Shown here: one piece after another, positions 1 through 64,000 of the stretch
How positions within the stretch are numbered: the stretch's first letter is position 1
Layout of the letters: each line of letters begins with the position of its first letter
Origin: Haloarcula japonica DSM 6131
Lineage (GTDB): Archaea > Halobacteriota > Halobacteria > Halobacteriales > Haloarculaceae
Direction: 5' to 3'
Length of the DNA: 64,000 bases
Assembly (NCBI RefSeq): GCF_000336635.1
Contig: NZ_AOLY01000035.1
Location: 124,001-188,000, forward strand
Program-made: the position numbers and the translations under genes
The notes under the pieces: model-generated
Told to the model about the DNA's origin: nothing
Database searches by the model: none
What the model saw: the letters and a program-made list of their open reading frames with translations, nothing else

Positions 1-73
1 GGAGCCACAGGCAGAGCACTGACAGCGCCAGCACAGTCAGCGCGGTCCCTTCGACGATAGCCCTGTTTAGCAT
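1..73 (-). CDS. Partial gene, N-terminus of a probable membrane protein
   Basis: An ATG on the minus strand at 73 opens a frame that stays open to the window edge and encodes 24 residues beginning MLNRAIVEGTALTVLALS, a hydrophobic start typical of a membrane segment. It is divergent from coxB and separated from it by about 177 bases that would hold both promoters. The rest of the gene lies outside the window, so no family can be named. It could belong to a respiratory or haem-related membrane protein given its neighbour, but that is only a guess. Confidence 0.45.
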   Translation of the reverse strand, partial: MLNRAIVEGTALTVLALSVLCLWL

Positions 74-250
74 CTCTGTGTAACGTGCCGTCCCGGGACG
101 AGTGCTCGTGTTGTCATGCTACACGTTACCAATTTCTGACACGGCCACGTTCATAAAACTACGCGGGAGGCTCGGGACCGATAGCTGTCACCGCTTGCCT
201 GCTCCGGTTTTGGGCAAGTTATTTGACATGCCAGTTGGTACAGTGTGACA

Positions 251-973
251 ATGCGTCTCCGACGGCGCGTGATTCAGGCGGGCCTTGTCGTGGTCGGGCT
301 CTCGCTACTTGCTGCTCCGGCCACAGCGCAGTCGGTCAACAGGGCGGCTATCGACGAGCTCAACGCGCAACTCCTGTACGTCGCCTTGCCACTGACGCTG
401 TTCGTGGAACTCACGCTCGTGTACGTGATCTACCGGTTCCGGAACAACGACGACCCGAAGCCGACGGTCGACGACCCGGCACTAGAGGTGACTTGGACGG
501 CCGCAACAGGTGCAATACTCGTCTTCGTCGGCGTCTCGGCGTTCGTAGTGATGGCTAACCCCTACATCACGCCTGCAGCGGCCGAGACATCTGCCGACGG
601 TGGTGACGCCTTCACGAATGATACGGAGATAGACGTGCTCGCCTACCAGTGGGGGTGGGAGTTCTCATACGGCGAGGCCAACATTACGACTGAGGAACGG
701 CTTGTGCTTCCAGCCGATCAGAACGTCACGTTCAGGCTGCAAACGACGGACGTGATTCACGCCATCTACATTCCGCAACTGGGCGTCAAACAGGACATCT
801 TCCCCGGCCGGACGATGACAGCCCGAACGCACGCGACAGAACCCGGCGAGTACCGGTTGTATTGCGCCGAGATGTGCGGGGCCGGTCACAGCAAAATGAA
901 CGCCACCGTCGTCGTCAAGAACCAGTCCGCGTACGACACCTGGATGGAAAATCAGACGGCTGCGGCCGGGTAG
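251..973 (+). CDS. coxB: Cytochrome c oxidase subunit II (CuA subunit)
   Basis: This is the haem-copper oxidase subunit that takes electrons from the soluble donor through the binuclear CuA centre outside the membrane. The 240-residue protein has a signal-like N-terminus (cleavage near ATAQS, about residue 27), two membrane segments (about 41-62 and 83-103) and a cupredoxin domain. The CuA ligands are all visible: H170, then C205, E207, C209, H213 and M216 in CAEMCGAGHSKM. An in-frame GTG lies two codons upstream, but the ATG fits the charged n-region. An AT-rich box (agttattt, about 218-225) lies roughly 27 bases upstream, suggesting a nearly leaderless mRNA. No other oxidase subunit lies downstream in the window. 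Confidence 0.93.
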   Translation: MRLRRRVIQAGLVVVGLSLLAAPATAQSVNRAAIDELNAQLLYVALPLTLFVELTLVYVIYRFRNNDDPKPTVDDPALEVTWTAATGAILVFVGVSAFVVMANPYITPAAAETSADGGDAFTNDTEIDVLAYQWGWEFSYGEANITTEERLVLPADQNVTFRLQTTDVIHAIYIPQLGVKQDIFPGRTMTARTHATEPGEYRLYCAEMCGAGHSKMNATVVVKNQSAYDTWMENQTAAAG

Positions 974-995
974 GTCGGCCAACCGGTGTGACTGC

Positions 996-1805
996 TCAGT
1001 ACAACTCGTCGAGTTCGTCTTCGGTGTGGCTGTGTGACTCCCCTGGGAACTCACCGGACTCGACAGCGTCGATGTACTCGTCGACAGCGTCGGCCACCTC
1101 ACCGCGAACGTCACCGAACTGCTCGGCGAAGGGCGGGCTGGACTCGGAGAGGCCGACCACGTCGGTGAACACGAGCACCTGGCCGTCGCAGTCGCCGCCG
1201 GCCCCGATACCGATGGTCGGGATGTCGACGGTCTCGGTGACCTGGGCTGCGAGGTTTGCCGGGATGTGTTCGAGCACCAGCGCGAACGCGCCGGCAGCCT
1301 CGTGTTCTCGCGCAAGGTCGACGATTTCTTCGGCCTCCTCGTGGCCGGTCGCCTGTCTGGTGTAGCCGGTCTGGTTCACGCTCTGTGGCGTGAGCCCAAG
1401 GTGGGCCATCGTCGGGATTCCGAGGTCCGTCAGCCGTTCGGTCAGCTCGATTGTGTGTGGTCCGGATTCAAGCTTGACTGCGTTTGCGCCCTCCTCCTTC
1501 AGCATTCGTCCGCAGTTCTGGATGCTCTCACGCTCGTCCGCGCCGAAGGAGAGAAACGGCATATCGGCGACGACCAGCGCATCGTCTGCGCCGCGTGCGA
1601 CCGCACCGACCCGAGACGCCATTTCGTCGAGCGTGACCGGGAGCGTGTCGTCGTGACCGAGGACGGCGTTCCCCATACTGTCGCCGACGAGAATGACGTC
1701 CACGCCGGTGTCGTCGACGATGCTCGCGGTGACGGCATCGTAGGCTGTCAGCATCGTGATCGGCTCCTCACCAGCCATCGCCTGCAGATCCCGGACAGTT
1801 GGCAT
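996..1805 (-). CDS. panB: 3-methyl-2-oxobutanoate hydroxymethyltransferase
   Basis: PanB transfers a hydroxymethyl group from methylenetetrahydrofolate to 2-oxoisovalerate to form ketopantoate, the first committed step to pantothenate and CoA. The 269-residue TIM-barrel protein shows the family N-terminus (MPTVRDLQAM...ITMLTAYDA), the metal-binding VGDSMGN...GHDDTLPV stretch, the EGANAVKLE and MAHLGLTPQS motifs and IPTIGIGAGGDCDGQVLV near the C-terminus. The frame stays open upstream, but residues before MPTVRDL are low-complexity and overlap a forward gene, so the start at 1805 is preferred. The C-terminus carries an acidic extension, normal for haloarchaea. Confidence 0.95.
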   Translation of the reverse strand: MPTVRDLQAMAGEEPITMLTAYDAVTASIVDDTGVDVILVGDSMGNAVLGHDDTLPVTLDEMASRVGAVARGADDALVVADMPFLSFGADERESIQNCGRMLKEEGANAVKLESGPHTIELTERLTDLGIPTMAHLGLTPQSVNQTGYTRQATGHEEAEEIVDLAREHEAAGAFALVLEHIPANLAAQVTETVDIPTIGIGAGGDCDGQVLVFTDVVGLSESSPPFAEQFGDVRGEVADAVDEYIDAVESGEFPGESHSHTEDELDELY

Positions 1806-1902
1806 ATCCGAGCGGGGGCGCGCCTGCGCCTTACCTGTTCGGGTTGCGCAGTTCGCTCGGGAAATCGCAAGGTGCTTGCCACACCTAGCTGTACCATCGG
1901 AC

Positions 1903-2130
1903 GTGCCAACAGTCGAGAAGACGGACCCGGACGGCGTGGACTTCGGGTGGGTGATGCAGGTCACGTTCGTGACGACGATATTGGTCGGCTCGCCGCTCGT
2001 CGTCCTCGCGTCGACCGCAGTCACGCTCCAGACCTGGACCGCGCGGGCGATGTTCGCGGTCCGCGTCGGCGCGCTCATCTGGTTCCTGACGGCCGTCTGT
2101 GTCTACCTCTACGCGCGATACCGCACCTGA
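1903..2130 (+). CDS. Small two-helix membrane protein (DUF5822-like)
   Basis: A 75-residue protein starting at GTG (VPTVEKTDPDGVDFGWVM). It has two hydrophobic helices, about residues 17-38 (VTFVTTILVGSPLVVLAS) and 51-70 (VRVGALIWFLTAVCVYLYA), and ends YARYRT. I recognise the pattern of a small conserved haloarchaeal membrane family that I recall as DUF5822; the family number should be checked. Longer in-frame extensions upstream overlap panB and look like antisense translation, so the short start was chosen. The gene is divergent from panB and its 3' end overlaps the convergent HAD gene by 22 bases. Function is unknown. Confidence 0.7.
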   Translation: MPTVEKTDPDGVDFGWVMQVTFVTTILVGSPLVVLASTAVTLQTWTARAMFAVRVGALIWFLTAVCVYLYARYRT

Positions 2131-2651
2131 TCGAATTCGCTCGCCCACTCAAACGCCATCCCGGCCCGCTGGGCAGCCGTCGCGTCGCTCTCTGAGTCAC
2201 CAACGAACACGACTGCGCCGGGATCGACCCCGATTTCTTCGGCAATCATCAGTAGCCCCTCCGGGTCAGGTTTCGGTGACTCGACGGTGTCACGGCCAAC
2301 AACCGGACCAACGTGGCTGTCGAGGTCATGAACAGCCAGCGCCGCCCGACACGCCTCCTCAGCGTTGAGCGAGCAAACGCCGACTGGGACGCTGTGTGGG
2401 AGGCCGTCCGCGAGCGCCAGTCGCTCCGATTCGTACGCACCGGTCCGCTCGTGGTCGGTGATCGCCGCTTCGACGGCGTCACGATGGCCGGTTTCCGAGG
2501 ACAGCGTCAGCATCTCCCAGAGGTCGCGGTTTTCCGGGTCGACGTTTCGGTCCCGCAGGACCGTCGCGACGTCGCTGGTCACCGTCTCCCAGTCGACAGC
2601 CAGCCTGACGAGGGTCCCGTCAAGGTCGTAGATGACGGCATCGTGTGTCAC
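2109..2651 (-). CDS. HAD-superfamily hydrolase (phosphatase-like)
   Basis: Predicted phosphatase of the haloacid dehalogenase superfamily, 180 residues from the GTG start (VTHDAVIYDLDGTLV). Motif I is DLDGTLV with both nucleophile and acid Asp, motif II is the Ser/Thr region near VGVCSLN, motif III is the Lys of ESPKPDPEGL, and motif IV is FVGDSESDATAA. A cap-like helical insert follows motif I, as in phosphoglycolate phosphatase-type enzymes. An alternative ATG at 2699 would add 16 residues and abut the acyl-CoA dehydrogenase stop codon, so the two genes are probably cotranscribed. Substrate cannot be inferred from sequence. Confidence 0.88.
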   Translation of the reverse strand: MTHDAVIYDLDGTLVRLAVDWETVTSDVATVLRDRNVDPENRDLWEMLTLSSETGHRDAVEAAITDHERTGAYESERLALADGLPHSVPVGVCSLNAEEACRAALAVHDLDSHVGPVVGRDTVESPKPDPEGLLMIAEEIGVDPGAVVFVGDSESDATAAQRAGMAFEWASEFDQVRYRA

Positions 2652-2699
2652 ACTCAGCGGTAGGGCCGACGCCCGCAAAACCGCTTCGCCCCGGATCAC

Positions 2700-3827
2700 T
2701 CACTCCAGCAAGTCCTGTGCGATGATGTTCTGCTGGATCTCGCTGGTCCCCTCGTAGATGGTCGTTACCTTCGCGTCGCGGTAGAACCGCTCGACGGGGT
2801 AGTCAGTGGTGTAGCCGTAACCGCCGTGGATCTGAACCGCCTCGTTAGCCACGTCGACCGCCGTCTCGCTCGCGAAGTACTTCGCCATGCTCGCCGCCGC
2901 GCTCGCTCGCTCGCCGCGCTCCAGTTGCTTTGCGGCGTCCCACGTCAACAGTCGCGCCGCCTGCACGTTCGTTGCCATGTCCGCGAGCTTGTGTTGAATC
3001 GTCTGGAACTCGCTGATCGGCTGGTCGAACTGCTCGCGTTCCTGAGCGTAGTTGAGGGCCTCGTCAAGGGCTGACTGTGCGAGTCCGACAGCTTGGGCAG
3101 CGATAGCGACCCGGCCGGTAGTCAGAATCGACAGGGCTGCGGCCAGCCCTTTGCCTTCCTCGGTCAGTTGGTAGCGCTCGGGCACGCGGACGGCGTCGAA
3201 CTGGAGCGGGGTCGTGTCGCTCGCGCGGAGCCCGAGTTTGTCCTCTTTCTCGCCGACGGTGAGTCCCTCGGCGTCTTTGGGCACCAGGAACTGCGTTATC
3301 GAATTCGGGTCGTCAGGGTCGGCCTTCGCGAAGACGACGACGACGCCCGACCGCTTGCCGTTGGTTATCCACTGCTTCTCGCCGTCGATGACGTACTCGT
3401 TGCCGTCCCGACGGGCGGTGGTCGACATCTCCCGGGGGTTCGACCCGGCCTGTGGCTCCGAGAGCGCGAACGCGCCGACCGGGCGGCCGTCGACCATCTC
3501 CGGGAGCCAGTCCTCCTGCACTTCCTCGGAGCCGAACTGTGCGATACACGAGGTCGCGAGACAGTGGACCGACAGCGCCGTCGCGACCGCGAGCGATCCG
3601 TACGCGAGTTCCTCGTTGACCAGCGCGTACGTCGGTTTGTCGGCGTCGAAGCCGCCGTATTCGGCCGGCGTTGTTAGCCCGGTGATATCGATATCCGCGA
3701 GCCCGTCCCAGCACTCCTCGGGAAAGGACTGCTCACGGTCGGCATCGGCGGCTTTCGGACGGATGTCCTCGACGGCGAACTCTCGAACGGTGTCGCGGAT
3801 GGCTCGCTGCTCGGCGGAGAGGTCCAT
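2700..3827 (-). CDS. acd: Acyl-CoA dehydrogenase
   Basis: FAD-dependent dehydrogenase that introduces the alpha-beta double bond in acyl-CoA, 375 residues, the family's usual length. Visible signatures are the N-terminal helical domain ([17 protein letters not shown]), the flavin/substrate region [15 protein letters not shown], the beta-domain WITNGKRSG, and the C-terminal [20 protein letters not shown] followed by [12 protein letters not shown]-type residues (here [17 protein letters not shown]) that contain the catalytic-base Glu and FAD contacts. Chain-length specificity (short/branched versus medium) is not decidable. It lies directly upstream of the HAD gene. An enoyl-CoA hydratase and an acyl-CoA synthetase occur elsewhere in the window and could share a pathway. 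Confidence 0.94.
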
Positions 3828-3864
3828 ACCGGCCGTTACACCGGAGTCGGCAAAATATCAGGGG

Positions 3865-4368
3865 TCAGCTTGCCTCGACGAGGTCGATGTCGAGGTACTG
3901 TTCGAGTGCCTTGATCGTCGACCCGCCGACGTTCGCCTGCGTCGCGCGCCCCTGCTCGACAGCGAGGATGTCCGCTTCGTCAAGATCGAGTTCCTCGGCC
4001 AGTTCACTCGTCTGCAGTCCCTCGTCCTGACGCGCCTCCGTCACGCGCTCGCCGTACTTGCTGACCAGATACGGGAGCTGGTCGTCGTCGTAATCCGCGC
4101 CGTCCTCCCAGTGGGAGGTATCGGCTCGCTGTGCGTCCTGCAGCTTCGCCGCGTTCTGTGCGGCTTTGCGTTTCCAGTTCTGTTCGTCGCGCGAGCTGTC
4201 ACTCCCTGTCGTTCGCTCGTTTTCCCCGTGGTCACGCGCACAGCTGTCACACACTTGAAGGGTCGCACCAGCGACGTTTGCGGTCTGGAGGTCGCCGCCG
4301 TCGCTACCGCAGAGCTCACAGCTCCCGCCGGCGCTATCGCCACCACTGCCGGTCGAGTATTTGGCCAT
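3865..4368 (-). CDS. Multiprotein bridging factor aMBF1-type transcription regulator
   Basis: A 167-residue protein with an N-terminal zinc ribbon (CELCG near residue 18 and CDSC near residue 40), a charged linker and a C-terminal helix-turn-helix of the Cro/Xre class (VTEARQDEGLQTSELAEELDLDEADILAVEQGR). This domain order is that of archaeal multiprotein bridging factor 1, which in eukaryotes links activators to TBP; the archaeal protein associates with ribosomes or transcription. MAKYSTGSGG is taken as the start because the in-frame upstream extension is unlike the family. It is followed on the opposite strand by tRNA-Leu(GAG). Confidence 0.9.
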   Translation of the reverse strand: MAKYSTGSGGDSAGGSCELCGSDGGDLQTANVAGATLQVCDSCARDHGENERTTGSDSSRDEQNWKRKAAQNAAKLQDAQRADTSHWEDGADYDDDQLPYLVSKYGERVTEARQDEGLQTSELAEELDLDEADILAVEQGRATQANVGGSTIKALEQYLDIDLVEAS

Positions 4369-4499
4369 GCCCCCCGTAGCGGTTTCGTGATATTTCAAAC
4401 GTCCGGTTCGACCGAGTGTCACACCCTCTCGGGGCGGGTCCAAACGAAAGCGCTTTTATTTACCCACGGGGAACAGTTGAATGCACTAAGTCAGAGCGC

Positions 4500-4584
<85 letters not shown>

Positions 4585-4720
4585 CTCTCAGAGTGCAGGT
4601 GCATTCCCTTGGGACTGCACCCACGCAAACTTACTTCGGACACAACGCTTCCAGAGCGTTCGCTGTCCAGTCCGTGTTCAAGAAATCGACAGACGCGACC
4701 TGAGCGAGCCCACCCCTCGC

Positions 4721-4909
4721 TCACCGCATCTCGTCGAGCGCGACGGCGTGCTCGATGTCGACCGAAATCCAGTGGGTCGGGAGCTCGTCGTCCTGATCAC
4801 TGAAGACGGTGAGCTCCGTCGGGTTGTCCGCATCGTCGACAGCATACTCGAACCGAGCCGATCCTGCAGGGCGAGCGGATGAATCACGGAGTGGGTCATA
4901 CACCGGCAT
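4721..4909 (-). CDS. Small conserved haloarchaeal protein (DUF7511-like)
   Basis: A 62-residue protein beginning MPVYDPLRDSS and ending DIEHAVALDEMR. It resembles a haloarchaeal family of short proteins with a beta-rich body and a terminal W-I-S/T...LDEMR signature; I recall it as DUF7511, to be verified. Upstream in-frame ATGs at 4948 and 5041 exist, but the sequence there does not look conserved. Before the element inserted, this gene would have lain just downstream of tRNA-Leu(TAG). Function unknown. Confidence 0.6.
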   Translation of the reverse strand: MPVYDPLRDSSARPAGSARFEYAVDDADNPTELTVFSDQDDELPTHWISVDIEHAVALDEMR

Positions 4910-5117
4910 CGTCAGTCCCTCATTTGGAACGACGCGGACACTCCACATAAGCGGCAGTCGCGATTCCTGCGGTGTGGGAATTAGGCCGGATGCTACCGCT
5001 CGCGTCTGTAGCAGGAGTCCGGATTCGAACCGCCTGAACATCGCTCACTTTGTTCGCTCGTTCCGTGCTTCGAATCCGCTGGCGATTCTGCTGCTCGCGT
5101 GTTGCTCGCAGCAAGAA

Positions 5118-5169
5118 TGCGCGGGACCGGATTCGAACCGGCGGACCCCTACGGGATAGCGTCCTAAGC
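5118..5169. repeat. attL: 52-bp direct repeat (partial tRNA-Leu copy)
   Basis: Identical over 52 bases to 18833-18884. On the minus strand it is the 3' half of tRNA-Leu(TAG): variable arm, T arm, acceptor 3' strand and discriminator. Identity stops immediately on both sides (a versus g before it, c versus g after it). The D arm and 5' acceptor strand are missing, so this copy cannot fold as a tRNA. Confidence 0.95.
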
Positions 5170-5236
5170 CCGCCTGCGGCGCACAGCCGCAAACACGCCA
5201 ATATCGGGGTGGCACAACCCGAATTCGTCTTGTCTA

Positions 5237-5284
5237 CCAGCGAATTTGGCCGGGTTACTTATAAAAGTTGACCGGGACAGCGTT
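5237..5284. repeat. Left-end copies of two 14-bp integrase-arm-like repeats
   Basis: The 14-mer ccagcgaatttggc occurs at 5237-5250 and accgggacagcgtt at 5271-5284. Both recur in the same orientation at the right end, fused as one 28-bp block at 18744-18771 in the reverse order. Paired short repeats inside both ends of an integrated element are what arm-type integrase (or directionality-factor) binding sites look like. Here they overlap an AT-rich promoter-like box (cttataaaa, 5258-5266). Confidence 0.6.
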
Positions 5285-5378
5285 AAGCGCGAATCACGTT
5301 AAGAAGTATATCCCACACTGTTAGTATAATATTTCATGGAGTCCAGGGATTCCATTTTTAGTGGTAGTTCTGTAAAGG

Positions 5379-6176
5379 GTGGATAGCCAGTGGAATCCCT
5401 CAGAATCTCTCGTGGCGAAAGCACTATTAAAAAGACAAGATAAGGGTACCACTGACGTGGTAGCTAATCAGCTCATCTTTGTTCTTCTGGGCGGATTTCT
5501 GGGTATTATCGGTTCTATCGGAGGGTCCTATCTCCAAGCCCGATTAGCAAAAAAGAAAGAAATAAGAAACTCAATTTATCGTCCACTATTCAATCAGGTT
5601 CATAAAATCGCTGAGAAAGGTGAATTGCCCTATGACCGTTCAAGTATGGAATTTGAATCAGTCTGGGAGGATTTCGACGCATATCAGCAATTCTATGTAA
5701 AGGAAACTATTGCGGGCCAGATGGTAATGCTGGAAGGGTCGATTTCCGATTTTGAGGGGTTTCTGGAACTACTGCAGTACGAGCTTAGGGAGCGCGCCGG
5801 TGAATCACCATTCATTGAGGACCGAGGTGAAAGCCCGTCGATAGTGGCCGAAACTAACCAGAATGGGGACCCAAAGGCATGGGTAGATGTAGATGATTGG
5901 GTCCGAATGTTTGCTATACCACTAATTCAGACAGAAAAGCCTGAATATTTGCAAGAAAATCTCATCGAGTATTCTCAAAATCAAGCTGACGGGCATTATC
6001 GCTATTTCCAGTCATGGACTGAAGATGAGTACTGTATAATATGGCAGGCACTCAGGACTGCTGAGTCGAAATGGACTTGGGTCCCAGAAACCTCATATGA
6101 GCATTATACTTCCGTTTTAAACAGGGCGCGGATGGCCCAAAATGAAATTGGAGAGAAAGTATTGGGGGTTCTCTGA
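5379..6176 (+). CDS. Membrane-anchored protein of unknown function (element cargo)
   Basis: A 265-residue protein from a GTG start. One strong membrane helix lies near residues 30-50 (QLIFVLLGGFLGIIGSIGGSYL), followed by a basic stop-transfer segment (ARLAKKKEIRNS) and a roughly 200-residue soluble domain rich in aromatic and acidic residues. The basic segment suggests that the C-terminal domain faces the cytoplasm. I recognise no family. Codon use is AT-rich compared with the chromosomal neighbours, consistent with transfer. It is the first gene inside the left end of the element. Confidence 0.75.
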   Translation: MDSQWNPSESLVAKALLKRQDKGTTDVVANQLIFVLLGGFLGIIGSIGGSYLQARLAKKKEIRNSIYRPLFNQVHKIAEKGELPYDRSSMEFESVWEDFDAYQQFYVKETIAGQMVMLEGSISDFEGFLELLQYELRERAGESPFIEDRGESPSIVAETNQNGDPKAWVDVDDWVRMFAIPLIQTEKPEYLQENLIEYSQNQADGHYRYFQSWTEDEYCIIWQALRTAESKWTWVPETSYEHYTSVLNRARMAQNEIGEKVLGVL

Positions 6177-6378
6177 ATGAAACTGACCTCAAGTAACTCT
6201 ATTTACGAATCTTGGTAGGTCTATTGCTCGGATTTGGATGAGCGACTTCACACGAAATTCCATCTTTTCACTGAAGTAGCCCACAGTCTTGGACACCGAG
6301 AAGGGCGCGAGTAAGTCACCACGCCTGACCCCAGCCCACACCTCCGAGGGGTTACACCTCAGGCAAGCACCTACAGAC

Positions 6379-7233
6379 CTATCGCCAGCTTTCGAAGTCC
6401 ATCTGTCGACTCCGGTCTTGCTTCCCTTCGAGTACATCTGAACCATATCGAAGGAACGCAATTAGGTCACTAATCTCACCGTCTTCATCCGTTCGTTTCT
6501 CCAGCCCTGCCGCAATATCTCTGGCCTCGTCAGCGGTGTAATGTGCTGATTCTCCACGGCATGAGACTGTGATACTATCACCTTCTACGCTGGCGGTGAC
6601 ACGCTCCTCAGGGTTGTCTGCTTGGCGCTGAGTCAACAGTGCCTCGTACAACTCCCGGTGAGGAATTGTATTTCTCAGGGGGCGAGAGTCTGGTTCAGCT
6701 CCGAGAAGGTCCCGCCGAACCCGGCCAGCAGTCTTCGTCTGACCGTCAGCAATCAGGTTGGCAATCAAACGGAACACGCGGGACATTGGAACCGCGCCCT
6801 TCTCGCGGCTGTCAGTTGGGTTCCTCTGTGGGCCAGCGACCTGCTGAACATTTCCTTCTGCGTCTACCTTCACACCAGGAAAGTCCCCGGGTTCGTGACG
6901 GTCTTTCGGGTTCGCAGGATGATTCTTGCGGCCTGCTATCTGCCCAAGATGAATCATTAGCCCCTGTTCCCCGGTGAACGTCTGATTACAATACGGGCAG
7001 AGCCGAGCGTGTTTCTCGTTGTCGCGTTCTTCGGGGTAATCCATTTCGACCTCCCGTTCGCCGACTGTCTCCAAATCGTCCAGCGAAATATGGTCTGGAA
7101 CTTCCCCGTGCGGGCCGTGGCCGTCCCCACTGGACCTGTTGATGTGGAGATTGATGCCCCGTGCCAACGGCGTTGCATCACATCCTTTGACGGGACAGCG
7201 AACCGTGCGCTCGTCATTAGAATGGTCCGTCAT
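6379..7233 (-). CDS. C2H2-type zinc-finger protein (element)
   Basis: A 284-residue protein with two putative zinc sites: C13/C18 with H30 and H39 (degenerate), and a classic C2H2 finger C79-P-Y-C82...H95...H105 of the form used to bind nucleic acid. The middle (about 150-200) is helical and basic (VFRLIANLIADGQTKTAGRVRRDLL), and the C-terminus is acidic and helical. Its start codon overlaps the stop of the SWIM-finger gene by 4 bases, so the two form an operon. Zinc-finger proteins of this kind recur on haloarchaeal plasmids and proviruses, but I cannot assign a specific role. Confidence 0.8.
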   Translation of the reverse strand: MTDHSNDERTVRCPVKGCDATPLARGINLHINRSSGDGHGPHGEVPDHISLDDLETVGEREVEMDYPEERDNEKHARLCPYCNQTFTGEQGLMIHLGQIAGRKNHPANPKDRHEPGDFPGVKVDAEGNVQQVAGPQRNPTDSREKGAVPMSRVFRLIANLIADGQTKTAGRVRRDLLGAEPDSRPLRNTIPHRELYEALLTQRQADNPEERVTASVEGDSITVSCRGESAHYTADEARDIAAGLEKRTDEDGEISDLIAFLRYGSDVLEGKQDRSRQMDFESWR

Positions 7234-7721
7234 TGGTCCACCTCGAAGCAGTCGAAGCAGGGAAGCCCCGTCCCGTCAGAGCCGTTACAACGTTTGTCTC
7301 CGTTCTCACAGGACGCCGTCCCACCGTCTGTTTCGAGTTTGTCAGCCCCTGTTGTGATACTTTCCGGGGTTGACACCTGGAAGCCCGCCGCGGCCTTCTC
7401 GAAGTCCACAGCGGCTTGTAGAATCATAGGGCCACCGACTGTTGCGAGTGCGACCTTGTGCTTGCAGCCGTAATCCTCGTTGTAGCGGTCGGCCTTACAC
7501 TCACACTCAGCGGGAATGAGAACGCCTTCACGGTCTTCCACGCCGACAAGGTACGAGTGGTCGTCCTTCTGGAAGCCATAACTTGCGTTAGTCACTCTGA
7601 CCAGATGTGGGCCTTCAATAGCGAACTCCCACGCTTCCCAGCTGACTCGCTTTGCCGTCTTTGCGCCGAAGTTCAATTCCTCAACGACACGCTTTTCCGA
7701 ACTGCTGTCTGTAGATTGCAT
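7230..7721 (-). CDS. SWIM zinc-finger protein (element)
   Basis: A 163-residue protein with the SWIM signature CxC-x(10)-CxH at C73, C75, C86 and H88, preceded by the usual beta-strands (YLVGVEDREGVLIPAECEC). SWIM fingers bind DNA or protein and are common in transposases and RNA polymerase-associated factors; a free-standing copy is typical of haloarchaeal mobile elements. A second cysteine cluster (C138, C145, C155, C158) near the end may bind another zinc. It is the first gene of a two-gene operon with the C2H2 protein and is divergent from the winged-helix gene across a palindromic operator. Confidence 0.85.
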   Translation of the reverse strand: MQSTDSSSEKRVVEELNFGAKTAKRVSWEAWEFAIEGPHLVRVTNASYGFQKDDHSYLVGVEDREGVLIPAECECKADRYNEDYGCKHKVALATVGGPMILQAAVDFEKAAAGFQVSTPESITTGADKLETDGGTASCENGDKRCNGSDGTGLPCFDCFEVDQ

Positions 7722-7812
7722 TGGTCTTTGTCACTACGAAGACCACCCGTCCGGTGTTGTCGCACCGGGCGTTTTCCGAACCACAACGCCCCAAGGGGCG
7801 GACGACCTTCTA

Positions 7813-7834
7813 CCAATAACCACGTGGTTACTGG
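7813..7834. promoter_or_regulatory. 22-bp palindromic operator in the divergent promoter
   Basis: Centre taaccacgtggtta (7817-7830) is a perfect 14-bp palindrome; CCA (7813-7815) and TGG (7832-7834) extend it to 22 bp with one mismatched pair. It lies between the divergent SWIM-finger gene (start 7721) and winged-helix gene (start 7901). A TATA-like ggattatac is at about 7870-7878, 25 bases before the winged-helix ATG. A dimeric winged-helix protein encoded next door is the natural candidate to bind it (inference). Confidence 0.7.
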
Positions 7835-7900
7835 TCATAAGTCTTTCCCACTAACGTCGAAGTCAGAGGGATTATACTTCGCCCGCTCGGACATACGGGC

Positions 7901-8137
7901 ATGGAGCGGGAACGTGACGACAGTGGGCAATATACAGAGCAAGTGACGCTTGATAGCGTGACATCTGTTTTCGAGAACGCGGACTTGCCAGTACTGACTG
8001 CTACAGAGGTAGCCGAAGAGCTGGACTGTTCCAGACCGAGCGCGTATAATAAATTGGAGAACCTGGTTGACCGTGGAGAGCTACATAAGAAGAAGGTCGG
8101 GGCGAGGGCGGCAGTCTACATTCTGATGGATAAGTAG
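7901..8137 (+). CDS. Winged-helix transcriptional regulator (element)
   Basis: A 78-residue protein almost wholly occupied by a winged helix-turn-helix: VTSVFENADLPVLTATEVAE then LDCSRPSAYNKLENLVDRGEL as the recognition helix, and a beta-wing KKKVGARAAVYIL. This short form is common in haloarchaeal viruses and plasmids as a repressor. It is divergent from the SWIM/C2H2 operon and shares with it a 22-bp palindromic operator, so it probably represses that operon and itself. The ATG is about 25 bases from a TATA-like box, suggesting a leaderless mRNA. Confidence 0.88.
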   Translation: MERERDDSGQYTEQVTLDSVTSVFENADLPVLTATEVAEELDCSRPSAYNKLENLVDRGELHKKKVGARAAVYILMDK

Positions 8138-8377
8138 CAGGGGCCACCCCCAGTTGGAACTTTAGAGAACCCCCTACCCTCTGTATATATTGGTAAGCTG
8201 TCGCACAAAACCATCTCAATTTTACCAGATTTTGGCAAGGTTACGCAAACTCTCACCGACCTCTCACACCTATCGCAGTTGAAGTAGAAGTACTTAATAA
8301 CAAAATTACACCTCGTCTACTTATTAAATAGATTTGATGACAATAAGATATTTACCATATCACATATATTTACTCGT

Positions 8378-8944
8378 GTGCCACAGACCAGACGTAGCTA
8401 TTTAGCATCGATTGTCGGAGGGTCAGTTATATTATCTGGTTGTAGTAGTAATCAAACCGATAGCAGCAGTGGTGGTAGTGGAGACGACGAGGATTATTCT
8501 AATCAAAACACTGAAAGACCGGATGCTGATGGAGATGGAGTACCTGACTCCGAAGATGATTACCCCAATGATGCAAGCCTAAGTGTTCGAGAAGAAGTCC
8601 TGAGCGAACGTCAAAACGTATTAGAAGACGAATGGCTCACTTGGGAATTACCCGTTGAAACCGAGACCTATTTTGAATATGACATGATTGTGCGCTCTGG
8701 GCCATCTGTAGACTTATATACTGTAACTGAGAGCGAATATTCTTATTTTGAAAGTGGTGATAACTTCGAATATATTACAGGGTTAAGTTCACCCGAAACT
8801 ACCGGAGACCGGGGCGATACTTGGCTGGAATCAGGAAATTATGTCTTAGTTGTTGATAATTCTGAATACGGTAATGCAACGCCTCCGACTAATCTTGATG
8901 AAGACCCTGCAGAGGTTGAATTAACAGTTACGGCTTCACTTTAA
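8378..8944 (+). CDS. Tat-exported lipoprotein with a thrombospondin-type-3-like calcium repeat
   Basis: A 188-residue protein from GTG. The N-terminus QTRRSYLASIVGGSVILSGC has the twin-arginine motif and a lipobox with Cys near residue 22, so it should be anchored outside the cell. A Ser/Gly/Asp-rich linker follows, then DADGDGVPDSEDDYPND (about 50-66), a calcium-binding repeat of the thrombospondin type 3 or EF-hand class, and a beta-rich C-terminal domain. About 100 bases of very AT-rich DNA upstream hold the promoter. Low GC marks it as element cargo. It might mediate surface interactions (inference). Confidence 0.8.
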   Translation: MPQTRRSYLASIVGGSVILSGCSSNQTDSSSGGSGDDEDYSNQNTERPDADGDGVPDSEDDYPNDASLSVREEVLSERQNVLEDEWLTWELPVETETYFEYDMIVRSGPSVDLYTVTESEYSYFESGDNFEYITGLSSPETTGDRGDTWLESGNYVLVVDNSEYGNATPPTNLDEDPAEVELTVTASL

Positions 8945-8955
8945 CTTCTTAACAT

Positions 8956-9606
8956 TCACGCACCTTCCTTGTTCAGCAATCGGTCAGTGTAAAAGTCAGA
9001 GGCGTGACCGATAATCTGATATTCGAGCTGCTCAAGCGGTACTTCGAAGTCGTGATACAGTCCAACGTCATCTTGACTCCATGCTTTCGTCCAGAAGTAC
9101 GTTTGTTGGCGGAGTTGCCGCCCATCCTCAAACAGTCGGTCGGCCCACTTCTCGTATTTTTGCTTCTGGTTCTTTTTGTGGCCGAAGACAATGGCGCTCA
9201 GGTTCCCGACGTGGTAATAATGAGCATCGCCCCATCGAGCGAACTTCCGTGTGCTGTCCCCACGGAGGTCTTCGAGGTTAGTACTCAAACTCTCGCCATC
9301 GCGTCCATACTTCCCAGCCTTCCCGACGTACAACGGGACAACGTCGCCGTCTTCGAACCAGTACATGAGGTAAATCACGCCGTCATAGGTGTCGTCAGTC
9401 GTTGACCAGTCGTTGATGACCTTCCGACCTTCTTGCCGAAGGCGGTCTTCCATCGCTTCACTCCGCTTGAGAATCCGGCGGTTGTTCTGTCCGTAGTGCT
9501 TGTATTGGACGGTCAAGTTCTCGTCAGTCTCGAACAGAGGGACAGGACTCTCCGTGTCAATATAGCGGTCAGTCCACGTACTCCAAATTTCTTCCTTCGT
9601 CGTCAT
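8956..9606 (-). CDS. GIY-YIG nuclease-like protein (third gene of nuclease operon)
   Basis: A 216-residue protein. Its core DGVIYLMYWF...VVPLYVGKAGKYGRD (about residues 75-104) matches the first two strands and following helix of the GIY-YIG nuclease fold, where IYL-Y and LYVGK are the diagnostic motifs. A downstream Arg (KFARWGD) and later Glu residues could complete the active site. The C-terminal region is rich in aromatic and basic residues. The start MTTKEEIW at 9606 was chosen because it gives an ATGA overlap with the upstream gene's stop. It is the third gene of an operon with DUF6884-like and PD-(D/E)XK-like genes. Confidence 0.72.
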   Translation of the reverse strand: MTTKEEIWSTWTDRYIDTESPVPLFETDENLTVQYKHYGQNNRRILKRSEAMEDRLRQEGRKVINDWSTTDDTYDGVIYLMYWFEDGDVVPLYVGKAGKYGRDGESLSTNLEDLRGDSTRKFARWGDAHYYHVGNLSAIVFGHKKNQKQKYEKWADRLFEDGRQLRQQTYFWTKAWSQDDVGLYHDFEVPLEQLEYQIIGHASDFYTDRLLNKEGA

Positions 9607-10031
9607 AGTCGCTCTTTGTACCATGCCTGTTTCTCGCCGATACCTAACCCTTCAGTGGGTATCTCGATAGTGACCCTTGAGTCTTCGATGAGCGAGAGCA
9701 GTTCCACGTAGTAGTCTTTACCCGCATGAAAAACGACCGTCACATCCTCGGAGAGTAGCCCTTGCTCGTCCAACTGCTCGGCTACTTGCTCTGCCCACTC
9801 TCGCTTCTTGGCTACCCTCGCATCACTGAGTGTCTCGTCGTATGGTTCGATGGGTTCACCATCTGGGTCGATGAGTCCATGCTTGGCTGAGAGTATCCAC
9901 CAGTCGTCGTGATACTGCTCAGCGTAGGAGCGCATCTTCTCGAAGTAGTCGGAGGTGTAGAGGTCCTTTGGAATGGTCGGTTCGTCGCGTTTGGTCTTAA
10001 CGCAACTGACAAGACCGACTTCGCGGGTCAT
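9603..10031 (-). CDS. DUF6884 / YaaA-like protein (second gene of nuclease operon)
   Basis: A 142-residue protein. Signatures are the N-terminal strand GLVSCVKTK, the LYTSDYFEK helix, WWILSAKHGLIDPDG and IEPYDETL (about 44-67). This pattern marks DUF6884, which I recall as having a uracil-DNA-glycosylase-like or YaaA-like fold. Such domains occur with nucleases, 7-deazaguanine modification enzymes and phage genes; its biochemical activity is not known to me. The start at 10031 overlaps the upstream stop in ATGA, and its own stop overlaps the next gene's ATG the same way, so the three proteins are translationally coupled. Confidence 0.75.
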   Translation of the reverse strand: MTREVGLVSCVKTKRDEPTIPKDLYTSDYFEKMRSYAEQYHDDWWILSAKHGLIDPDGEPIEPYDETLSDARVAKKREWAEQVAEQLDEQGLLSEDVTVVFHAGKDYYVELLSLIEDSRVTIEIPTEGLGIGEKQAWYKERL

Positions 10032-10630
10032 TCCAGTATCTCCCATGTGATGACCGCCCCTTCCTGATGTATTGGATGACGAAGTCCATCAAAGTGAGCA
10101 ACGTTTCTCGTCTCTATCTCAAAGTCATACCAGTAGTCTACGTCAAGTGTGAACTTTTCAGCAATCGATTCAGCAGTCATCCGGTCATAGGACTCATCTA
10201 CCGGCGCATAGTAGAGTCCGAGCAGTCCACCGTTCTCCTTGAAGCCTGCCTCGTAGAGTTTTCGAGCATCTGTGAGTAGGCTTGAGGTTGCCCGTTCAGG
10301 AAAGGGACTGAAAACCTTCGCAAAGCTGTTCGGGTCAATATTCCCATTGTCGTAACGGAATCGGAGCAGCTTCACCTCTACTGGAATCGCTGTCTCTTCG
10401 CCCTTGATGAAGAGGTCTACCCGTTTCCCATCATCATGATACGGCTCCTCAGTCTTGATGGAGTAGCTGGTGTCTCCATCAATTGCCTCTCGAAGCATCT
10501 CTACCTGATTCTCCTCCTCGAAAGGCCCGATACCTGCCTGCCAGCGGTTGTGTTCTGCCTCTGCATCAACCGTGGGTACGACTTCGGCAATGTCATCTGC
10601 CAGTTGTTCCAGCAGGAGAGAAGAGGTCAT
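10028..10630 (-). CDS. PD-(D/E)XK nuclease-like protein (first gene of nuclease operon)
   Basis: A 200-residue protein from ATG at 10630. The segment KRVDLFIKGEETAIPVEVKL has the layout of a PD-(D/E)XK active site: D72, then E85-V-K87 on the next strand, as in many restriction and repair nucleases. An upstream acidic helix (LLLEQLADDIAEVV) and a C-terminal aromatic region flank it. An in-frame upstream extension to 10702 looks spurious. It begins a tightly overlapping three-gene operon. DNA cleavage is an inference from the motif; the target is unknown. Confidence 0.72.
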   Translation of the reverse strand: MTSSLLLEQLADDIAEVVPTVDAEAEHNRWQAGIGPFEEENQVEMLREAIDGDTSYSIKTEEPYHDDGKRVDLFIKGEETAIPVEVKLLRFRYDNGNIDPNSFAKVFSPFPERATSSLLTDARKLYEAGFKENGGLLGLYYAPVDESYDRMTAESIAEKFTLDVDYWYDFEIETRNVAHFDGLRHPIHQEGAVITWEILE

Positions 10631-10649
10631 ACAGAACTCGACACAATCA

Positions 10650-11000
10650 GTCACTAAATTCTCTTCGTCCGCGCGGGAAGTTTGACAGAGATGTCCGTCC
10701 AATGCATGCCAACCCTGCGGCCATGGGTACCTCGTAGAGGCTGATGAGTGGACCGAGGAAAAGAGTGGCTACATCGGAGAATCGACCAACAACCGAGTCG
10801 AGTACCACGCCCTCATCCAAGGGTTGAACCTTGCTTCTAAGAAGGGCTATACCGAGGTTAAGCTGAAGTGCGACTCGCAGTTAATGGTCCGACAAGCTAC
10901 GTGTGAGTAGCAGACGAAGGAGTCACCCTCCGCAAACTCCGTGACCGCGCAAGAGAGTTACCTACTGCAAGTATATTTGAGAACTGACAGCTGGACCTAA
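10650..11000 (+). pseudogene. Decayed RNase HI gene
   Basis: Across 10660-10990 a broken reading frame matches the short archaeal ribonuclease HI. Frame one gives FDRDVRPMHANPAAMG, recalling FDGA.RGNPGPAAIG. A frameshift then leads to GYLVEADEWTEEKSGY, NNRVEYHALIQGL and KCDSQLMVRQ, ending in a stop at 10908-10910. After another disruption, the next frame reads VTLRKLRDRARELPTASIFEN, resembling the RNase H helix region. The catalytic D-E-D pattern is partly recognisable, but frameshifts and stops make it non-functional. It lies immediately upstream of the nuclease operon, pointing the other way, and marks past recombination within the element. Confidence 0.7.
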
Positions 11001-11363
11001 CTATGTTCCATATCCAGACTCAATTGTCAAGTCACGGCCTTTGAAAGTTCGATAAATCCCGAAGGCTGCCATAGGAACGCCAACAATAGCACCAACAACG
11101 GTCAACGAAATGATTACGCCAACAGTGAACACCAACATCCCAACTACTTGCATGGATTTCTGAGGGCGATATTCACAATTGGGACATTCTTGCGTTCCAG
11201 TGTCAGAAATGGTACCGCACTTTGCACATTCGATTGACTCAACCTGTCCGACCGAATCGGGAGGATTCTCAGACGTACTTTTTACATCAGAGCCACATCC
11301 AGCGCAAAAATTCTCGCCTGCACTGAGTTCAGTACCGCAGTTTGGACAATAGTTTGTATTCAT
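11001..11363 (-). CDS. Double zinc-ribbon protein with a membrane region
   Basis: A 120-residue protein beginning MNTNYCPNCG. It has two four-cysteine zinc ribbons (CPNCG...CAGCG at about 6-25 and CAKCG...CPNC at about 46-62), then a hydrophobic stretch (VVGMLVFTVGVIISLTVVGAIVGVPMAAF, about 72-100) long enough for one or two helices. Zinc-ribbon/membrane proteins of this sort are common in haloarchaea, with no defined function. Longer in-frame starts (to 11507) were rejected because they are unlike the family. Confidence 0.78.
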   Translation of the reverse strand: MNTNYCPNCGTELSAGENFCAGCGSDVKSTSENPPDSVGQVESIECAKCGTISDTGTQECPNCEYRPQKSMQVVGMLVFTVGVIISLTVVGAIVGVPMAAFGIYRTFKGRDLTIESGYGT

Positions 11364-12570
11364 ATCATTACGTGATATTTGAAGAGTGATAAATCTCAGT
11401 GTGAGTGGATATAAATTGGATAGTGTCCAGTAGAGGTATCCCATCACAGCCGAGAGGGAGAGATAACTATACATCATAGAGCACAAATCCCAATGTTCAA
11501 ACTCCAAACTGGTCGGTCAGATGTGACTATTGCAAAGAATCAAAACGTGACCCCCGCCGATGAGGAAAGAAGGGCTTCATATCTTGACCAACCACGACGA
11601 CACTGCTATTGAACAGAGTAGATTTGTGCTGGATAGTGCATAGTTATCTCCGCCTCACCCACGATGTTACACACATCGTAGCCACCAGAACCCCTCTGTC
11701 TGCATGGACACCACGTAGCGTTGGGCAACCAATACTTGCACCGGGAAGGTGCCCGCGCCGCGACAGCGGAAACTGAGCCCTGTGGTTGAAAGTAGCTGTA
11801 AAGCAGACCCTCCATTTTTGAGGTTAGCTTTGCGCGGGCAGTCGGCTATCGCTGAACCCAGGGTTTGAGGCGAACAGAGGGACCTCTGTCTTTGACCCCC
11901 GGAGGATGACCGCTGGCGGCCTCCTCGGTGCAACCTTCGCATTGTGTTCATAGACGAGCCTCAGTCAGGACACATTACCACAGTTTACCATCTCGTCATT
12001 TGGAACCATGCTGATAGTGTACCCAATTCACTTCTGATGCTTCTCTGACTACCCGGAGGGACCAACACAGTTGGGCGACACCGAAAAGGTCGCTGGGGTA
12101 GTATCAACATTTTGCTGAACAGGGCCAAGCTCTCCCTGTACTTTCTCAGACGACATATTCGGTAGCTATATCAGAATCTAATTAGATTTTAGAAAACTAA
12201 ATAACTGATGTCATGAAGAGTCTGTGGTTTTGAAAGCGTCCACTCCAGCGATGTGACCATAAAAACAAATATATAGCTATAATAACCATGAGTAAGAACA
12301 AAATTGGCAATTATAATATTGTAATCTGATTATCGAGAAATCAGGGTCGTACACAGTTCTGACGCGCTAATGACTGTAAGAGTCAAGACGGTCTGAAATT
12401 CTGCGTTCGCTTCATCGGCAATCCGACGGGCCCTGCTAAGAACTCCGACCGGACTTTCTGACCCGAGAGGAAATCAATGTTGGCACCGATAACTCCGCGT
12501 CGTGCCAAAAACGGCTGACGAGACCTTTCGATTACAGACTTAGGGTTGTGATAAGAGTTGGACAATTAGT

Positions 12571-12631
12571 TGCAGGAGTTTACAGGTTTACAGCAGGGGT
12601 TTACAACACAGGTTTTACCTGCAGGTTTATC
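12571..12631. repeat. Iteron-like gtttac repeat cluster
   Basis: Five imperfect copies of a (a/g)gtttac unit occur in about 60 bases: gagtttac, aggtttac, gggtttac, aggttttac and aggtttatc, several preceded by gcagg or acagg. They are followed 40 bases later by the tandem 14-mers. Spaced short repeats next to AT-rich DNA resemble iterons of plasmid replication or partition loci; no partition or initiator gene is found beside them. Confidence 0.55.
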
Positions 12632-12670
12632 ACCACCGCACCTTCCAGCGGATAAATATTGGTGTACAAT

Positions 12671-12698
12671 ATACAAACTACAACATACAAACTACAAC
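12671..12698. repeat. Tandem 14-bp repeat
   Basis: Two perfect head-to-tail copies of atacaaactacaac (12671-12684 and 12685-12698), with a partial, degenerate third copy afterwards. The unit is AT-rich and asymmetric. It could bind a partition or regulatory protein; this is inference. Confidence 0.75.
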
Positions 12699-13058
12699 AT
12701 ATAGAATCATAATATACACAGTAAGATAAAGAAACAAGTAAAGAATAGCCGCTACAGCAACCGGCGTGCGTGCGACCCCCTCTGACGTTGACTCAATGTG
12801 GACGAGAGCTTCAGCGCAAGGGGTAAGATATGTGCCTGAGCCACTGTGCGTGTCCACAGCAGGCTCTCTCTGTGGTTTCTGAACGTTTGGAGGACAACGT
12901 CCTAACAGAAAGCTAAGCCTCTTGAGACGAGCCCTGTGCAACGGTGGTCCACAGCAGAGTAAATCGCATTGAAACATGAGTAGGATACACCAGCAGATTA
13001 CACCCCCTCTGATTTCGGGGGATAGAGGCATCTTAGACCGCTGCTTAGAAGGGGGAGA

Positions 13059-13074
13059 TTTCGTAATTACGAAA
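13059..13074. promoter_or_regulatory. 16-bp perfect palindrome
   Basis: tttcgtaattacgaaa is an exact inverted repeat. Motifs of the TTCGTAA/TTACGAA type are familiar as dimer operator sites in haloarchaeal promoters. No gene starts convincingly near it, so its target is unclear. Confidence 0.5.
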
Positions 13075-13987
13075 CCCCAGGGGCTCAGAGGGGCAGACCC
13101 TCTTTGTTCGGGCTTTCCGTAGACTGGATTCGAGGGTTTCGGACACCAATACCCGCTGGGAATTTACTGCTTAGGCAATACTCGCCAGATTGATGGCGTA
13201 TGGTTGCCGATAACACAGAAAATCGTGGCTGTGGAGAACGGGGCCAACGTAGAGCCATTCCAGCCAATCACGATATCTGAGACTACTCTCACACTACTCC
13301 AAGGGTGACACGAGGGTTGGGACATGAGAATGGGTGGAGTCTGCTGTACGTCAACTGAGCCGGTTTAGAATCGACCTGAGGAGAGAGCCTCCGAGTTCGA
13401 GAATGTCGAAGGTTGTGACGGGGATGAATCAGCTTGTATTCTGCCGATAGCAAATGACTGAAAGAACTACCGAAAGTAACCATTTGGTTCTATATTTGGC
13501 TAATGTGGATTTGTATTTGTGCAAAGTATATATGCATCTCGCAAGAGTATCATTCCGACGCTCATAAGCGAAGACGATATCAGTGGTGAACCGTAGCGTG
13601 GGCGTCTGAGTTTCCAACCGGTAGGGTATCGAGGTCACCACTCGGCAAGTGGTCAGCGGAAAGTCCAATTTTTGTCGTAATTTTGTGTGTATGAAAACAA
13701 AGGAAAGTTAGCACATTGGACGGCGCGCGCTCCCAGTACTTTCGTAACCCCGACTACATTACAGATGGCTCTCAGTTAGATTTTCGGACTATCTGCTTCC
13801 CAGGATAGAGGTGCGAGTTTTGAGTCCTGCCCATCAAGAAGGCCAAAGGCGGCGCGGGGCTGGCGCTGAGGTGGTCTCTGCCCCTTCCCGCGACTGACAT
13901 TGTAGATTAGGAGGTGGAGGAAATTTCCAGTGAACCCAGTGTGTTCTGAAATTGAAATACTGTCAATTAATATTTACTTGGGTACTA

Positions 13988-14119
13988 CTAATTACCATTA
14001 TCGCTGTCTTCATCGTCGCTTCCTGCATTGGCTGCGATTCTAACTCTGTCTGAATCTTCCATATCATCGGGAAGAGCTTCCATCGTATTATTATCGGATT
14101 CTTCGCTATCGTCGGCCAT
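13988..14119 (-). CDS. Small acidic protein (43 aa)
   Basis: An ATG at 14119 opens a 43-codon frame (MADDSEESDNN...DSDNGN) ending in TAG at 13988. It is strongly acidic, with 17 Asp/Glu, as expected for a haloarchaeal cytosolic peptide. It starts six bases after the stop codon of the membrane-protein gene at 14126-14650, so the two are probably cotranslated. No family is recognised. It is too short for homology to be convincing by eye; support is the composition and the tight spacing. Confidence 0.5.
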   Translation of the reverse strand: MADDSEESDNNTMEALPDDMEDSDRVRIAANAGSDDEDSDNGN

Positions 14120-14125
14120 GAGAGA

Positions 14126-14650
14126 CTATTGCGTGGCGAACTGCATAATAACACCGGCCGCTATCAACAGGAGTCCTGTAAAAAAGGTATAGATGGAGTA
14201 TTCGACGTTATCAGCTCTTTTTTCGATTTTCTTTTTTATTTCATCCACAGCGTCAGGATAGTATTTTGTAAGATACCAGACCAAATACTGGTCTTCGGAC
14301 AGATTATTGTCGTTAATTCTATCTATGTCTTCGGACGAGATTCCTATACTAAGAGATTGTGAAGTATAGGCTCTAAGAGCGAGAAATGAAGAGAGAAAAA
14401 GAGATACCACACCAAGACCAGTTAAAATATATATGTATCTGGAGAATGTTATTTGAGACGCTCCTGCCACAAGAATAGAAATGACAATGCCATTTATTTG
14501 GACCATTTTAATTGACTTGGAAGCATGGTCTCCGTGTTTATTTAGACCTCGTTCAATTGCACTTTTTGCGTCATCGTGAGCCAATTGTAATGCTCCGGTC
14601 TCTGGTATACTGATTTTCTCAGATTGGTTGGATTCTTTTTCGTTGGACAT
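14126..14650 (-). CDS. Three-helix membrane protein of unknown family
   Basis: A 174-residue protein. A soluble acidic N-terminus with a helix (LAHDDAKSAIERGLNKHGDHASKSIKM) leads into two adjacent membrane helices (about 49-70 and 73-94). An approximately 55-residue cytoplasmic loop of charged helices (DIDRINDNNLSEDQYLVWYLTKYYPDAV...) follows, then a third helix near the C-terminus (151-171). The helix pair, loop and final helix recall small membrane effectors such as the PycTM or SLATT folds found in defence systems, but I see no sequence proof. It is divergent from the 14756 gene and followed by a 43-residue acidic peptide. Confidence 0.7.
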   Translation of the reverse strand: MSNEKESNQSEKISIPETGALQLAHDDAKSAIERGLNKHGDHASKSIKMVQINGIVISILVAGASQITFSRYIYILTGLGVVSLFLSSFLALRAYTSQSLSIGISSEDIDRINDNNLSEDQYLVWYLTKYYPDAVDEIKKKIEKRADNVEYSIYTFFTGLLLIAAGVIMQFATQ

Positions 14651-14755
14651 ACTGCACGTAACAGATACTTGGGTTAAAATCCTGAAGAAAGATGTAAAAC
14701 ACGAATAACCGAAAATCGCTCATATGCCAAACTATCTTGCAGCGTCGCAATTTTG

Positions 14756-15502
14756 ATGTCTAATATGTCCAGTAAGGATAATTCTGATAGCCGTAATTCC
14801 GATACATTCAGTGGAATCAATTGGAAAAGGGAAACGTTACTGGTTATCTTCAGCGCTATACTCGGTGGTCTTGTTTTTACTGCCATAAGCCCGTTAATTG
14901 TCCCGACGATTCACGATATTCAGGTTCATGAGTTCGGCGTTCAAAAACCGACTGTAGGGGTTGAGGTTGATTATGTGTCTGGTATGAGTGGAGAACGCTT
15001 CTCAATCTCAGATAACGAAACATACGACCGCTATACTATCAATATCCAGAACCCGTCTGATAAGCGGGTAAGCGCTCTCACTGTAGGTGCGATATTTCCG
15101 GGGGTGATTGAAGCTCAAAGAGTTGGACCAGCAGCGGCTGGAATTAGCTATTCCAATAACGTAGAACTTGTAGCGACGAATTCTCCAGAGAATTTTTCGT
15201 GGGCATCTAATGGAATCAGAGTCAGTGAAATACCACCATTAAAAGAGGTATCTGTAACATTCCTCATTGATACCACACCTGAAAAAGCACCTGTACCAGG
15301 GTATTGGAAGTATCAGGGTATTGGGACATACAATGCTTCACGAGGGTCAATAATGATTTCAGGACAATACAGATGGCAATTCAAAGGGAGCACTTATACT
15401 GAACTCAAACCGTATTCATATATCAATGCCAGTCAAAATGCCAGTCCCAGAAAATATGATGTCTGTGTTGGGAAATCCAGAAAAGAAGTGTGTGAAAGTT
15501 AG
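14756..15502 (+). CDS. Membrane-anchored protein with an extracytoplasmic beta domain
   Basis: A 248-residue protein. The N-terminus is polar (about 25 residues), followed by one membrane helix (TLLVIFSAILGGLVFTAISPLIV, about 28-50). The remaining 200 residues are beta-rich with many N-glycosylation sequons (NET, NFS, NAS). This topology puts the domain outside the cell and implies a surface role. A TTG lies one codon upstream; the ATG at 14756 is preferred. It is divergent from the three-helix membrane protein with 105 bases between their starts. No family is recognised. Confidence 0.7.
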   Translation: MSNMSSKDNSDSRNSDTFSGINWKRETLLVIFSAILGGLVFTAISPLIVPTIHDIQVHEFGVQKPTVGVEVDYVSGMSGERFSISDNETYDRYTINIQNPSDKRVSALTVGAIFPGVIEAQRVGPAAAGISYSNNVELVATNSPENFSWASNGIRVSEIPPLKEVSVTFLIDTTPEKAPVPGYWKYQGIGTYNASRGSIMISGQYRWQFKGSTYTELKPYSYINASQNASPRKYDVCVGKSRKEVCES

Positions 15503-15556
15503 GTGTGATAGAATTAGAGTGATGGAAATCGGGTAAAATTCATTGGAATTGAGGAG

Positions 15557-16234
15557 GTGCGTATCAAAACAAAGCTCTTTATTTCGGCCGCCAAATCAAA
15601 ACTCCGTCAGTTGGTGATTTCCTTGTCGGAAAACGAATTACAGGAGCTCTATACAGAGTATCGTTCTACTCACCCACGTCCTGAGCCGGTTGAAACTGAA
15701 TTCTGTGAGGTAGCAGAATCGTTGCTCAAATCTGAAGGGATGAAATCGGAAAAATTCGAGGTGCAGATATGCAGGCTACATGAATACTGCGAACAAAAAG
15801 TTGAGTCAGGACTGGTCGCTGAGGCCGTGGGCTGTTCACCCTCGTACGCGAGGCGGTTCTCATATGACGATAAAAAAGGTGGGTTTCAGAAGGAGTGGTC
15901 AAAATCTAATCAGAGCGAGAAGGTTTCACCGGGTTCGCGAACGAAGATAATCAATAGAGATGGTGGCTCCTGCCTCCGCTGTGGTCTGGAGGATGACGCG
16001 GCGTTAGAGGTCCACCATGTTTTGCCAGTAAGTCAGGGTGGTACAAATGATGACCAAAACTTAGCAACGCTCTGCTCACATTGTCATGAAGCAGCACATG
16101 GTGGGTCGAAAACCTCGGGAAAGACGGTCTATGAACAGGGCGATTTTCGAGATTGGATACAAGAGACGGATAGGTGTTTCGAGGAGCGTAGTGAGTCACT
16201 TGGCTCAAGACAAATGAAAATATCTGACTACTAA
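15557..16234 (+). CDS. HNH endonuclease (element cargo)
   Basis: A 225-residue protein. The C-terminal part holds a zinc-type HNH nuclease: C139-x2-C142, then EVHHVLPVSQGG with H153/H154, NLATLC with the Asn of HNH at 168, and C173-x2-C176 with a final His in EAAHGG. The N-terminal 120 residues are helical, including a possible helix-turn-helix (GLVAEAVGCSPSYARRFSYD) that could choose the DNA target. The GTG start overlaps a strong purine-rich Shine-Dalgarno-like gaggag. HNH proteins on mobile elements act as homing, restriction or packaging nucleases; none of these is proven here. Confidence 0.87.
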   Translation: MRIKTKLFISAAKSKLRQLVISLSENELQELYTEYRSTHPRPEPVETEFCEVAESLLKSEGMKSEKFEVQICRLHEYCEQKVESGLVAEAVGCSPSYARRFSYDDKKGGFQKEWSKSNQSEKVSPGSRTKIINRDGGSCLRCGLEDDAALEVHHVLPVSQGGTNDDQNLATLCSHCHEAAHGGSKTSGKTVYEQGDFRDWIQETDRCFEERSESLGSRQMKISDY

Positions 16235-16296
16235 TTTTGCATACTGTTGACGGTCCGTACTTCCACTGAATTGATGCGGCGTATCCTGAAGTTGAG

Positions 16297-17454
16297 TTAC
16301 CTGTCAGAGTCCGGTTCTTCAGCAAACCCAAAGGCGTTCCAAATATCTTCCATCACTTGGTCAATCATCCCATTTGTAGAATCAGAGTAGTCCTGAATTG
16401 CCATCTCTGGAAGGAGTGCCATATTACGGTCTAACGCCCCGCTCATCTCAGGCCTGTGAACTGGCGTTTCAATCTCAATACCCTCCGCACCGATTAGGGA
16501 AACGAATAAGAATATTGGCAGTGGTACGTCCTCTCTCTCCAAGAACTCCAGGTAGTCCACGAGAGTGTGCTCAAGCATTTCCCTTACCACGGGTGCTGAG
16601 AACGTGTCTTCTCCATCATTGAATGAAGAAGCGCCAAATGGGAACCCATTCACCGTCTCAATGATTCCGTTTCTGTAGATTTGGATATATGCAGAGGGGT
16701 CATCAGAAGGACAATATTTGACGAGTCCATCCAGATTGTATCGGTTTCCGTGGGGGCGTTCCTGTCTCTGTAAACTGTCTGGGGCATCAAACACATCGAA
16801 TGACTCGATGACCCGCGAATCTCTACCCGCACTGAATGCACGTAGTGGGATGAGATGTATTGCTACGAGCGGGGAATCAGCAATTTCAACAGGAGTATCA
16901 TTAGCACGAATATCTGCGAGACGGTCAGCTCGATACTCCCGTATTTCCTCTGCGTTGGTCTCTGATAGGATGAATTCTCTTCTCAGTTCTTCAACATCAA
17001 GTGGGTACTTACCGTTACTACTTCGCGCGTAGAATTTGTCATGACCGCCGAGAGTCACCCTATGTGGACTTCTGAAACTCTCTCTCACTCTAATGACTAT
17101 TACGTGTTCGTCACTATTCACCTCGACAGCCTTCACATCATATCCCGGTATTCGGGGGTTGACCCCGTCTCGAATAATGCTATCCAGTCTACCAACTTCC
17201 TCATCTACGTCTGATATTTCCAAGTCGTGGAAGCCTACTGGTTCTCCACTGTCGTTGTCTTCTTCAATTCCATAGATTAGGTCCCCTCCTTGTGTGTTTG
17301 CAAACGAGGAGGTCTCCTTAGCCAATGTCTTCCGGGCGCCGCGTGTTTCTGGTAATTCCTGCTTGTATTCTATGGTCTTCCCTTCTAAAACGGCATTGTC
17401 AATGAGGTCCTGTAAATCTGATTCTGTTACCTCGTCAAGTGGTTTTTCTATCAC
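16297..17454 (-). CDS. Schlafen/AlbA_2-domain protein
   Basis: A 385-residue protein. The N-terminal 150 residues are an AlbA_2 (Schlafen) domain: EGKTIEYKQELP near residue 24, then the helix KTLAKETSSFANTQGGDLIYGIEED, which is the family's hallmark. A mixed second domain (about 180-385) with a Leu-rich helix (VVREMLEHTLVDYLEFLE) follows. Schlafen domains are RNA- or DNA-binding and some are ribonucleases; prokaryotic examples occur in regulators and in defence loci. Its place next to an HNH nuclease on a mobile element fits a defence cargo role, but the activity here is inferred. Confidence 0.85.
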   Translation of the reverse strand: MIEKPLDEVTESDLQDLIDNAVLEGKTIEYKQELPETRGARKTLAKETSSFANTQGGDLIYGIEEDNDSGEPVGFHDLEISDVDEEVGRLDSIIRDGVNPRIPGYDVKAVEVNSDEHVIVIRVRESFRSPHRVTLGGHDKFYARSSNGKYPLDVEELRREFILSETNAEEIREYRADRLADIRANDTPVEIADSPLVAIHLIPLRAFSAGRDSRVIESFDVFDAPDSLQRQERPHGNRYNLDGLVKYCPSDDPSAYIQIYRNGIIETVNGFPFGASSFNDGEDTFSAPVVREMLEHTLVDYLEFLEREDVPLPIFLFVSLIGAEGIEIETPVHRPEMSGALDRNMALLPEMAIQDYSDSTNGMIDQVMEDIWNAFGFAEEPDSDR

Positions 17455-17514
17455 ATCCTAACACCGATACCGAAAGAATATGAATCTAATCTCGCTGGAG
17501 AATAGAGGCGATAC

Positions 17515-17661
17515 TCAAACGTCCACAAAGTAGTCCTTCCGCCGTTCTATCCGCTCTTTCTTTGTCGCGTGGTCGTAGTGCTTGTCCAAGGCCTCCGTGG
17601 TCTTATCCACGCGGTTGGCGGTCACGTCGCGTGGCTGTCCGGCGTTCAACGCCTCGTGGTG
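17515..17661 (-). pseudogene. C-terminal fragment of a second tyrosine integrase
   Basis: The minus strand reads HHEALNAGQPRDVTANRVDK, then TTEALDKHYDHATKKER and IERRKDYFVDV before a TGA. This is the distinctive tail of a haloarchaeal tyrosine recombinase subfamily, including the EALDKHYDHAT stretch around the Tyr nucleophile. An in-frame TGA lies just upstream, so the catalytic domain is missing. It differs from the tail of the intact integrase next to it, which ends in DNVPVEDRRDALDNMG. It is a remnant of an earlier integration or recombination. Confidence 0.75.
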
Positions 17662-17690
17662 TCAATTTATCCTGAATACAGGGAAGTCTC

Positions 17691-18785
17691 TTACCCCATG
17701 TTGTCGAGCGCGTCACGCCGGTCTTCGACTGGGACATTATCATACTTCATCGTTGTCTTGACACTTTTATGACGTAGTTGGGCCTTCGTGGCGGCAAGGT
17801 CTCGTTCTTTCGTCATGTGAGTGCCGACCGAGTGACGGATGGCGTACCATGACATCTGCCGATTCTCGTAACTAATTCCACCCCTGTCACACAGGTCTTT
17901 GAGAATCCGACTGAGTTCGTTGGAACCGTAGCGGTTCCCATGCCGAGTGAGCCACAGTTTGTCGGTGTCTGCGTATCTCTGGTGGTTCTCTCGTTCCTCT
18001 ATCCACCTCTCTAACGCCGTCGCTGTCCGGTCGGTAATGCCTATCGTCCAGTTCCCCTCGTTCTTGGCTGAATCCTCCCTCGGGATACGTAATAAGCCGT
18101 TCTCCGGTTCACACCAGCCCACCCGAGCGTTCCCGACTTCTACCGGGCGAAGGCCGGCGTCGAGACTCGTCCAGACGAGGGAAGTGAATTTCCAACTGTC
18201 CGGGTCGGCTTCGAGAAGGTCGTTGTCAGTTCCGTAGTTGGGAGTGCCATCTTTCCCGAGTGCGGCCTGTCGAATCTTACGACGTTCCTGCTTCGTGAGG
18301 AAGTCGCGCGGGCCGTTGTTGCCCCCGCCAGACTGGAAGTTCCAACTGAACTCCCACTCGTCGCGGTTGTACTTGTGCTGAAGCCACTTCGAGTAACGAC
18401 CGAGCGCACCGAGGATTTTGCCTTTCGTGGACTCCGTCACGTCACGGAACGCGACTTCCTCCATGTAGGCGCGGGCATCGTCTTGGTCGGGCGGGGCTTT
18501 GTAGCCCCCACGGTTCTCCCATACCCAGAGGTCAAAGCGTGCCGTTCGGTGTCCCGTCTGGCAGACGGTGTACGGCGAATATCCTTTCGCTTTCTCGGGG
18601 TCTTTCCCCATCCGAAGCAGGTACGTGAGGAAGGGTTTGCGGTACTCGTAGTAATCCACAGCGGCCTTATCGGATAAGAAGTCGCGTTGGTTTTTGCGAA
18701 CGATTGTAATCGTTCTATTCGGTTCCATCATGTCCGAATCGAAACCGGGACAGCGTTCCAGCGAATTTGGCTTTTCGAGGCTCAT
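17691..18785 (-). CDS. Tyrosine-type site-specific integrase
   Basis: Catalyses recombination between the tRNA-Leu attachment sites. The 364-residue protein has an N-terminal SAM-like core-binding domain (about 40-140) and a C-terminal catalytic domain. Catalytic residues are R213 (DAGLRPVEVG), K241 region, the box-II motif Y314-A-I-R317-H (Tyr where His is usual), H339 (AQLRHKS) and the nucleophile Y348 (TTMKYD). It lies 48 bases from attR, as expected. The coordinates give the longest form; the start may be at 18731 (MMEPNRTITI), because the upstream 54 bases overlap a non-coding repeat shared with the left end. That would leave a 346-residue enzyme. Confidence 0.93.
   Translation of the reverse strand: MSLEKPNSLERCPGFDSDMMEPNRTITIVRKNQRDFLSDKAAVDYYEYRKPFLTYLLRMGKDPEKAKGYSPYTVCQTGHRTARFDLWVWENRGGYKAPPDQDDARAYMEEVAFRDVTESTKGKILGALGRYSKWLQHKYNRDEWEFSWNFQSGGGNNGPRDFLTKQERRKIRQAALGKDGTPNYGTDNDLLEADPDSWKFTSLVWTSLDAGLRPVEVGNARVGWCEPENGLLRIPREDSAKNEGNWTIGITDRTATALERWIEERENHQRYADTDKLWLTRHGNRYGSNELSRILKDLCDRGGISYENRQMSWYAIRHSVGTHMTKERDLAATKAQLRHKSVKTTMKYDNVPVEDRRDALDNMG
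18744..18771. repeat. Right-end copies of the two 14-bp arm-like repeats
   Basis: accgggacagcgtt (18744-18757) is joined directly to ccagcgaatttggc (18758-18771). Each 14-mer recurs at the left end (5271-5284 and 5237-5250), same orientation. They overlap the 5' end of the longest integrase frame, which argues for the shorter start and for a role in integrase binding or promoter control. Confidence 0.6.
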
Positions 18786-18832
18786 TTAGGGTCTTATTGA
18801 TGCTGGACAAGCCGAAAACGAGCGATAGCGAG

Positions 18833-18917
18833 TGCGCGGGACCGGATTCGAACCGGCGGACCCCTACGGGATAGCGTCCTAAGCGCTACGCCTTTGGCCT
18901 GGCTCGGCAACCCGCGC
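18833..18917 (-). tRNA. tRNA-Leu (anticodon TAG), integration target
   Basis: An 85-nt class II tRNA. Acceptor GCGCGGG pairs with CCCGCGC, followed by A. Anticodon stem-loop TAGCG-CTTAGGA-CGCTA has anticodon TAG, reading CTA leucine codons. A long variable arm and T loop TTCGAAT are present. The 3' half is the 52-bp attR core (18833-18884). The tRNA is intact, because the element restored its 3' half on integration. A GC-rich hairpin-like sequence (ccttcg...cgaagg, about 18950-18972) lies upstream. Confidence 0.95.
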
Positions 18918-19003
18918 GCACCAGTCGATATCCGCGTTGGCATCAAGAACCCTTCGCTTGCGGGCGACGAAGGTTTAGGTGGGATGGGGAACAACGGATC
19001 TGT

Positions 19004-19312
19004 ATGTACCGCGCCAGTGACCGCATCGAGCACGACACGTGGCTGTCCGATATCGAGGCGGCGTCGGACAGGCTCGACCTCGGGACGGCGGCGCGGTCCC
19101 ACGCGGTCGACCTGTTTCTCTCGACAGTTCCGGAGGAGGACCGGTCGAAACAGGCGACGATGGCGGCCAGCGTGTACGTCGGTGCGCTGGTCGCCGGTGA
19201 GGAGCGGTCCCAGTCGGCTGTCGCGGAAGCGACGGACGTCTCCCGGTTGACGATTCAGCAGCGTTGGAAGGATCTACTGGAGACGGCCGGGCTGGAAGCG
19301 CCGGGTTGGTAG
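19004..19312 (+). CDS. TFB-like cyclin-fold protein
   Basis: A 102-residue protein resembling a single cyclin repeat of transcription factor B: helices LGTAARSHAVDLFLSTVPEED, KQATMAASVYVGALVAGEE and SQSAVAEATDVSRLTIQQRWKDLLETAGL. The last region corresponds to the helix-turn-helix that contacts the BRE. It lacks the N-terminal zinc ribbon and the second cyclin repeat, so it cannot be a complete TFB. It may modulate transcription initiation (inference). It converges tail to tail with coaD with no bases between their stop codons. Confidence 0.78.
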   Translation: MYRASDRIEHDTWLSDIEAASDRLDLGTAARSHAVDLFLSTVPEEDRSKQATMAASVYVGALVAGEERSQSAVAEATDVSRLTIQQRWKDLLETAGLEAPGW

Positions 19313-19801
19313 CTAGGAGATGTTTTCGCGGCCGGTCCGCTCCGGCGTGAGGTTCCCGTGTTCGTCGATTTCACCCTCGACAATCCGGGTCGAAGAGATG
19401 ATATCGCCGTCCTCGGCGTGGACGTGCGGGACAACTTCGATTTCGAGCGGGTCGTGGCCCCGCTCTTCGCGGATTTCGTTGATGCGGCGGCCGCCGGTTT
19501 CAGTCTCGGGTGAGACGACGAGCGCGTCGAACTGTGGCTCCGTGGCGATACCGGTCGGCTCGGTGAGTTCACGGACCTCCCACTCGCGGTCGTGGTCTGC
19601 GGCGAGCGCGGCGAGTTCGTCGGCGAGCCGGGACTTCCGTTCGCTGAACGCCCGTACGTGCCGCTGGTCGTGGCGCGTCTTCGGCGCGAGGTCGTCACTG
19701 GTGAGGCCAACTGTCACGTCCCCGAGTTCGAATGCGCGTTCGAACAGCGCGCGGTGTCCGTCGTGAATCGGGTCGAACGTTCCCCCCAGCGCGACATTCA
19801 T
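19313..19801 (-). CDS. coaD: Phosphopantetheine adenylyltransferase
   Basis: Transfers AMP to 4'-phosphopantetheine to form dephospho-CoA. The 162-residue archaeal-type nucleotidyltransferase has the HxGH-type site as GGTFDPIHDGHRAL (about 6-19) and the second site ISSTRIVEGEID (about 137-148), with GLTSDDLAPKTRH between. The start MNVALGGTFDP was chosen because the in-frame upstream 51 residues are not protein-like. It belongs with panB earlier in the window to CoA synthesis, though not in one operon. Confidence 0.92.
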   Translation of the reverse strand: MNVALGGTFDPIHDGHRALFERAFELGDVTVGLTSDDLAPKTRHDQRHVRAFSERKSRLADELAALAADHDREWEVRELTEPTGIATEPQFDALVVSPETETGGRRINEIREERGHDPLEIEVVPHVHAEDGDIISSTRIVEGEIDEHGNLTPERTGRENIS

Positions 19802-19871
19802 ATCCCGGGCAACGGTACGGGTAGGTTTAGTAATATCGACTTGCGAAACAGCCTGCTGGAGCCGGGTTTGA

Positions 19872-20423
19872 CTACACGTCAGTGTCGTCGCTTTCGCCCT
19901 CGGACTCGTCTCCTTCGTCGCCGGTGTCCTCGCTTGCGTCGGCGTCGTTCGCATCCTCGACGGAAATCGTCACCGGCTCGTCGTCGGGTTCCAGCGTTGT
20001 CTCGCCGCCGATGTGGTCGTCGAGGTTGAACACCGTGTTCAGTTCCGACTGGATGTCGCCGACGATAGTGTTGACGAGGTCGCTCGGCGGAATAGCGCTG
20101 TACTCGTAGGGGTTGTTGCCCGCACCGTCGCTCTCACGCTTCTGGCGGGTCACGACCTCTTCCTCGGTGAGCGCCGCCAGAGCCTCGCGGACCGTGCTCG
20201 GATACAGGCCGGTCCCCTCGGCTATCTCCTCACTGGTGCTCTCGGGATGCTGTCGCAGGTGGACGTAGATCCGTGCCCGAGTCTCCGTGTCGAGCACCCA
20301 CGCCAGCAGGTCGACGATCCCTTCGTCGAACTGCTCGACCGCGCGGTCTGCCTCCTGTTCGATTCGTTCACGGACATCGCCTGTGTCCTCGGGGTCGTCG
20401 TGGTCGTTGTCGTCTGCAGACAT
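19872..20423 (-). CDS. Winged-helix transcriptional regulator (TrmB/ArsR-like)
   Basis: A 183-residue protein. The core is a winged helix at about 40-110: DLLAWVLDTETRARIYVHLRQHPESTSEEIAEGTGLYPSTVREALAAL then a beta-wing VVTRQKRES. N- and C-terminal arms are extremely acidic (DDNDHDDPEDTGD and EDTGDEGDESEGESDDTD). The core resembles small TrmB or ArsR-like regulators of haloarchaea. It lies upstream of coaD and downstream of gshA on the same strand. The effector and targets are unknown. Confidence 0.82.
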   Translation of the reverse strand: MSADDNDHDDPEDTGDVRERIEQEADRAVEQFDEGIVDLLAWVLDTETRARIYVHLRQHPESTSEEIAEGTGLYPSTVREALAALTEEEVVTRQKRESDGAGNNPYEYSAIPPSDLVNTIVGDIQSELNTVFNLDDHIGGETTLEPDDEPVTISVEDANDADASEDTGDEGDESEGESDDTDV

Positions 20424-20535
20424 GCGTTGTCTCTGTGAGGACAAAAGCTACAGCTGGATAAAAACCCTTGGCCCGGACTCTCCTGTCGCTGTGCAGTATC
20501 AAACAGCCAAGTCCGGCCGCAGACGACAGCCCAGA

Positions 20536-21615
20536 TCAGGACAGGCGCAGCGAGTCAGCGAGCGCCATGACGCCCTCCTCTGACCGAAGCCGGCGCTGTC
20601 GCTCAGCGCCGCTTTCGCGGTCGTACAGCTCCCACAATCCGTCGATGCCCAGCCGGTCGCTCTCCATCTCGACCAGCGCCTCAACCGAGCGCGTCGTCGA
20701 GAGGTCACGCGACAGCAGTTCCGCGGACTGGCCGTGGCGGATTGCGCGCCACTTGTTTTCGTCGAGGAATTCCCGGCGGAGCCGCCGGCTGGACTCCCCG
20801 TCCTCGTAGCGCTCAGCGAGGTCGACGACGAGCTCATGGACGTACTCGACGAAGGCGAGCACCCGGTCCGGGTCGGCCTGCCCGTCCGGGGCACGTACCT
20901 CGACGGTGCCGTGGCCGGAGTGGGGCCGAACGTCGAACCAGAGTTCACCGCGGTCGTCGATGCTCCCCGTTTCGAGCATCCGCTGTTCGTAGGTCTCGAA
21001 GGCGTCGTAATCGTCGAAGGCCGTCGGCATCCCGGTGTTGGGCAGGGCCTCGAAGATCTTCCCGCGGGCGGACTGCAACCCGGTGTCGAAGCCGTTCCAG
21101 TACGGGGAGTTGGCCGACAGCGCGAGCATCAGTGGGAGATGCCAGCGCAGTTCGTTCGCCACCCAGACGGCCTTGTCGGCGTCGTCCACGCCGACGTGGA
21201 CGTGCAGACCCGCGGTCGTGTTACGATGCTGTGGGTACTGGATTCGGTCCAGCTGTGACTTGTACCGGGGTTTCTCGGCGTGTTCGAGTTCACGCCACTT
21301 CGCCAGCGGATGCAGGCCCGCCGCGGCGATCCCGAAGCCGTTCGCTTCGGCGTGGTCGACCAGCGCGTCCCGGACCGACCGGAGGTGCTCGCCGGCGTCC
21401 GCCGGGTCGTCGATGCGCGGTGTCTGCGTCTCGATAACGCACTTGAACAGTTCGTGGTCGAGCCGGCCGTCGAGGACCGCCGGCGGCTCCGTCTCGTAGA
21501 CGAGTTCGTCCGTGCCAGACGTCGGGCGACCGAACTCGTCGACGACGTAGAACTCCTCTTCGATACCGAGCGTTCCCATCCGGGTAAAATGCTCGGCAGA
21601 ACCCGTCGCGTCCAT
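20536..21615 (-). CDS. gshA: Glutamate-cysteine ligase
   Basis: Makes gamma-glutamylcysteine, the main low-molecular-weight thiol of haloarchaea, from Glu and Cys with ATP. The 359-residue protein belongs to the GCS2/carboxylate-amine ligase family: [17 protein letters not shown] (about 16-32, metal-binding Glu residues), [38 protein letters not shown] and [19 protein letters not shown]. Length matches haloarchaeal GshA. No glutathione synthetase is expected. It is separated from flpA by about 100 bases. Confidence 0.94.
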
Positions 21616-21721
21616 TAATCAGCACATCGGAATCGATCCGCTAAAGCCTTCCGTCCCTGCCCGCTCAGGCTGCACAATTAGGTTCCTTTCCCGGGCGATC
21701 CTTGGGTGGTAACAATCCCAG

Positions 21722-22354
21722 CTAGTCCTCTCGCGGCCGGGCAACGACACCCAGATGGTCCTCGTGATACGGGTCCAGTCGCGCCGTCTCCAGCAGTTCG
21801 TACTCCGACCCGAGTTCCGCACGCACGCTGTCGAACACGTCCGCAGGGTCGGCCGTCACGTCCTCGCTTCGGGCCTTGATGGCCGCGAGGAGCCGCCCGT
21901 CGTCGGTCAGGAACTGTTTGTTGAGCGTCGCCACGCGGGCCTGCCCTCTGGTCGCCACGTCCTGCACGACGACATCTACCGGTTCAACGACGTGGGCGTA
22001 GCTCTCGGGCTTGCGCGCGTCCTTCAGCAGCGGAAAGAGGTTACGCCGGCTCTCCGCGGCGTCCAGTAGTTCCCGCACAGGACGGGGCGCGAACTCGACG
22101 GCGTAGGTCGGCCCGCCGAAATCAGCGACGTGGCTCACGGTCGTGCCGGCCGCTGCGCCGAGGTACAGAACAGTCTCGTCGCCCTCCAGACCTGTTTCCA
22201 TACCCTGTTCGAGCATCGCACCGAGCTTCGAGCGGTGGGGGTCCCACCGTCGCCAGTCTCCGTCCGTTCGCTCTCCGTACACCGGCTCACCTTGCGTTGC
22301 GATGCTCGTCTCGCCGCCGAACTCGTGTCGCTCGACGCCAGTCGGGAGCGTCAT
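21722..22354 (-). CDS. flpA: Fibrillarin-like rRNA/tRNA 2'-O-methyltransferase
   Basis: The catalytic subunit of C/D box guide ribonucleoproteins, methylating ribose 2'-OH on rRNA and tRNA with S-adenosylmethionine. 210 residues. The SAM site is YLGAAAGTTVSHVAD (about 64-78), then VYAVEFAP-type TYAVEFAPRPVREL, a DA.KPE.Y motif (KDARKPESYAHVV), VVVQDVA and the KAR tail strand. The start codon overlaps the stop of nop5 by 4 bases, so the pair is an operon, as in most archaea. Confidence 0.96.
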   Translation of the reverse strand: MTLPTGVERHEFGGETSIATQGEPVYGERTDGDWRRWDPHRSKLGAMLEQGMETGLEGDETVLYLGAAAGTTVSHVADFGGPTYAVEFAPRPVRELLDAAESRRNLFPLLKDARKPESYAHVVEPVDVVVQDVATRGQARVATLNKQFLTDDGRLLAAIKARSEDVTADPADVFDSVRAELGSEYELLETARLDPYHEDHLGVVARPRED

Positions 22355-23193
22355 TCGTCGTCTCCCCCCTCGGCCCGCGCCTGAATCCGTTCGATGCGGT
22401 CGTCGAGTTCTGCCTGCAGTTCCGGCCGGCGGTCGCCGCTGTAGTGGTCGATTCGAGCGGCAATCGAGAGCTTCCCGGCGAGTGCTCGTGCAGCCGAGCC
22501 GCGGTCCTCCCGCCGGGTCCCGCGCACGTACTCGTGGGTGAAGATGACACCGTGTTTCGGCGACGGTGCGTTCCCTTTGAGGTGGGCAAAGAGCGCGTCT
22601 TCCGCGCCGAGGACCTGGACTGTCCCGCTCGGTTTCTTCGCCAGCGCTTCGAGGCCACCGGCCAGTGAGATAAGCCGGGCTGCAAGCACCGGTCCGGCCA
22701 GCATCGAGAGGTTTGGCGCGACGGCAGGTGCGGTCCGCTCGATGTACGCCCGAAGCGAGTCCGCCTCGCCGGCCAGCCCGGCCGTCTGCTCGGCGAGCGC
22801 CCGGAGTGCGGTGTCGCCCTCGTCCTCGTCGTCCTGGTCGGCCAGCGAGCGGGCGTACTCGACGCCGCTCCCGCTGTCACCGTACCGGCTTCCGCCCCAT
22901 TCGGCGACCCGTTCGGCGAGTTCGTTCGCCGTCCGCTCGCAGTCGGCCATTGCCCGGACTGCGTGGACGAGCTGCTGGTCGTCGGCACCCTCCTGTTCTG
23001 CGACCGCTGCGCTGGTGGCTGCCATCGTCACCTCGTGCAAGCGGTCGTAGTAGGCCGCCTCGTCGTCAGCGAACCCCGCTTTGACGGCCTGTTGTGGCCA
23101 GTCTTCCGGCGTGTCGGCTCGCCCGGCCTCTATCTGTTCGACAGCGGCCGCGTCATCGTCCGGGTCCAGCCCGGCGAACCACCCGTTGCTCAT
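22351..23193 (-). CDS. Nop5/Nop56-family C/D RNP core protein
   Basis: Scaffold that joins L7Ae-bound guide RNA to fibrillarin. 280 residues: an N-terminal acidic domain, a coiled coil (about 60-130), then the Nop domain with APNLSMLAGPVLAARLISLAGGLEALAKKPSGTVQVLGAEDALFAHLKG and SPKHGVIFTHEYVRG motifs that contact RNA and L7Ae. Haloarchaeal versions have a shortened N-terminus compared with eukaryotic Nop56/58. It is the promoter-proximal gene of the nop5-flpA operon. Confidence 0.95.
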   Translation of the reverse strand: MSNGWFAGLDPDDDAAAVEQIEAGRADTPEDWPQQAVKAGFADDEAAYYDRLHEVTMAATSAAVAEQEGADDQQLVHAVRAMADCERTANELAERVAEWGGSRYGDSGSGVEYARSLADQDDEDEGDTALRALAEQTAGLAGEADSLRAYIERTAPAVAPNLSMLAGPVLAARLISLAGGLEALAKKPSGTVQVLGAEDALFAHLKGNAPSPKHGVIFTHEYVRGTRREDRGSAARALAGKLSIAARIDHYSGDRRPELQAELDDRIERIQARAEGGDDE

Positions 23194-23280
23194 AGCCGTG
23201 TGTGCACGCCCGACGCGAAAAAGTGGCCCGGTTAGCGTCTCGGAAGCGCCGTCAGCGACACGACGGCCAGCGAACCGAGT

Positions 23281-24063
23281 TCAGCGCATCCCTGGCGGCG
23301 GACCGCGGTCCCGTGGATCGTCGTCATCGTCCTCCTCTTCGAGGTCGATACCGGCCTCCTTGCGTCGGCGAATCACTGCCTGTAGCTGCCGGTAGTAGTA
23401 CAGCGTTCCCACCACGCCGATGACGATGGCGATGGCCGACAGGCCGCCGAACAGCCACAGGTCGCGGTCGAGGTAGTACCGGACGATGATCTGGTCAGAG
23501 GTCACCTCGTCCCAACGGATGACCTGCTGGCCGTCGACGGTCTCGGACTCGTAGCCACCCGGGCTGATCCGCGAGAGGAACGGAATCCCGGCCCCGGTGT
23601 TGGGCGGGAGTACGACCGTGTATGACCCGTCTTCGACGAGCGTCGGGGAGGCGAAGCGTTTGCCGGTCCGCGCGACCGAGTAGCCCACTTTTCCGGAGAC
23701 ATTCCCGGAGAGATTAACAGTGGTTCGCTGGCGGCTCTCCGTAGCGCTCAGCGAAGAGTTGGCGGCGCTAACGACGGTCCCGTTCTCGTACCGGAACCGA
23801 AGCGCACTGATGGGGACGCTCCGTTCGCGGCCGAGGCCGTCGACGGTGTACACGTCAAACGTCGTCTCGTTTTCGACGGCGTAGACGGCAGTGTATTTCG
23901 ACTCCTCGATGACGATGGTCCCGTCGGCGGAGGTGTTCCAGTCGTAGCTCGCGTTCTCGTTCAGTCGCGCCGGATCGACCTCTTCGGAACCGAAGAAGCC
24001 GCTACACCCCGAAAGGGCGACCAGTGCGAGAACGGCGACCAACAGGAGATGGCGGCGTTTCAT
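23281..24063 (-). CDS. Membrane-anchored lipoprotein (DUF5803-like)
   Basis: A 260-residue protein. The signal peptide ends in LVALSGC, a lipobox with Cys at about 20. A beta-rich extracytoplasmic domain follows (about 25-195, with SISA, VNLSG, VSGKVGYSVART stretches), then a membrane helix (LFGGLSAIAIVIGVVGTLYYY, about 203-224) and an acidic cytoplasmic tail ending PRDRGPPPGMR. I recall this architecture as DUF5803; function unknown. It lies downstream of the DUF2110 gene on the same strand with a 10-base gap. Confidence 0.8.
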   Translation of the reverse strand: MKRRHLLLVAVLALVALSGCSGFFGSEEVDPARLNENASYDWNTSADGTIVIEESKYTAVYAVENETTFDVYTVDGLGRERSVPISALRFRYENGTVVSAANSSLSATESRQRTTVNLSGNVSGKVGYSVARTGKRFASPTLVEDGSYTVVLPPNTGAGIPFLSRISPGGYESETVDGQQVIRWDEVTSDQIIVRYYLDRDLWLFGGLSAIAIVIGVVGTLYYYRQLQAVIRRRKEAGIDLEEEDDDDDPRDRGPPPGMR

Positions 24064-24073
24064 AGCTCGAAAG

Positions 24074-24748
24074 TCAGGGCACGATTGCCAGCAGCTCCGA
24101 CGGCATGTACTGCCCGATGTCGGCGAGCAGCCCCGGCGGATCGGTGTCCGGGTTGCAGATGATGCTCTGTTCTAACAGGCCGATACGTTCGACAGTGACG
24201 ATGTCCTGCGCGTGGCCGGCGCGGTTGACCGTCGCGCGCGCTTCCGAGCGCGTGACGCTGTTCGCATTGATGCGACCGTTGTTGCCACGGCTCCACTCGT
24301 ACAGGCGGTCCTGCTCGACCTCTGCAAGGCTCGCAGGGTCACCGGCCACGAAGCGGAGCGGAAGATGCTGGACCAGGCCGAACCGCTTACGTATCTGGCT
24401 GGGCGACCCCCGTCCGAGCCCGATCTGATCGGCCGGTATCCGGACCGTCTGGCCGAAGCCGACATCGAGGACGAAGCCGTCATCGTCCCAGCTGTCGAGG
24501 GTCCCGACGTACGTCTCACCGTCCTCGTGGTCGGCGACCATCTCGCCGAACTCCTCGCGCAGCAGGTTCTTCGCGACGGTCTCGTCGGGGCCGTCGACTG
24601 TCACCTCCGGGAACTCGTCGTCACGGAGGCCGATGTCGTAGGTCACGTCGAGGTCGCCGAGTTCGTTGCCGACCATCGAACGCAATCCGTCGAGCGTACG
24701 GTCCCGGGCGTCGCCGGCGACGTACACTTTTGTACCGAGAACGACCAT
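24074..24748 (-). CDS. DUF2110 family protein
   Basis: A 224-residue protein starting MVVLGTKVYVAGDARD. The central part (about 75-130) looks like an S1/OB-type RNA-binding domain (ETYVGTLDSWDDDGFVLDVGFGQTVRIPADQIGLG) followed by PSQIRKRFGLVQHLPL. I recognise it as DUF2110, found in archaea near transcription factor E. The ATG shares one base with the stop of tfe (TGATG arrangement), so translation is coupled. Its position suggests a transcription or RNA role, but none is established. Confidence 0.85.
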   Translation of the reverse strand: MVVLGTKVYVAGDARDRTLDGLRSMVGNELGDLDVTYDIGLRDDEFPEVTVDGPDETVAKNLLREEFGEMVADHEDGETYVGTLDSWDDDGFVLDVGFGQTVRIPADQIGLGRGSPSQIRKRFGLVQHLPLRFVAGDPASLAEVEQDRLYEWSRGNNGRINANSVTRSEARATVNRAGHAQDIVTVERIGLLEQSIICNPDTDPPGLLADIGQYMPSELLAIVP

Positions 24749-25278
24749 CAGGCTTCCACGTCCACGTCAGCGTTCAGTTCGTCTCTGAGTTCCTCGATCC
24801 GGTTCTCCATCGCGGTGACGAGACGGGTGTTCTCCATCGTCTCGACCTGGTTGCCACATTCTGGGCACTCGAAGCCGAACTCCATCGCCTCGCCGAACTC
24901 GAAGCGGATGCCACAGTGTTCACAGAGGTAGAACTCGTTTTCCCGCTCGTACTCGCGGCGCTCTTCGAGCCCGTCGAGCAGGCGGTGCATCTCCTCTTGC
25001 AGTTGTTCCGGGATCTTCTCGTACTGGAACGTCCAGAGGTATGTGAGCCACCCGGAGTCCTCGTCGCGGAGCCGACGATACGTCGCGAGGTCGTTCTCGT
25101 AGAGAATAAACAGCGCTCTGCGCACGTCGTTCAGTTCGAGCCCGAGCTCCTCGGCCAGTTCCTCGTCGGTCACTTCGCCGTCCGGCGGCGCGGCGGCGAC
25201 CGGCATCCCTTTCGGTCCGACCAGCTCGTGGAGGTACTTCTGTATGACGGGGTCCTCCAAGAGTTCCTCAAAAGCCAT
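24748..25278 (-). CDS. tfe: Transcription factor E (TFIIE-alpha homologue)
   Basis: Assists open-complex formation by archaeal RNA polymerase. 176 residues: an N-terminal winged helix (AFEELLEDPVIQKYLHELVG...VTDEELAEELGLELNDVRRALFILYENDLATYRR), a linker helix and a C-terminal zinc ribbon C-x2-C...C-x2-C (YLCEHCGIRFEF and FECPECGNQVE). Length matches archaeal TFE. The start MAFEELL was chosen over two upstream codons. It leads the tfe-DUF2110-DUF5803 gene set. Confidence 0.95.
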   Translation of the reverse strand: MAFEELLEDPVIQKYLHELVGPKGMPVAAAPPDGEVTDEELAEELGLELNDVRRALFILYENDLATYRRLRDEDSGWLTYLWTFQYEKIPEQLQEEMHRLLDGLEERREYERENEFYLCEHCGIRFEFGEAMEFGFECPECGNQVETMENTRLVTAMENRIEELRDELNADVDVEA

Positions 25279-25458
25279 TACCCGCACATCCGGGAGTCAT
25301 GTGGTTAAAACCATCGGGTCGTCCTCTCTCGAACGCTGACACAGAGGCCGGGATCATACTGCTGGTAAGGAACGCTATCGTGCCCGGGGTACAGCAACAG
25401 CGACGGAGAGCGGTGTTTTCGGCCACTGTTGGAACCGTATACAACAGCTACAACCCCA

Positions 25459-25710
25459 CTATTCGATTTTCTTGACCGAGGTCCGGCAGGAGGAACAGGT
25501 CTCCTTGTCGATAGCGACAAACACAGCGTCACAGGACGGACATTCGTAGAGATTCGATTCAGGTTCGTCGGCCGTGTCCGCGCCGCTACTGCCGGTAGAG
25601 CCAGCCTGAACACGTTTCTTTGACAGCGTTCCAGCCTGTGTGCCGCTGTCCGACTGCCCCTTCCCACCCGAGAGTACATCCGAGACGGATTTCTTAATTC
25701 TGTCTAGCAT
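25459..25710 (-). CDS. Small zinc-ribbon protein
   Basis: An 83-residue protein (MLDRIKKSVSDVLSGG...). The second half has a four-cysteine zinc ribbon, YECPSCDAVFV then CSSCRTSVKKIE. The N-terminal half is flexible and Ser/Gly/Thr-rich. A GTG lies just upstream, but the ATG is preferred. Small zinc-finger proteins of this kind are abundant and largely uncharacterised in haloarchaea. About 180 bases between this gene and tfe show nothing. Confidence 0.85.
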   Translation of the reverse strand: MLDRIKKSVSDVLSGGKGQSDSGTQAGTLSKKRVQAGSTGSSGADTADEPESNLYECPSCDAVFVAIDKETCSSCRTSVKKIE

Positions 25711-25808
25711 CACGAGTTGCTACCGAATACTAGTCAGTTTAATTACTTTAACAGCTGTGGTTTTCAATTCATGGATAGTTCCGGACGGCCGGCTTCACTG
25801 ATGAACGG

Positions 25809-26366
25809 TCAGAGGTCGTCGAGCGGTCGCGGTGATGCCTGTTCGTACTCGATGACATCGAACCCGTTGTGCGACTCCCGGGACAGTTCCGTCCACTCCG
25901 AACCCAGATCCGGGAAGTAGCGGTCCCCCTCGTTGCGCTCGTGGATGCGGCTGAGGAAAATCCGGCTGGCGAACGGGAGAAACAGGTCGTACACCGCCTC
26001 GCCGCCGATGACGTACGTGATGGGCGGCGAGTCGCTCGCACCAGTGCTGTCGCCAGCGAACGCTTCGGTTGCGCCAGCGCGGGCGGCTGCTTCGACTGCG
26101 ATCTGTGGCGTCGTAGCGTACTCGACCGTCTCCGAATTGGTGCTCCGGCCGTCGTCGCTCGTCAAGACGACAGTGTAGCAGTCTGTGAGCGGGTCCATCG
26201 AATCGAACGTCCGCCGGCCAAGGATGACTGGATGTCCCGCGATACGGGCCTTGTACTGGCGTACGTCCTCGGGATAGTGCCAGGGGACGCCGCCGTCCAG
26301 GCCGATGACGTTGTTCTCGTCTGCGGCGACGACAAGGACCAGTTCGGTATCGGGTATCGTCGTCAT
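25809..26366 (-). CDS. folA: Dihydrofolate reductase
   Basis: Reduces dihydrofolate to tetrahydrofolate with NADPH. 185 residues: VLVVAADENNVIGLDGGVPWHYPEDVRQYKAR (about 10-40, substrate-site Trp and acidic residue), PVILGRRTFDSM (about 46-57), TYVIGGEAVYDLFLPFASRIFLSRIH (about 117-142). A 20-residue insert rich in small residues precedes the IGGE motif, as in haloarchaeal enzymes. Its ATG overlaps the stop of the sulfatase gene by 4 bases, an unexpected operon partner. Confidence 0.95.
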   Translation of the reverse strand: MTTIPDTELVLVVAADENNVIGLDGGVPWHYPEDVRQYKARIAGHPVILGRRTFDSMDPLTDCYTVVLTSDDGRSTNSETVEYATTPQIAVEAAARAGATEAFAGDSTGASDSPPITYVIGGEAVYDLFLPFASRIFLSRIHERNEGDRYFPDLGSEWTELSRESHNGFDVIEYEQASPRPLDDL

Positions 26367-27715
26367 TTGTATCCCAGCGCCTCCAGTCGGTCGTCGAGGT
26401 CCCCGGCAAACTGCGTGTCAGACGCGTCCTCGAACTCGGTGTAGCCGTCGAGCGGTGTCGCGATATCTACGTCGGCGTACCGGGCGCTGTCGAAGTGATT
26501 CCGAACGACAGCGGCATCGATCTCGCTGTCCTCGGCCGTACCACCACAGCCCTTGATGACGGATTCGTAGGCACCGTTGCCCCACGCCGCCCGCTTCCGG
26601 ACCTCGTCGCCGGGCCGGTCGTGATAGACCAAGCGGGCGTGCTTCGCAAACGGCGCGGCGTCGCCACAGACCCGTTCGGCCTCCTCGCGCATCGCTGGCC
26701 CGATGGGGGCTTGTGATGCGACGACGGTCCCGTTTGGCGAGGCGAACGCCGGGCCGTCCGCGTTGCCGTCGCCGAGTGCTATCGCGCGGACAGCGTCGGG
26801 GAACCGGCTGAGCGTCGCCAGATCGGTGACCCGGTGTCCCTCCCGCTGGCCGGGAGCACGGACGACGAGCGGGACGTGATACATCGTCTCGTGAGTCCCG
26901 ATACGGTGGCTGACGGCCGGCGGTTCCTCGGGAATCGCCGTCGGTTCGCCGAAGCCCTCGCCGTGGTCGCCGGCGAAGACGACCAGCGTGTCGTCGAGAA
27001 CGCCCTGTTCGTCCAGTCCGCGGATCAGAGTCTCGAAGATTGCGTCGGCCTGCCGAACTGCCCCGTCGTATATCTGTTCGAGAATGCCGGCAAAGCCAAG
27101 CGAGAGGTTCCCAGAGAGGAACTCCCAGTGCCACTTGAACCCCATCGACTCCTGCATATCGCGGGAGCGTTCGTCGCTCCATTCGTCGTACTCGGCGAGT
27201 GGCTCGTATGGGCGGTGGGTGTCCATCAGGTTGATGCAGGCGGCCCACTCGCCCTCCCGCTCGGAGATCCACTCCAGCGTCCGGTCGGCGTACCAGAAGC
27301 CGTTGGGCCAGTCGCCCAGCGAGCCGTTCGTCTCGTAAGCCGAATCGTACTGCTCGGGTGAGCCGATGGCCGTCTGGAACACGTCGTCGAGCCCCGATTC
27401 GTGGTCGGTCAGGAACGGATTATCGGAGAACAAGCCAGTGTCGTAGCCCGCTCTAGCCAGTTCCTCGAAGATTGTGTGGCCAGCGTCGAGTCTAGCGGTA
27501 TGGTCGACGCCGTGCTCGTGGGCCTCGTGGCCCGTGAACATGCTGACGTGACTGGGGACGGTCCAGTTGCTCGGGCTGCGAGCCTGCGTGTACACCGTCG
27601 CCTCCTCGGCGAAGGCGTCGAGGAAGGGCGTCGTCTCCCGGCGATAGCCCAGTACGGAGGTACTCCGGGCACGGAGACTATCAGCGACGACGAGCAACAC
27701 GTTGTGACGCGACAT
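26363..27715 (-). CDS. Sulfatase-family hydrolase
   Basis: A 450-residue alkaline-phosphatase-superfamily protein. The start MSRHNVLLVVADSLRARSTSVLGY carries the first metal-binding Asp. The nucleophile region is RSPSNWTVPSHVSMFTGHEAHEHGV, where the Ser/Thr is the catalytic residue candidate (the C-x-P-x-R of classic sulfatases is absent). VFAGDHGEGFGEP holds a later Asp-His metal pair and HETMYHVPLVVRAPG the distal site. It may therefore act on phosphate or sulfate esters. The preceding in-frame 88 residues were rejected as noise. Confidence 0.87.
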   Translation of the reverse strand: MSRHNVLLVVADSLRARSTSVLGYRRETTPFLDAFAEEATVYTQARSPSNWTVPSHVSMFTGHEAHEHGVDHTARLDAGHTIFEELARAGYDTGLFSDNPFLTDHESGLDDVFQTAIGSPEQYDSAYETNGSLGDWPNGFWYADRTLEWISEREGEWAACINLMDTHRPYEPLAEYDEWSDERSRDMQESMGFKWHWEFLSGNLSLGFAGILEQIYDGAVRQADAIFETLIRGLDEQGVLDDTLVVFAGDHGEGFGEPTAIPEEPPAVSHRIGTHETMYHVPLVVRAPGQREGHRVTDLATLSRFPDAVRAIALGDGNADGPAFASPNGTVVASQAPIGPAMREEAERVCGDAAPFAKHARLVYHDRPGDEVRKRAAWGNGAYESVIKGCGGTAEDSEIDAAVVRNHFDSARYADVDIATPLDGYTEFEDASDTQFAGDLDDRLEALGYK

Positions 27716-27770
27716 CTGAGCCACACTTAGCGTCGAGCGATAAAAGGCCCGCGGCACAACTGCGTGGGTA

Positions 27771-28313
27771 TCACTCCTCGTCGGGGTCGACGACCCGCTT
27801 GCCGGTTTCCTGCGGGACAACGACTCTATCGGGATTCTCCCACTCTCGGTCCAGTTCCCGTCCCTCGAACAGGCGGTCGAGGAAGACGGCCAGCGAAGCG
27901 ACCTCGGAGTGTGGCTGGTTAGTGACGCCGACGTTCCAGTCTGCGTGTTCGTACACTTCGAACGGGACCTTCTCCGCACCGACGACGATCAGTAGCGATT
28001 CCTCGGCGTGGGCCTTTCGTACGTCGTCCTCAACGTCTTGCACCGGCTCACCGTACATCGTCAGGTGGACGACGCTGCCCTCGAAATCGCGAATAAGCCG
28101 TTTTGGCTCCTCTGTCGAGGCCACGTCGAAGGGGCCGCCGAACCGGTCGGTGATGTCGATAACGGTATCGGCCTGGTTGCGGGCGGCGTTGGCCAGCACG
28201 ACCTTGTCGGCCCCGAGCGCGCGTGCGGTCAGCCCAACGTGGGTCGTCATCCGCTCGTCCCGGCCGGGCCGGTGACCCAACCGAAGCACCGTCACCTGCG
28301 GCGAGTCCTTCAT
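27771..28313 (-). CDS. trm56: tRNA (cytidine(56)-2'-O)-methyltransferase
   Basis: Archaea-specific SPOUT enzyme methylating the ribose of C56 in the tRNA T loop. 180 residues: VTVLRLGHRPGRDERMTTHVGLTARALGADKVVL near the start, then DRFGGPF, VVHLTMYGEPVQDV, LLIVVGAEKVPFEVYEHADWNVGVTNQPHSEVASLAVFLDRLF, the last part forming the knotted SAM-binding site. The ATG overlaps the upstream DsbA-like gene's stop by 4 bases. Confidence 0.96.
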   Translation of the reverse strand: MKDSPQVTVLRLGHRPGRDERMTTHVGLTARALGADKVVLANAARNQADTVIDITDRFGGPFDVASTEEPKRLIRDFEGSVVHLTMYGEPVQDVEDDVRKAHAEESLLIVVGAEKVPFEVYEHADWNVGVTNQPHSEVASLAVFLDRLFEGRELDREWENPDRVVVPQETGKRVVDPDEE

Positions 28314-28978
28314 CCGTCGCTCCGTGCCGCTTCGATAGCCGAGCGGACCGGTTCGTAGGCGATTTCGCTCCACTCGACCTGCTCATCGTTGACGAACACG
28401 GTCGGCGTCCCTTGCACGCCGCGGTCGATACCGGCATCGCGGTCGCCGGATACTGTCGGGCGGTAGAGCTCATCCGTCGCGGCCGCTCGGACCGTCTCGC
28501 CGTCGACGTCCAGTCCCTCCGTCAGGTCGGCGTAGGTGTCCGGCCCCAGTTGGTTCTGGTTCGCAAACAGGCGCTCGGAGTAGGTGAAGAAGGCCTCGTT
28601 GCCGACGTTGTCCTGCACGGCGCGCGCGGCGCTTGCGGCCTGCCACGAGACCTCCTCGTTGACCGGAACCGGGAAGTCGTGGAACTCGTAGCGGATAGTT
28701 CCATCAGTGAGGTAGTTTTCCCGGATCTGCGGGTAGACGGACTCCGAGTAGGTCGCACAGTGTGGACAGGCGTAGTCCTCGTACACCGCAACGGTCACGT
28801 CAGCCTCGGGGTCGCCGGCGACCGGCGTCGAAAGGGGCTGGCCGGGGGCGGGTGTCGGTGTCTCCGTTCCAGCAGTCTCCGTTTCGGCCGACTCAGAACC
28901 GCCGCCGGCACATCCGGCCAGCGCGCCGAGTGCTACAGTCGTCGCCGAGAGAACGCTACGGCGAGTGAATCGAGTCAT
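28310..28978 (-). CDS. DsbA-like thioredoxin-fold lipoprotein
   Basis: Exported disulfide oxidoreductase or isomerase. 222 residues: a Tat-type signal RFTRRSVLSATTVALGALAGC with lipobox Cys near 22, a Thr/Pro-rich linker, then a DsbA domain with active site YEDYACPHCATY (about 67-78) and cis-Pro loop GVQGTPTVFVNDE (about 188-200). A TATA-like ttttata box lies about 25-30 bases upstream on the minus strand. It precedes trm56 with a 4-base overlap. Confidence 0.92.
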   Translation of the reverse strand: MTRFTRRSVLSATTVALGALAGCAGGGSESAETETAGTETPTPAPGQPLSTPVAGDPEADVTVAVYEDYACPHCATYSESVYPQIRENYLTDGTIRYEFHDFPVPVNEEVSWQAASAARAVQDNVGNEAFFTYSERLFANQNQLGPDTYADLTEGLDVDGETVRAAATDELYRPTVSGDRDAGIDRGVQGTPTVFVNDEQVEWSEIAYEPVRSAIEAARSDG

Positions 28979-29095
28979 AGCCGACTCTCACAGGGGAAGC
29001 TATAAAACGACGTTGTCATCCGTTACTTGCCTACCGGCTCCGCCGGAATCGGCCGCGACCACAACGTTTTTTCTCGCATGGGAAGCATCGCACCT

Positions 29096-30022
29096 ATGGA
29101 CGTATCAGAGAAGCGAATAGTCGTCACCGGTGGGGCAGGCTTTATCGGGTCGCATCTGGTTGAGCGCCTCGTTCCGGACAACGACGTAGTCGTCGTCGAC
29201 AACGAAGCGAACGGGCAGTCCGAATGGGTTCACGAGGACGCCACCTACCTCGATGGCGACCTCACCGACCCCGACGTCGTCGCCGAGGCCATCACGAGCG
29301 ATGTCGACCTCGTCGTTCACCTCGCGGCGTCGAAACTGGTCGACACGGACACACCCCGTCGCCAGTTCGAGGATAACAGCGATATCACGTACAACATCCT
29401 CGAACGGATGCATGAAGCCGGCGTCGAGAACCTCGTGTTTACGTCGTCGTCCACAGTATACGGCGAAGCGCCGCGGCCGACCCCGGAAGATTACGCGCCG
29501 CTCGAACCCATCAGCGTCTACGGCGCGACGAAACTCGCCGAGGAGTCACTCGTCTCGACGTACGCCCACAGCCACGACATCCAGTCGTGGGTGTTCCGCT
29601 TTGCCAATATCGTCGGGCCACGCCTGCGCGGGGCGGTCATCCCCGATTTCATCGAGAAACTCACCGAGGACCCGTCGACGTTGACGATTCTCGGTGACGG
29701 CCGCCAGGAGAAATCCTACATGCACATCTCCGAGTGTCTCGACGCGATGCTGTACGCCGTCGAACACGCTGACAGAGACCATAACGTGTTCAACCTCGGC
29801 ACGCGGACGACTACGTCGGTCGACCGAATCGCTAGCATCGTCGCCGACGAGATGGGCATCGACCCCGAGTACGAGTACACTGGCGGCGACCGCGGCTGGA
29901 CCGGCGACGTACCGCGGATGCGCCTCTCCGTCGATAAGCTCTCCGCGCTCGGCTGGGAACCCGAACAGTCGAGCGACGACGCCGTGCGGCAGTCGACCCG
30001 CGAACTGCTCGAAGAACTCTGA
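29096..30022 (+). CDS. NAD-dependent sugar epimerase/dehydratase
   Basis: A 308-residue extended short-chain dehydrogenase. The nucleotide-binding GGAGFIGSHLVERL starts at residue 11, the catalytic Ser/Thr region is VFTSSSTVYGEA, and the catalytic Tyr-Lys pair is SVYGATKLAEE (about 141-151). FRFANIVGPR and NLGTRTTTSV are typical of UDP-glucose 4-epimerase-like enzymes. The exact sugar substrate is unknown; surface glycan synthesis is likely (inference). The start at 29096 was chosen for the canonical short N-terminus. Confidence 0.92.
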   Translation: MDVSEKRIVVTGGAGFIGSHLVERLVPDNDVVVVDNEANGQSEWVHEDATYLDGDLTDPDVVAEAITSDVDLVVHLAASKLVDTDTPRRQFEDNSDITYNILERMHEAGVENLVFTSSSTVYGEAPRPTPEDYAPLEPISVYGATKLAEESLVSTYAHSHDIQSWVFRFANIVGPRLRGAVIPDFIEKLTEDPSTLTILGDGRQEKSYMHISECLDAMLYAVEHADRDHNVFNLGTRTTTSVDRIASIVADEMGIDPEYEYTGGDRGWTGDVPRMRLSVDKLSALGWEPEQSSDDAVRQSTRELLEEL

Positions 30023-30029
30023 GCCCGGT

Positions 30030-30485
30030 CTAGGCCGGGTACGTGCCGTTCAGCTGTGCTTTCTCGACGACATGGCTGCTGGCCGCGTCGTACACGTCAT
30101 CTTTGTCTGCTGCCTGGGAGAGGTCGAGCGTTGTGTCTAGCGCGTACAGGAGGAACCGATACGTGTGCTCCCGGTCCGGCGGGCTCGGCCCGCCCCAGCC
30201 GACTTCACCGAAGTCGTTCTGTCCCTCTGTGGCCTCGTCGGGGACCCATCCCTCCGGAATCCGACCGGTATCCGGCGGGATGTTCCAGATGAGCCAGTGA
30301 TCCCATACTTTCCCGGCCGGTTCCTCGGCGTCGGGGTCGTCGACGATGAGCAGGAGCGACTCGGCGTCCGACGGGACGTTCTCGACCTCCAGCGGGGGGT
30401 TCGTGTTCGCCGCCGAGTAGCCGTGTTCCTCGGGGATGCGCTCGCCGTCGTCGAAGGCCGAGCTTCGGAGCTGTAGGTCTGCCAT
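30030..30485 (-). CDS. PEBP (YbhB/YbcL) family protein
   Basis: A 151-residue phosphatidylethanolamine-binding/Raf-kinase-inhibitor-like protein. Diagnostic motifs are LLLIVDDPDAEEP (about 44-56), KVWDHWLIWNIPPD (about 59-72), GWGGPSPPDREHTYRFLLYALD (about 97-118). Length matches bacterial YbhB. Its function is unsettled; ligands are small anions. An in-frame upstream extension of 278 codons is antisense to the DUF2797 gene and was discarded. It is convergent with the epimerase gene. Confidence 0.93.
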   Translation of the reverse strand: MADLQLRSSAFDDGERIPEEHGYSAANTNPPLEVENVPSDAESLLLIVDDPDAEEPAGKVWDHWLIWNIPPDTGRIPEGWVPDEATEGQNDFGEVGWGGPSPPDREHTYRFLLYALDTTLDLSQAADKDDVYDAASSHVVEKAQLNGTYPA

Positions 30486-30560
30486 GTGGGAAGATATGAC
30501 AGACAAACACAAAAACGTCGTCCCGGCAGCCATTTGCGGCTCCGCGACGAACCGCCGGAC

Positions 30561-31316
30561 GTGCAGGTCGTGGGCTACCGCGCGCGGGTCGACGAACACG
30601 CCGCGCTCCTGTTGGCCGAGGACGGGCGTGTGACTACTGAGCGACTGGACCCGGACACCGAACTCTCGTATACGCTCGGCGAGCGCCACTGTGCCGGCGC
30701 AGTCGACGATGACCGACATTTTCAGTGTGACAACGACTCCGCACCGTACTGCCCCGAACACACCGATATCTGGCCGTGTGCGCGCTGTACCGGGGAATGT
30801 AACAAGCCGCTTGACACTTGCGATGAGGAACACGCGGTGTATCTGGCGGCGTTCGCACCGGATGTCATCAAGGTCGGCGTCACCCGTTCCTGGCGACTGG
30901 AGACGCGGCTCCGCGAGCAGGGGGCCGACAGGGCCGCCCACCTCCGGACCGTCGCCGACGGCCGTATCGCCCGGCAATTCGAGGCCGACATCGCCACTGA
31001 ATTGGGCGACCGCGTCAGAGTACCCACGAAGATATCGGGCTTCGACCAGTCCGTCGATGCCGACTGGTGGGCGTCGCTGTGTGAGCGCTACGATCCGCTT
31101 TCGACCTACGACTTCGAGTACGGCCTCTCCCTTTCGGACCGTCCGATGGCCGAGACGCTGGCGACCGGGACCGTCCGTGGGACGAAGGGACGAGTCGCCG
31201 TGCTTGAGAACAACGGCAGTGTCTATGCCGTCGATCTCCGACAGCTCGTCGGCTACGAACTTACCGACGGCGGAACGGACCGCGACCTCCAGTCCAGTCT
31301 CGGCGCGTTCGGATAA
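30561..31316 (+). CDS. DUF2797 family protein
   Basis: A 251-residue protein from GTG (VQVVGYRARVDE). It has an N-terminal beta domain, a cysteine cluster (C-x8-Y-C-x(n)-CARCTGEC, about 55-85) that may bind zinc, and a central GIY-YIG-like segment (EHAVYLAAFAPDVIKVGVTRSWRLETRL, about 94-121). I recognise the family as DUF2797, widespread and uncharacterised. In-frame codons back to 30486 overlap the divergent PEBP start region, so the GTG is preferred. Confidence 0.87.
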   Translation: MQVVGYRARVDEHAALLLAEDGRVTTERLDPDTELSYTLGERHCAGAVDDDRHFQCDNDSAPYCPEHTDIWPCARCTGECNKPLDTCDEEHAVYLAAFAPDVIKVGVTRSWRLETRLREQGADRAAHLRTVADGRIARQFEADIATELGDRVRVPTKISGFDQSVDADWWASLCERYDPLSTYDFEYGLSLSDRPMAETLATGTVRGTKGRVAVLENNGSVYAVDLRQLVGYELTDGGTDRDLQSSLGAFG

Positions 31317-31365
31317 CACTGGAGACTGGCGTCGCTGTCGTCGACATCTGACAGTGCAGAAGACA

Positions 31366-31371
31366 TTTAAA
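31366..31371 (+). promoter_or_regulatory. TATA box of the PGF-CTERM gene
   Basis: tttaaa lies 23-28 bases before the GTG start at 31394, the spacing expected for a leaderless haloarchaeal transcript. Confidence 0.5.
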
Positions 31372-31393
31372 GACGGCTGTTGCTCATCCTCGT

Positions 31394-32410
31394 GTGCGAC
31401 GTGAAACCCTCCTGACCGGTGGCGTGGTCGTGGTCCTCCTGACCATGCTCATCGGTGCAACAGCGGTCCCCGGCGCGCTCTCCGAACCCGAGGACGACGT
31501 TCGCGAGAGCTATCTCGACCTCCGTGAGACGACCATCGAGCCGGCGTCGGTCGACGGCCAGACCGTGACGCTTGCCATCGACGCACGGCTCTCGCACCGC
31601 GGCGGTCCCGCCGAGAACGTGACCGTCGAGACGCGGGCCATCGACGCGGACACCGGCCTCGTCGCGACGACGACGCGACGGACGGTCGGGGAAATCGACG
31701 GGGAACGAGAGGTATCGGTGCGGTCGAATATCACGGTCGAGCGGGCGGGCGGCTACCGGATCGACACAATCGTCTACGAGGACGGTGATCGCGTCGAAAC
31801 CGGTCAGCAGTCGGTCCAGAACGTCGACGCCCTCACGCCGGCGTATGCCCGGAGTACCGTGACCTTCCAGCGCTTCGAGAACGCCGGCGTCCCGCTGGAC
31901 TCCATCACCTATCGGATTGACGGCGTGTCGGATAACCAGACGACGCTGAACGTCTCGGTGTACGTCACCAACGCCGGCAATAATCCCTCTAATGACCTTT
32001 CGTTGCGGCTCCGGGCGCGGCAGGCTAACTCGAACGTCATCGCCGACGAGTCGACCGTGCGGGTCGGCCAGATTCGCCCCGGCCGAACGGAGATCGTCAG
32101 AACCCAACTGACGGTACCTGACGACTACAACTACTGGCTCGACGGCATGCTGCTCTCCGATGGCGTCATTGTCGGGACCGAGAGCTCCCCGGCGAACCTT
32201 CATCCGACGGAGCGCCTCCAGGAGAACGAAACCAGACAGCAGGTCGGTTTCCAGTCCAGCGATTTCGAGCAGGACCGGCCAGCGGAGCAGGAGATGGACG
32301 AACCAGAGCAAACGATGTCCGGGGAGGGCCCCGGCTTCACAGCGTTACTCGGACTGATTGCGGTCCTCGCAAGCGTCCTCCTCATCGCACGGAGACAGAC
32401 CAATGAGTGA
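31394..32410 (+). CDS. PGF-CTERM surface protein
   Basis: A 338-residue exported protein from GTG. An N-terminal signal helix (LLTGGVVVVLLTMLIGATA) is followed by two beta-sandwich-like repeats with several N-glycosylation sequons (NVT, NIT, NQT, NVS). The C-terminus reads GEGPGFTALLGLIAVLASVLLIARRQ: the PGF motif, a membrane helix and basic tail that archaeosortase A processes, leaving the protein lipid-anchored at the surface. It overlaps the next gene by 8 bases. Function unknown. Confidence 0.9.
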   Translation: MRRETLLTGGVVVVLLTMLIGATAVPGALSEPEDDVRESYLDLRETTIEPASVDGQTVTLAIDARLSHRGGPAENVTVETRAIDADTGLVATTTRRTVGEIDGEREVSVRSNITVERAGGYRIDTIVYEDGDRVETGQQSVQNVDALTPAYARSTVTFQRFENAGVPLDSITYRIDGVSDNQTTLNVSVYVTNAGNNPSNDLSLRLRARQANSNVIADESTVRVGQIRPGRTEIVRTQLTVPDDYNYWLDGMLLSDGVIVGTESSPANLHPTERLQENETRQQVGFQSSDFEQDRPAEQEMDEPEQTMSGEGPGFTALLGLIAVLASVLLIARRQTNE

Positions 32411-32705
32411 CACCTCCACCACCGACACAGTGGCACAGGACACCGGCGCGGAGACCAGCGACGCTGTCGGCGAGACCGACGACGACTCGGGGCCGACGAT
32501 TGCCGTCTACGCACAGTGGGCAGTGTTCGCTATCCTCACACTCGTGGCGCTCATCGCGACACTGCAGTTCTACTTCTCCGCGTCGTCGGCGATTGATACG
32601 TTCGTCACCGACAGATATCGGCCGCTGTTCAATGCGGCGTTCAACCTCGCCGTGGTGCTCGCCTGTGGACTGGGGCTCTCGGTGCTTGTCCGACGGCTCG
32701 CCTGA
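32403..32705 (+). CDS. Small two-helix membrane protein
   Basis: A 100-residue protein. A flexible acidic and Thr-rich N-terminus (about 30 residues) precedes two membrane helices (about 35-58 and 75-95), ending SVLVRRLA. Its ATG lies inside the end of the PGF-CTERM gene (8-base overlap), so the two are cotranslated. No function known. Confidence 0.75.
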   Translation: MSDTSTTDTVAQDTGAETSDAVGETDDDSGPTIAVYAQWAVFAILTLVALIATLQFYFSASSAIDTFVTDRYRPLFNAAFNLAVVLACGLGLSVLVRRLA

Positions 32706-32796
32706 GCCCGTCGCCAGCCATATCAGGTACCCACAGTCGGCGTTTCAGTAATCCGAGCTTTCAGGGACGCGTCGGCCATACGTCGAGAGGTATATC

Positions 32797-33846
32797 ATGA
32801 CCCGACGACGCGCGACGCGGCGACGATTCCTGATAGGTTGTAGCGCCATCGCCGGTGTGGGTCTGGCCGGCTGTACCGGTGGTGGCGACGCAACTGAAAC
32901 CGACTCGATCCCGACACCCACCGACGTCGGCGGTTCTGACCCCGCGACGACAACCGACGGAGCGACAGCGACCGACACCGAGACAGCGACGCCGGATCAG
33001 ATAGCCGTCGAGACGCTCGTCTCGGTCGGCGGCGACCGCGTGCCAGAGAACATGGCTCTCGGTCCTGACGGTGGCCTGTACCTCGGTATCACGGCCGGTG
33101 AGGTTCGGCGCGTCCCCGCGGCAGAGACCGGAGCGACCGGTCTTTCGCTCGACGACACCGACCAGATTGCGACGCTACCCGGCGCGATCGGCGTCGAAGC
33201 AGCGCCCGATGGAACGGTGTACGTCGCCGTCGCCACACAGGACGACCAGGCGGGCGTCTGGGAAGTCCCACCTGACGGCGACGCGGCACAGTTCGTGGAG
33301 ATTGGTGGGTTCCCGAACGACATCCACTATGACGCCGACCGGGAGCGCCTGCTTGTGACTGAGTCCCAGAGCGGCGTGGTCTACGCGGTCACGACCGACG
33401 GCGAGCGGTCGACCTGGCTGGACGACGACCGGCTGGAAACCGAGAGTTTTGGCGCGAACGGGATCACCCGCGACGCCGAGGGCGATATCTACGTCGCAGT
33501 GACGCGAGCCCCCGAAGAAACCGGTCGCTTGCTCCGTGTCCCGGTTGAGTCTGATGGGGCCGCTGGTGAGCCGTCGATGTTCTTCGAGGGCGGTGCAATA
33601 TTCGGCGCTGACGGAATTACCAGCCGGGGCGGCGACATCTACGTCGCAGCCAACAGCCAGAACCGCGTCGTCCGAGTGACTGCGGACGGGACGACGGCCA
33701 CCGTCGCAACGGCCGACGATGGGCTGGTGTTCCCCTCTGACGTGCTCTTCGGGACTGGCGACCAGCAGGAGTCGCTGTTCATCTGCAACTTCGCGAACCA
33801 GTCACCTGCAGACGGCGCGATTCTCCGGACCAGCGTCCCTCGCTGA
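32797..33846 (+). CDS. Tat lipoprotein with an SMP-30/gluconolactonase-like beta-propeller
   Basis: A 349-residue protein. The N-terminus has the twin-arginine RRRFLIGCSAIAGVGLAGC with lipobox Cys near 26, then a Thr-rich linker to about 70. Repeats of the form G-I-D/E..PDG..Y-V-A (ALGPDGGLYLGI, VEAAPDGTVYVAVA, ITRDAEGDIYVAV, ITSRGGDIYVAA) mark a six-bladed propeller of the SMP-30/NHL type. A lactonase activity is possible but metal-binding residues cannot be placed by eye. Confidence 0.87.
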   Translation: MTRRRATRRRFLIGCSAIAGVGLAGCTGGGDATETDSIPTPTDVGGSDPATTTDGATATDTETATPDQIAVETLVSVGGDRVPENMALGPDGGLYLGITAGEVRRVPAAETGATGLSLDDTDQIATLPGAIGVEAAPDGTVYVAVATQDDQAGVWEVPPDGDAAQFVEIGGFPNDIHYDADRERLLVTESQSGVVYAVTTDGERSTWLDDDRLETESFGANGITRDAEGDIYVAVTRAPEETGRLLRVPVESDGAAGEPSMFFEGGAIFGADGITSRGGDIYVAANSQNRVVRVTADGTTATVATADDGLVFPSDVLFGTGDQQESLFICNFANQSPADGAILRTSVPR

Positions 33847-33912
33847 CTAACCGTCTACACTGGCTGTCTTCGGACGGCAACCCTTTTCAGCGGCCCAACC
33901 AAACCCGAGCGT

Positions 33913-34347
33913 ATGGCAGACGATGAACCTGAAGACGCTGGCGAATCGGCGGACGCGACCGAGGACGACGGCGAGGAAAAGTCCTTCCGCGAGCGGGTCG
34001 AGGAAATCCGACAGCAGCGCGCCGAGGAGCGCGAAGAAGGCGAGGGTGACGGCCAAGAGATGAGCCGCGAAGAGCGCATGGAAGAGATGATGGGCGGTGG
34101 CGGCGGCCCCGGCGGCATGGGCGGGGGTAACCCCTTCGCACAGATGATGGGCGGCATGATGGGCGGCGGCCCCGGCGGTCCCGGTCCGGGCGGCCCCGGC
34201 GGCATGGGCGGCGGCCCGCCAAGCCAGCACGAGGAATCGGGCGGCAGCGACAACGAGGAACTCACGCGCGAGATGCGAAAGCTCCGGGACGAAGTCCACG
34301 ATATGCGGCGCTCGCTAGATCGCATCGCTGACGCGCTCGAAGACTAA
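33913..34347 (+). CDS. Gly/Met-rich coiled-coil protein
   Basis: A 144-residue protein. It begins with an acidic stretch and a charged helix (FRERVEEIRQQRAEEREEGEG). The middle (about 58-105) is a run of GGM, GGGPGG and MMGG repeats, and the end is a helix (LTREMRKLRDEVHDMRRSLDRIADALED) typical of a coiled coil. No catalytic motif is visible. A T-rich terminator-like sequence follows at 34368-34372. Function unknown. Confidence 0.8.
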   Translation: MADDEPEDAGESADATEDDGEEKSFRERVEEIRQQRAEEREEGEGDGQEMSREERMEEMMGGGGGPGGMGGGNPFAQMMGGMMGGGPGGPGPGGPGGMGGGPPSQHEESGGSDNEELTREMRKLRDEVHDMRRSLDRIADALED

Positions 34348-34358
34348 CGGAACACGAC

Positions 34359-34372
34359 GTACCGACGTTTTT
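34359..34372 (+). terminator. T-tract terminator after the Gly/Met-rich gene
   Basis: gtaccgacgttttt, a run of five T after a GC-rich stretch 12 bases past the stop codon, is the usual form of archaeal intrinsic termination. Confidence 0.45.
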
Positions 34373-34496
34373 GCGGACGAACGGGACAGAGATAGCCAAC
34401 TCCCACCGATAGTATCCGCTCAGCATCGAATAGCCATAGGTGACGAGATTCTCTGAACGGGGCCAACGAGATCCGAAAAAGACGGTCCCCCAGTCG

Positions 34497-36743
34497 CTAC
34501 ATCTCGTCGAACGAGACGCCGGTAATCTCGAACCGTGCGCCGCCGTCAGCACTGTCGTGGACGCTGATCTCCCAGCCGTGTGCCTCCACGACCTGCCTGA
34601 CGATACTCAGCCCGAACCCGGTCCCGGCCGTACTCGTCGAGTAGCCGGCTTCGAACACGGTGTCCCGGTCGGCTTCGGGGATGCCGGGGCCGTCGTCCGC
34701 GACGTAGAACCCGTCGTCTACCGCCCCGACCGTGACGGTCACGTCCGCGCCGCCGTGTTCGACCGCGTTCCGAACGAGGTTCTCGAACAACTGTTTCAGG
34801 CGGCTCTCGTTTGCCAGTACGGCCCGGTCGACGTCGGTGACGAGCGTGGCATCGGCCGTCTCGACGTTCGTCCAGCAATCTTCCACGAGCGGTGTGAGCG
34901 CGACCGGTTCGCGGTCGGCCACCGTCTCACCGTCCTGTGCCAGTGTGAGCAGATCCGTTATCAGCGTGTCCATCCGCTCGTGTGCCCGCTCGATAGCGGC
35001 CAGATGCTCGCTCTCGTACTCCTCGCGTGCCAGTTGCAGTCGTCCCTCGGCGACGGTCAGCGGATTCCGCAGGTCGTGTGAGACGACGCTAGTAAACGCT
35101 TCGAGCCGGTCGTTGTGCTGTTCGAGTTCTTGCTGGTGGTGGCGCAACTGTTCGGTTCCCTCGACCTGCTTGAGCGCGCTGGTGACGTGTCCGGCCAGGA
35201 TCTCCCCGAGGACGACGTCCCGCTGGTCGAACGCCGCGGCCGTCTCCGAACCGGCCAACAGGATTCCGTGCTCGCCGAGCGGGAGATACAGTTCGCTTTT
35301 GATCAGCGTGTCCGGGTTGTAGATGTCCGGGTCGGCGTGGACGTCATCGACGGCGAGCGCGTCGCCGCACTCGTAGACGCGCCAGGCGATGCTGTCTCCG
35401 GGCGTGAAGGTCGGCAAATCGTCCACCAGGTCATATATTGCGTCGGAGGCGGCGACCGGTTCGAGGGTCCGGTTGTCCTCGTCGTAGAAGTGGATCGTGT
35501 TCGCTTCGAGACCCAGCACAGTGCGTGCTGTCTCGACGCCGATCTCGGCGACTTCCTCGCGCGTGTCCGCCCGGATCAGATCATGCACCGACTCGCTGAG
35601 AGCTTTGAGGCGACGTTCGTGTTCTTTCCACTCGGTAATGTCTTGTTGGAATCCGACGTAGTTGACGACTGCTCCGTCGTCGTCGCGGACCGGGGCGATA
35701 GACACCTGGTTCCAGAACATGGTCCCGTCCTTTCGGTAGTTCCGGAGTTCGACCGACACTGGCTCGTCCGCATCGATGGCCGCTCGCATCACATCGACCG
35801 GTTCTGACTTGGTCTCCTCGCCCTGTAGGAACCGGCAGTTTCGGCCGAGTACCTCCGACTCCGTGTAGCCGGTCAATTCCAGAAATTGCCTGTTGGCGTA
35901 GCTGATCGGGTTCTCGTCTTGTTCGGGGCTGGTAATCGTGATCCCGATCGGTGCCTCGTCCATTGCGCGTTTGATCCGGGAGAGTTCCTTTTCACCGTCT
36001 CGCTGGTCGGAGATATCCCGGACCGTACAGACCAACTCACCGCGGTCGGTCCGGGCGAGTACGTGGTCTTCCGTGAACGTGCTCCCGTCGGCACGGAGTC
36101 CTGTCGTCGTACCTGTCCAGTACCCGGTCTCTTCGGTGGCCGGGAGGATCTCGTCGTAGATTCGTGGGATGTCCGCCTCTCGATACAGCTGTTCCCAGTG
36201 TTTCCCGCGCATCTCTGCCGGTTCGTAACCGTAGAGGTCCGCGTAGGCTTCGTTGACGAAGATGAACTTCCCATCTTGATCAAGGATGCTGATCCCCTCC
36301 TGTGCGGTCTCGATAGCATCGAGTTGGCGGTTTCGCTCACGTTTGACACGCTGAGACTCAACTGCATTGGTGATTCTGTTCGCGAGCACCGCGTACTGGT
36401 CGGTGCCGCTTTGTTTCTGCAGATACTCGGTGACACCGGCCGATATCGCGTCGCTAGCGATCTCCTCGGAGCCTTTGCCGGTATAGAGAATGAAGGGAAG
36501 CGAACCGTACTCCTCGCGGACGGCTTCGAGGAACTGGATACCGTTCCGGTCGGGCATGTCGTAGTCGGAGATGACGCAATCGATGTCGGTGTCGGCCAGG
36601 GCTTCCAGTCCCGCCGCGGCGCTCGTCGCGACCTGCACGTCTAACCGGTCGTCCTCGCGTTCGAGAAACGACGCCGTCATGTCGGCAAATCCCGGCTCGT
36701 CGTCGACGTGGAGAATACACATAGCCTCGGTTATATCAGTCAT
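34497..36743 (-). CDS. Hybrid LOV-PAS-GAF sensor histidine kinase
   Basis: A 748-residue cytoplasmic signal-transduction protein with no membrane helix. In order: receiver domain (8-125; acidic D14/D15, phospho-acceptor D60, T88, K110), PAS (about 141-245), a second PAS (about 258-372), GAF (about 385-525) and a histidine kinase (HisKA with SHDLRNP, H556; HATPase with NAVEHGG, DDGPGIPE, GTGFGLSI). The second PAS has the complete LOV signature GRNCRFLQG with the flavin-adduct Cys C303, plus NYRKDG..FWN and NYVGFQQDIT. It should respond to blue light (inference from family). No partner regulator is adjacent. Confidence 0.92.
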   Translation of the reverse strand: MTDITEAMCILHVDDEPGFADMTASFLEREDDRLDVQVATSAAAGLEALADTDIDCVISDYDMPDRNGIQFLEAVREEYGSLPFILYTGKGSEEIASDAISAGVTEYLQKQSGTDQYAVLANRITNAVESQRVKRERNRQLDAIETAQEGISILDQDGKFIFVNEAYADLYGYEPAEMRGKHWEQLYREADIPRIYDEILPATEETGYWTGTTTGLRADGSTFTEDHVLARTDRGELVCTVRDISDQRDGEKELSRIKRAMDEAPIGITITSPEQDENPISYANRQFLELTGYTESEVLGRNCRFLQGEETKSEPVDVMRAAIDADEPVSVELRNYRKDGTMFWNQVSIAPVRDDDGAVVNYVGFQQDITEWKEHERRLKALSESVHDLIRADTREEVAEIGVETARTVLGLEANTIHFYDEDNRTLEPVAASDAIYDLVDDLPTFTPGDSIAWRVYECGDALAVDDVHADPDIYNPDTLIKSELYLPLGEHGILLAGSETAAAFDQRDVVLGEILAGHVTSALKQVEGTEQLRHHQQELEQHNDRLEAFTSVVSHDLRNPLTVAEGRLQLAREEYESEHLAAIERAHERMDTLITDLLTLAQDGETVADREPVALTPLVEDCWTNVETADATLVTDVDRAVLANESRLKQLFENLVRNAVEHGGADVTVTVGAVDDGFYVADDGPGIPEADRDTVFEAGYSTSTAGTGFGLSIVRQVVEAHGWEISVHDSADGGARFEITGVSFDEM

Positions 36744-36904
36744 AACTCTGCCCGTTACTCATACATTACAGTACAGTGACTTAATAATCGTCTCTAAAAG
36801 CAAGAACCGGCCTACCGTCGTCGTTGGGTCGCAATGTCCGCTATCACGCGGTTCGAAATGCGTTATTTCTTATTGACAGGTTCGGCCAATGGTGCTGTGC
36901 GCCG

Positions 36905-38524
36905 CTATCCCTGGCCGACCATCTCGTCCTCGTCTTCCCACTCCTGTTCGCGGAGTTCGTACTTCTGGACTTTCCCGGTCGCTGTCGTTGGCAGTTCCTC
37001 GACGAACTCCACGCGGCGGACGACTTTGTAGGTCGCCAGTTGTTCTCGGGTGAAGTTCCGGAGATCCTCGGCCGTCACACCCGGGTTGTCTGGGTCGCCC
37101 GAATCCGGGACGACGAAGGCCTTCGGCGTCTCGCCCCACTCGTCGCTCGGCGCGGGGATAACTGCGACATCACTGACGGCGTCGTGTTCGTAGAGCGTGT
37201 CCTCCAGTTCGATACTGGAGATGTTCTCGCCGCCGGAGATGATGATGTCCTTCTTGCGGTCACGGATGGCGATCATGCCGTCCTCGTCGACCGTCGCCAG
37301 GTCGCCCATGTGGTAGTAGCCCTCGACGCGGTCGGAGAAGGCCTCCGCCGTCTGTTCGGGCTTGTTCCAGTAGCGGTCCATCACCTGATTGCCGCGGACG
37401 ACGACTTCCCCGAGCGTCTCATCGTCGTGTGGCACATCGTTGCCGTCCTCGTCGACGACCCGGACGTCCGTGCCGAGATAGCCGATGCCTTGGCGCTTCT
37501 TGATGCTGAATCGGGCGTCGCTGCCGTCCTCGAAGAAGCGGCGAGCGTCCGAGGTCGTGACGAGCGGACCGGTTTCAGTCGCGCCGTAGACGTGTTTCAG
37601 ATACCAGCCGAAGTCGTCCTCGACGGTGCGGATGACGGCCTCCGGCGGCGCGCTGCCAGCCGTCGCGATCCGCACGTCGTTGGCACCGGTCGTCTCGATC
37701 TCTCCGTCGTGGGCCGCATAGCGGTCCGCCAGGATGTTCAACACCGTCGGCGCGCCACAGAGATATGACACGTTCTCCGTCCTGACGGCGTCGAAGATGC
37801 CCTCGGCGTCGACGCCGCGGGTACAGACGTGTTTCGCACCCATCCCCGTCACGGAGAAGATGTGGCCCCAGCCGTTGACGTGGAACATCGGGAGCGTCCA
37901 GAGGTAGACGTCGTCGTCCGAGAGCTCCTGATGGAGCGCGACCAGGTAGGCATGGAGCGTCTCGGTTCGGTGAGTCCGGCAGACACCCTTCGGATCGCCC
38001 GTGGTCCCCGACGTGTAGTTGATGGTGATGAGGTCGTCTTCGTCCATCTCGGGGCGCTCGTAGTCGGTTCCCGCCTCCTCGATGATTTCGTCGAAGGACT
38101 CCCAGTCCCCGTCGACGGCGTCCGTGTCGTTAGTGACGAAAATTTCGGTGGGCACCTCGTCGCGGATCGGCTCGATCTTCTCGGCGTACTCGTAATCCGC
38201 GTAGACGGCGTCGACTTCTGCGTCCGAGAGAATATATTCGAAATCGTCCGGCACGAGCCGGTAGTTCAACGGTGTATGGACCGCACCCAGTTGCATGGTT
38301 CCGTAGGCCGCTTCGAGCTGGTAGTGCGTGTTCGGGTCCAAGACGGCCACCCGGTCCCCCTTCTCGATACCACGGGCAGCCATCGCCGCCGAGAACCCGT
38401 CGGCTCGCTTCCCGAATTCGTCGTAGGTGAAGCGCTCACCAGTCGTGGCGACGATAGCCTCTTTGTCCCCGTAGTATTCCCGCGCACGGTCGAGAAAATC
38501 CGTGGTCAGCAGTGGCTTATGCAT
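36905..38524 (-). CDS. Acyl-CoA synthetase (AMP-forming)
   Basis: Activates a carboxylic acid to its CoA thioester. 539 residues: TSGTTGDPKGVCRTHR (P-loop, about 170-185), LPMFHVNGW, VYGATETGP (about 315-323), the hinge YHMGDLATVDEDGMIAIRDRKKDIIISGGENISSIELE (about 410-448) and the C-terminal Lys of TATGKVQKYELR. This is a medium/long-chain type by its overall pattern, but specificity is uncertain. It lies alone on the minus strand between a kinase and the men cluster. Confidence 0.94.
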   Translation of the reverse strand: MHKPLLTTDFLDRAREYYGDKEAIVATTGERFTYDEFGKRADGFSAAMAARGIEKGDRVAVLDPNTHYQLEAAYGTMQLGAVHTPLNYRLVPDDFEYILSDAEVDAVYADYEYAEKIEPIRDEVPTEIFVTNDTDAVDGDWESFDEIIEEAGTDYERPEMDEDDLITINYTSGTTGDPKGVCRTHRTETLHAYLVALHQELSDDDVYLWTLPMFHVNGWGHIFSVTGMGAKHVCTRGVDAEGIFDAVRTENVSYLCGAPTVLNILADRYAAHDGEIETTGANDVRIATAGSAPPEAVIRTVEDDFGWYLKHVYGATETGPLVTTSDARRFFEDGSDARFSIKKRQGIGYLGTDVRVVDEDGNDVPHDDETLGEVVVRGNQVMDRYWNKPEQTAEAFSDRVEGYYHMGDLATVDEDGMIAIRDRKKDIIISGGENISSIELEDTLYEHDAVSDVAVIPAPSDEWGETPKAFVVPDSGDPDNPGVTAEDLRNFTREQLATYKVVRRVEFVEELPTTATGKVQKYELREQEWEDEDEMVGQG

Positions 38525-38658
38525 CTCAGGCTACCGTATGGTTAATCATGATAAAGTGATTGTGATACACCCCTGATCTTGCTGTCTCGGAACGGGTCAT
38601 ATTTTGGGTGTCCGTCGAACCACAGCCGCTTTGAGGATAGCGTCCCCAGTTTTCGCCA

Positions 38659-39618
38659 ATGAGTACAGCGACGGCAGACGTTTCGAAGCGGCAGGCGTGG
38701 GTGATGGCCGCGCGGCCACAGACACTGCCTGCCGGGGCCGCGCCGGTCATCGTCGGGATGGGTCTGGCAGTCCACGCCGGCGTCTTCGCTCTATTGCCGG
38801 CAGTCGCAGCGCTGGTGGGCGCGCTGCTCATCCAAGTGGGAACCAACTTCGCGAACGACTACTACGACGCGGTGAAGGGGGCCGACACCGACGAGCGTGA
38901 GGGGTTCACCCGCGTGACCGCTGGCGGTCTCATCGACGCCGAGGAAGTCAAGCGAGCGATGATAGCGACCTACGGTCTCGCCGTCGTCATCGGCGTCTAT
39001 CTCGTCGCCGTCGGTGGCCTTCCTATCGTCGTGGTTGGCCTCTCGGGCATCGCCGCCGGGATTCTCTACACCGGCGGTCCGTTCCCCTACGGCTACCGCG
39101 GTCTGGGTGACCTGTTCGTGTTCGTCTACTTCGGTGTCATCGCGGTCACCGGCACATATTACGTACAGGCTGTTGCGAGCACAGGCGGCGTCGGCACGTT
39201 CCCGATGACGCTACCGCCGGGGTCGGTCACTGCCGCTGCCATCACGGCGAGTCTCCCGGCAGCCGGCCTGTCGACCGCGATTCTCGTCGTCAACAACATC
39301 CGGGACCGCGAGACGGACCGTGCCGCTGGCAAGAAGACGCTGGCCGTCTATCTGGGCTACGGCTGGAGCCGCGTCGAGTTTCTCCTGATGGTCGGAATGG
39401 CCTACGTCGTCCCGATTGTGTTCGCCCTCGACAGCCAGTACGGGCTGCCGGCAATGGCCCCGCTGCTTACGCTGCCTCTGGCGGCGACTATCTCGAAAAC
39501 AGTCCTCACAGAGACTGGCGGCGATGCGCTGAACCCGACGCTCGAACGGGTCGGCCAGACGCTGTTCGCCCATTCGGTCCTGTTCGCGGCGGGTCTCGCT
39601 GCCACACAGCTACTATGA
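38659..39618 (+). CDS. menA: 1,4-dihydroxy-2-naphthoate polyprenyltransferase
   Basis: Attaches the polyprenyl tail to dihydroxynaphthoate in menaquinone synthesis. 319-residue UbiA-type membrane protein with about eight helices. The first Asp-rich motif is NFANDYYDAVKGADTDER (about 68-85) and the second is NNIRDRETDRAAGKKT (about 214-229). Both are needed for Mg-diphosphate binding. Its stop overlaps the menC start by 4 bases, opening the menACE operon. Confidence 0.95.
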   Translation: MSTATADVSKRQAWVMAARPQTLPAGAAPVIVGMGLAVHAGVFALLPAVAALVGALLIQVGTNFANDYYDAVKGADTDEREGFTRVTAGGLIDAEEVKRAMIATYGLAVVIGVYLVAVGGLPIVVVGLSGIAAGILYTGGPFPYGYRGLGDLFVFVYFGVIAVTGTYYVQAVASTGGVGTFPMTLPPGSVTAAAITASLPAAGLSTAILVVNNIRDRETDRAAGKKTLAVYLGYGWSRVEFLLMVGMAYVVPIVFALDSQYGLPAMAPLLTLPLAATISKTVLTETGGDALNPTLERVGQTLFAHSVLFAAGLAATQLL

Positions 39619-40661
39619 AGGTCGATTCCTTCTCGCTCCCGCTTTCGAGTCCGCTCGCTACCGCTCGGGAGACGATACGCGAACGCTCGGGGTTCGTCGT
39701 CCGCTACGACCACCGCGGCGAAACCGGCGTCGGCGAAGCCACGCCGCTCCCGGGCTGGACGGAGTCGCTTGACGACTGCCGGCACGGGCTTGACGACGCT
39801 GCCACGGTCGCAGTTGACGGCGGGCACACGGACGTCCTCCTGTCGCTGGACGCCGCGTCGGTTCCCGCCGCGCGGCACGGCTTCGCAACTGCGCTACTGG
39901 ACGCTGACGCAAAGGCCGACGGCGTGCCGCTGTACCAGTGGTTCGAGCCCGACAGGCGCTGTAGCCGCGTGCCGGTCAATGCGACGGTCGGCGACGGGTC
40001 ACCGGACGAGACAGCCGAGGCTGTCGAACAGGCGGTCGAAGCCGGCTACGATTGCTGTAAGCTCAAGGTCGGGAAGCGAACCGTCGACGAAGACGTGGCG
40101 CGCGTCCGGACCGTCCGCGAGCGGGTGGGTGACGACGTGACTTTGCGGGCCGACGCCAACGGCGCGTGGTCCCGTGACCAGGCCGCGGACGCCCTCGACC
40201 GCATAGCGCCGCTGAACGTGGCCTACATCGAGCAGCCGCTCCCGGCCGACGACCTCGCCGGCCACGCCGCGCTCCGGGGCAACGGCGTCGGTGTCGCGCT
40301 TGACGAGTCCCTCGTTGACCGCCGAGTCGACAGCGTGCTCGACGCCGACGCGGCCGACGTGCTGATACTGAAGCCGATGGTGCTGGGCGGCCCCGGCAAC
40401 GCTCACACGCTGGCGCTCCGCGCCCGCGAGCAGGGCGTCAAGCCGGTCGTCACGACGACCATCGACGCCGTCGTTGCCCGCCTCGCAGCGCTACACGTCG
40501 CCGCCGCAATTCCCGACGTGGCCGCGTGTGGTCTCGCGACCGGAGACCGTCTTGCGGCCGACATCGCACCGGACCCGACGACAGTAACCGATGGCGCGAT
40601 GTCGGTCCCCCAGTCGACCGGCCTCGGCATCGACCCGGCGGAGGTGGAACCCGATGCGTGA
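39615..40661 (+). CDS. menC: o-succinylbenzoate synthase
   Basis: Dehydrates SHCHC to o-succinylbenzoate in menaquinone synthesis. A 348-residue enolase-superfamily protein: GEATPLPGWTESL (about 37-49), CCKLKVGKR (the Lys base, about 150-158), LRADANGAWSRDQA (metal Asp), AYIEQPLP (metal Glu), and VALDESLVD (metal Asp), then LKPMVLGG. The order of metal ligands fits MenC rather than mandelate racemase; genomic context with menA and menE confirms it. It overlaps menE by 8 bases. Confidence 0.93.
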   Translation: MKVDSFSLPLSSPLATARETIRERSGFVVRYDHRGETGVGEATPLPGWTESLDDCRHGLDDAATVAVDGGHTDVLLSLDAASVPAARHGFATALLDADAKADGVPLYQWFEPDRRCSRVPVNATVGDGSPDETAEAVEQAVEAGYDCCKLKVGKRTVDEDVARVRTVRERVGDDVTLRADANGAWSRDQAADALDRIAPLNVAYIEQPLPADDLAGHAALRGNGVGVALDESLVDRRVDSVLDADAADVLILKPMVLGGPGNAHTLALRAREQGVKPVVTTTIDAVVARLAALHVAAAIPDVAACGLATGDRLAADIAPDPTTVTDGAMSVPQSTGLGIDPAEVEPDA

Positions 40662-42177
40662 CCCTCTCAATTGGCCGACACAGGACCTCGTCACCTACCG
40701 TGCCGACACGACGCCCGACCGGACGGCGATGGTCGCGGCAGGGTCTGGGGCAGAAGTCACCTACCGCGAACTCGACACCGCCGTCGATGTGGTGGCTGCC
40801 GAACTCGACCAGCGCCTCGCCGCTCCAGATGCCACCGTCGCGACGCTCTTGCCGACCCGGCCAGCCGTCGGCCCACTCCTGTTTGCAGCGATGCGACTGG
40901 GGGTAACGCTCGCGCCGCTGAACGTCGAACTCGACGCGGCGACGCTCCAGAGCCAGCTTTCGACAGTTGACGCGGACCTGCTGGTCTGTGGAGACAGCAC
41001 CACGTCGCTGGCAGCCGACATCGACGGCTGTCCAACCGTTTCGGTCGACGGGGAACTGTCAGCGGCTGCCGTCGCCGACGAGACGGCAGCGGCGGGCTCG
41101 GCTGACGAAACAGCCACCGACGTGACCCCGGCACTCCTCTCCCGCACGGACACCCAGCTGGTCATCTTCACCTCGGGGACGACCAGCCAGCCGAAAGGCG
41201 TCCGGCTGACCATCGGCAACCTCGTCGCCAGCGCCGTCGCGTCGTCGTACCGCCTCGGCGTCCTGCCGACGGACCGCTGGCTGGTCTGCCTGCCGACCTA
41301 CCACATGGGCGGCCTGGCTCCGTTCGTCCGGAGCGCGCTGTACGGCACGGCGGTCGTCGTCCAGCGCTCGTTCGACGCCGACGCAACACAGCAGGTCATC
41401 GCGGAACACGGGATAGCGGGCGTCTCGCTGGTGCCAACGATGCTGTCGCGGTTGCTGGACGCCGGCTGGGAACCACCGTCATCGCTTCGCTTCGTCCTCC
41501 TCGGCGGCGGCCCGGCCAGCGAGACGCTCATCGAACGCTGTCGAGAGCGGGACGTCCCGGTCTGTCCCACCTACGGGATGACAGAGACGTCGTCCCAGAT
41601 AGCGACGGCGCGGCCCGAGACAGCCTTCGAACACGCCGGTACTGTCGGCCAGCCGCTCGTGTTCACTGACGTGACGGTGGTCGCAGATGGCGAACCGTGT
41701 GACCCCGGTGAACGCGGCGAGATAGTCGTCGACGGTCCCACGGTGACGTCGGGCTATCTGAACGGCGACGGTGACGCGTTCAGCGACCACGGCTTTCGGA
41801 CCGGCGACATCGGCTATCGCGACGCGGACGGTCGCCTCTGGGTCGAGGGTCGCGTTGACGACCAGATCGTGACCGGCGGGGAGAACGTCGACGCGAGCAC
41901 GGTTACCGACACCATTCGTGACCACCCCGCGGTTGCGGACGCGGCTGTGGTGGGCCTTCCTGACGAGGAGTGGGGCCAGCGCGTTGCCGCGTTAGTCGTC
42001 GGGGACGTATCGCCCGCAGTGGTTCGCGACTACTGCACTGAGCGACTCGCGCCGTACGAAGTCCCGAAGACAGTGCGCGTGGCTGACGCGCTCCCGCGGA
42101 CGGCCTCGGAGACCGTCGACCGGTCCGCCGTCCGGTCACGGCTCGAAGCCCCCAGCGAGTCGGGCGAATCCGTATAG
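40654..42177 (+). CDS. menE: o-succinylbenzoate-CoA ligase
   Basis: Activates o-succinylbenzoate to its CoA ester. A 507-residue AMP-forming ligase: IFTSGTTSQPKGVRLT (P-loop, about 171-186), LPTYHMGGLAPF, PTYGMTETSSQIATA (about 306-320), and RTGDIGYRDADGRLWVEGRVDDQIVTGGENVD near the hinge. The C-terminal Lys-type motif is LPRTASETVDR, in which the usual Gly-Lys pair is changed (see findings). Start MRDPLNWPTQDL overlaps menC's stop. It completes the forward menACE operon. Confidence 0.93.
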   Translation: MRDPLNWPTQDLVTYRADTTPDRTAMVAAGSGAEVTYRELDTAVDVVAAELDQRLAAPDATVATLLPTRPAVGPLLFAAMRLGVTLAPLNVELDAATLQSQLSTVDADLLVCGDSTTSLAADIDGCPTVSVDGELSAAAVADETAAAGSADETATDVTPALLSRTDTQLVIFTSGTTSQPKGVRLTIGNLVASAVASSYRLGVLPTDRWLVCLPTYHMGGLAPFVRSALYGTAVVVQRSFDADATQQVIAEHGIAGVSLVPTMLSRLLDAGWEPPSSLRFVLLGGGPASETLIERCRERDVPVCPTYGMTETSSQIATARPETAFEHAGTVGQPLVFTDVTVVADGEPCDPGERGEIVVDGPTVTSGYLNGDGDAFSDHGFRTGDIGYRDADGRLWVEGRVDDQIVTGGENVDASTVTDTIRDHPAVADAAVVGLPDEEWGQRVAALVVGDVSPAVVRDYCTERLAPYEVPKTVRVADALPRTASETVDRSAVRSRLEAPSESGESV

Positions 42178-42231
42178 CGGATTGGGGATCGTGGCCAAGC
42201 GGTTTTCTACGTCGATAGCGTATGCAGGTCC

Positions 42232-42969
42232 GTGTGTACAATCGTTCTCGCGTGGCAGGTCTTCGACGGCACGCCAGTCGCGGTCGCGGCGAACCGCGAC
42301 GAGCGACTCGACAGGCCGTCACAGCCGCCACAGCAGCGTCACTGGGGGAGTCGCGTCGTCGCGCCAGCTGACGAGGAGGCCGATGGGACGTGGATCGGCT
42401 ACAACGAACACGGCCTGCTGGCGGCGGTGACGAACCGCTGGGTCGACACCGATCTGGCCGGCGACCGCTCGCGCGGCCTGCTCGTCCGGGACACGCTGAG
42501 TCACGAGAGCGCTGAGCCAGCCGCCCGCGCTGTCGAACAGGCGACTAGGGAGGCCGAGTACGAGGGGTTCAACCTTCTGCTGGCAGACGAGAACGCCGCC
42601 GTCCTGCTGGAGTGGGACGGCCAACTGGCGGTCCGGAACTTCCAGCCCGGCGTTCACGTCGTCGTCAACGTCGGCGCTGACGGCGACTACCGGATTCCGG
42701 CCCGTCGGCCCGACGCAGGCGAGGAGCAAGCGACCAACGCGACGCGGTTACGCGAGGCGCTCGTTCCGGAGCCCGGCGAGTCCGCCGACGACTGGATCGA
42801 CCGGGCGGGTGAAACAATCAGCGACCACGAGTACGGCGTCTGTGTCCACGGCGATGGATTCGGAACGCGCTCGTCGTCGCTTATCGCGCTGGGCTCCGAC
42901 CGCGAGTATCGGTACGCGGACGGGCCACCATGCCGGGCACCGTACCGTCCGGTCGAAGGTCAGATTTAA
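42232..42969 (+). CDS. NRDE-family (TANGO2-like) protein
   Basis: A 245-residue protein from GTG (VCTIVLAWQVFDGTPVAVAANRDERLDRPS), whose Cys-2 and NRDE motif define the NRDE/TANGO2 family with an Ntn-hydrolase-like fold. Further family stretches are TWIGYNEHGLLAAVTNR, LLADENAAVL and HEYGVCVHGDGFGTRSSSLIAL. The cellular role is unknown; haem handling has been proposed for TANGO2 proteins. A 54-base gap separates it from menE. Confidence 0.88.
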   Translation: MCTIVLAWQVFDGTPVAVAANRDERLDRPSQPPQQRHWGSRVVAPADEEADGTWIGYNEHGLLAAVTNRWVDTDLAGDRSRGLLVRDTLSHESAEPAARAVEQATREAEYEGFNLLLADENAAVLLEWDGQLAVRNFQPGVHVVVNVGADGDYRIPARRPDAGEEQATNATRLREALVPEPGESADDWIDRAGETISDHEYGVCVHGDGFGTRSSSLIALGSDREYRYADGPPCRAPYRPVEGQI

Positions 42970-42996
42970 GCGGCCGACTCACGGTGTACACAATAC

Positions 42997-43347
42997 ATGA
43001 GTTCAGCAGCGTCGGAGGCGGACCTTTCTGACGGCGAGCGGGCCGGGCTCGAACTGATTCGTGAGTCCGGTGGTATCCACCAGAGCGACTTCTGGAAGGA
43101 ACTCGACGTCTCCTCGCGAAAGGGGAGTCGTATCGTCGAGTCCCTGTTCGAGAAGGACCTCATCCAGCGTGAGGAAACGGTGTACGAGGGGCACAACACG
43201 TATTACCTGACACCCGCGGCCCGCGACCTCGACTTCTCGCTTCTGATGGCCGGTGACCAGCTCTCGCCGTTCATCGGCGACGAAGAAGTCGACCCCCACG
43301 ACGACACCTTCTCGCAGTGGGTCATGACCCTCGCTTACGAGGACTGA
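42997..43347 (+). CDS. Winged-helix DNA-binding protein
   Basis: A 116-residue protein: LSDGERAGLELIRESGGIHQSDFWKELDVSSRKGSRIVESLFEKDLIQREETVYEGHNTYYL forms a winged helix of the MarR/Lrp-like kind (helices at about 11-60, wing at 62-75). A short C-terminal helix follows. It lies between NRDE and the convergent menB gene, so it could regulate the quinone genes, but there is no proof. Confidence 0.83.
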   Translation: MSSAASEADLSDGERAGLELIRESGGIHQSDFWKELDVSSRKGSRIVESLFEKDLIQREETVYEGHNTYYLTPAARDLDFSLLMAGDQLSPFIGDEEVDPHDDTFSQWVMTLAYED

Positions 43348-43368
43348 CCGACGGGTACGTGGTGTGAG

Positions 43369-44322
43369 TCAGTAGTGCCACGGGACGTCGTCGAAATCCG
43401 GGTCGCGGCCCTCGTTGAACGCGTCCCGTCCCTCCTGCGCCTCGTCGGTCATGTACGCCAGCCGCGTCGCCTCCCCGGCGAACACCTGCTGGCCGACCAT
43501 CCCATCGGAGTCCAGATTGAACGCGTACTTGAGCATCCGCATCGCAGTCGGTGACTTCTCGTTCATCCGCTCGGCCCACTCGATAGCGGTGTCTTCTAGG
43601 TCTTCGTGGGCCACTACGTCGTTGACCATCCCCATGTCGGCGGCTTCGTCGGCGTCGTAGGTCTTTCCGAGGAAGAACACCTCGCGGGCCTTCTTCTGGC
43701 CGACCTGCCGGGCGAGATACGCCGAACCGAAGCCGCCGTCGAAGCTCCCCACGTCGGGGTCCGTCTGAAGGAACTTCGCGTGCTCCTCGCTGGCGAGCGT
43801 GAGGTCACAGACGACGTGCAGCGAGTGACCGCCGCCGACGGCCCAGCCCGGAACGACGGCGACGACGGGTTTGGGGATGTGGCGGATCTGGCGCTGGACT
43901 TCGAGGATGTGGAGCCGGCCGACGTTCTCCGGGGCGTCCTCAGCCACGCCGTCGCTCGTTTCTCGCGGGTCGTTTTGCTCCCCGCTCGCTGTGTCCGAGT
44001 CTCGTGGCGACTCGCTGTACTCGTACCCGCTTTCCCCTCGAATGCCCTGGTCTCCGCCGGAACAGAAGGCCCAGCCGCCGTCCTTCGGCGAGGGGCCGTT
44101 CCCGGTCAGGAGGACACAGCCAACGTCGGTCTGGCGCTTTGCGTGGTCCAGCGCCGTCGCGAGTTCGTCGACCGTCTCCGGTCGGAAGGCATTTCGCTTC
44201 TCCGGGCGGTCGAAGGCGATACGGACCGCACCCGTGTCAGTCGAGCGGTGATAGGTGATATCGGTGAAGTCGAACCGGTCGATGGCCGTCCACCGTTCCG
44301 GGTCGAATATTTCAGAGACCAT
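43369..44322 (-). CDS. menB: 1,4-dihydroxy-2-naphthoyl-CoA synthase
   Basis: Ring-closing crotonase-fold enzyme that forms the naphthoquinol skeleton. 317 residues: DFTDITYHRS...VRIAFDRPEKRNAFRPETVDEL, AFCSGGDQGIRGESGYEY (oxyanion-hole Gly, about 90-107), VVPGWAVGGGHSLHVVCDLTLAS, VGSFDGGFGSAYLARQVGQKKAREVFFLG. About 30 acidic, low-complexity residues (SPRDSDTASGEQ...) are inserted after the GESGYEY stretch, making it longer than bacterial MenB. It is convergent with the winged-helix gene and apart from the menACE operon. Confidence 0.95.
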   Translation of the reverse strand: MVSEIFDPERWTAIDRFDFTDITYHRSTDTGAVRIAFDRPEKRNAFRPETVDELATALDHAKRQTDVGCVLLTGNGPSPKDGGWAFCSGGDQGIRGESGYEYSESPRDSDTASGEQNDPRETSDGVAEDAPENVGRLHILEVQRQIRHIPKPVVAVVPGWAVGGGHSLHVVCDLTLASEEHAKFLQTDPDVGSFDGGFGSAYLARQVGQKKAREVFFLGKTYDADEAADMGMVNDVVAHEDLEDTAIEWAERMNEKSPTAMRMLKYAFNLDSDGMVGQQVFAGEATRLAYMTDEAQEGRDAFNEGRDPDFDDVPWHY

Positions 44323-44417
44323 ACCGTGGCTCGGGACGGCCCTCGCAAAAAGATTCCTCGTACGGGCTCACACAGCGGAGCAAACCCTTTGGTGTCGCGC
44401 ACGTGAACCGACTAGCG

Positions 44418-44732
44418 ATGCCCTCCACATCGAACAAAAAAGCGGTGATGGGGATACTCGCGGGCTTCTCCATCCTTATCGTCGTGTACAGCTTCATCAT
44501 CGTCCAGCAGATTCTACTCGGGCTGATCGTGGCTGTGGTCCCCTGGCTCCTGTATCTGGTCGTCCGGTTCGTCCTCACGCTCGAACGGATCGCGACGGCG
44601 CTGGAACGGCTTGCGACAGCGCGTACCCGCGAATCGGAATCGGCCGCGGCCGGACCCGCTGGGGACTACCAGCGGCCGTCGGAGTCGCACGACCGCGACA
44701 GAGAGGCCGACGGAGGCGTCGAGAACGAGTGA
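44418..44732 (+). CDS. Small membrane protein
   Basis: A 104-residue protein (MPSTSNKKAVMGIL...). Two hydrophobic helices (about 8-30 and 33-54) are followed by an amphipathic helix (RFVLTLERIATALERLATAR) and a charged tail. A GTG start five codons upstream is possible. No family known. It is followed by the DnaJ-like gene. Confidence 0.72.
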   Translation: MPSTSNKKAVMGILAGFSILIVVYSFIIVQQILLGLIVAVVPWLLYLVVRFVLTLERIATALERLATARTRESESAAAGPAGDYQRPSESHDRDREADGGVENE

Positions 44733-44790
44733 CTGAATGCCGTCGGTGGCAGCTCCTGTCGATCACTCGCGTACAGGTGGGACACCCGGT

Positions 44791-45744
44791 ATGACCGAGA
44801 CGTTCTACGAGGTACTGGGCGTTCAAACTGACGCGTCGACGGCGGCTATCGAAGCGGCCTACCGGGAGCGACTGAAGGAAACACATCCCGACGTGAGCGA
44901 TGCCGCCGACGCCGGCGAGGCGACACAGCGGCTAATCGAGGCCCGCGACGTACTCACCGACGAGGATGAGCGTGCACGGTACGACCGACTGGGTCACGAG
45001 GCCTACGTCGCGGGTGAGAGCAATATAGCAGACGGCGGTGGTAGTGATGCGGCCGAAGCTGCACGGCGTGCGGGCTATGATGAGTCTGCATCGGCTGACG
45101 ACCGAACCGCAGCTGGCACTGACCGGAGTACAGCCCGGACGAACGCCCAGGAGCGGGCACGACGCGAACGGGCCGCCCGAGACCGCGTCGCCGATGATAG
45201 CCGCAAGCGCTCGACAACTGACACCGACGCGTCGTCGAGCAACGACCAGTCGACCGACACGGCCAGCGAGACGGCGACCGCGTCGAACGCAGAGTCGACC
45301 TGGCAATCCGGCGCTACCGCGACCAGCGGCTTCAGCGACAGTTCTGGGAGCGGCGCAACCTGGAGTTCGTCGTCCGCATACGCTGTCCGACAGACTGACA
45401 CCCTGTCCCGCGGGTCGATACTGGAGATGCCGACCGGCCGGGAACTGACGCTGTTTGCCATCACGTTCGCGCTCTATCCGGTGATGCTGTTCAGCGCCTT
45501 GCTCCCGGCGTTCCCGCTGTGGGTCAACGTGACTATTGGGGCCTGTACCCTCTTCATGATCGGCTATCTCCAGTCCGAACCCACTATCGCGATAATGGTG
45601 TTCGGAAGCTGGAGCCTGACGACGACGGTGCTGTTGGTCACGCTGAACATCAGCGCGTTCTCGCTTATCGGGGCGCTCGCGCTGTCGGGGACGTGGCTTC
45701 CGTTCGGACTGTCGCTGTTGACGGCGTCCGTGCTGCGGCTCTGA
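44791..45744 (+). CDS. J-domain membrane protein
   Basis: A 317-residue protein: a J domain at 1-68 (TETFYEVLGVQTDASTAAIEAAYRERLKETHPDVSDA, with the HPD tripeptide that stimulates Hsp70, and EDERARYDRLGHEAYV). A long low-complexity Ser/Thr/Asp-rich linker (about 75-210) follows, then three or four membrane helices (about 220-315). It could recruit DnaK to the membrane. Its start was placed at the J domain; the upstream 18 codons are not conserved-looking. Confidence 0.88.
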   Translation: MTETFYEVLGVQTDASTAAIEAAYRERLKETHPDVSDAADAGEATQRLIEARDVLTDEDERARYDRLGHEAYVAGESNIADGGGSDAAEAARRAGYDESASADDRTAAGTDRSTARTNAQERARRERAARDRVADDSRKRSTTDTDASSSNDQSTDTASETATASNAESTWQSGATATSGFSDSSGSGATWSSSSAYAVRQTDTLSRGSILEMPTGRELTLFAITFALYPVMLFSALLPAFPLWVNVTIGACTLFMIGYLQSEPTIAIMVFGSWSLTTTVLLVTLNISAFSLIGALALSGTWLPFGLSLLTASVLRL

Positions 45745-45747
45745 AAA

Positions 45748-47526
45748 TCAGTCGCCAGCGAGGGTTTCGGCGACCTGTTCGGCAAGCCGGTCTCTGACTG
45801 CATGGCTGTCACCCGCATCGAACTGGACCTCGATGACTTGCGTCCCATCGCTCCGGATTGAGTCGCCGAACCGCTCGCGGAACTGTCGGCGGTCGGCCAC
45901 CCGCTTGAACTCCAGGGAATAGAGCGCCTCTGTCGGCCCGAAATCGAGCCCGTGTGGCGTCCGGAACTGGTCCTCGAACGTGGGGTGGTCCTCGATGGGC
46001 AGCATGTGGAAGATGCCGCCGCCGTCGTTGTTGAGCAAGACGACCGTCGCGTCTACCGCACAGCGGCCGAGCGCGAGCAGGCCATTCATGTCGTGGTAGT
46101 ACGCCAGATCGCCGGTGACGAGCACGAGCGGGTCGGACGTCGCGCTGCCGGCCCCGAGCGCCGTCGAGGTGATGCCGTCGATACCGCTGGCCCCGCGGTT
46201 GCCCAGCACGGTCAGGTCGGCGTCGCGGGGCCGACCGAAGCGGTCCATATCTCGTATCGGCATACTGTTCGAAACGAACAGCGTGGCCGGGTCCGGGGCC
46301 AGCGCGGTCACGTCCGCGAGGACGCCTCCCTCCCAGTAGGTCTCCGAGGCGGTTTCGGTAACTGCGTCCCAGTGGGACTGCTCCGCCCTGGCAAACCGCT
46401 CGCGCCACGGCGCTGCAACACCACCCAGTGACCCCGCTGCGAGCGCATTCGCGGTGGCATCGGGATTGGCGACGAGCAGATCCGTAGCGGTGAACTCGGC
46501 CTCCGACCAGCCGCCGGCCGGGTCGACGACGAACTGCCGGCAGTCGGCGTCTCGGAGGTAGTGCCGCAGCGGCTTCGAGGTCGGCGACGCGCCGAAGCGG
46601 ATGACGACATTCGGGTCGCCCCAGTCCTCGACGGCGTCGCTCCCGAGATAGCTGTCGTAACCGCCACAGACCGGTACATCAAGGCGGTCGACGTGTGGAC
46701 CGAACCGCAGGTCGGACAGCGGGTCCGCCAGAACGGGGAAGCCGGTCGCCGACGCCAGCCGTTCAAGCGATTCTACACTGAGTCCGTGATTGGCCGGACC
46801 AGCCACGATGAGGCCCCGTTCAGCGGCCCGAAGCGCGTCTCGAACGCGGCTCACCGTTTGCTCGTCCGGCGCCGCGACGCCCTCGCTCGTCCTGACGAAC
46901 GGGCCGTCGCGGCCGCTTTCGGCCGCGTCGTCGCCACCTGCCCAGTCGGCGGGAACGCCCGATGGGTCGTCCTCGGCCATCGGTGTCGGTTCTAGTGGCT
47001 TCCGGAACCGACAGTTCAGATGGACTGGGCCGGGATCGCTGCCGGTACTCTCTCTGAGCGCGCGGGCCGCCGTGGTCCGTAGCATCCGAACTTTCCGCGG
47101 CTCGGCCTCGGGTTCGGGCATGTCCCGATACCAGCGGACAGCGTCGCCGTACAGTTTCTCTTGGTCGACAGTCTGGTTCGCGCCGCTGTCGATGAGTTCC
47201 GGCGGTCGGTCCGCCGTCAGCAAGAGCAACGGGACGCCCGACTGGTTCGCCTCGATGACAGCCGGATGGTAGTTCGCTGCGGCCGTCCCGGATGTACAGA
47301 CCAGCGGCGTAGGCTTGCCTGTTCGCCGGGCGCGTCCCAGCGCGAAGAAGGCCGCCGACCGCTCGTCGAGGTGGGAGAACACTTCGATATCGGGATGCTC
47401 GGCGAAGGCCACCGTCAGCGGCGTCGAGCGGCTCCCCGGCGAGAGACACACCGCGTCGACGCCGCCCGCGGCGAGTTCAGAAACGAGCGTCTCCGCCCAC
47501 AGCGTGTTGACGTTCGGTGCAGTCAT
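45748..47526 (-). CDS. menD: SEPHCHC synthase (2-succinyl-5-enolpyruvyl-6-hydroxy-3-cyclohexene-1-carboxylate synthase)
   Basis: Thiamine-diphosphate enzyme joining 2-oxoglutarate to isochorismate. 592 residues: VCLSPGSRSTPLTVAFAEHPDIEVFSHLDERSAAFFALGRAR (about 26-70, including the ThDP-activating Glu region), VCTSGTAAANYHPAVIEA, GNRGASGIDGITSTALGAG and LVTGDLAYYHDMNGLLALGR...VLLNNDGGGIFHMLP (ThDP/Mg-binding, about 440-500). Start MTAPNVNTL overlaps menF's stop by 4 bases; menF-menD form an operon. Confidence 0.96.
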   Translation of the reverse strand: MTAPNVNTLWAETLVSELAAGGVDAVCLSPGSRSTPLTVAFAEHPDIEVFSHLDERSAAFFALGRARRTGKPTPLVCTSGTAAANYHPAVIEANQSGVPLLLLTADRPPELIDSGANQTVDQEKLYGDAVRWYRDMPEPEAEPRKVRMLRTTAARALRESTGSDPGPVHLNCRFRKPLEPTPMAEDDPSGVPADWAGGDDAAESGRDGPFVRTSEGVAAPDEQTVSRVRDALRAAERGLIVAGPANHGLSVESLERLASATGFPVLADPLSDLRFGPHVDRLDVPVCGGYDSYLGSDAVEDWGDPNVVIRFGASPTSKPLRHYLRDADCRQFVVDPAGGWSEAEFTATDLLVANPDATANALAAGSLGGVAAPWRERFARAEQSHWDAVTETASETYWEGGVLADVTALAPDPATLFVSNSMPIRDMDRFGRPRDADLTVLGNRGASGIDGITSTALGAGSATSDPLVLVTGDLAYYHDMNGLLALGRCAVDATVVLLNNDGGGIFHMLPIEDHPTFEDQFRTPHGLDFGPTEALYSLEFKRVADRRQFRERFGDSIRSDGTQVIEVQFDAGDSHAVRDRLAEQVAETLAGD

Positions 47527-48863
47527 TCCAACTCGTCCAGTATCGGTCGGTATTTGAGCTGGACCTCGTCCCACTCGCGGTCGGGGTCGCTGTCCGCGAC
47601 GATACCCGCGCCCGCAAACAGGGTCGCCTCGCGCTCCGTGGCAACGGCCGACCGGAGGCCCACGGCGAAGGTCCCGTTGCCGGCGGCGTCGACCCAGCCG
47701 ACCGGGGCGGCGTACCAGCCGCGGTCGAAGGCCTCCGTCTCACGGATAGTCCGCAACGCCGCGTCCGGGGGCAGTCCGCCCACGGCCGGTGTCGGGTGGA
47801 GCGCCTCGACCAGCGAGAGGACGTGCTCGTCGTCGTCGAGTTCGGCCGTTATCGACGTCCGGAGGTGCTGGACCGTGGCGAGCCGGCGGATGGTCCGGTC
47901 GCCGATGCGGACCGTCGAGGCGAACGGTTCCAGCTGGTCCCGTATCGCATCGGCGACGAGCTTCTGCTCATGGCGGTCCTTCTCGCTGTCGAGGAGTTCG
48001 GCGGCGAGCCACTCGTCCTCAGCTGGTGTGTCGCCTCGCCCTGTCGAACCGGCCAGTGCCTCCGTGCGAACGGTCCGTCCGCGGACCGAGACGAGCCGTT
48101 CCGGCGTGGCCCCGAAGAACGTTCCCTCGCCGGCGTCCGGCGACAGCATGAACCGGTAGCAGTCCGGGTACGTCTCGGACAGGCGGGCCATCACGTCCGG
48201 GACCGATAGCTCCGCGTTCAGCGTGGCACTGAGGCTCTGGGCGAGCACGACCTTCTGGAGGTCGCCGCGGTCAATACTCTCTGTGGCGGCCGCCACCTGC
48301 TCGCGCCAGCCGTCCTGTGTTGGCGTCCGCTCCTGGCGTGAGATACCCGGCGGGGTTCCCGGCTCTGTCTCTGGGTCCGCGACCAACCGGTCGCGCCACT
48401 CCTCTAGTAGCGTCTCCGCTTCGGTCGCGGCCTCAGACCCCGTCGCAACCGTGGTGAGCCAGGCGTCGTCGTCTCGCTTCGTTATCTGTATCTCTGGGAG
48501 GAAAAACGCTGCACTGGGAAACCCATCCCAGGGAGAGTGCTCTTTTTCGTACGTTCCGTTGTGGAAAGCGAACCCACCGAACGCTCGCGGTCGAGCGACG
48601 CTCGGGAGGCTGTCGGGAACTGAGCAGTCATCGAACAGCGCTTCGAGCGCTGTCCGGACGTCGTCGAACCGCGACTGCCCATCGGCAGTCACAGTCGCCG
48701 CGCTCCCGCGGGCTGCGATTGACTCTGTACCGGCCGCCCAGAAGAACCGGGGGCGAGCGTCCGTCTCCAGTACCGCCCGCACCGGTGCATCGTCGAGGCG
48801 ACACCCGCGTGCGACGACCGTTGTCTCACCAACCGTCGTCTCGTCACCACGCAGTGGTTCCAT
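47523..48863 (-). CDS. menF: Isochorismate synthase
   Basis: Converts chorismate to isochorismate, the first dedicated menaquinone step. 446 residues from the ATG at 48863. The conserved C-terminal chorismate-utilising domain shows QKVVLAQSLSA (about 235), RFMLSPDAGEGTFFGATPERLVSVRG (about 262-287), TEALAGSTGRGD, DEWLAAELLDSEKDRHEQKLV, VEALHPTPAVGGLPPDAAL and FAGAGIVADSDPDREWDEVQLKYRPIL. An ATG eight codons upstream is possible. It begins the menF-menD operon. Confidence 0.94.
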   Translation of the reverse strand: MEPLRGDETTVGETTVVARGCRLDDAPVRAVLETDARPRFFWAAGTESIAARGSAATVTADGQSRFDDVRTALEALFDDCSVPDSLPSVARPRAFGGFAFHNGTYEKEHSPWDGFPSAAFFLPEIQITKRDDDAWLTTVATGSEAATEAETLLEEWRDRLVADPETEPGTPPGISRQERTPTQDGWREQVAAATESIDRGDLQKVVLAQSLSATLNAELSVPDVMARLSETYPDCYRFMLSPDAGEGTFFGATPERLVSVRGRTVRTEALAGSTGRGDTPAEDEWLAAELLDSEKDRHEQKLVADAIRDQLEPFASTVRIGDRTIRRLATVQHLRTSITAELDDDEHVLSLVEALHPTPAVGGLPPDAALRTIRETEAFDRGWYAAPVGWVDAAGNGTFAVGLRSAVATEREATLFAGAGIVADSDPDREWDEVQLKYRPILDELE

Positions 48864-49095
48864 CAGCCATGCCTTAGGATTGCGCACCTTTGAGCCTAAC
48901 TATACGCTCGATTCCACACGGTGTGGTTCGACCGGGCCGCCATGCCTGAGCCACCGTTTTCACGCTGTTTTGACCCGCCACGCGACATCGCGGTATCGTG
49001 ATTCCGATTCGCAGAAATTAATATCTGGGTTCACAAACTTCCTCTCTCAGTTCTACAATTGTAATTCTGCAATCTCCGAACATACCCCCGTCAGG

Positions 49096-49103
49096 TTTAA
49101 ATA
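49096..49103 (+). promoter_or_regulatory. TATA box of the ribbon-helix-helix gene
   Basis: tttaaata ends 28 bases before the ATG at 49132, suggesting a very short or absent leader. The 268 bases between menF and this gene hold no other visible feature. Confidence 0.5.
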
Positions 49104-49131
49104 GGGCATAGTCGAAGCCCCCTATGTTGCG

Positions 49132-49347
49132 ATGCCTAAGGTAGAGATCAATATCCCGGAACACCTGGAGATGCAGATCGCGCAGCTCGTCGAAAAAGGC
49201 GAGTTCCTCAACCGCGAGGAAGCCATCGAGGACCTCCTGTCGACCGGGCTCAAGGCGTACAAAACCTCCGGACCACAGGACGAAGACGAGGAACCAGGGT
49301 TCGAAGAAGACGGCATGATGGGCCACGACGACGAGTACGTCTTCTGA
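49132..49347 (+). CDS. Ribbon-helix-helix regulator
   Basis: A 71-residue protein: MPKVEINIPEHLEMQIAQLVEKGEFLNREEAIEDLLSTGLKAY is a ribbon-helix-helix (CopG/MetJ-type) DNA-binding domain, with the DNA-contacting strand KVEINI and the turn in GEFLNREEA. The C-terminal half is acidic and disordered (EDEEPGFEEDGMMGHDDE). Such proteins act as dimers on palindromic operators. Its targets are unknown. It precedes the UPF0058 gene by 71 bases. Confidence 0.88.
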   Translation: MPKVEINIPEHLEMQIAQLVEKGEFLNREEAIEDLLSTGLKAYKTSGPQDEDEEPGFEEDGMMGHDDEYVF

Positions 49348-49418
49348 AAATACGGGCGTGAGCGTCTGGTATCCCTTCTCAAGCAATTCTTATGGACGTG
49401 CCACCGCATACTGTAGCT

Positions 49419-49700
49419 ATGCACAAAGACGAGCTTCTCGAGCTACACGAGCAGATGGTGACGATTATGGAGTACTTCCGCGACGACATGGACTCAGTCG
49501 ACCCGGAGCTATTCGACGCCTACCAGGAACTCGATGTGCGGCCATCGGACGTCCACAAGTCGAAAAGCGAGCACAAACACGCCGTGTTCGTGCTCGGTAA
49601 CTCGCTGGCGACGGCGATGAGCGAGGACGAGTTCTCGGACGCGGGTCGGGTTAGCAAGCGGATGAAGGAACTGGCCGAGGACGCCGAGCGGAAACTGTAA
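49419..49700 (+). CDS. UPF0058 family protein
   Basis: A 93-residue, largely helical protein (MHKDELLELHEQMVTIMEYFRDD...) with SDVHKSKSEHKHAVFVLGNSLATAMS, which I recognise as the archaeal family UPF0058. Structure and function are not known to me beyond that. The start is set at the conserved MHKDELL. A nine-codon extension is possible. Confidence 0.87.
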   Translation: MHKDELLELHEQMVTIMEYFRDDMDSVDPELFDAYQELDVRPSDVHKSKSEHKHAVFVLGNSLATAMSEDEFSDAGRVSKRMKELAEDAERKL

Positions 49701-49753
49701 GCCGGTCGTGCGTCGCGCTCTCTCGTCTTTATTTCGACCCGTCTCCTCTCTGG

Positions 49754-50272
49754 CTACGATCTCTCGCCGTCGAGTTCGGTGAACAGCTCCGGGTCCGTCT
49801 TGAATTTCAGGACGTTGTGGACGACCGAGTTCCGGACGTTCTGAATCACGTCGCCGTGTTCCTTATAGAAGTCGTGTATCCAGCGGGATTCGGCCGTTCG
49901 GCTCGGGAACATCATCACAGACTTCCACTGATATTCGCCGTCGGAGAGGAAGTAAAACAGCGTGTGTCGGTCGTCCCGGATGGAGACCATCGCGTCGTGC
50001 CAGGAGTCGGCGAAGTGCTCGGGGTTGAACTTGAACTCGAACAGCGCGAAATTGAACAGTTCCTCGTTCGGGACGATGGTCTCGCGGAAGACATCCGCGT
50101 CGCGCATCTCCCGGATCGATTCGCTGACCGTTACGTGCGACACGTCGATGCCGTACTCGGACTCCAGCAGATCCGCAAGCTCACGGGATGACCGCTGGGG
50201 GTCCGCCGAGAGCTCACGCAGGATGTACATGTCCCGCTCGCTGAACTCCCAGTCCGGGGGGCCGTCGGTCAT
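49754..50272 (-). CDS. Winged-helix (Lrp/AsnC-like) regulator
   Basis: A 172-residue protein. The N-terminal part WEFSERDMYILRELSADPQRSSRELADLLESEYGIDVSHVTVSESIREMRDADVF is a winged helix of the Lrp-like type; the rest (about 65-172) is a mixed domain with aromatic residues (LFYFLSDGEYQWKSVMMFPS) that may sense a ligand. It is divergent from nothing and lies 148 bases from the enoyl-CoA hydratase gene on the same strand, which it may control. Confidence 0.82.
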   Translation of the reverse strand: MTDGPPDWEFSERDMYILRELSADPQRSSRELADLLESEYGIDVSHVTVSESIREMRDADVFRETIVPNEELFNFALFEFKFNPEHFADSWHDAMVSIRDDRHTLFYFLSDGEYQWKSVMMFPSRTAESRWIHDFYKEHGDVIQNVRNSVVHNVLKFKTDPELFTELDGERS

Positions 50273-50420
50273 GTCGTGGCCTCCATCCCAGCGGGGGCAC
50301 AGACGCGCTCAGTTGCGGTACTGGTGGCCAGTCGAATCTGTGTTGGAAAACTCGGAGGCATTATCTGTTGGTTAGCTGGCGGTTGCTGAATCAGTGATCG
50401 TATTGGTCACAGTCATCAAC

Positions 50421-51215
50421 TTACTGACCCGTGAACTCCGGGTCACGTTTCTCGACGAACGCGGTCGTCCCTTCCTCGTGGTCGTCCGTGGTGAAGGCAA
50501 CGCCCTGTGCAGTGGCTTCGTTTTCGAGTGCTTGTTCCAGCGAACTGTCCAGACTCCGGTTGACCAGCCGCTTGGCGTGTCCGAGTGCGACTGTCGGTCC
50601 ATCGGCGATATTCGCAACGAGTTCCGAAAACGCTGATTCGAACGTCTCTGCGTCGAACACCCGGGTGAACAGCCCGAGTTCCCCGGCTGCCGCAGCCTCC
50701 AGCAGTTCGCCGGTAAACAGGAGTTCCTTGGCCTTGTTTGGGCCGACGATTCGGGGAAGGAAGTAGGAGACACCGGAGTCACTTGCCAGTCCGACCTGGC
50801 GGAAGCCGAAGCCGATCTGTCCGTCAGTGCTCGCGACCTGCACATCACAGGCCAGCGCGAGTCCTGCGCCGGCACCGAAGGCGGGGCCGTCGATTTTCGC
50901 GATGACCGGCAGCGGACAGCTGTGGACGGTCCGGATCGCTTCGTGGAGCGACGAGACCACCAGTTCGACCTGCGTAGCCGGCGGGCGGTCGTGTTTCACT
51001 CCCTGTAGCATTGCGTTGATGTCTCCGCCAGCGCAGAACGCCGGCCCCTCTCCCTCCAGCACGACACACCGGGCGTCGCTGTCGGTCACCGATTCGAACT
51101 TTGCAGTGAGCGTATCGGCCAACTCCGCCGACAGGGCGTTTCGAGACTCCGGCTGGTTCAGCGTCACTGTGGCGATCCCCTCGTCGACAGACAGCGTCAC
51201 GGTCGCGTCTTCCAT
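50421..51215 (-). CDS. Enoyl-CoA hydratase/isomerase
   Basis: A 264-residue crotonase-fold protein: VTLNQPESRNALSAEL, AFCAGGDINAMLQGVKHDRPP (first oxyanion-hole region), KIDGPAFGAGAGLALACDVQVAS (second oxyanion-hole Gly), GFGFRQVGLASDSGVSYFLPRIVG and AFVEKRDPEFTGQ. It fits beta-oxidation or an enoyl isomerase; the substrate is unknown. The start MEDATVTLSV was selected over a longer open frame. It is divergent from the photolyase gene. Confidence 0.92.
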   Translation of the reverse strand: MEDATVTLSVDEGIATVTLNQPESRNALSAELADTLTAKFESVTDSDARCVVLEGEGPAFCAGGDINAMLQGVKHDRPPATQVELVVSSLHEAIRTVHSCPLPVIAKIDGPAFGAGAGLALACDVQVASTDGQIGFGFRQVGLASDSGVSYFLPRIVGPNKAKELLFTGELLEAAAAGELGLFTRVFDAETFESAFSELVANIADGPTVALGHAKRLVNRSLDSSLEQALENEATAQGVAFTTDDHEEGTTAFVEKRDPEFTGQ

Positions 51216-51321
51216 ACGTTGGCCCTCACCCGGCGGAAAGATAACAGTGGTGTCCGTCACCGCCTGACAGACCAACATCGTTGGGCAGTACCTTTTGGCC
51301 GGGCTGGTCCGTGTACTATGT

Positions 51322-52719
51322 ATGCGCCTGCACTGGCATCGCCGTGACCTCCGGGCGACGGACAACGCCGGCCTCGCCGCGGCGACTCCGTCCGACCCGG
51401 TAGTCCCGGTGTTCATCTTCGATAGGGCCGTTCTCGACCACGCCGGCCCACCCCGGGTTGCGTTCATGCTGGACGCGCTCGACAGTTTGCGCGAGTGGTA
51501 CCGCAACCGCGGCAGTGACCTCGTCATCGCCGAGGGCGACCCCACGTCCGTGCTACCGGAACTGGCAACCGAGTACGGCGCGGAGAAAGTCACCTGGGGC
51601 AAGGACTACTCCGGGCTCGCTCGGGAACGCGACGCGGCCGTTCGGCAGGCGCTGGACGACGCAGACGTGGCCCGCGAGGCCGTCCAGAACGCCGTGTTAC
51701 ATGAACCGGGCGAAATTACGACGAACGACGGCGACCCCTACAGCGTCTTCACCTACTTCGGACGGAAGTGGCACGACCGCGAAAAGGAAGTTCCCTACGA
51801 CCCGCCGTCAACTGACGAGTTAGCTGAAGTCGACGGCGACGCGCTCCCGACGCTGGCCGACCTCGGCTTCGAGGAGCCAGAGGCGGACGTGCCTCCGGCG
51901 GGAACCGACGAAGCACGTGCCCTGCTCAATGACTTCCTCGACGAGAACGTCTACGAGTACGAGGAGCGCCGGGATTTCCCGGCTGACGAATGCACCTCCC
52001 GGCTCTCGGCCCATCTGAAGTTCGGAACCATCGGTATTCGGGAGGTGTACGACCGGACGCAGGACGCCAAGGAAGGGGCCGGCGGTAACCACCACGAATC
52101 CGTCCGGGAGTTCCAGTCCCAACTGGCCTGGCGAGAGTTCTACACGCAGGTGCTGTTCGCCCATCCGCACGTCGTTACCTCAAACTACAAGTCATACGAG
52201 AACTCCATCGAGTGGGAGAACGACGAGGAGCTGTTGCAGGCCTGGAAGGACGGGGAAACGGGCTATCCCATCGTCGACGCCGGGATGCGCCAGCTCCGGG
52301 CGGAGGCGTACATGCACAACCGCGTCCGGATGATCGTCGCCTCCTTCCTCACGAAGGATCTGCTCATCGACTGGCGATACGGTTACGAGTGGTTCCGGGA
52401 GAAACTGGTCGACCACGACACGGCCAACGACAACGGCGGCTGGCAGTGGGCGGCTTCGACGGGGACCGACGCCCAGCCGTACTTCCGCATCTTCAATCCG
52501 ATGACCCAGGGCGAGGACTACGATCCGGACGCCGAGTATATCAAAAAATACGTCCCGGAGCTACGGGACGCTGCATCCGAGGTTATCCACGACTGGAACG
52601 AGTGCTCGCTCACCCAGCGGCGCAACGCTGCGCCGGAGTACCCGGACCCCGTTGTCGACCACGGTGAGCGCCGCGAGCAGGCGCTGGCGATGTTCAAGCG
52701 GGCCAGAGGAGACGAGTAG
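51322..52719 (+). CDS. phr: Cryptochrome/photolyase family protein, probable CPD photolyase
   Basis: Light-driven repair of cyclobutane pyrimidine dimers using FADH2. 465 residues: [21 protein letters not shown] with the antenna-binding domain to about 130, then the FAD domain with [73 protein letters not shown] and [30 protein letters not shown] (seen here as [11 protein letters not shown]), and [25 protein letters not shown]. This is a class I enzyme. The haloarchaeal habitat with strong sunlight makes such a gene expected. Confidence 0.95.
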   Translation: [465 protein letters not shown]

Positions 52720-52901
52720 CACAGTTTCGTTCCGCCTCACTGAACACTCCCAGGTGTTTACACGCGAGACGAGGTCGCGTGGTGGCATCGGTGCCGCCGG
52801 CAGATACGGCTCCGTCTCGCTGTCCTTGTTGAGTGCTACCAAATGGCTCCTAAACGTTTAACAGGCAGCCGCGCGACAGATAATGATGGAGGCGTTTTCA
52901 T

Positions 52902-53513
52902 ATGCCCGAACATTCCAATCCCGAACTGCCACCGCTCCCGTACGACTACGACGCGCTGGAGCCGCACATTTCCGAACAGGTGCTCACCTGGCACCACGAC
53001 ACCCACCACCAGGGGTACGTAAACGGCCTCGAATCGGCCGAGGAGACGCTCGCCGAGAACCGCGAATCCGGTGACTTCTCGTCGAGTGCCGGCGCACTGG
53101 GCAACGTCACCCACAACGGCAGTGGACACTATCTCCACACGCTGTTCTGGGAGAACATGGACCCCAACGGCGGCGGCGAACCCGAAGGCGAGCTCCTCGA
53201 CCGTATCGAGGAGGACTTCGGCTCCTACGAAGGCTGGAAGGGCGAGTTCGAAGCCGCCGCATCAGCCGCCGGTGGCTGGGCGCTGCTCGTGTACGACCCT
53301 GTTGCCAAGCAACTGCGCAACGTCAAAGTCGACAAGCACGACCAGGGCGCGCTCTGGGGCTCCCATCCCATCCTCGCGCTCGACGTCTGGGAGCACTCCT
53401 ACTACTACGACTACGGCCCCGCCCGCGGCGACTTCATCGACGCCTTCTTCGAGGTTGTCGACTGGGACAAGGCTGCTGAAGAGTACGAGAAGGTCGTCGG
53501 TCGCGTCGAATAA
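52902..53513 (+). CDS. sod: Superoxide dismutase (Mn/Fe family)
   Basis: Dismutates superoxide. 203 residues: YDYDALEPHISEQVLTWHHDTHHQGYVNGL (first metal His in HHDTHH), THNGSGHYLHTLFWENM (second His), WALLVYDP, and LALDVWEHSYYYDYGPAR (Asp and His ligands). The metal is probably Mn, as in other haloarchaea (family knowledge). A Shine-Dalgarno-like ggagg precedes the ATG by 9 bases; a T6 terminator follows. Confidence 0.95.
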   Translation: MPEHSNPELPPLPYDYDALEPHISEQVLTWHHDTHHQGYVNGLESAEETLAENRESGDFSSSAGALGNVTHNGSGHYLHTLFWENMDPNGGGEPEGELLDRIEEDFGSYEGWKGEFEAAASAAGGWALLVYDPVAKQLRNVKVDKHDQGALWGSHPILALDVWEHSYYYDYGPARGDFIDAFFEVVDWDKAAEEYEKVVGRVE

Positions 53514-53520
53514 GGGGCGA

Positions 53521-53535
53521 CACTCGACGTTTTTT
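53521..53535 (+). terminator. T6 terminator after sod
   Basis: cactcgacgtttttt, six T in a row just past the sod stop, is a typical archaeal intrinsic termination signal. Confidence 0.5.
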
Positions 53536-53701
53536 CGCGGATGTGCCGAGAGTCCGAGAGACGTCCGAACCGATAGCGGTTTCTCCGGCGTTAATATCTA
53601 ACGAAAACAACAAAAAATATCGGTGTGACTGGAGCAGACTACGGAACAGCAAGGTTACGGGAGGATATAGTTTTATAAGATGTGAATCAGTGGTAAATGG
53701 T

Positions 53702-55069
53702 ATGACTCGCGATACCAATCGTCGAGCGTTCCTGAAGCGAACTGGGGCGGTAACCACTGTCGGTCTGCTTGGTGGGTTGGCAGGCTGTTCAACCGAACAG
53801 ACCGGCGGTGACGGCGGAGACGGCGGCGATGGTGGGATGACCGGAACCGGAACCGAGTCCGGTGGCGACAGCGGTCCGGAGTCGCCGGACGTACTGATGG
53901 TCGTCGGCTATCCCCAGAGCGGTGTGCAACTGTTCAAGGATTTCTACGCCGACTACGGCGACGACGCCGCCGACATCCTCGTCACCGACGGACTGCAGGA
54001 CGGCGAACTGCCGAGCAACGTCGGCAACGAAATGTCGAACGTCCGCGGCACAGCCCCGTCGGCGGCCGGGCCTGGCGTCGACACGTTCACGGATCTGTTC
54101 ACCTCCGAGTTCGATTACGACGAGGCTGGCGTGTTCACCTCACAGGCCTACGATGCGACGGCGGTCCAGATCCTCGCAAACCTGCTTGCCGGGGAAAACG
54201 ACGGGCAAGCCGTCCGGGACCACATGCGTGTCGTCGCCAATCCGGGCGGCGATACGTACGGCCCTTCCGAACTGCCAGCGGCCGTCGAAGCGGCCGCAGC
54301 GGGCGAGAACATCCAGTACGAGGGAGCCTCGAGTGCGGTCAACTTCGACGAAAACGGGGACATGGCCTCGGCACAATACCAGGTCTTCGGCTTCCAAGAC
54401 GGCGGGGGTGTCGATACGCTCAACACTGTCGACTTCAGCGCGGGCGACGACATCCCGCAGCCGGAACCGAACGGCTCTGGGAGCGACCCCGGACGAACTA
54501 TCCGCTTCGGTGTGTTGATGCCCGAAACCGGCGACCTCGGTTCGCTTGGCAGACCGATCCGCGATGGGGCGCTACTCCCGGCCCTGCAACTCGAAGGCGA
54601 AGTCGACTTCGAGTTCGACTACCAGGTCGGTGACACCCAGACCCAGGCACAGGCGGGCATCGATGCGGCCAACTCTCTTGTCAGCGCGGGCTATCCGTCG
54701 ATCACCGGGGCAGCCAGTTCCGAAACGTCGATACAGGTCGCCAGAAACGTGCTCATCGACAACAGCGTCGTCGGCTGTTCGCCAGCGTCCACCTCGCCGA
54801 CGATTACCGACCTCGAAGACAACGATTACATGTTCCGTACCCCGCCCAGCGACGCCCTGCAGGGGCAGGTGCTGGCACAAGTCGGCGTGGACGAACTCGG
54901 TGCCGAGACCGCATCGACGCTGTACGTGAACAACAGCTACGGGCAGGCGCTGCAGGAGGCGTTCGCCGGTGCGTTCGAAGCGGAAGGCGGGACTATCGTC
55001 AACCAGGTCGGCTTCGAACAACAGCAATCGTCCTACACGTCTGAGATCAACAGCGCGATGAACCAGTAA
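53702..55069 (+). CDS. ABC transporter substrate-binding lipoprotein, circularly permuted Leu/Ile/Val-binding fold
   Basis: A 455-residue exported protein. The Tat signal TNRRAFLKRTGAVTTVGLLGGLAGC has its lipobox Cys at 29; a Gly/Asp/Ser-rich linker runs to about 61. Then comes the second half of a Peripla_BP_6 protein (62-249: SPDVLMVVGYPQSGVQLFKDF...YDATAVQILANLL...FDENGD), a Pro/Gly-rich linker (250-265), and last the first half (266-455: TIRFGVLMPETGDLGSLGRPI...CSPASTSPTITDL...NNSYGQALQEAF). In LivJ-type proteins the halves occur in the opposite order. The adjacent liv transporter suggests amino-acid uptake. A ttttataag box precedes the ATG by 23-31 bases. Confidence 0.88.
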   Translation: MTRDTNRRAFLKRTGAVTTVGLLGGLAGCSTEQTGGDGGDGGDGGMTGTGTESGGDSGPESPDVLMVVGYPQSGVQLFKDFYADYGDDAADILVTDGLQDGELPSNVGNEMSNVRGTAPSAAGPGVDTFTDLFTSEFDYDEAGVFTSQAYDATAVQILANLLAGENDGQAVRDHMRVVANPGGDTYGPSELPAAVEAAAAGENIQYEGASSAVNFDENGDMASAQYQVFGFQDGGGVDTLNTVDFSAGDDIPQPEPNGSGSDPGRTIRFGVLMPETGDLGSLGRPIRDGALLPALQLEGEVDFEFDYQVGDTQTQAQAGIDAANSLVSAGYPSITGAASSETSIQVARNVLIDNSVVGCSPASTSPTITDLEDNDYMFRTPPSDALQGQVLAQVGVDELGAETASTLYVNNSYGQALQEAFAGAFEAEGGTIVNQVGFEQQQSSYTSEINSAMNQ

Positions 55070-55080
55070 CAGGGCTGTCA

Positions 55081-55093
55081 GCGCCGCTTTTTT
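55081..55093. terminator. T6 terminator between convergent genes
   Basis: gcgccgctttttt lies between the binding-protein stop (55069) and the livF stop (55098). Six T follow a GC-rich stretch for the forward gene; the short gap leaves little room for a second signal. Confidence 0.5.
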
Positions 55094-55097
55094 CGAG

Positions 55098-55853
55098 TTA
55101 TCCGCCGAGGAAGTCCTGGCGAACCTGCTCGTCGTTGAGGAGGACCGTCCCTTCGTCCTCGTAGCGGTTCTGACCCTGTACGAGCACGTAACCCCGATCA
55201 CACCGCCGGAGTGCCTCCTTCGCGTTTTGTTCGACCATCAGAATGGCCGTGCCGTCGTCGTTGATGCGGTCGATCCGATCAAACATATCGTCGACCAGAT
55301 CCGGGGCGAGGCCGGCGGAGGGTTCGTCGAGCAACAGCAGGTCGGGGTCGAGCATCAGCGCCCGCCCCATGGCGAGCATCTGCTGTTGGCCGCCCGACAG
55401 CGTCCCGGCCGACTGGTCGGACCGCTCCCGGAGAATGGGGAACCTGTCGTACACCTCTTCAATCCGGTCTTCCGGCACCTCGTCGAGGATGTACGCGCCC
55501 ATTTCGAGGTTCTCGCGCACGCTCAGGGAGCCGAACACGTTGCCGGTCTGGGGGACGTAGCTGATCCCCTCGTAGATGATCTCGTCGGGATTGCGCTGGC
55601 TGATATCGGTCCCACTGAAGATGACCTCCCCGCCCATGTACGTTGTCAGGCCGAAGACGGACTTCATCACCGTCGACTTGCCGGCTCCGTTCGGGCCGAC
55701 GATGACGACGTACTCGCCGTCGGCGACGTCCATGTGAACGTCACTGAGGACCTGCAGGTCGCCATAGCCCGCATCGAGGTCCCGGATGGCGAGGAGTCGC
55801 TCGGTCGGATCGGGAAGCGAAACGGTCTCGGACTCCGTCGCGCGCTGGCTCAT
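55098..55853 (-). CDS. livF: Branched-chain amino acid-type ABC transporter ATPase LivF
   Basis: A 251-residue ATPase. Walker A is GPNGAGKSTVMKS, the signature is LSGGQQQMLAMGRALMLDPDLLLLDEPSAGLAPDL with Walker B and catalytic Glu, and YVLVQGQN precedes the tail. The LivF type is recognised by GGQQQMLA and GLAP. The start overlaps livG's stop by 4 bases. It is the last gene of livHMGF. Confidence 0.95.
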   Translation of the reverse strand: MSQRATESETVSLPDPTERLLAIRDLDAGYGDLQVLSDVHMDVADGEYVVIVGPNGAGKSTVMKSVFGLTTYMGGEVIFSGTDISQRNPDEIIYEGISYVPQTGNVFGSLSVRENLEMGAYILDEVPEDRIEEVYDRFPILRERSDQSAGTLSGGQQQMLAMGRALMLDPDLLLLDEPSAGLAPDLVDDMFDRIDRINDDGTAILMVEQNAKEALRRCDRGYVLVQGQNRYEDEGTVLLNDEQVRQDFLGG

Positions 55854-56680
55854 ACGTCACCTCCCAGATACGCCTCCAGTACCCGCTCGTCCGATTTGAT
55901 AGTCTCGGCATCCCCTTCGGCGAGGACACTCCCCTGATGCATGACGATGATGTGTTCACAGTTGTTCATGATGACGTCCATATCGTGTTCGACCAGCAGG
56001 AAGGTCAGGCCCTGCTCTCGGCGGAGTTCGTGAATCCGCTCCAGTAGTTTCTCCTCCAGCGTCGGATTGACACCGGCAAGTGGCTCGTCCAGCAGAATCA
56101 TCTCGGGATCGGTCATCAGGACCCGCGCCATCTCCAGCAGTTTCCGCTGGCCGCCAGAGAGATTGCCGGCGTTCTCGTGGGCGAGATGGTCGATCTCGAA
56201 GAACTCCAGCGTCTCCCACGCGCGGTCGCGAACAGCCGTCTCGGCCTCGATAACGTCGCCGCGCAGCCCCGGTGTCACCGACCGGATGACCGACTCGCCG
56301 ACCTGTCCACCCGGCGCGAGCATCACGTTCTCCAGTACGGTCATCTCGGACAGTTCGCGGGCAATCTGGAACGTTCGGACCAGCCCGCGGTTTGCGAGCG
56401 TGTACGGCGGGAGCCCGGTAATGCTCTGGCCGTCGAAGGTGACCCGGCCACCAGTCGGCTCGTGAATCCCTGTGATGCAGTTGAACGTCGTCGACTTGCC
56501 GGCCCCGTTCGGCCCGATGAGACCGGTGAGCGACCCCTCTGCCACGGAGAACGTCGCCCCATCGACCGCGACAACGCCGCCGAACTCCTTGCGGAGGCCG
56601 TCGACTACGAGAAGCGGAGAGTCGATGGCGTCGCTCGTGACGGCGGTCTCCTGTCGCGCTGTCGCCTCTGGCTCACTCAT
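55850..56680 (-). CDS. livG: Branched-chain amino acid-type ABC transporter ATPase LivG
   Basis: A 276-residue ATPase. Walker A GPNGAGKSTTFNCITG, Q-loop region VRTFQIARELSEMTVLENV, signature LSGGQRKLLEMARVLMTDPEMILLDEPLAGVNPTLEEKL. The LivG type has an extended helical insert and ends in EHDMDVIMNNCEHIIVMHQG. Start MSEPEATARQE overlaps livM's stop by 8 bases; a longer start at 56716 would overlap 44 bases and is less likely. Confidence 0.95.
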   Translation of the reverse strand: MSEPEATARQETAVTSDAIDSPLLVVDGLRKEFGGVVAVDGATFSVAEGSLTGLIGPNGAGKSTTFNCITGIHEPTGGRVTFDGQSITGLPPYTLANRGLVRTFQIARELSEMTVLENVMLAPGGQVGESVIRSVTPGLRGDVIEAETAVRDRAWETLEFFEIDHLAHENAGNLSGGQRKLLEMARVLMTDPEMILLDEPLAGVNPTLEEKLLERIHELRREQGLTFLLVEHDMDVIMNNCEHIIVMHQGSVLAEGDAETIKSDERVLEAYLGGDV

Positions 56681-57956
56681 CTGCCTCACCTCCGGACCCG
56701 GACTGCGGTCTGTCAAGGCTCACACTCGTTGCAGGTTCGTTCCGGTGGCCGAGCAGCCCGTCTGGCTGGTTCTGGATGATGTATATCAGCACGACGCCGA
56801 TGAGGACGAACCGAAGCGTGCTGACATTGCTAATGGTGTATGCGAGTAGCGGGAGCGGGTCCAGTGACCCGAGCCCAGCGACCGCATCGATGATGTTGCC
56901 GGGTGCACGAGTACCGCCCAGCGAGACGTTCTCGCCCAGCCGGGCCGGCAGATAGAACAGCAGTCCCGAGAACGTCGCCGCCCCGATGATGCTTCCGGTG
57001 TTGGACCCGGAACCGCCGATGATGAGCGCTGCGAACACGTAGAACGTGATCGTCGGTCTGAACTGCTGCGGGCTGATGTAGCCCGCCTGGCCGCGGAACA
57101 GGACCCCGGCCAGCCCCATCAGCGCACAGCCGATCATGAACGTCTTGATCTTGAACAGGCGGGTGTCTTTGCCCAGCGACTGGGTCACCGTCTCGTCCTC
57201 GCGGATCGCCTTCAGCACGCGACCGAACGGCGAATTCGTGATACGAGCAAGCACCCAGTAGCTCGCAGCCACGACCAGCAGGAGGAGTATCCCGTAGGTG
57301 AGATTTGCCAGGTTCGGCCCGGAAACGCCGACACCCTCCATGGCAGCTACGAGCGGCTGGCCAACGCCGTTGATGAACGTCGATGCGACCTGGTTCGCGG
57401 ACTTGAACGAGATGCCAGTCGCGCCGCCGGTCCCGATCGGTACCCCGAGCAGTGAGACCTCGGCGAGACCGTCCCAGTTGACGATGAGTCGGATGATTTC
57501 AGAGAACGCAACTGTCACGATGGCGAGATAGTCGGCCTTCAGCCGGAGCGCCGGCAGCGCCGCGAGCCCGCCGATGATAGCGGCCATCGCCATGCCGCCG
57601 ATGAGGCCGACCCACAGCGGGAGGCCAAGCCCTGGGACCGCGCCGGCGGCCGGGTCCGTCGGCGCGGTGAGAACCGCTGTCGTGTACGCGCCGACAGCCA
57701 TGAACCCTGCAATACCGATATTGAATAGCCCGGTGTACCCCCACTGGAGATTCAGCGCCAGCGCGAGGATAGCGTAGCCGCCGATGAGGACAGTCACACT
57801 CCCGATGAAGCCAGCGGCGAGGTTCGCCCAGTTCGCCCCGCCGACAGCGATTGCCAGCACGAGCATGACGGCCCAGATACTGGCGATGAAAGCGACGACT
57901 AGCCCTACGTCGGGAAGTGCGTCCAGACGGTTTCGAACAGTGTCAACAGCACTCAT
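56673..57956 (-). CDS. livM: Branched-chain amino acid-type ABC transporter permease LivM
   Basis: A 427-residue permease with about nine membrane helices. LNLQWGYTGLFNIGIAGFMAVGAYTTAVL, LKADYLAIVTVAFSEIIRL, and GRVLKAIREDETVTQSLGKDTRLFKIKTFMIG (the EAA-type loop that contacts the ATPases) are typical of LivM. The C-terminal cytoplasmic tail has about 30 residues. ATGA overlap with livH's stop. Confidence 0.94.
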   Translation of the reverse strand: MSAVDTVRNRLDALPDVGLVVAFIASIWAVMLVLAIAVGGANWANLAAGFIGSVTVLIGGYAILALALNLQWGYTGLFNIGIAGFMAVGAYTTAVLTAPTDPAAGAVPGLGLPLWVGLIGGMAMAAIIGGLAALPALRLKADYLAIVTVAFSEIIRLIVNWDGLAEVSLLGVPIGTGGATGISFKSANQVASTFINGVGQPLVAAMEGVGVSGPNLANLTYGILLLLVVAASYWVLARITNSPFGRVLKAIREDETVTQSLGKDTRLFKIKTFMIGCALMGLAGVLFRGQAGYISPQQFRPTITFYVFAALIIGGSGSNTGSIIGAATFSGLLFYLPARLGENVSLGGTRAPGNIIDAVAGLGSLDPLPLLAYTISNVSTLRFVLIGVVLIYIIQNQPDGLLGHRNEPATSVSLDRPQSGSGGEADE

Positions 57957-59068
57957 GCCGTCGACACCCCCCCGAAGATACCGGACGGGCGCAACAACAA
58001 GACGACGATGAGCACCAGAAACGCGGAGGCTCGCGTCAGCCCGGATGGCAGCCAGATCAGGGCCAGGCTATCGACCAGCCCGATGAGAATCCCGCCGGCC
58101 ATCGCCCCGTATATCGAGCCGATACCGCCGACGATGACAGCGGCGAAAATGAGCAGGAGCAGAATCCAACCGAAGTTGAACGATATCGTGCCGCTTTCCA
58201 GCACGAGCAGGTAGCCGCCGATGCCCGCCAGGCCACCGCCGAGAATCCACGTGAGCCGGATCACGCGTTCGGTCGGGATCCCGGTCACGCGTGCGAGGTC
58301 TTCGTTATCGGCCATCGCCCGCATTGCTTTGCCGAGCTTCGTCCGCTGTAGTAGCAGGTGGACGCCGAGCATCAACAGGACCGACACCACGAGCAGGGTG
58401 ATTTCGTTGTCGGTGACTGAAATCATCGAGAACAGCGTCACCCGGAGCCCGCCGCTGGCAACCCCACTCGTCTGCGTGCCGAAGATGAACGCGATGAGGT
58501 AGCGTAACGCGAGCGCGACACCGATTGACGCAATCAGCAACGAGATGTTGTCCGTATTGCGCATGGGGCGATAGGTGAGGCGGTCGACGAGCAACACGAC
58601 GGCGACCGACCCGACACCGGCGACGACGAGCCCGAGAAGCACCGGAAAGAACGTCGAAACAGTGCTCAACTGCCGCCCCGAATTGAGCATGAACAGTTCT
58701 GAAATCGGGGCTCCAGTCCCGAGGCCGGCGGTGATGTACGCGGCGACCCACCCCAGGAACGCCCCAGCAGTCACCGTGTCCCCGTGTGCGAAGTTGGCGA
58801 AGTCGAGGATGCTGTAGGTCATCGACAGACCGATACCGGCGAGTCCGACCGCCAGCCCGACGAGCAGTCCGTCCACCACCATGGAGAGCAATGAGCCCAC
58901 AGTGAGAGACCCACCCAGTAACTTGGTTCCAAGGAAAAACACGGTTGTCCCAGCGAGCTTTGCAACTAAATCCAGCAAGAGGAAGCCACTTACAGCGGCC
59001 ACCACTACTGCTCCCGGCCGGTCACCCATCACCACACGGCCGTCGCTTGCGAACTCAGCAATTCCCAT
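57953..59068 (-). CDS. livH: Branched-chain amino acid-type ABC transporter permease LivH
   Basis: A 371-residue permease with about nine helices. GLAVGLAGIGLSMTYSILDFANFAHGDTVTAGAFLGWVAAY is the family's N-terminal hallmark; RTKLGKAMRAMADNEDLARVTGIPTERVIRLTWILGGGLAGIGGYLL contains the EAA-type loop. An N-terminal extension of about 60 residues with a hydrophobic helix precedes the core. First gene of the livHMGF operon; the promoter must lie in 59069-59160. Confidence 0.94.
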   Translation of the reverse strand: MGIAEFASDGRVVMGDRPGAVVVAAVSGFLLLDLVAKLAGTTVFFLGTKLLGGSLTVGSLLSMVVDGLLVGLAVGLAGIGLSMTYSILDFANFAHGDTVTAGAFLGWVAAYITAGLGTGAPISELFMLNSGRQLSTVSTFFPVLLGLVVAGVGSVAVVLLVDRLTYRPMRNTDNISLLIASIGVALALRYLIAFIFGTQTSGVASGGLRVTLFSMISVTDNEITLLVVSVLLMLGVHLLLQRTKLGKAMRAMADNEDLARVTGIPTERVIRLTWILGGGLAGIGGYLLVLESGTISFNFGWILLLLIFAAVIVGGIGSIYGAMAGGILIGLVDSLALIWLPSGLTRASAFLVLIVVLLLRPSGIFGGVSTA

Positions 59069-59415
59069 AGGTTACCGTTCGTTGGACCCTCCTGTCTAAA
59101 TAACCCACCGGAAATTCATGCGAAATACCGGTGTAGAAGCCAAGACACCGGTGTCAAAACAAGAATCGCCCCCTCCCATGGTCGCGTGTCGAGCAAGAGA
59201 CTACTGATACCACGGTACAGACTGGCGAGTGGAGCCACTTCGAACCCAGTGCGGACCGTTGAATTCGGGCGCTCGCACGGCGCGCGGTACCAGTTTCAGT
59301 CACCACCGCTTTGAGTCGTACCCGTATCGAGAAATCACCAGACATCGGCCCGGTACGGACTGAGAACAGTGCTATTCACAGCGCTTTTATGCGGTCCATC
59401 GATGATATACGACAG
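59069..59415. promoter_or_regulatory. Intergenic region with ACCGGT-centred sites upstream of livH
   Basis: About 350 bases between divergent genes. Two ACCGGT-centred sites lie at 59126-59135 and 59144-59155; the second, gacaccggtgtc, is a perfect 12-bp palindrome. They sit 60-90 bases upstream of livH, near an AT-rich taaataa (59096-59102) that could be its TATA box. They are candidate operators. Beyond 59160 I see nothing notable until the forward gene. Confidence 0.45.
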
Positions 59416-60603
59416 ATGGTACGCCTGGTCGTCGCCAGTCTCGTGCTGGTTCTCCTGCTGGGGAGCGGTGCCGCGCCGCTGGCGATGTCACAGCCGGCCG
59501 ACGAGAGCGTCGGCGTCCAGACGCCCGACAGGTTCGACCGGACGACGTTCCAGGTCACGCTGTATCAGAACGGGTCTGCGGAGTGGGCCATCGTCCACAG
59601 GACCCCACTCGAGAACGAATCCGAGCAACAGCAGTTCGAGGCGTTCGCCACGGAGTTCGAGCAATCGGAGCAGCCACTGTACCGGAATTTCGTCGAGCAG
59701 TCGACGTTACTGACACAGTACGGGGCGAACGTGACTGGCCGGGATATGGCCGCGACGGACTACGAACGGTCGGCGAGCGTCGACCCGCTGCAGAACACTG
59801 GAACAGTGAGGATGTCGTTCCGCTGGCATAACTTCGCGGTCGTCGAGGGCAACTCAGTCGTGGTCAGCGACGTGTTCGATGGTGGATTCTATATCGGGTC
59901 GAGCCAGTCGTTCGTCTTCGAGCGTGGCCCCGGCCTGGCGTTCGTCGATGTCCAGCCAGAACCCGACTCACAGAGCGCTCCCGATTCGCTCGAAAACAGC
60001 GAGAGCGTCACGTGGAATGGCGAGCAGTCGTTCAACGACCGCCGGCCCTACGTGGAACTGCGGCCGCCCGAGACCGGTCAGAGTGCTGGCACTGAGCGAG
60101 ACACCACAGCGGGCGGTGACACAGCTGGCGAGGCCGCCAGCGGCCCGTCGTGGATGCTCCCGGCCGCTGTCGTCTTCATCGTCATCGTCACCGGCGGTGC
60201 GGCCGCGTGGCGGTCCGGCGCACTGGGACAGATGCTGGGGCGTGACGACGACGAACCGCCCGCTGCGTCACCGTCGGCCGCTACGGACACGGAGCAGTCG
60301 TCGATGGCTCCGGCGAGCGATACAGCGGCAGACACCGACACACCAGACGAACCGGCAGTCCCCGATGAAGAACTGCTCACCGACAGCGACCGCGTCCGCA
60401 AACTGCTGGAGGAGAACGGCGGCCGAATGAAGCAGGTCGACATCGTCGACAGCACCGACTGGTCGAAGTCGAAGGTGAGTATGCTCCTCTCCGACATGGA
60501 GGACGACGGCGACATCTCGAAGCTCAGGGTCGGCCGCGAGAACATCATCAGCCTCGCCGGTCAGGAACCCGACGCCGCCGGTTCGCCGTTCGACGACGAG
60601 TGA
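59416..60603 (+). CDS. Membrane protein with a C-terminal winged helix (DUF7345/DUF7343-like)
   Basis: A 395-residue protein. A signal peptide (MVRLVVASLVLVLLLGSGAAPLAMS) leads to an extracytoplasmic domain (about 25-240), one membrane helix (SWMLPAAVVFIVIVTGGAAAW, about 251-271), an acidic low-complexity linker, and a cytoplasmic winged helix at the end (DSDRVRKLLEENGGRMKQVDIVDSTDWSKSKVSMLLSDMEDDGDISKLRVGRENII). This is a one-component membrane regulator architecture common in haloarchaea; I recall its domains as DUF7345 and DUF7343. Upstream in-frame ATGs (59389) exist. Confidence 0.85.
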   Translation: MVRLVVASLVLVLLLGSGAAPLAMSQPADESVGVQTPDRFDRTTFQVTLYQNGSAEWAIVHRTPLENESEQQQFEAFATEFEQSEQPLYRNFVEQSTLLTQYGANVTGRDMAATDYERSASVDPLQNTGTVRMSFRWHNFAVVEGNSVVVSDVFDGGFYIGSSQSFVFERGPGLAFVDVQPEPDSQSAPDSLENSESVTWNGEQSFNDRRPYVELRPPETGQSAGTERDTTAGGDTAGEAASGPSWMLPAAVVFIVIVTGGAAAWRSGALGQMLGRDDDEPPAASPSAATDTEQSSMAPASDTAADTDTPDEPAVPDEELLTDSDRVRKLLEENGGRMKQVDIVDSTDWSKSKVSMLLSDMEDDGDISKLRVGRENIISLAGQEPDAAGSPFDDE

Positions 60604-60743
60604 TACCGTCGGCTATACGGCTGTCTGGGATTTTGTCACCACGAATAGCTCGTAATAGTTACAGCCAATAGCATGATAAACCAGCACAGGGCGGGGTTGA
60701 AACGCAATGATTATACGTATCTCCTCGCTACGAACTTGTGTAC

Positions 60744-60818
60744 GCTCCGTTGGTGTAGTCCGGCCAATCATATCACCCTCTCACGGTGATGACTAGGGTT
60801 CAAATCCCTGACGGAGCA
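60744..60818 (+). tRNA. tRNA-Glu (anticodon CTC)
   Basis: A 75-nt tRNA. Acceptor GCTCCGT pairs with ACGGAGC, discriminator A. Anticodon stem-loop TCACC-CTCTCAC-GGTGA with anticodon CTC reads GAG glutamate codons. T arm AGGG-TTCAAAT-CCCT. CCA is not encoded. An AT-rich ttatacgta box lies about 35 bases upstream. Confidence 0.95.
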
Positions 60819-60898
60819 TTTCTCTCCGATTCGACTGAGACACAGTCACCACGTTCCGTGACCGACAGTATTTGTGTCTCCCAGTCCAATCGAGCGAT

Positions 60899-61594
60899 AT
60901 GCGCGTCGCGGTAGTCACCGTCGGAGACGAACTGCTCAGTGGCGAGACGGTCAACACGAACGCCGCGTGGCTGGGACAACAGCTCGCAGAGCGTGGCGTC
61001 ACCGTCGGCCGGACGGCGGTCGTCCCCGACGAGATCGCGGATATCGCCCGCGTGGTCAACGAGTACCACGCGGAGTTCGATGCCGTCATCGTCACCGGCG
61101 GTCTTGGGCCGACACACGATGACAAAACCATCGAAGCTGTCGCCGCGGCGTTCGGGCGGGACGTCGTCGAGAGCGAGGACGCCATCGCGTGGCTGGAGGA
61201 ACACGGCGGCTACACGCGCGACGACCTGACCGACGGGACAGGGGAGGTACCGGAGGGGTCCCGTGTCTTACCCAATCACGAGGGCGTCGCGCCCGGTTGT
61301 GTCGTCGAGAGCTGTTACGTCTTGCCGGGCGTGCCAGCGGAGATGAAGCGGATGTTCGAGGAAGTCGCCGACGAGTTCGCTGGCGAGCAACGGTACGTTC
61401 GCACTGTTGACGCCGCCGAGCCCGAGAGCGCACTGCTTGACCGGCTCGCGGAGGTACAGGAGCAGTTCCCAGTCAAGGTTGGTAGCTATCCCGGCGACCA
61501 CGTCACCGTCCGGTTCGAGGGGACGGAGGAGGAGCTAGTCGAGGAGGCGGCAGCGTGGTTCAGCGAGCGCGTCGAGTCACCGACGGTGGAGTGA
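60899..61594 (+). CDS. CinA/MoaB-type molybdopterin-binding-domain protein
   Basis: A 231-residue protein: MRVAVVTVGDELLSGETVNTNAAWLGQQLAERGV, then VIVTGGLGPTHDDKTIEAVAAAFGRDVV and CVLPGVPAEMKRMFEE-type (YVLPGVPAEMKRMF). These are signatures of the competence/damage-inducible CinA N-terminal domain (MoCF fold, ADP-ribose or pyrophosphatase-like in bacteria). The C-terminal amidase domain of bacterial CinA is absent. The start is set at the short, canonical N-terminus. Confidence 0.92.
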   Translation: MRVAVVTVGDELLSGETVNTNAAWLGQQLAERGVTVGRTAVVPDEIADIARVVNEYHAEFDAVIVTGGLGPTHDDKTIEAVAAAFGRDVVESEDAIAWLEEHGGYTRDDLTDGTGEVPEGSRVLPNHEGVAPGCVVESCYVLPGVPAEMKRMFEEVADEFAGEQRYVRTVDAAEPESALLDRLAEVQEQFPVKVGSYPGDHVTVRFEGTEEELVEEAAAWFSERVESPTVE

Positions 61595-61711
61595 CTACCG
61601 GTAGAGATGGTTCAGCCAGAGGAAGGTCAGGAGCAGGCCGCCGAGCGTGATGACCGCGCCGGACGCGTTGATAATCCCTGTCTGGACGCCACTCTGGAGT
61701 ACGACTGACAT
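61595..61711 (-). CDS. Small membrane protein (38 aa)
   Basis: An ATG at 61711 encodes MSVVLQSGVQTGIINASGAV, then ITLGGLLLTFLWLNHLYR and a stop at 61595. The hydrophobic C-terminal half would span the membrane. It ends directly against the CinA-like gene's stop (61594) and is divergent from the NAD kinase-like gene. Support is the clean single-helix pattern; no family is known to me. Confidence 0.5.
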   Translation of the reverse strand: MSVVLQSGVQTGIINASGAVITLGGLLLTFLWLNHLYR

Positions 61712-61790
61712 AGCTGTGCGTTCTGCGTGGGGTGGCTTGAAAGGCACGCTCCCGGACCGCTTTTGCCGCGGGGTCGCGTAGTGACGGCGA

Positions 61791-62861
61791 ATGCGACGAA
61801 TCGGTGTTGTGGTCAACCCCATCGCCGGCATGGGCGGCCGCGTCGGCCTCAAGGGCACTGACGGGAAGATCACGGAAGCGCGCCGCCGCGGTGCGGACCA
61901 ACGCGCACCGGACCGCGCACGGACAGCGCTGGAATCGCTCGCCGAGATCGGGGCGGACGTGGAACTGCTCACGTACGGCGAGCCGATGGGCTCGGGGCTC
62001 GCCCGCGAGACAGGGTTCGACCCGACAGTGGTCGGCACCCCGGCGGACCCAGACGAGACGACCAGCGAGGACACCCGGGATGCGGTCCGAGCGTTCGTCG
62101 AGGCGGATGTGGACGCGATTCTGTTTGTCGGCGGCGACGGCACGGCTGTCGACGTCGCGACGACCCTCGAAGAACTAGATGCGGATATCCCGATTCTGGG
62201 TGTCCCGGCCGGTGTCAAGGTGTACTCCTCCGTATTCGGCGTGTCGCCGCGAGCGGCCGGACGCATCGTCGCCCGCTTCTCAGAGACGGAACGCGCGGAG
62301 GTCAACGACATCGACGAGGACGCCTTCAGGGGCGGGGAAGTGGTTACCGAACTCCGGGCCGTCGCGGAGGTCCCCGTCGCCGACCAGCGCCAGTCCGCCA
62401 AGCAACTGGGCGGTGGCAGCGTCGAGTCCCTCGCTGAGAGCGTCGCCAACGCCGTCGAACCGGGCGTCACCTACGTCCTCGGCCCCGGGAGCACCGTCGG
62501 CGCTATCAAAGACGAACTTGGGTTCGACGGAACGACGCTCGGTGTAGACGTGTGGCGTGACGGCAAGGTACTCGCTCGCGACGCCGCCGAATCAGACATC
62601 CTCGACGCCCTCGGCGACCGGAACGTCATCGTCGTCTCGCCAATCGGCGGGCAGGGGTTCGTATTCGGCCGGGGGAACCAGCAGCTTTCGCCGGCGGTCA
62701 TCCGGCAGTGTGACCTCGAAGTGGTCGCCTCGCGCCGGAAATTGGACGGCATCGGCACGCTCCGCGTCGATACCGGCGACCCGGAGTTAGACGAGGAACT
62801 GCGCGGCTGGCTGCGGGTCCGCGTCGGTCAACACGAACGAAGACTTGTCGAAGTCGTCTGA
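61791..62861 (+). CDS. ATP-NAD kinase family protein
   Basis: A 356-residue protein: MRRIGVVVNPIAGMGGRVGLKGTDG at the start, FVGGDGTAVDVATTL (the GGDGT motif of NAD/diacylglycerol-type kinases, about 107-121), ILGVPAGVKVYSSVFGVSPRAAG, YVLGPGSTVGAI and VVSPIGGQGFVFGRGNQQLSPAVI. It matches the larger archaeal/bacterial PpnK-like family (COG3199-type) rather than classical NadK. The substrate may not be NAD. Confidence 0.9.
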   Translation: MRRIGVVVNPIAGMGGRVGLKGTDGKITEARRRGADQRAPDRARTALESLAEIGADVELLTYGEPMGSGLARETGFDPTVVGTPADPDETTSEDTRDAVRAFVEADVDAILFVGGDGTAVDVATTLEELDADIPILGVPAGVKVYSSVFGVSPRAAGRIVARFSETERAEVNDIDEDAFRGGEVVTELRAVAEVPVADQRQSAKQLGGGSVESLAESVANAVEPGVTYVLGPGSTVGAIKDELGFDGTTLGVDVWRDGKVLARDAAESDILDALGDRNVIVVSPIGGQGFVFGRGNQQLSPAVIRQCDLEVVASRRKLDGIGTLRVDTGDPELDEELRGWLRVRVGQHERRLVEVV

Positions 62862-62956
62862 CGCACCAGCCCGTCGCAACAAGCCATGATATATTCGGCG
62901 CGCCATTTTATCATGTATAGTCAAGATTAAGGTATCTGACGCCCCACAAAGGACAT

Positions 62957-63991
62957 ATGGAAACCCGGAAAGTCCAGCGATTGGGACCGTCGACGCTCGC
63001 GATGACGTTGCCGGCTGAGTGGGCCAGTGCGCACGATGTCGAAAAAGGCGACGAGGTGTCGCTACGGATGGGCGGCAAAGGCACGCTGACAGTCATGCCC
63101 GAGTCCGTCCAGACCGAGGAATCAGAGGCGATCATCCACGCGGAGAATCTCGATGCCGCATCTGTCGAGCGAGCCATCGTCGCCCAGTACGTGCTCGGCC
63201 GGCGCGTCATCCACGTCGAAGCCCCGGAGGGCGAGACGCTGGAATCCTCGCACATCAACGCCGTTTACAACGCCGAAACGCAGTTGATGGGCCTCGGCGT
63301 CATCGAAGAGACGCCGGACAGAATCGCGATTCGCTGCTCCGTCGACCCGGAGGACTTCACGCTCAACAACCTCCTCGAACGGTTGGAATCCACCGGCTCG
63401 ACGATGCGCAACGAGGCAGTGAAGTCCCTCGCCCACGGCAACCCCGACCTCGCCCAGCGGGCGCTCAACCGCGAGCGACAGGCCAACAAGATATTCGTCC
63501 TCCTCCTGCGGCTCATCTTCACGGCCTACCAGAACCCCAACCTCGCGCGGGCTATCGGCCTCAACGACGGCTTCCCGCTCATCGGCTACCGCTCGATTGC
63601 GAAGAACCTCGAACTGACGGCGGACAACGCCGAGGACATCGCTGAAATCGCGCTGGAGACCGACGATCACTCCCTCAACGTCGACAGTTCGACGATGCGC
63701 CGCATCCGCGAATTCACCGATCAGGTCAACGACATCACCGAACTGGCGGTGCAGGCAGCCGTCGACCGGAACTACGACACCGCGATTCAGGTCCGAGAGC
63801 TGTACAAGGACATCGGCGACAAGGAACACGAAATCCTCGACGATCTGCCGGAGATGGACAACGAGGCGCTGCTGGAAGTGCGTGAAGTGCTCGTCAGCCT
63901 CCAGCAGACGGCCGAGTTCGCGGTTCGGAGCGCCGAGATCGCGACGAACCTCGCGCTCAACGAGGAGTCCGAGCACACGACAATCGAGTGA
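62957..63991 (+). CDS. PhoU-domain protein with N-terminal AbrB-type domain
   Basis: A 344-residue protein: METRKVQRLGPSTLAMTLPAEWASAHDVEKGDEVSLRMGGKGTLTVMP is a SpoVT/AbrB swapped-hairpin DNA-binding domain (about 1-48). Two helical PhoU-like repeats follow (about 120-210 and 220-335: FTDQVNDITELAVQAAVDRNYDTAIQV, EVREVLVSLQQTAEFAVRSAEIATNLAL). This fusion is a haloarchaeal phosphate-uptake regulator type. It has its own promoter and lacks adjacent pst genes in the window. Confidence 0.92.
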   Translation: METRKVQRLGPSTLAMTLPAEWASAHDVEKGDEVSLRMGGKGTLTVMPESVQTEESEAIIHAENLDAASVERAIVAQYVLGRRVIHVEAPEGETLESSHINAVYNAETQLMGLGVIEETPDRIAIRCSVDPEDFTLNNLLERLESTGSTMRNEAVKSLAHGNPDLAQRALNRERQANKIFVLLLRLIFTAYQNPNLARAIGLNDGFPLIGYRSIAKNLELTADNAEDIAEIALETDDHSLNVDSSTMRRIREFTDQVNDITELAVQAAVDRNYDTAIQVRELYKDIGDKEHEILDDLPEMDNEALLEVREVLVSLQQTAEFAVRSAEIATNLALNEESEHTTIE

Positions 63992-64000
63992 GGTGGCTAC

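Follow-up and report, generated by a model that had tools for sequence, protein, structure and literature searches.

The window, a stretch of 64,000 nucleotides from Haloarcula japonica DSM 6131, contains at 53702-55069 an uninterrupted open reading frame on the forward strand, which translates into a TAT lipoprotein of 455 amino acids. All features of this gene given below lie on the forward strand. The first 29 residues (53702..53788; MTRDTNRRAFLKRTG...GGLAGC) read as a TAT-type signal peptide and lipobox, with the twin-arginine motif RRAFLK and the lipobox LAGC, and are followed by a Gly/Asp-rich linker (residues 30-61; 53789..53884) of a type that also stands ahead of the permuted domain in most relatives with the same chain order (hereafter CP1). 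The initial annotation had described a lipoprotein signal and linker, then the second half of a LivJ-type protein and then its first half, a reading with which the open reading frame and the HMM tests agree. This order stood, while the borders of the halves (62-249 and 266-455) were refined. The second, C-terminal LivJ/Peripla_BP_6 half, which was moved to the front and starts SPDVLMVVGY, covers residues 62-245 (53885..54436) according to segment HMMs and a re-ordered Pfam match. The first, N-terminal half covers residues 265-455 (54494..55066), as indicated by its match to positions 1-188 of the Peripla_BP_6 profile and by LivK and LivJ matches in the PDB; it starts with RTIRFGVLMPETGDLG and ends in helix alpha6, SYTSEINSAMNQ. 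The bridge SAGDDIPQPEPNGSGSDPG (residues 246-264; 54437..54493), placed by bridge comparison and dN/dS, connects the ancestral C- and N-termini and corresponds to the Pro/Gly linker that had been proposed to span them. Translation and alignment place the stop codon (55067..55069) and thereby the new C-terminus at the alpha6-beta8 turn of normal relatives, which is exactly the helix-strand turn between NSAMNQ and PDVLMVVGY where the break had been assumed.

The gene is linked to LivF, LivG, LivM and LivH homologues encoded on the reverse strand (livFGMH, 55098-59068). Convergent with it lies a LivF-type ATPase gene (55098..55853), recognised from the list of open reading frames, its ABC ATPase sequence and gene order, and homologues of LivF occupy the same place in most relatives. 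A LivG-type ATPase (55850..56716), a LivM-type permease (56673..57956) and a LivH-type permease (57953..59068) follow, each assigned by sequence and gene order. Just upstream of the permuted gene and on the same strand lies a Fe/Mn superoxide dismutase-like gene (52902-53513), which was not found near the permuted gene in other genera for which enough flank was examined.

Compared half by half with Pfam, the protein does not present its halves in normal order. In the native chain, residues 266-454 matched positions 1-188 of Peripla_BP_6 (PF13458; cut-off 31.7 bits) in two stretches with 82 bits in total, and the first half alone reached 76 bits. Re-joining the halves as first plus second healed the split and gave one unbroken match over profile positions 1-306 with 102 bits, a gain of 20 bits. 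Likewise, a phmmer search of the PDB found 3td9 with 42 bits, essentially over the first half only, when the native order was used, and with 61 bits, continuously across residues 2-310, for the re-ordered chain. The second half alone gave no Peripla_BP_6 match in Pfam, and its ANF_receptor match (E = 0.003) was under that family's cut-off; it is too divergent for Pfam, so that its identity rests on homologues and the re-ordered search. NCBIfam returned a partial LivJ match below threshold (45 versus 477 bits). A normal-order paralog with 43-45% identity to the window protein is encoded elsewhere in the same genome (G000:C40:101731-102876). With nine segment HMMs, segments 5-8 precede segments 0-4 in the window gene (5-6-7-8-0-1-2-3-4), which departs from the canonical linear order of the Peripla_BP_6 family. 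Sequence comparison confirms that the gene encodes a genuine circularly permuted Leu/Ile/Val-type (Peripla_BP_6) domain, and the protein is, by descent, a permuted variant rather than a standard member of this family.

Distribution and chain orders at the liv locus

In a family-level scan, the permuted query was matched over its full length in 27 further genomes of its own genus as well as in other genera, with identities down to 47%; across genera, full-length CP1 proteins share 47-98% identity. Carriers include Haloarcula vallismortis, H. amylolytica, H. sebkhae, H. argentinensis, H. mannanilytica, H. salina and a Halomicroarcula sp. A profile search of 391 genomes, all of this haloarchaeal order, found a full-length permuted match in about 165 of them (counted by eye from the table). 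Outside the haloarchaeal order but within the same phylum no permuted form was detected, all relatives found there having the normal order. The initial annotation had kept a local rearrangement or an assembly error as alternatives to circular permutation. A one-off event in this genome or an artefact has virtually no chance of being correct and was dropped, as the permuted order is conserved across genomes: the same junctions recur in the 27 other genomes of the genus and in many further genera and families, including assemblies of one to three contigs. Together with the unbroken match of the re-joined chain, this conservation bears out the proposed permutation.

We classified the genes at the fetched loci with the nine segment HMMs. 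The 154 complete genes, a figure that counts the window gene and one further gene twice, showed only three orders, namely CP1 in 89, the normal order in 60 and a second permuted order, CP2, in five. CP2 has the segment order 1-2-3-4-5-6-7-8-0, its chain starting just before beta2 and ending after alpha1, so that the break lies between alpha1 and beta2. It was later found in two more genes, those of genomes G490 and G487, which brings the total to seven genomes (L070, L071, L072, L073, L074, L205 and L206, all at the liv locus); five of the seven are incomplete, and G490 is a single contig. A third genome of the genus of G490 and G487, G443, has a normal-order gene in the same liv layout. Normal and CP2 proteins have an unbroken alpha6-beta8 turn (e.g. 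QEALADGPDVVNVIGYP), which is exactly where the chain is opened in CP1, and the CP2 bridge (...NPxGxGxxADxxxG...) resembles that of one large CP1 clade, D (see below).

The layout of the locus is largely shared by the three forms. In most CP1, CP2 and normal loci with enough flank, the binding protein gene and a livF-livG-livM-livH cluster on the opposite strand meet tail-to-tail, and two normal-order outgroup loci from outside the haloarchaea (L172 and L173) are convergent as well; in a minority of the fetched loci no liv genes were detected beside it. In one genus, tandem pairs of CP1 genes lie beside livFGMH (L099:5350-8133, L100:5460-8373 and L123:5393-8192). The second copy of these pairs has a TAT-like signal with no obvious lipobox cysteine (GLMGTLQQ), so that its product, instead of being anchored, may be released. 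The CP1 gene of genome G288 (L207:5576-8374) is split by an insertion-sequence transposase-like open reading frame (6698-7864). Two CP1 genes separated by about 11 kb are present in genome G464 (L182:5363-6730 and L182:16437-18206), the latter being cut near its end by a masked stretch.

Number and route of the permutations

For the gene trees, all sequences were first rearranged to canonical order. On the best tree the CP1 genes fall into five groups: A (Haloarcula and kin, including the window gene), B1 (L053 and L054), B2 (L052), C (L056, L058, L060 and L092-L096) and D, a large clade that contains CP2. Fitting the topology labels takes seven changes in practically all bootstrap trees. AU tests rejected a common clade of all permuted genes (p = 0.001), of C+D (p = 0.003), of A+B+C (p = 0.003) and, less strongly, of A+B+D (p = 0.03), whereas A+B as one clade stayed acceptable (p = 0.09), all of these p-values being optimistic as the CP1 groups were named after the tree had been viewed. 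The backbone branches between the CP1 groups are short and partly unsupported. A single origin of all permuted genes was discarded on the AU test, as was CP2 monophyly (p = 5e-11). Once the G490 and G487 genes were added, CP2 appeared three times inside clade D, and the last residues differ among the three CP2 lineages (AALEVNEADLDIS, PAKMWNDQM and PAMQVNGEI). When trees were inferred separately for the N- and C-halves, A, C and D each formed a clade and the permuted genes were never all joined in one; since both half-trees agree on these groups, a swap of half-domains between unlike parents is not needed as an explanation. A normal-order outgroup roots the tree and leaves the picture unchanged, which suggests that the normal order is ancestral. 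At least three CP1 origins are supported by the AU tests of these sequence trees, and five are probable, with the qualification that A and B may derive from one shared origin.

Simple sequence features agree with this picture. Group C has the bridge SEEDxNATAADPVGVDSFE (e.g. L056, L058 and L092-L096), whereas the remaining CP1 groups have dissimilar bridges of Pro/Gly type, as would be expected if group C had its own origin. Moreover, the CP1 proteins of this group and their normal-order sisters L139, L151 and L157 have VGFPQSG, the others shown having GYP. Nevertheless, one ancient permutation that spread horizontally and was then blurred by reversions or by recombination and gene conversion with normal copies has to be weighed. 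Haloarchaea recombine and exchange genes readily, one and the same turn is opened in all CP1 genes, the bridges of groups B and D are alike (...SAD.xPG..xGR), and A+B withstood the AU test; part of the polyphyly could be only apparent, if normal neighbours had repeatedly converted a gene that was permuted a single time. Such conversion would, however, have to replace both halves and yet keep their order, given that A, C and D are apart in both half-trees, and it would have to be reconciled with the rejection of one permuted clade, of C+D and of A+B+C, with the dissimilar bridge of group C and with the normal order of the outgroup. We consider a single ancient event unlikely.

Repeated permutation is the reading we prefer. 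Normal-order genes at the liv locus of haloarchaea would have given rise to CP1 on at least three and probably five occasions, and CP2, with its new termini between alpha1 and beta2, would have arisen three more times from one CP1 lineage. The most likely route is a tandem duplication followed by in-frame fusion and trimming. The tandem CP1 pairs indicate that duplication does occur at the liv locus, and a fused intermediate could explain why clade D and CP2 have a bridge type in common. Neither a tandem-fused double gene nor a half-trimmed intermediate was found among the classified loci, a few very long open reading frames being upstream extensions of the reading frame that hold no repeated domain segments; the duplication route is thus an inference. 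The same protein with the same role could also have been produced by fission into half-genes and re-fusion, or by excision and re-insertion of a DNA circle. The retention of the bridge type in clade D and CP2 is compatible with this, as a circle and a fused duplicate both predict it. On the other hand, the only split gene seen was that of G288, which an insertion had broken, and the tandem CP1 pairs in one genus suit duplication, so that we rate such a route as doubtful, if somewhat less so than a single ancient permutation.

A broader and tentative proposal, which we hold to be quite possible but do not favour, is that the gene of the liv binding protein is topologically labile. A process at the DNA level, either a hot spot of unequal tandem duplication or the excision and re-insertion of a circle, would then rotate the same coding sequence repeatedly and yield normal, CP1 and CP2 genes, with at least six and perhaps eight rotations restricted to two turns of the fold, and the site of tether entry might be selected.

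Fold, function and comparison with known systems

Both halves are under strong purifying selection: comparisons of the window gene with its relatives gave dN/dS values of 0.03-0.2 in both halves, and of 0.08-0.7 in the bridge, mostly above those of the flanking domains. An AlphaFold model of the permuted chain, based on 76 CP1 sequences, was confident (pLDDT 89.3, pTM 0.85) and contained the strands and helices expected for a two-lobed alpha/beta Venus-flytrap fold. Its top Foldseek matches were LivK, LivJ, LBP and metabotropic-receptor domains (TM 0.33-0.41 by query length), with about 190 of 350 residues aligned; the matches are limited to about half of the fold because the sequential aligner meets a broken order, and they are no order-independent proof. 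For CP2 the model reached a pLDDT of 30 with five sequences only, which speaks neither for nor against a fold.

The motifs GAASSETS and SPASTSP align with structures of Leu/Ile/Val-binding type and, together with family membership, suggest a branched-chain or related amino acid as ligand. The lobe boundaries of LIVBP, which we take to apply here, would assign the termini to lobe 2 in CP1 and to lobe 1 in CP2. Following these boundaries, the lipid tether of CP1 is expected to enter through lobe 2 instead of lobe 1. The window protein is most likely the lipid-anchored receptor of the adjacent LivHMGF importer. A decaying, non-functional gene, with the normal-order paralog as the working receptor, is very improbable. 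This paralog elsewhere in the genome and the transposase-like interruption in G288 would be in keeping with decay, but the frames are open in nearly all genomes, the dN/dS values of both halves are low, invariant residues exist across the 76 CP1 proteins, the signal is intact and the position beside livFGMH is conserved.

Taken together, the gene would encode a lipid-anchored, two-lobed extracellular amino-acid receptor (branched-chain/HAAT type) of a LivHMGF ABC importer, in which a short Pro/Gly bridge links the ancestral termini, the new termini lie in the alpha6-beta8 turn of the second lobe and both fold and ligand cleft are preserved. We assign a probability of roughly 0.8 to this explanation as a whole, including repeated permutation via tandem duplication.

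Natural circular permutations are usually seen once and long ago, with ancestor and intermediates lost. At the liv locus all three orders survive side by side in one layout, their sequences being about 45-98% identical, and the same turns have been hit by several apparently independent events; this coexistence makes it testable how circular permutations arise in genes. It is a rare natural record of a change in chain order with function apparently kept. Furthermore, domain annotation conceals such proteins as partial matches.

The closest known proteins are the LivJ/LivK HAAT proteins (PF13458; LIVBP/LBP 1z15 and 2lbp; Thermotoga LivK 3td9), with which CP1 shares sequence in both halves, LivHMGF neighbours and predicted strands and helices; CP1 differs from them in its swapped halves, its bridged old termini and the position of its new termini, which would lie in lobe 2. 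Permuted type I binding proteins as such are already known. TpMglB-2 (Tp0684) of Treponema pallidum and relatives is a naturally permuted type I ABC-transporter binding lipoprotein that binds glucose and changes its conformation upon binding (PMC4990184). Its chain is broken in the N lobe, behind the third strand, and its permuted part is only 13% identical to the normal counterpart; its authors raised an origin from another gene (PMC4990184). Brautigam et al. proposed the subclass Type Ic/Cluster Bc and speculated that a permuted chain is well suited to binding proteins on a tether (PMC4990184); whether a tether shift between lobes is neutral or selected becomes testable in haloarchaea.

CP1 resembles TpMglB-2 in being a naturally permuted type I binding protein and a lipoprotein. 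In contrast to that member of the glucose/galactose family, it matches the LivJ/HAAT-type amino-acid family, and its break falls not at the TpMglB-2 site but about 190 canonical residues into the domain, in the alpha6-beta8 turn. Both of its halves are clearly homologous to normal relatives, and there are two permuted orders with several origins. Judged by these sequence features, CP1 is of the same kind as the Type Ic (TpMglB-2-like) proteins and stands outside their clade. Searches of the open-access literature turned up nothing on permuted binding proteins of LivJ type or from haloarchaea, on these breakpoints or on their recurrence; the recurrence and the second permuted topology are the surprising findings here. 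Other natural circular permutations include saposin/swaposin and DNA methyltransferases, and the standard models for their origin are tandem duplication, fusion and trimming, or fission and fusion (PMC3320104). These proteins show the same kind of order change as CP1 in other folds; unlike them, the haloarchaeal genes retain normal, CP1 and CP2 orders side by side in one syntenic layout within one archaeal order.
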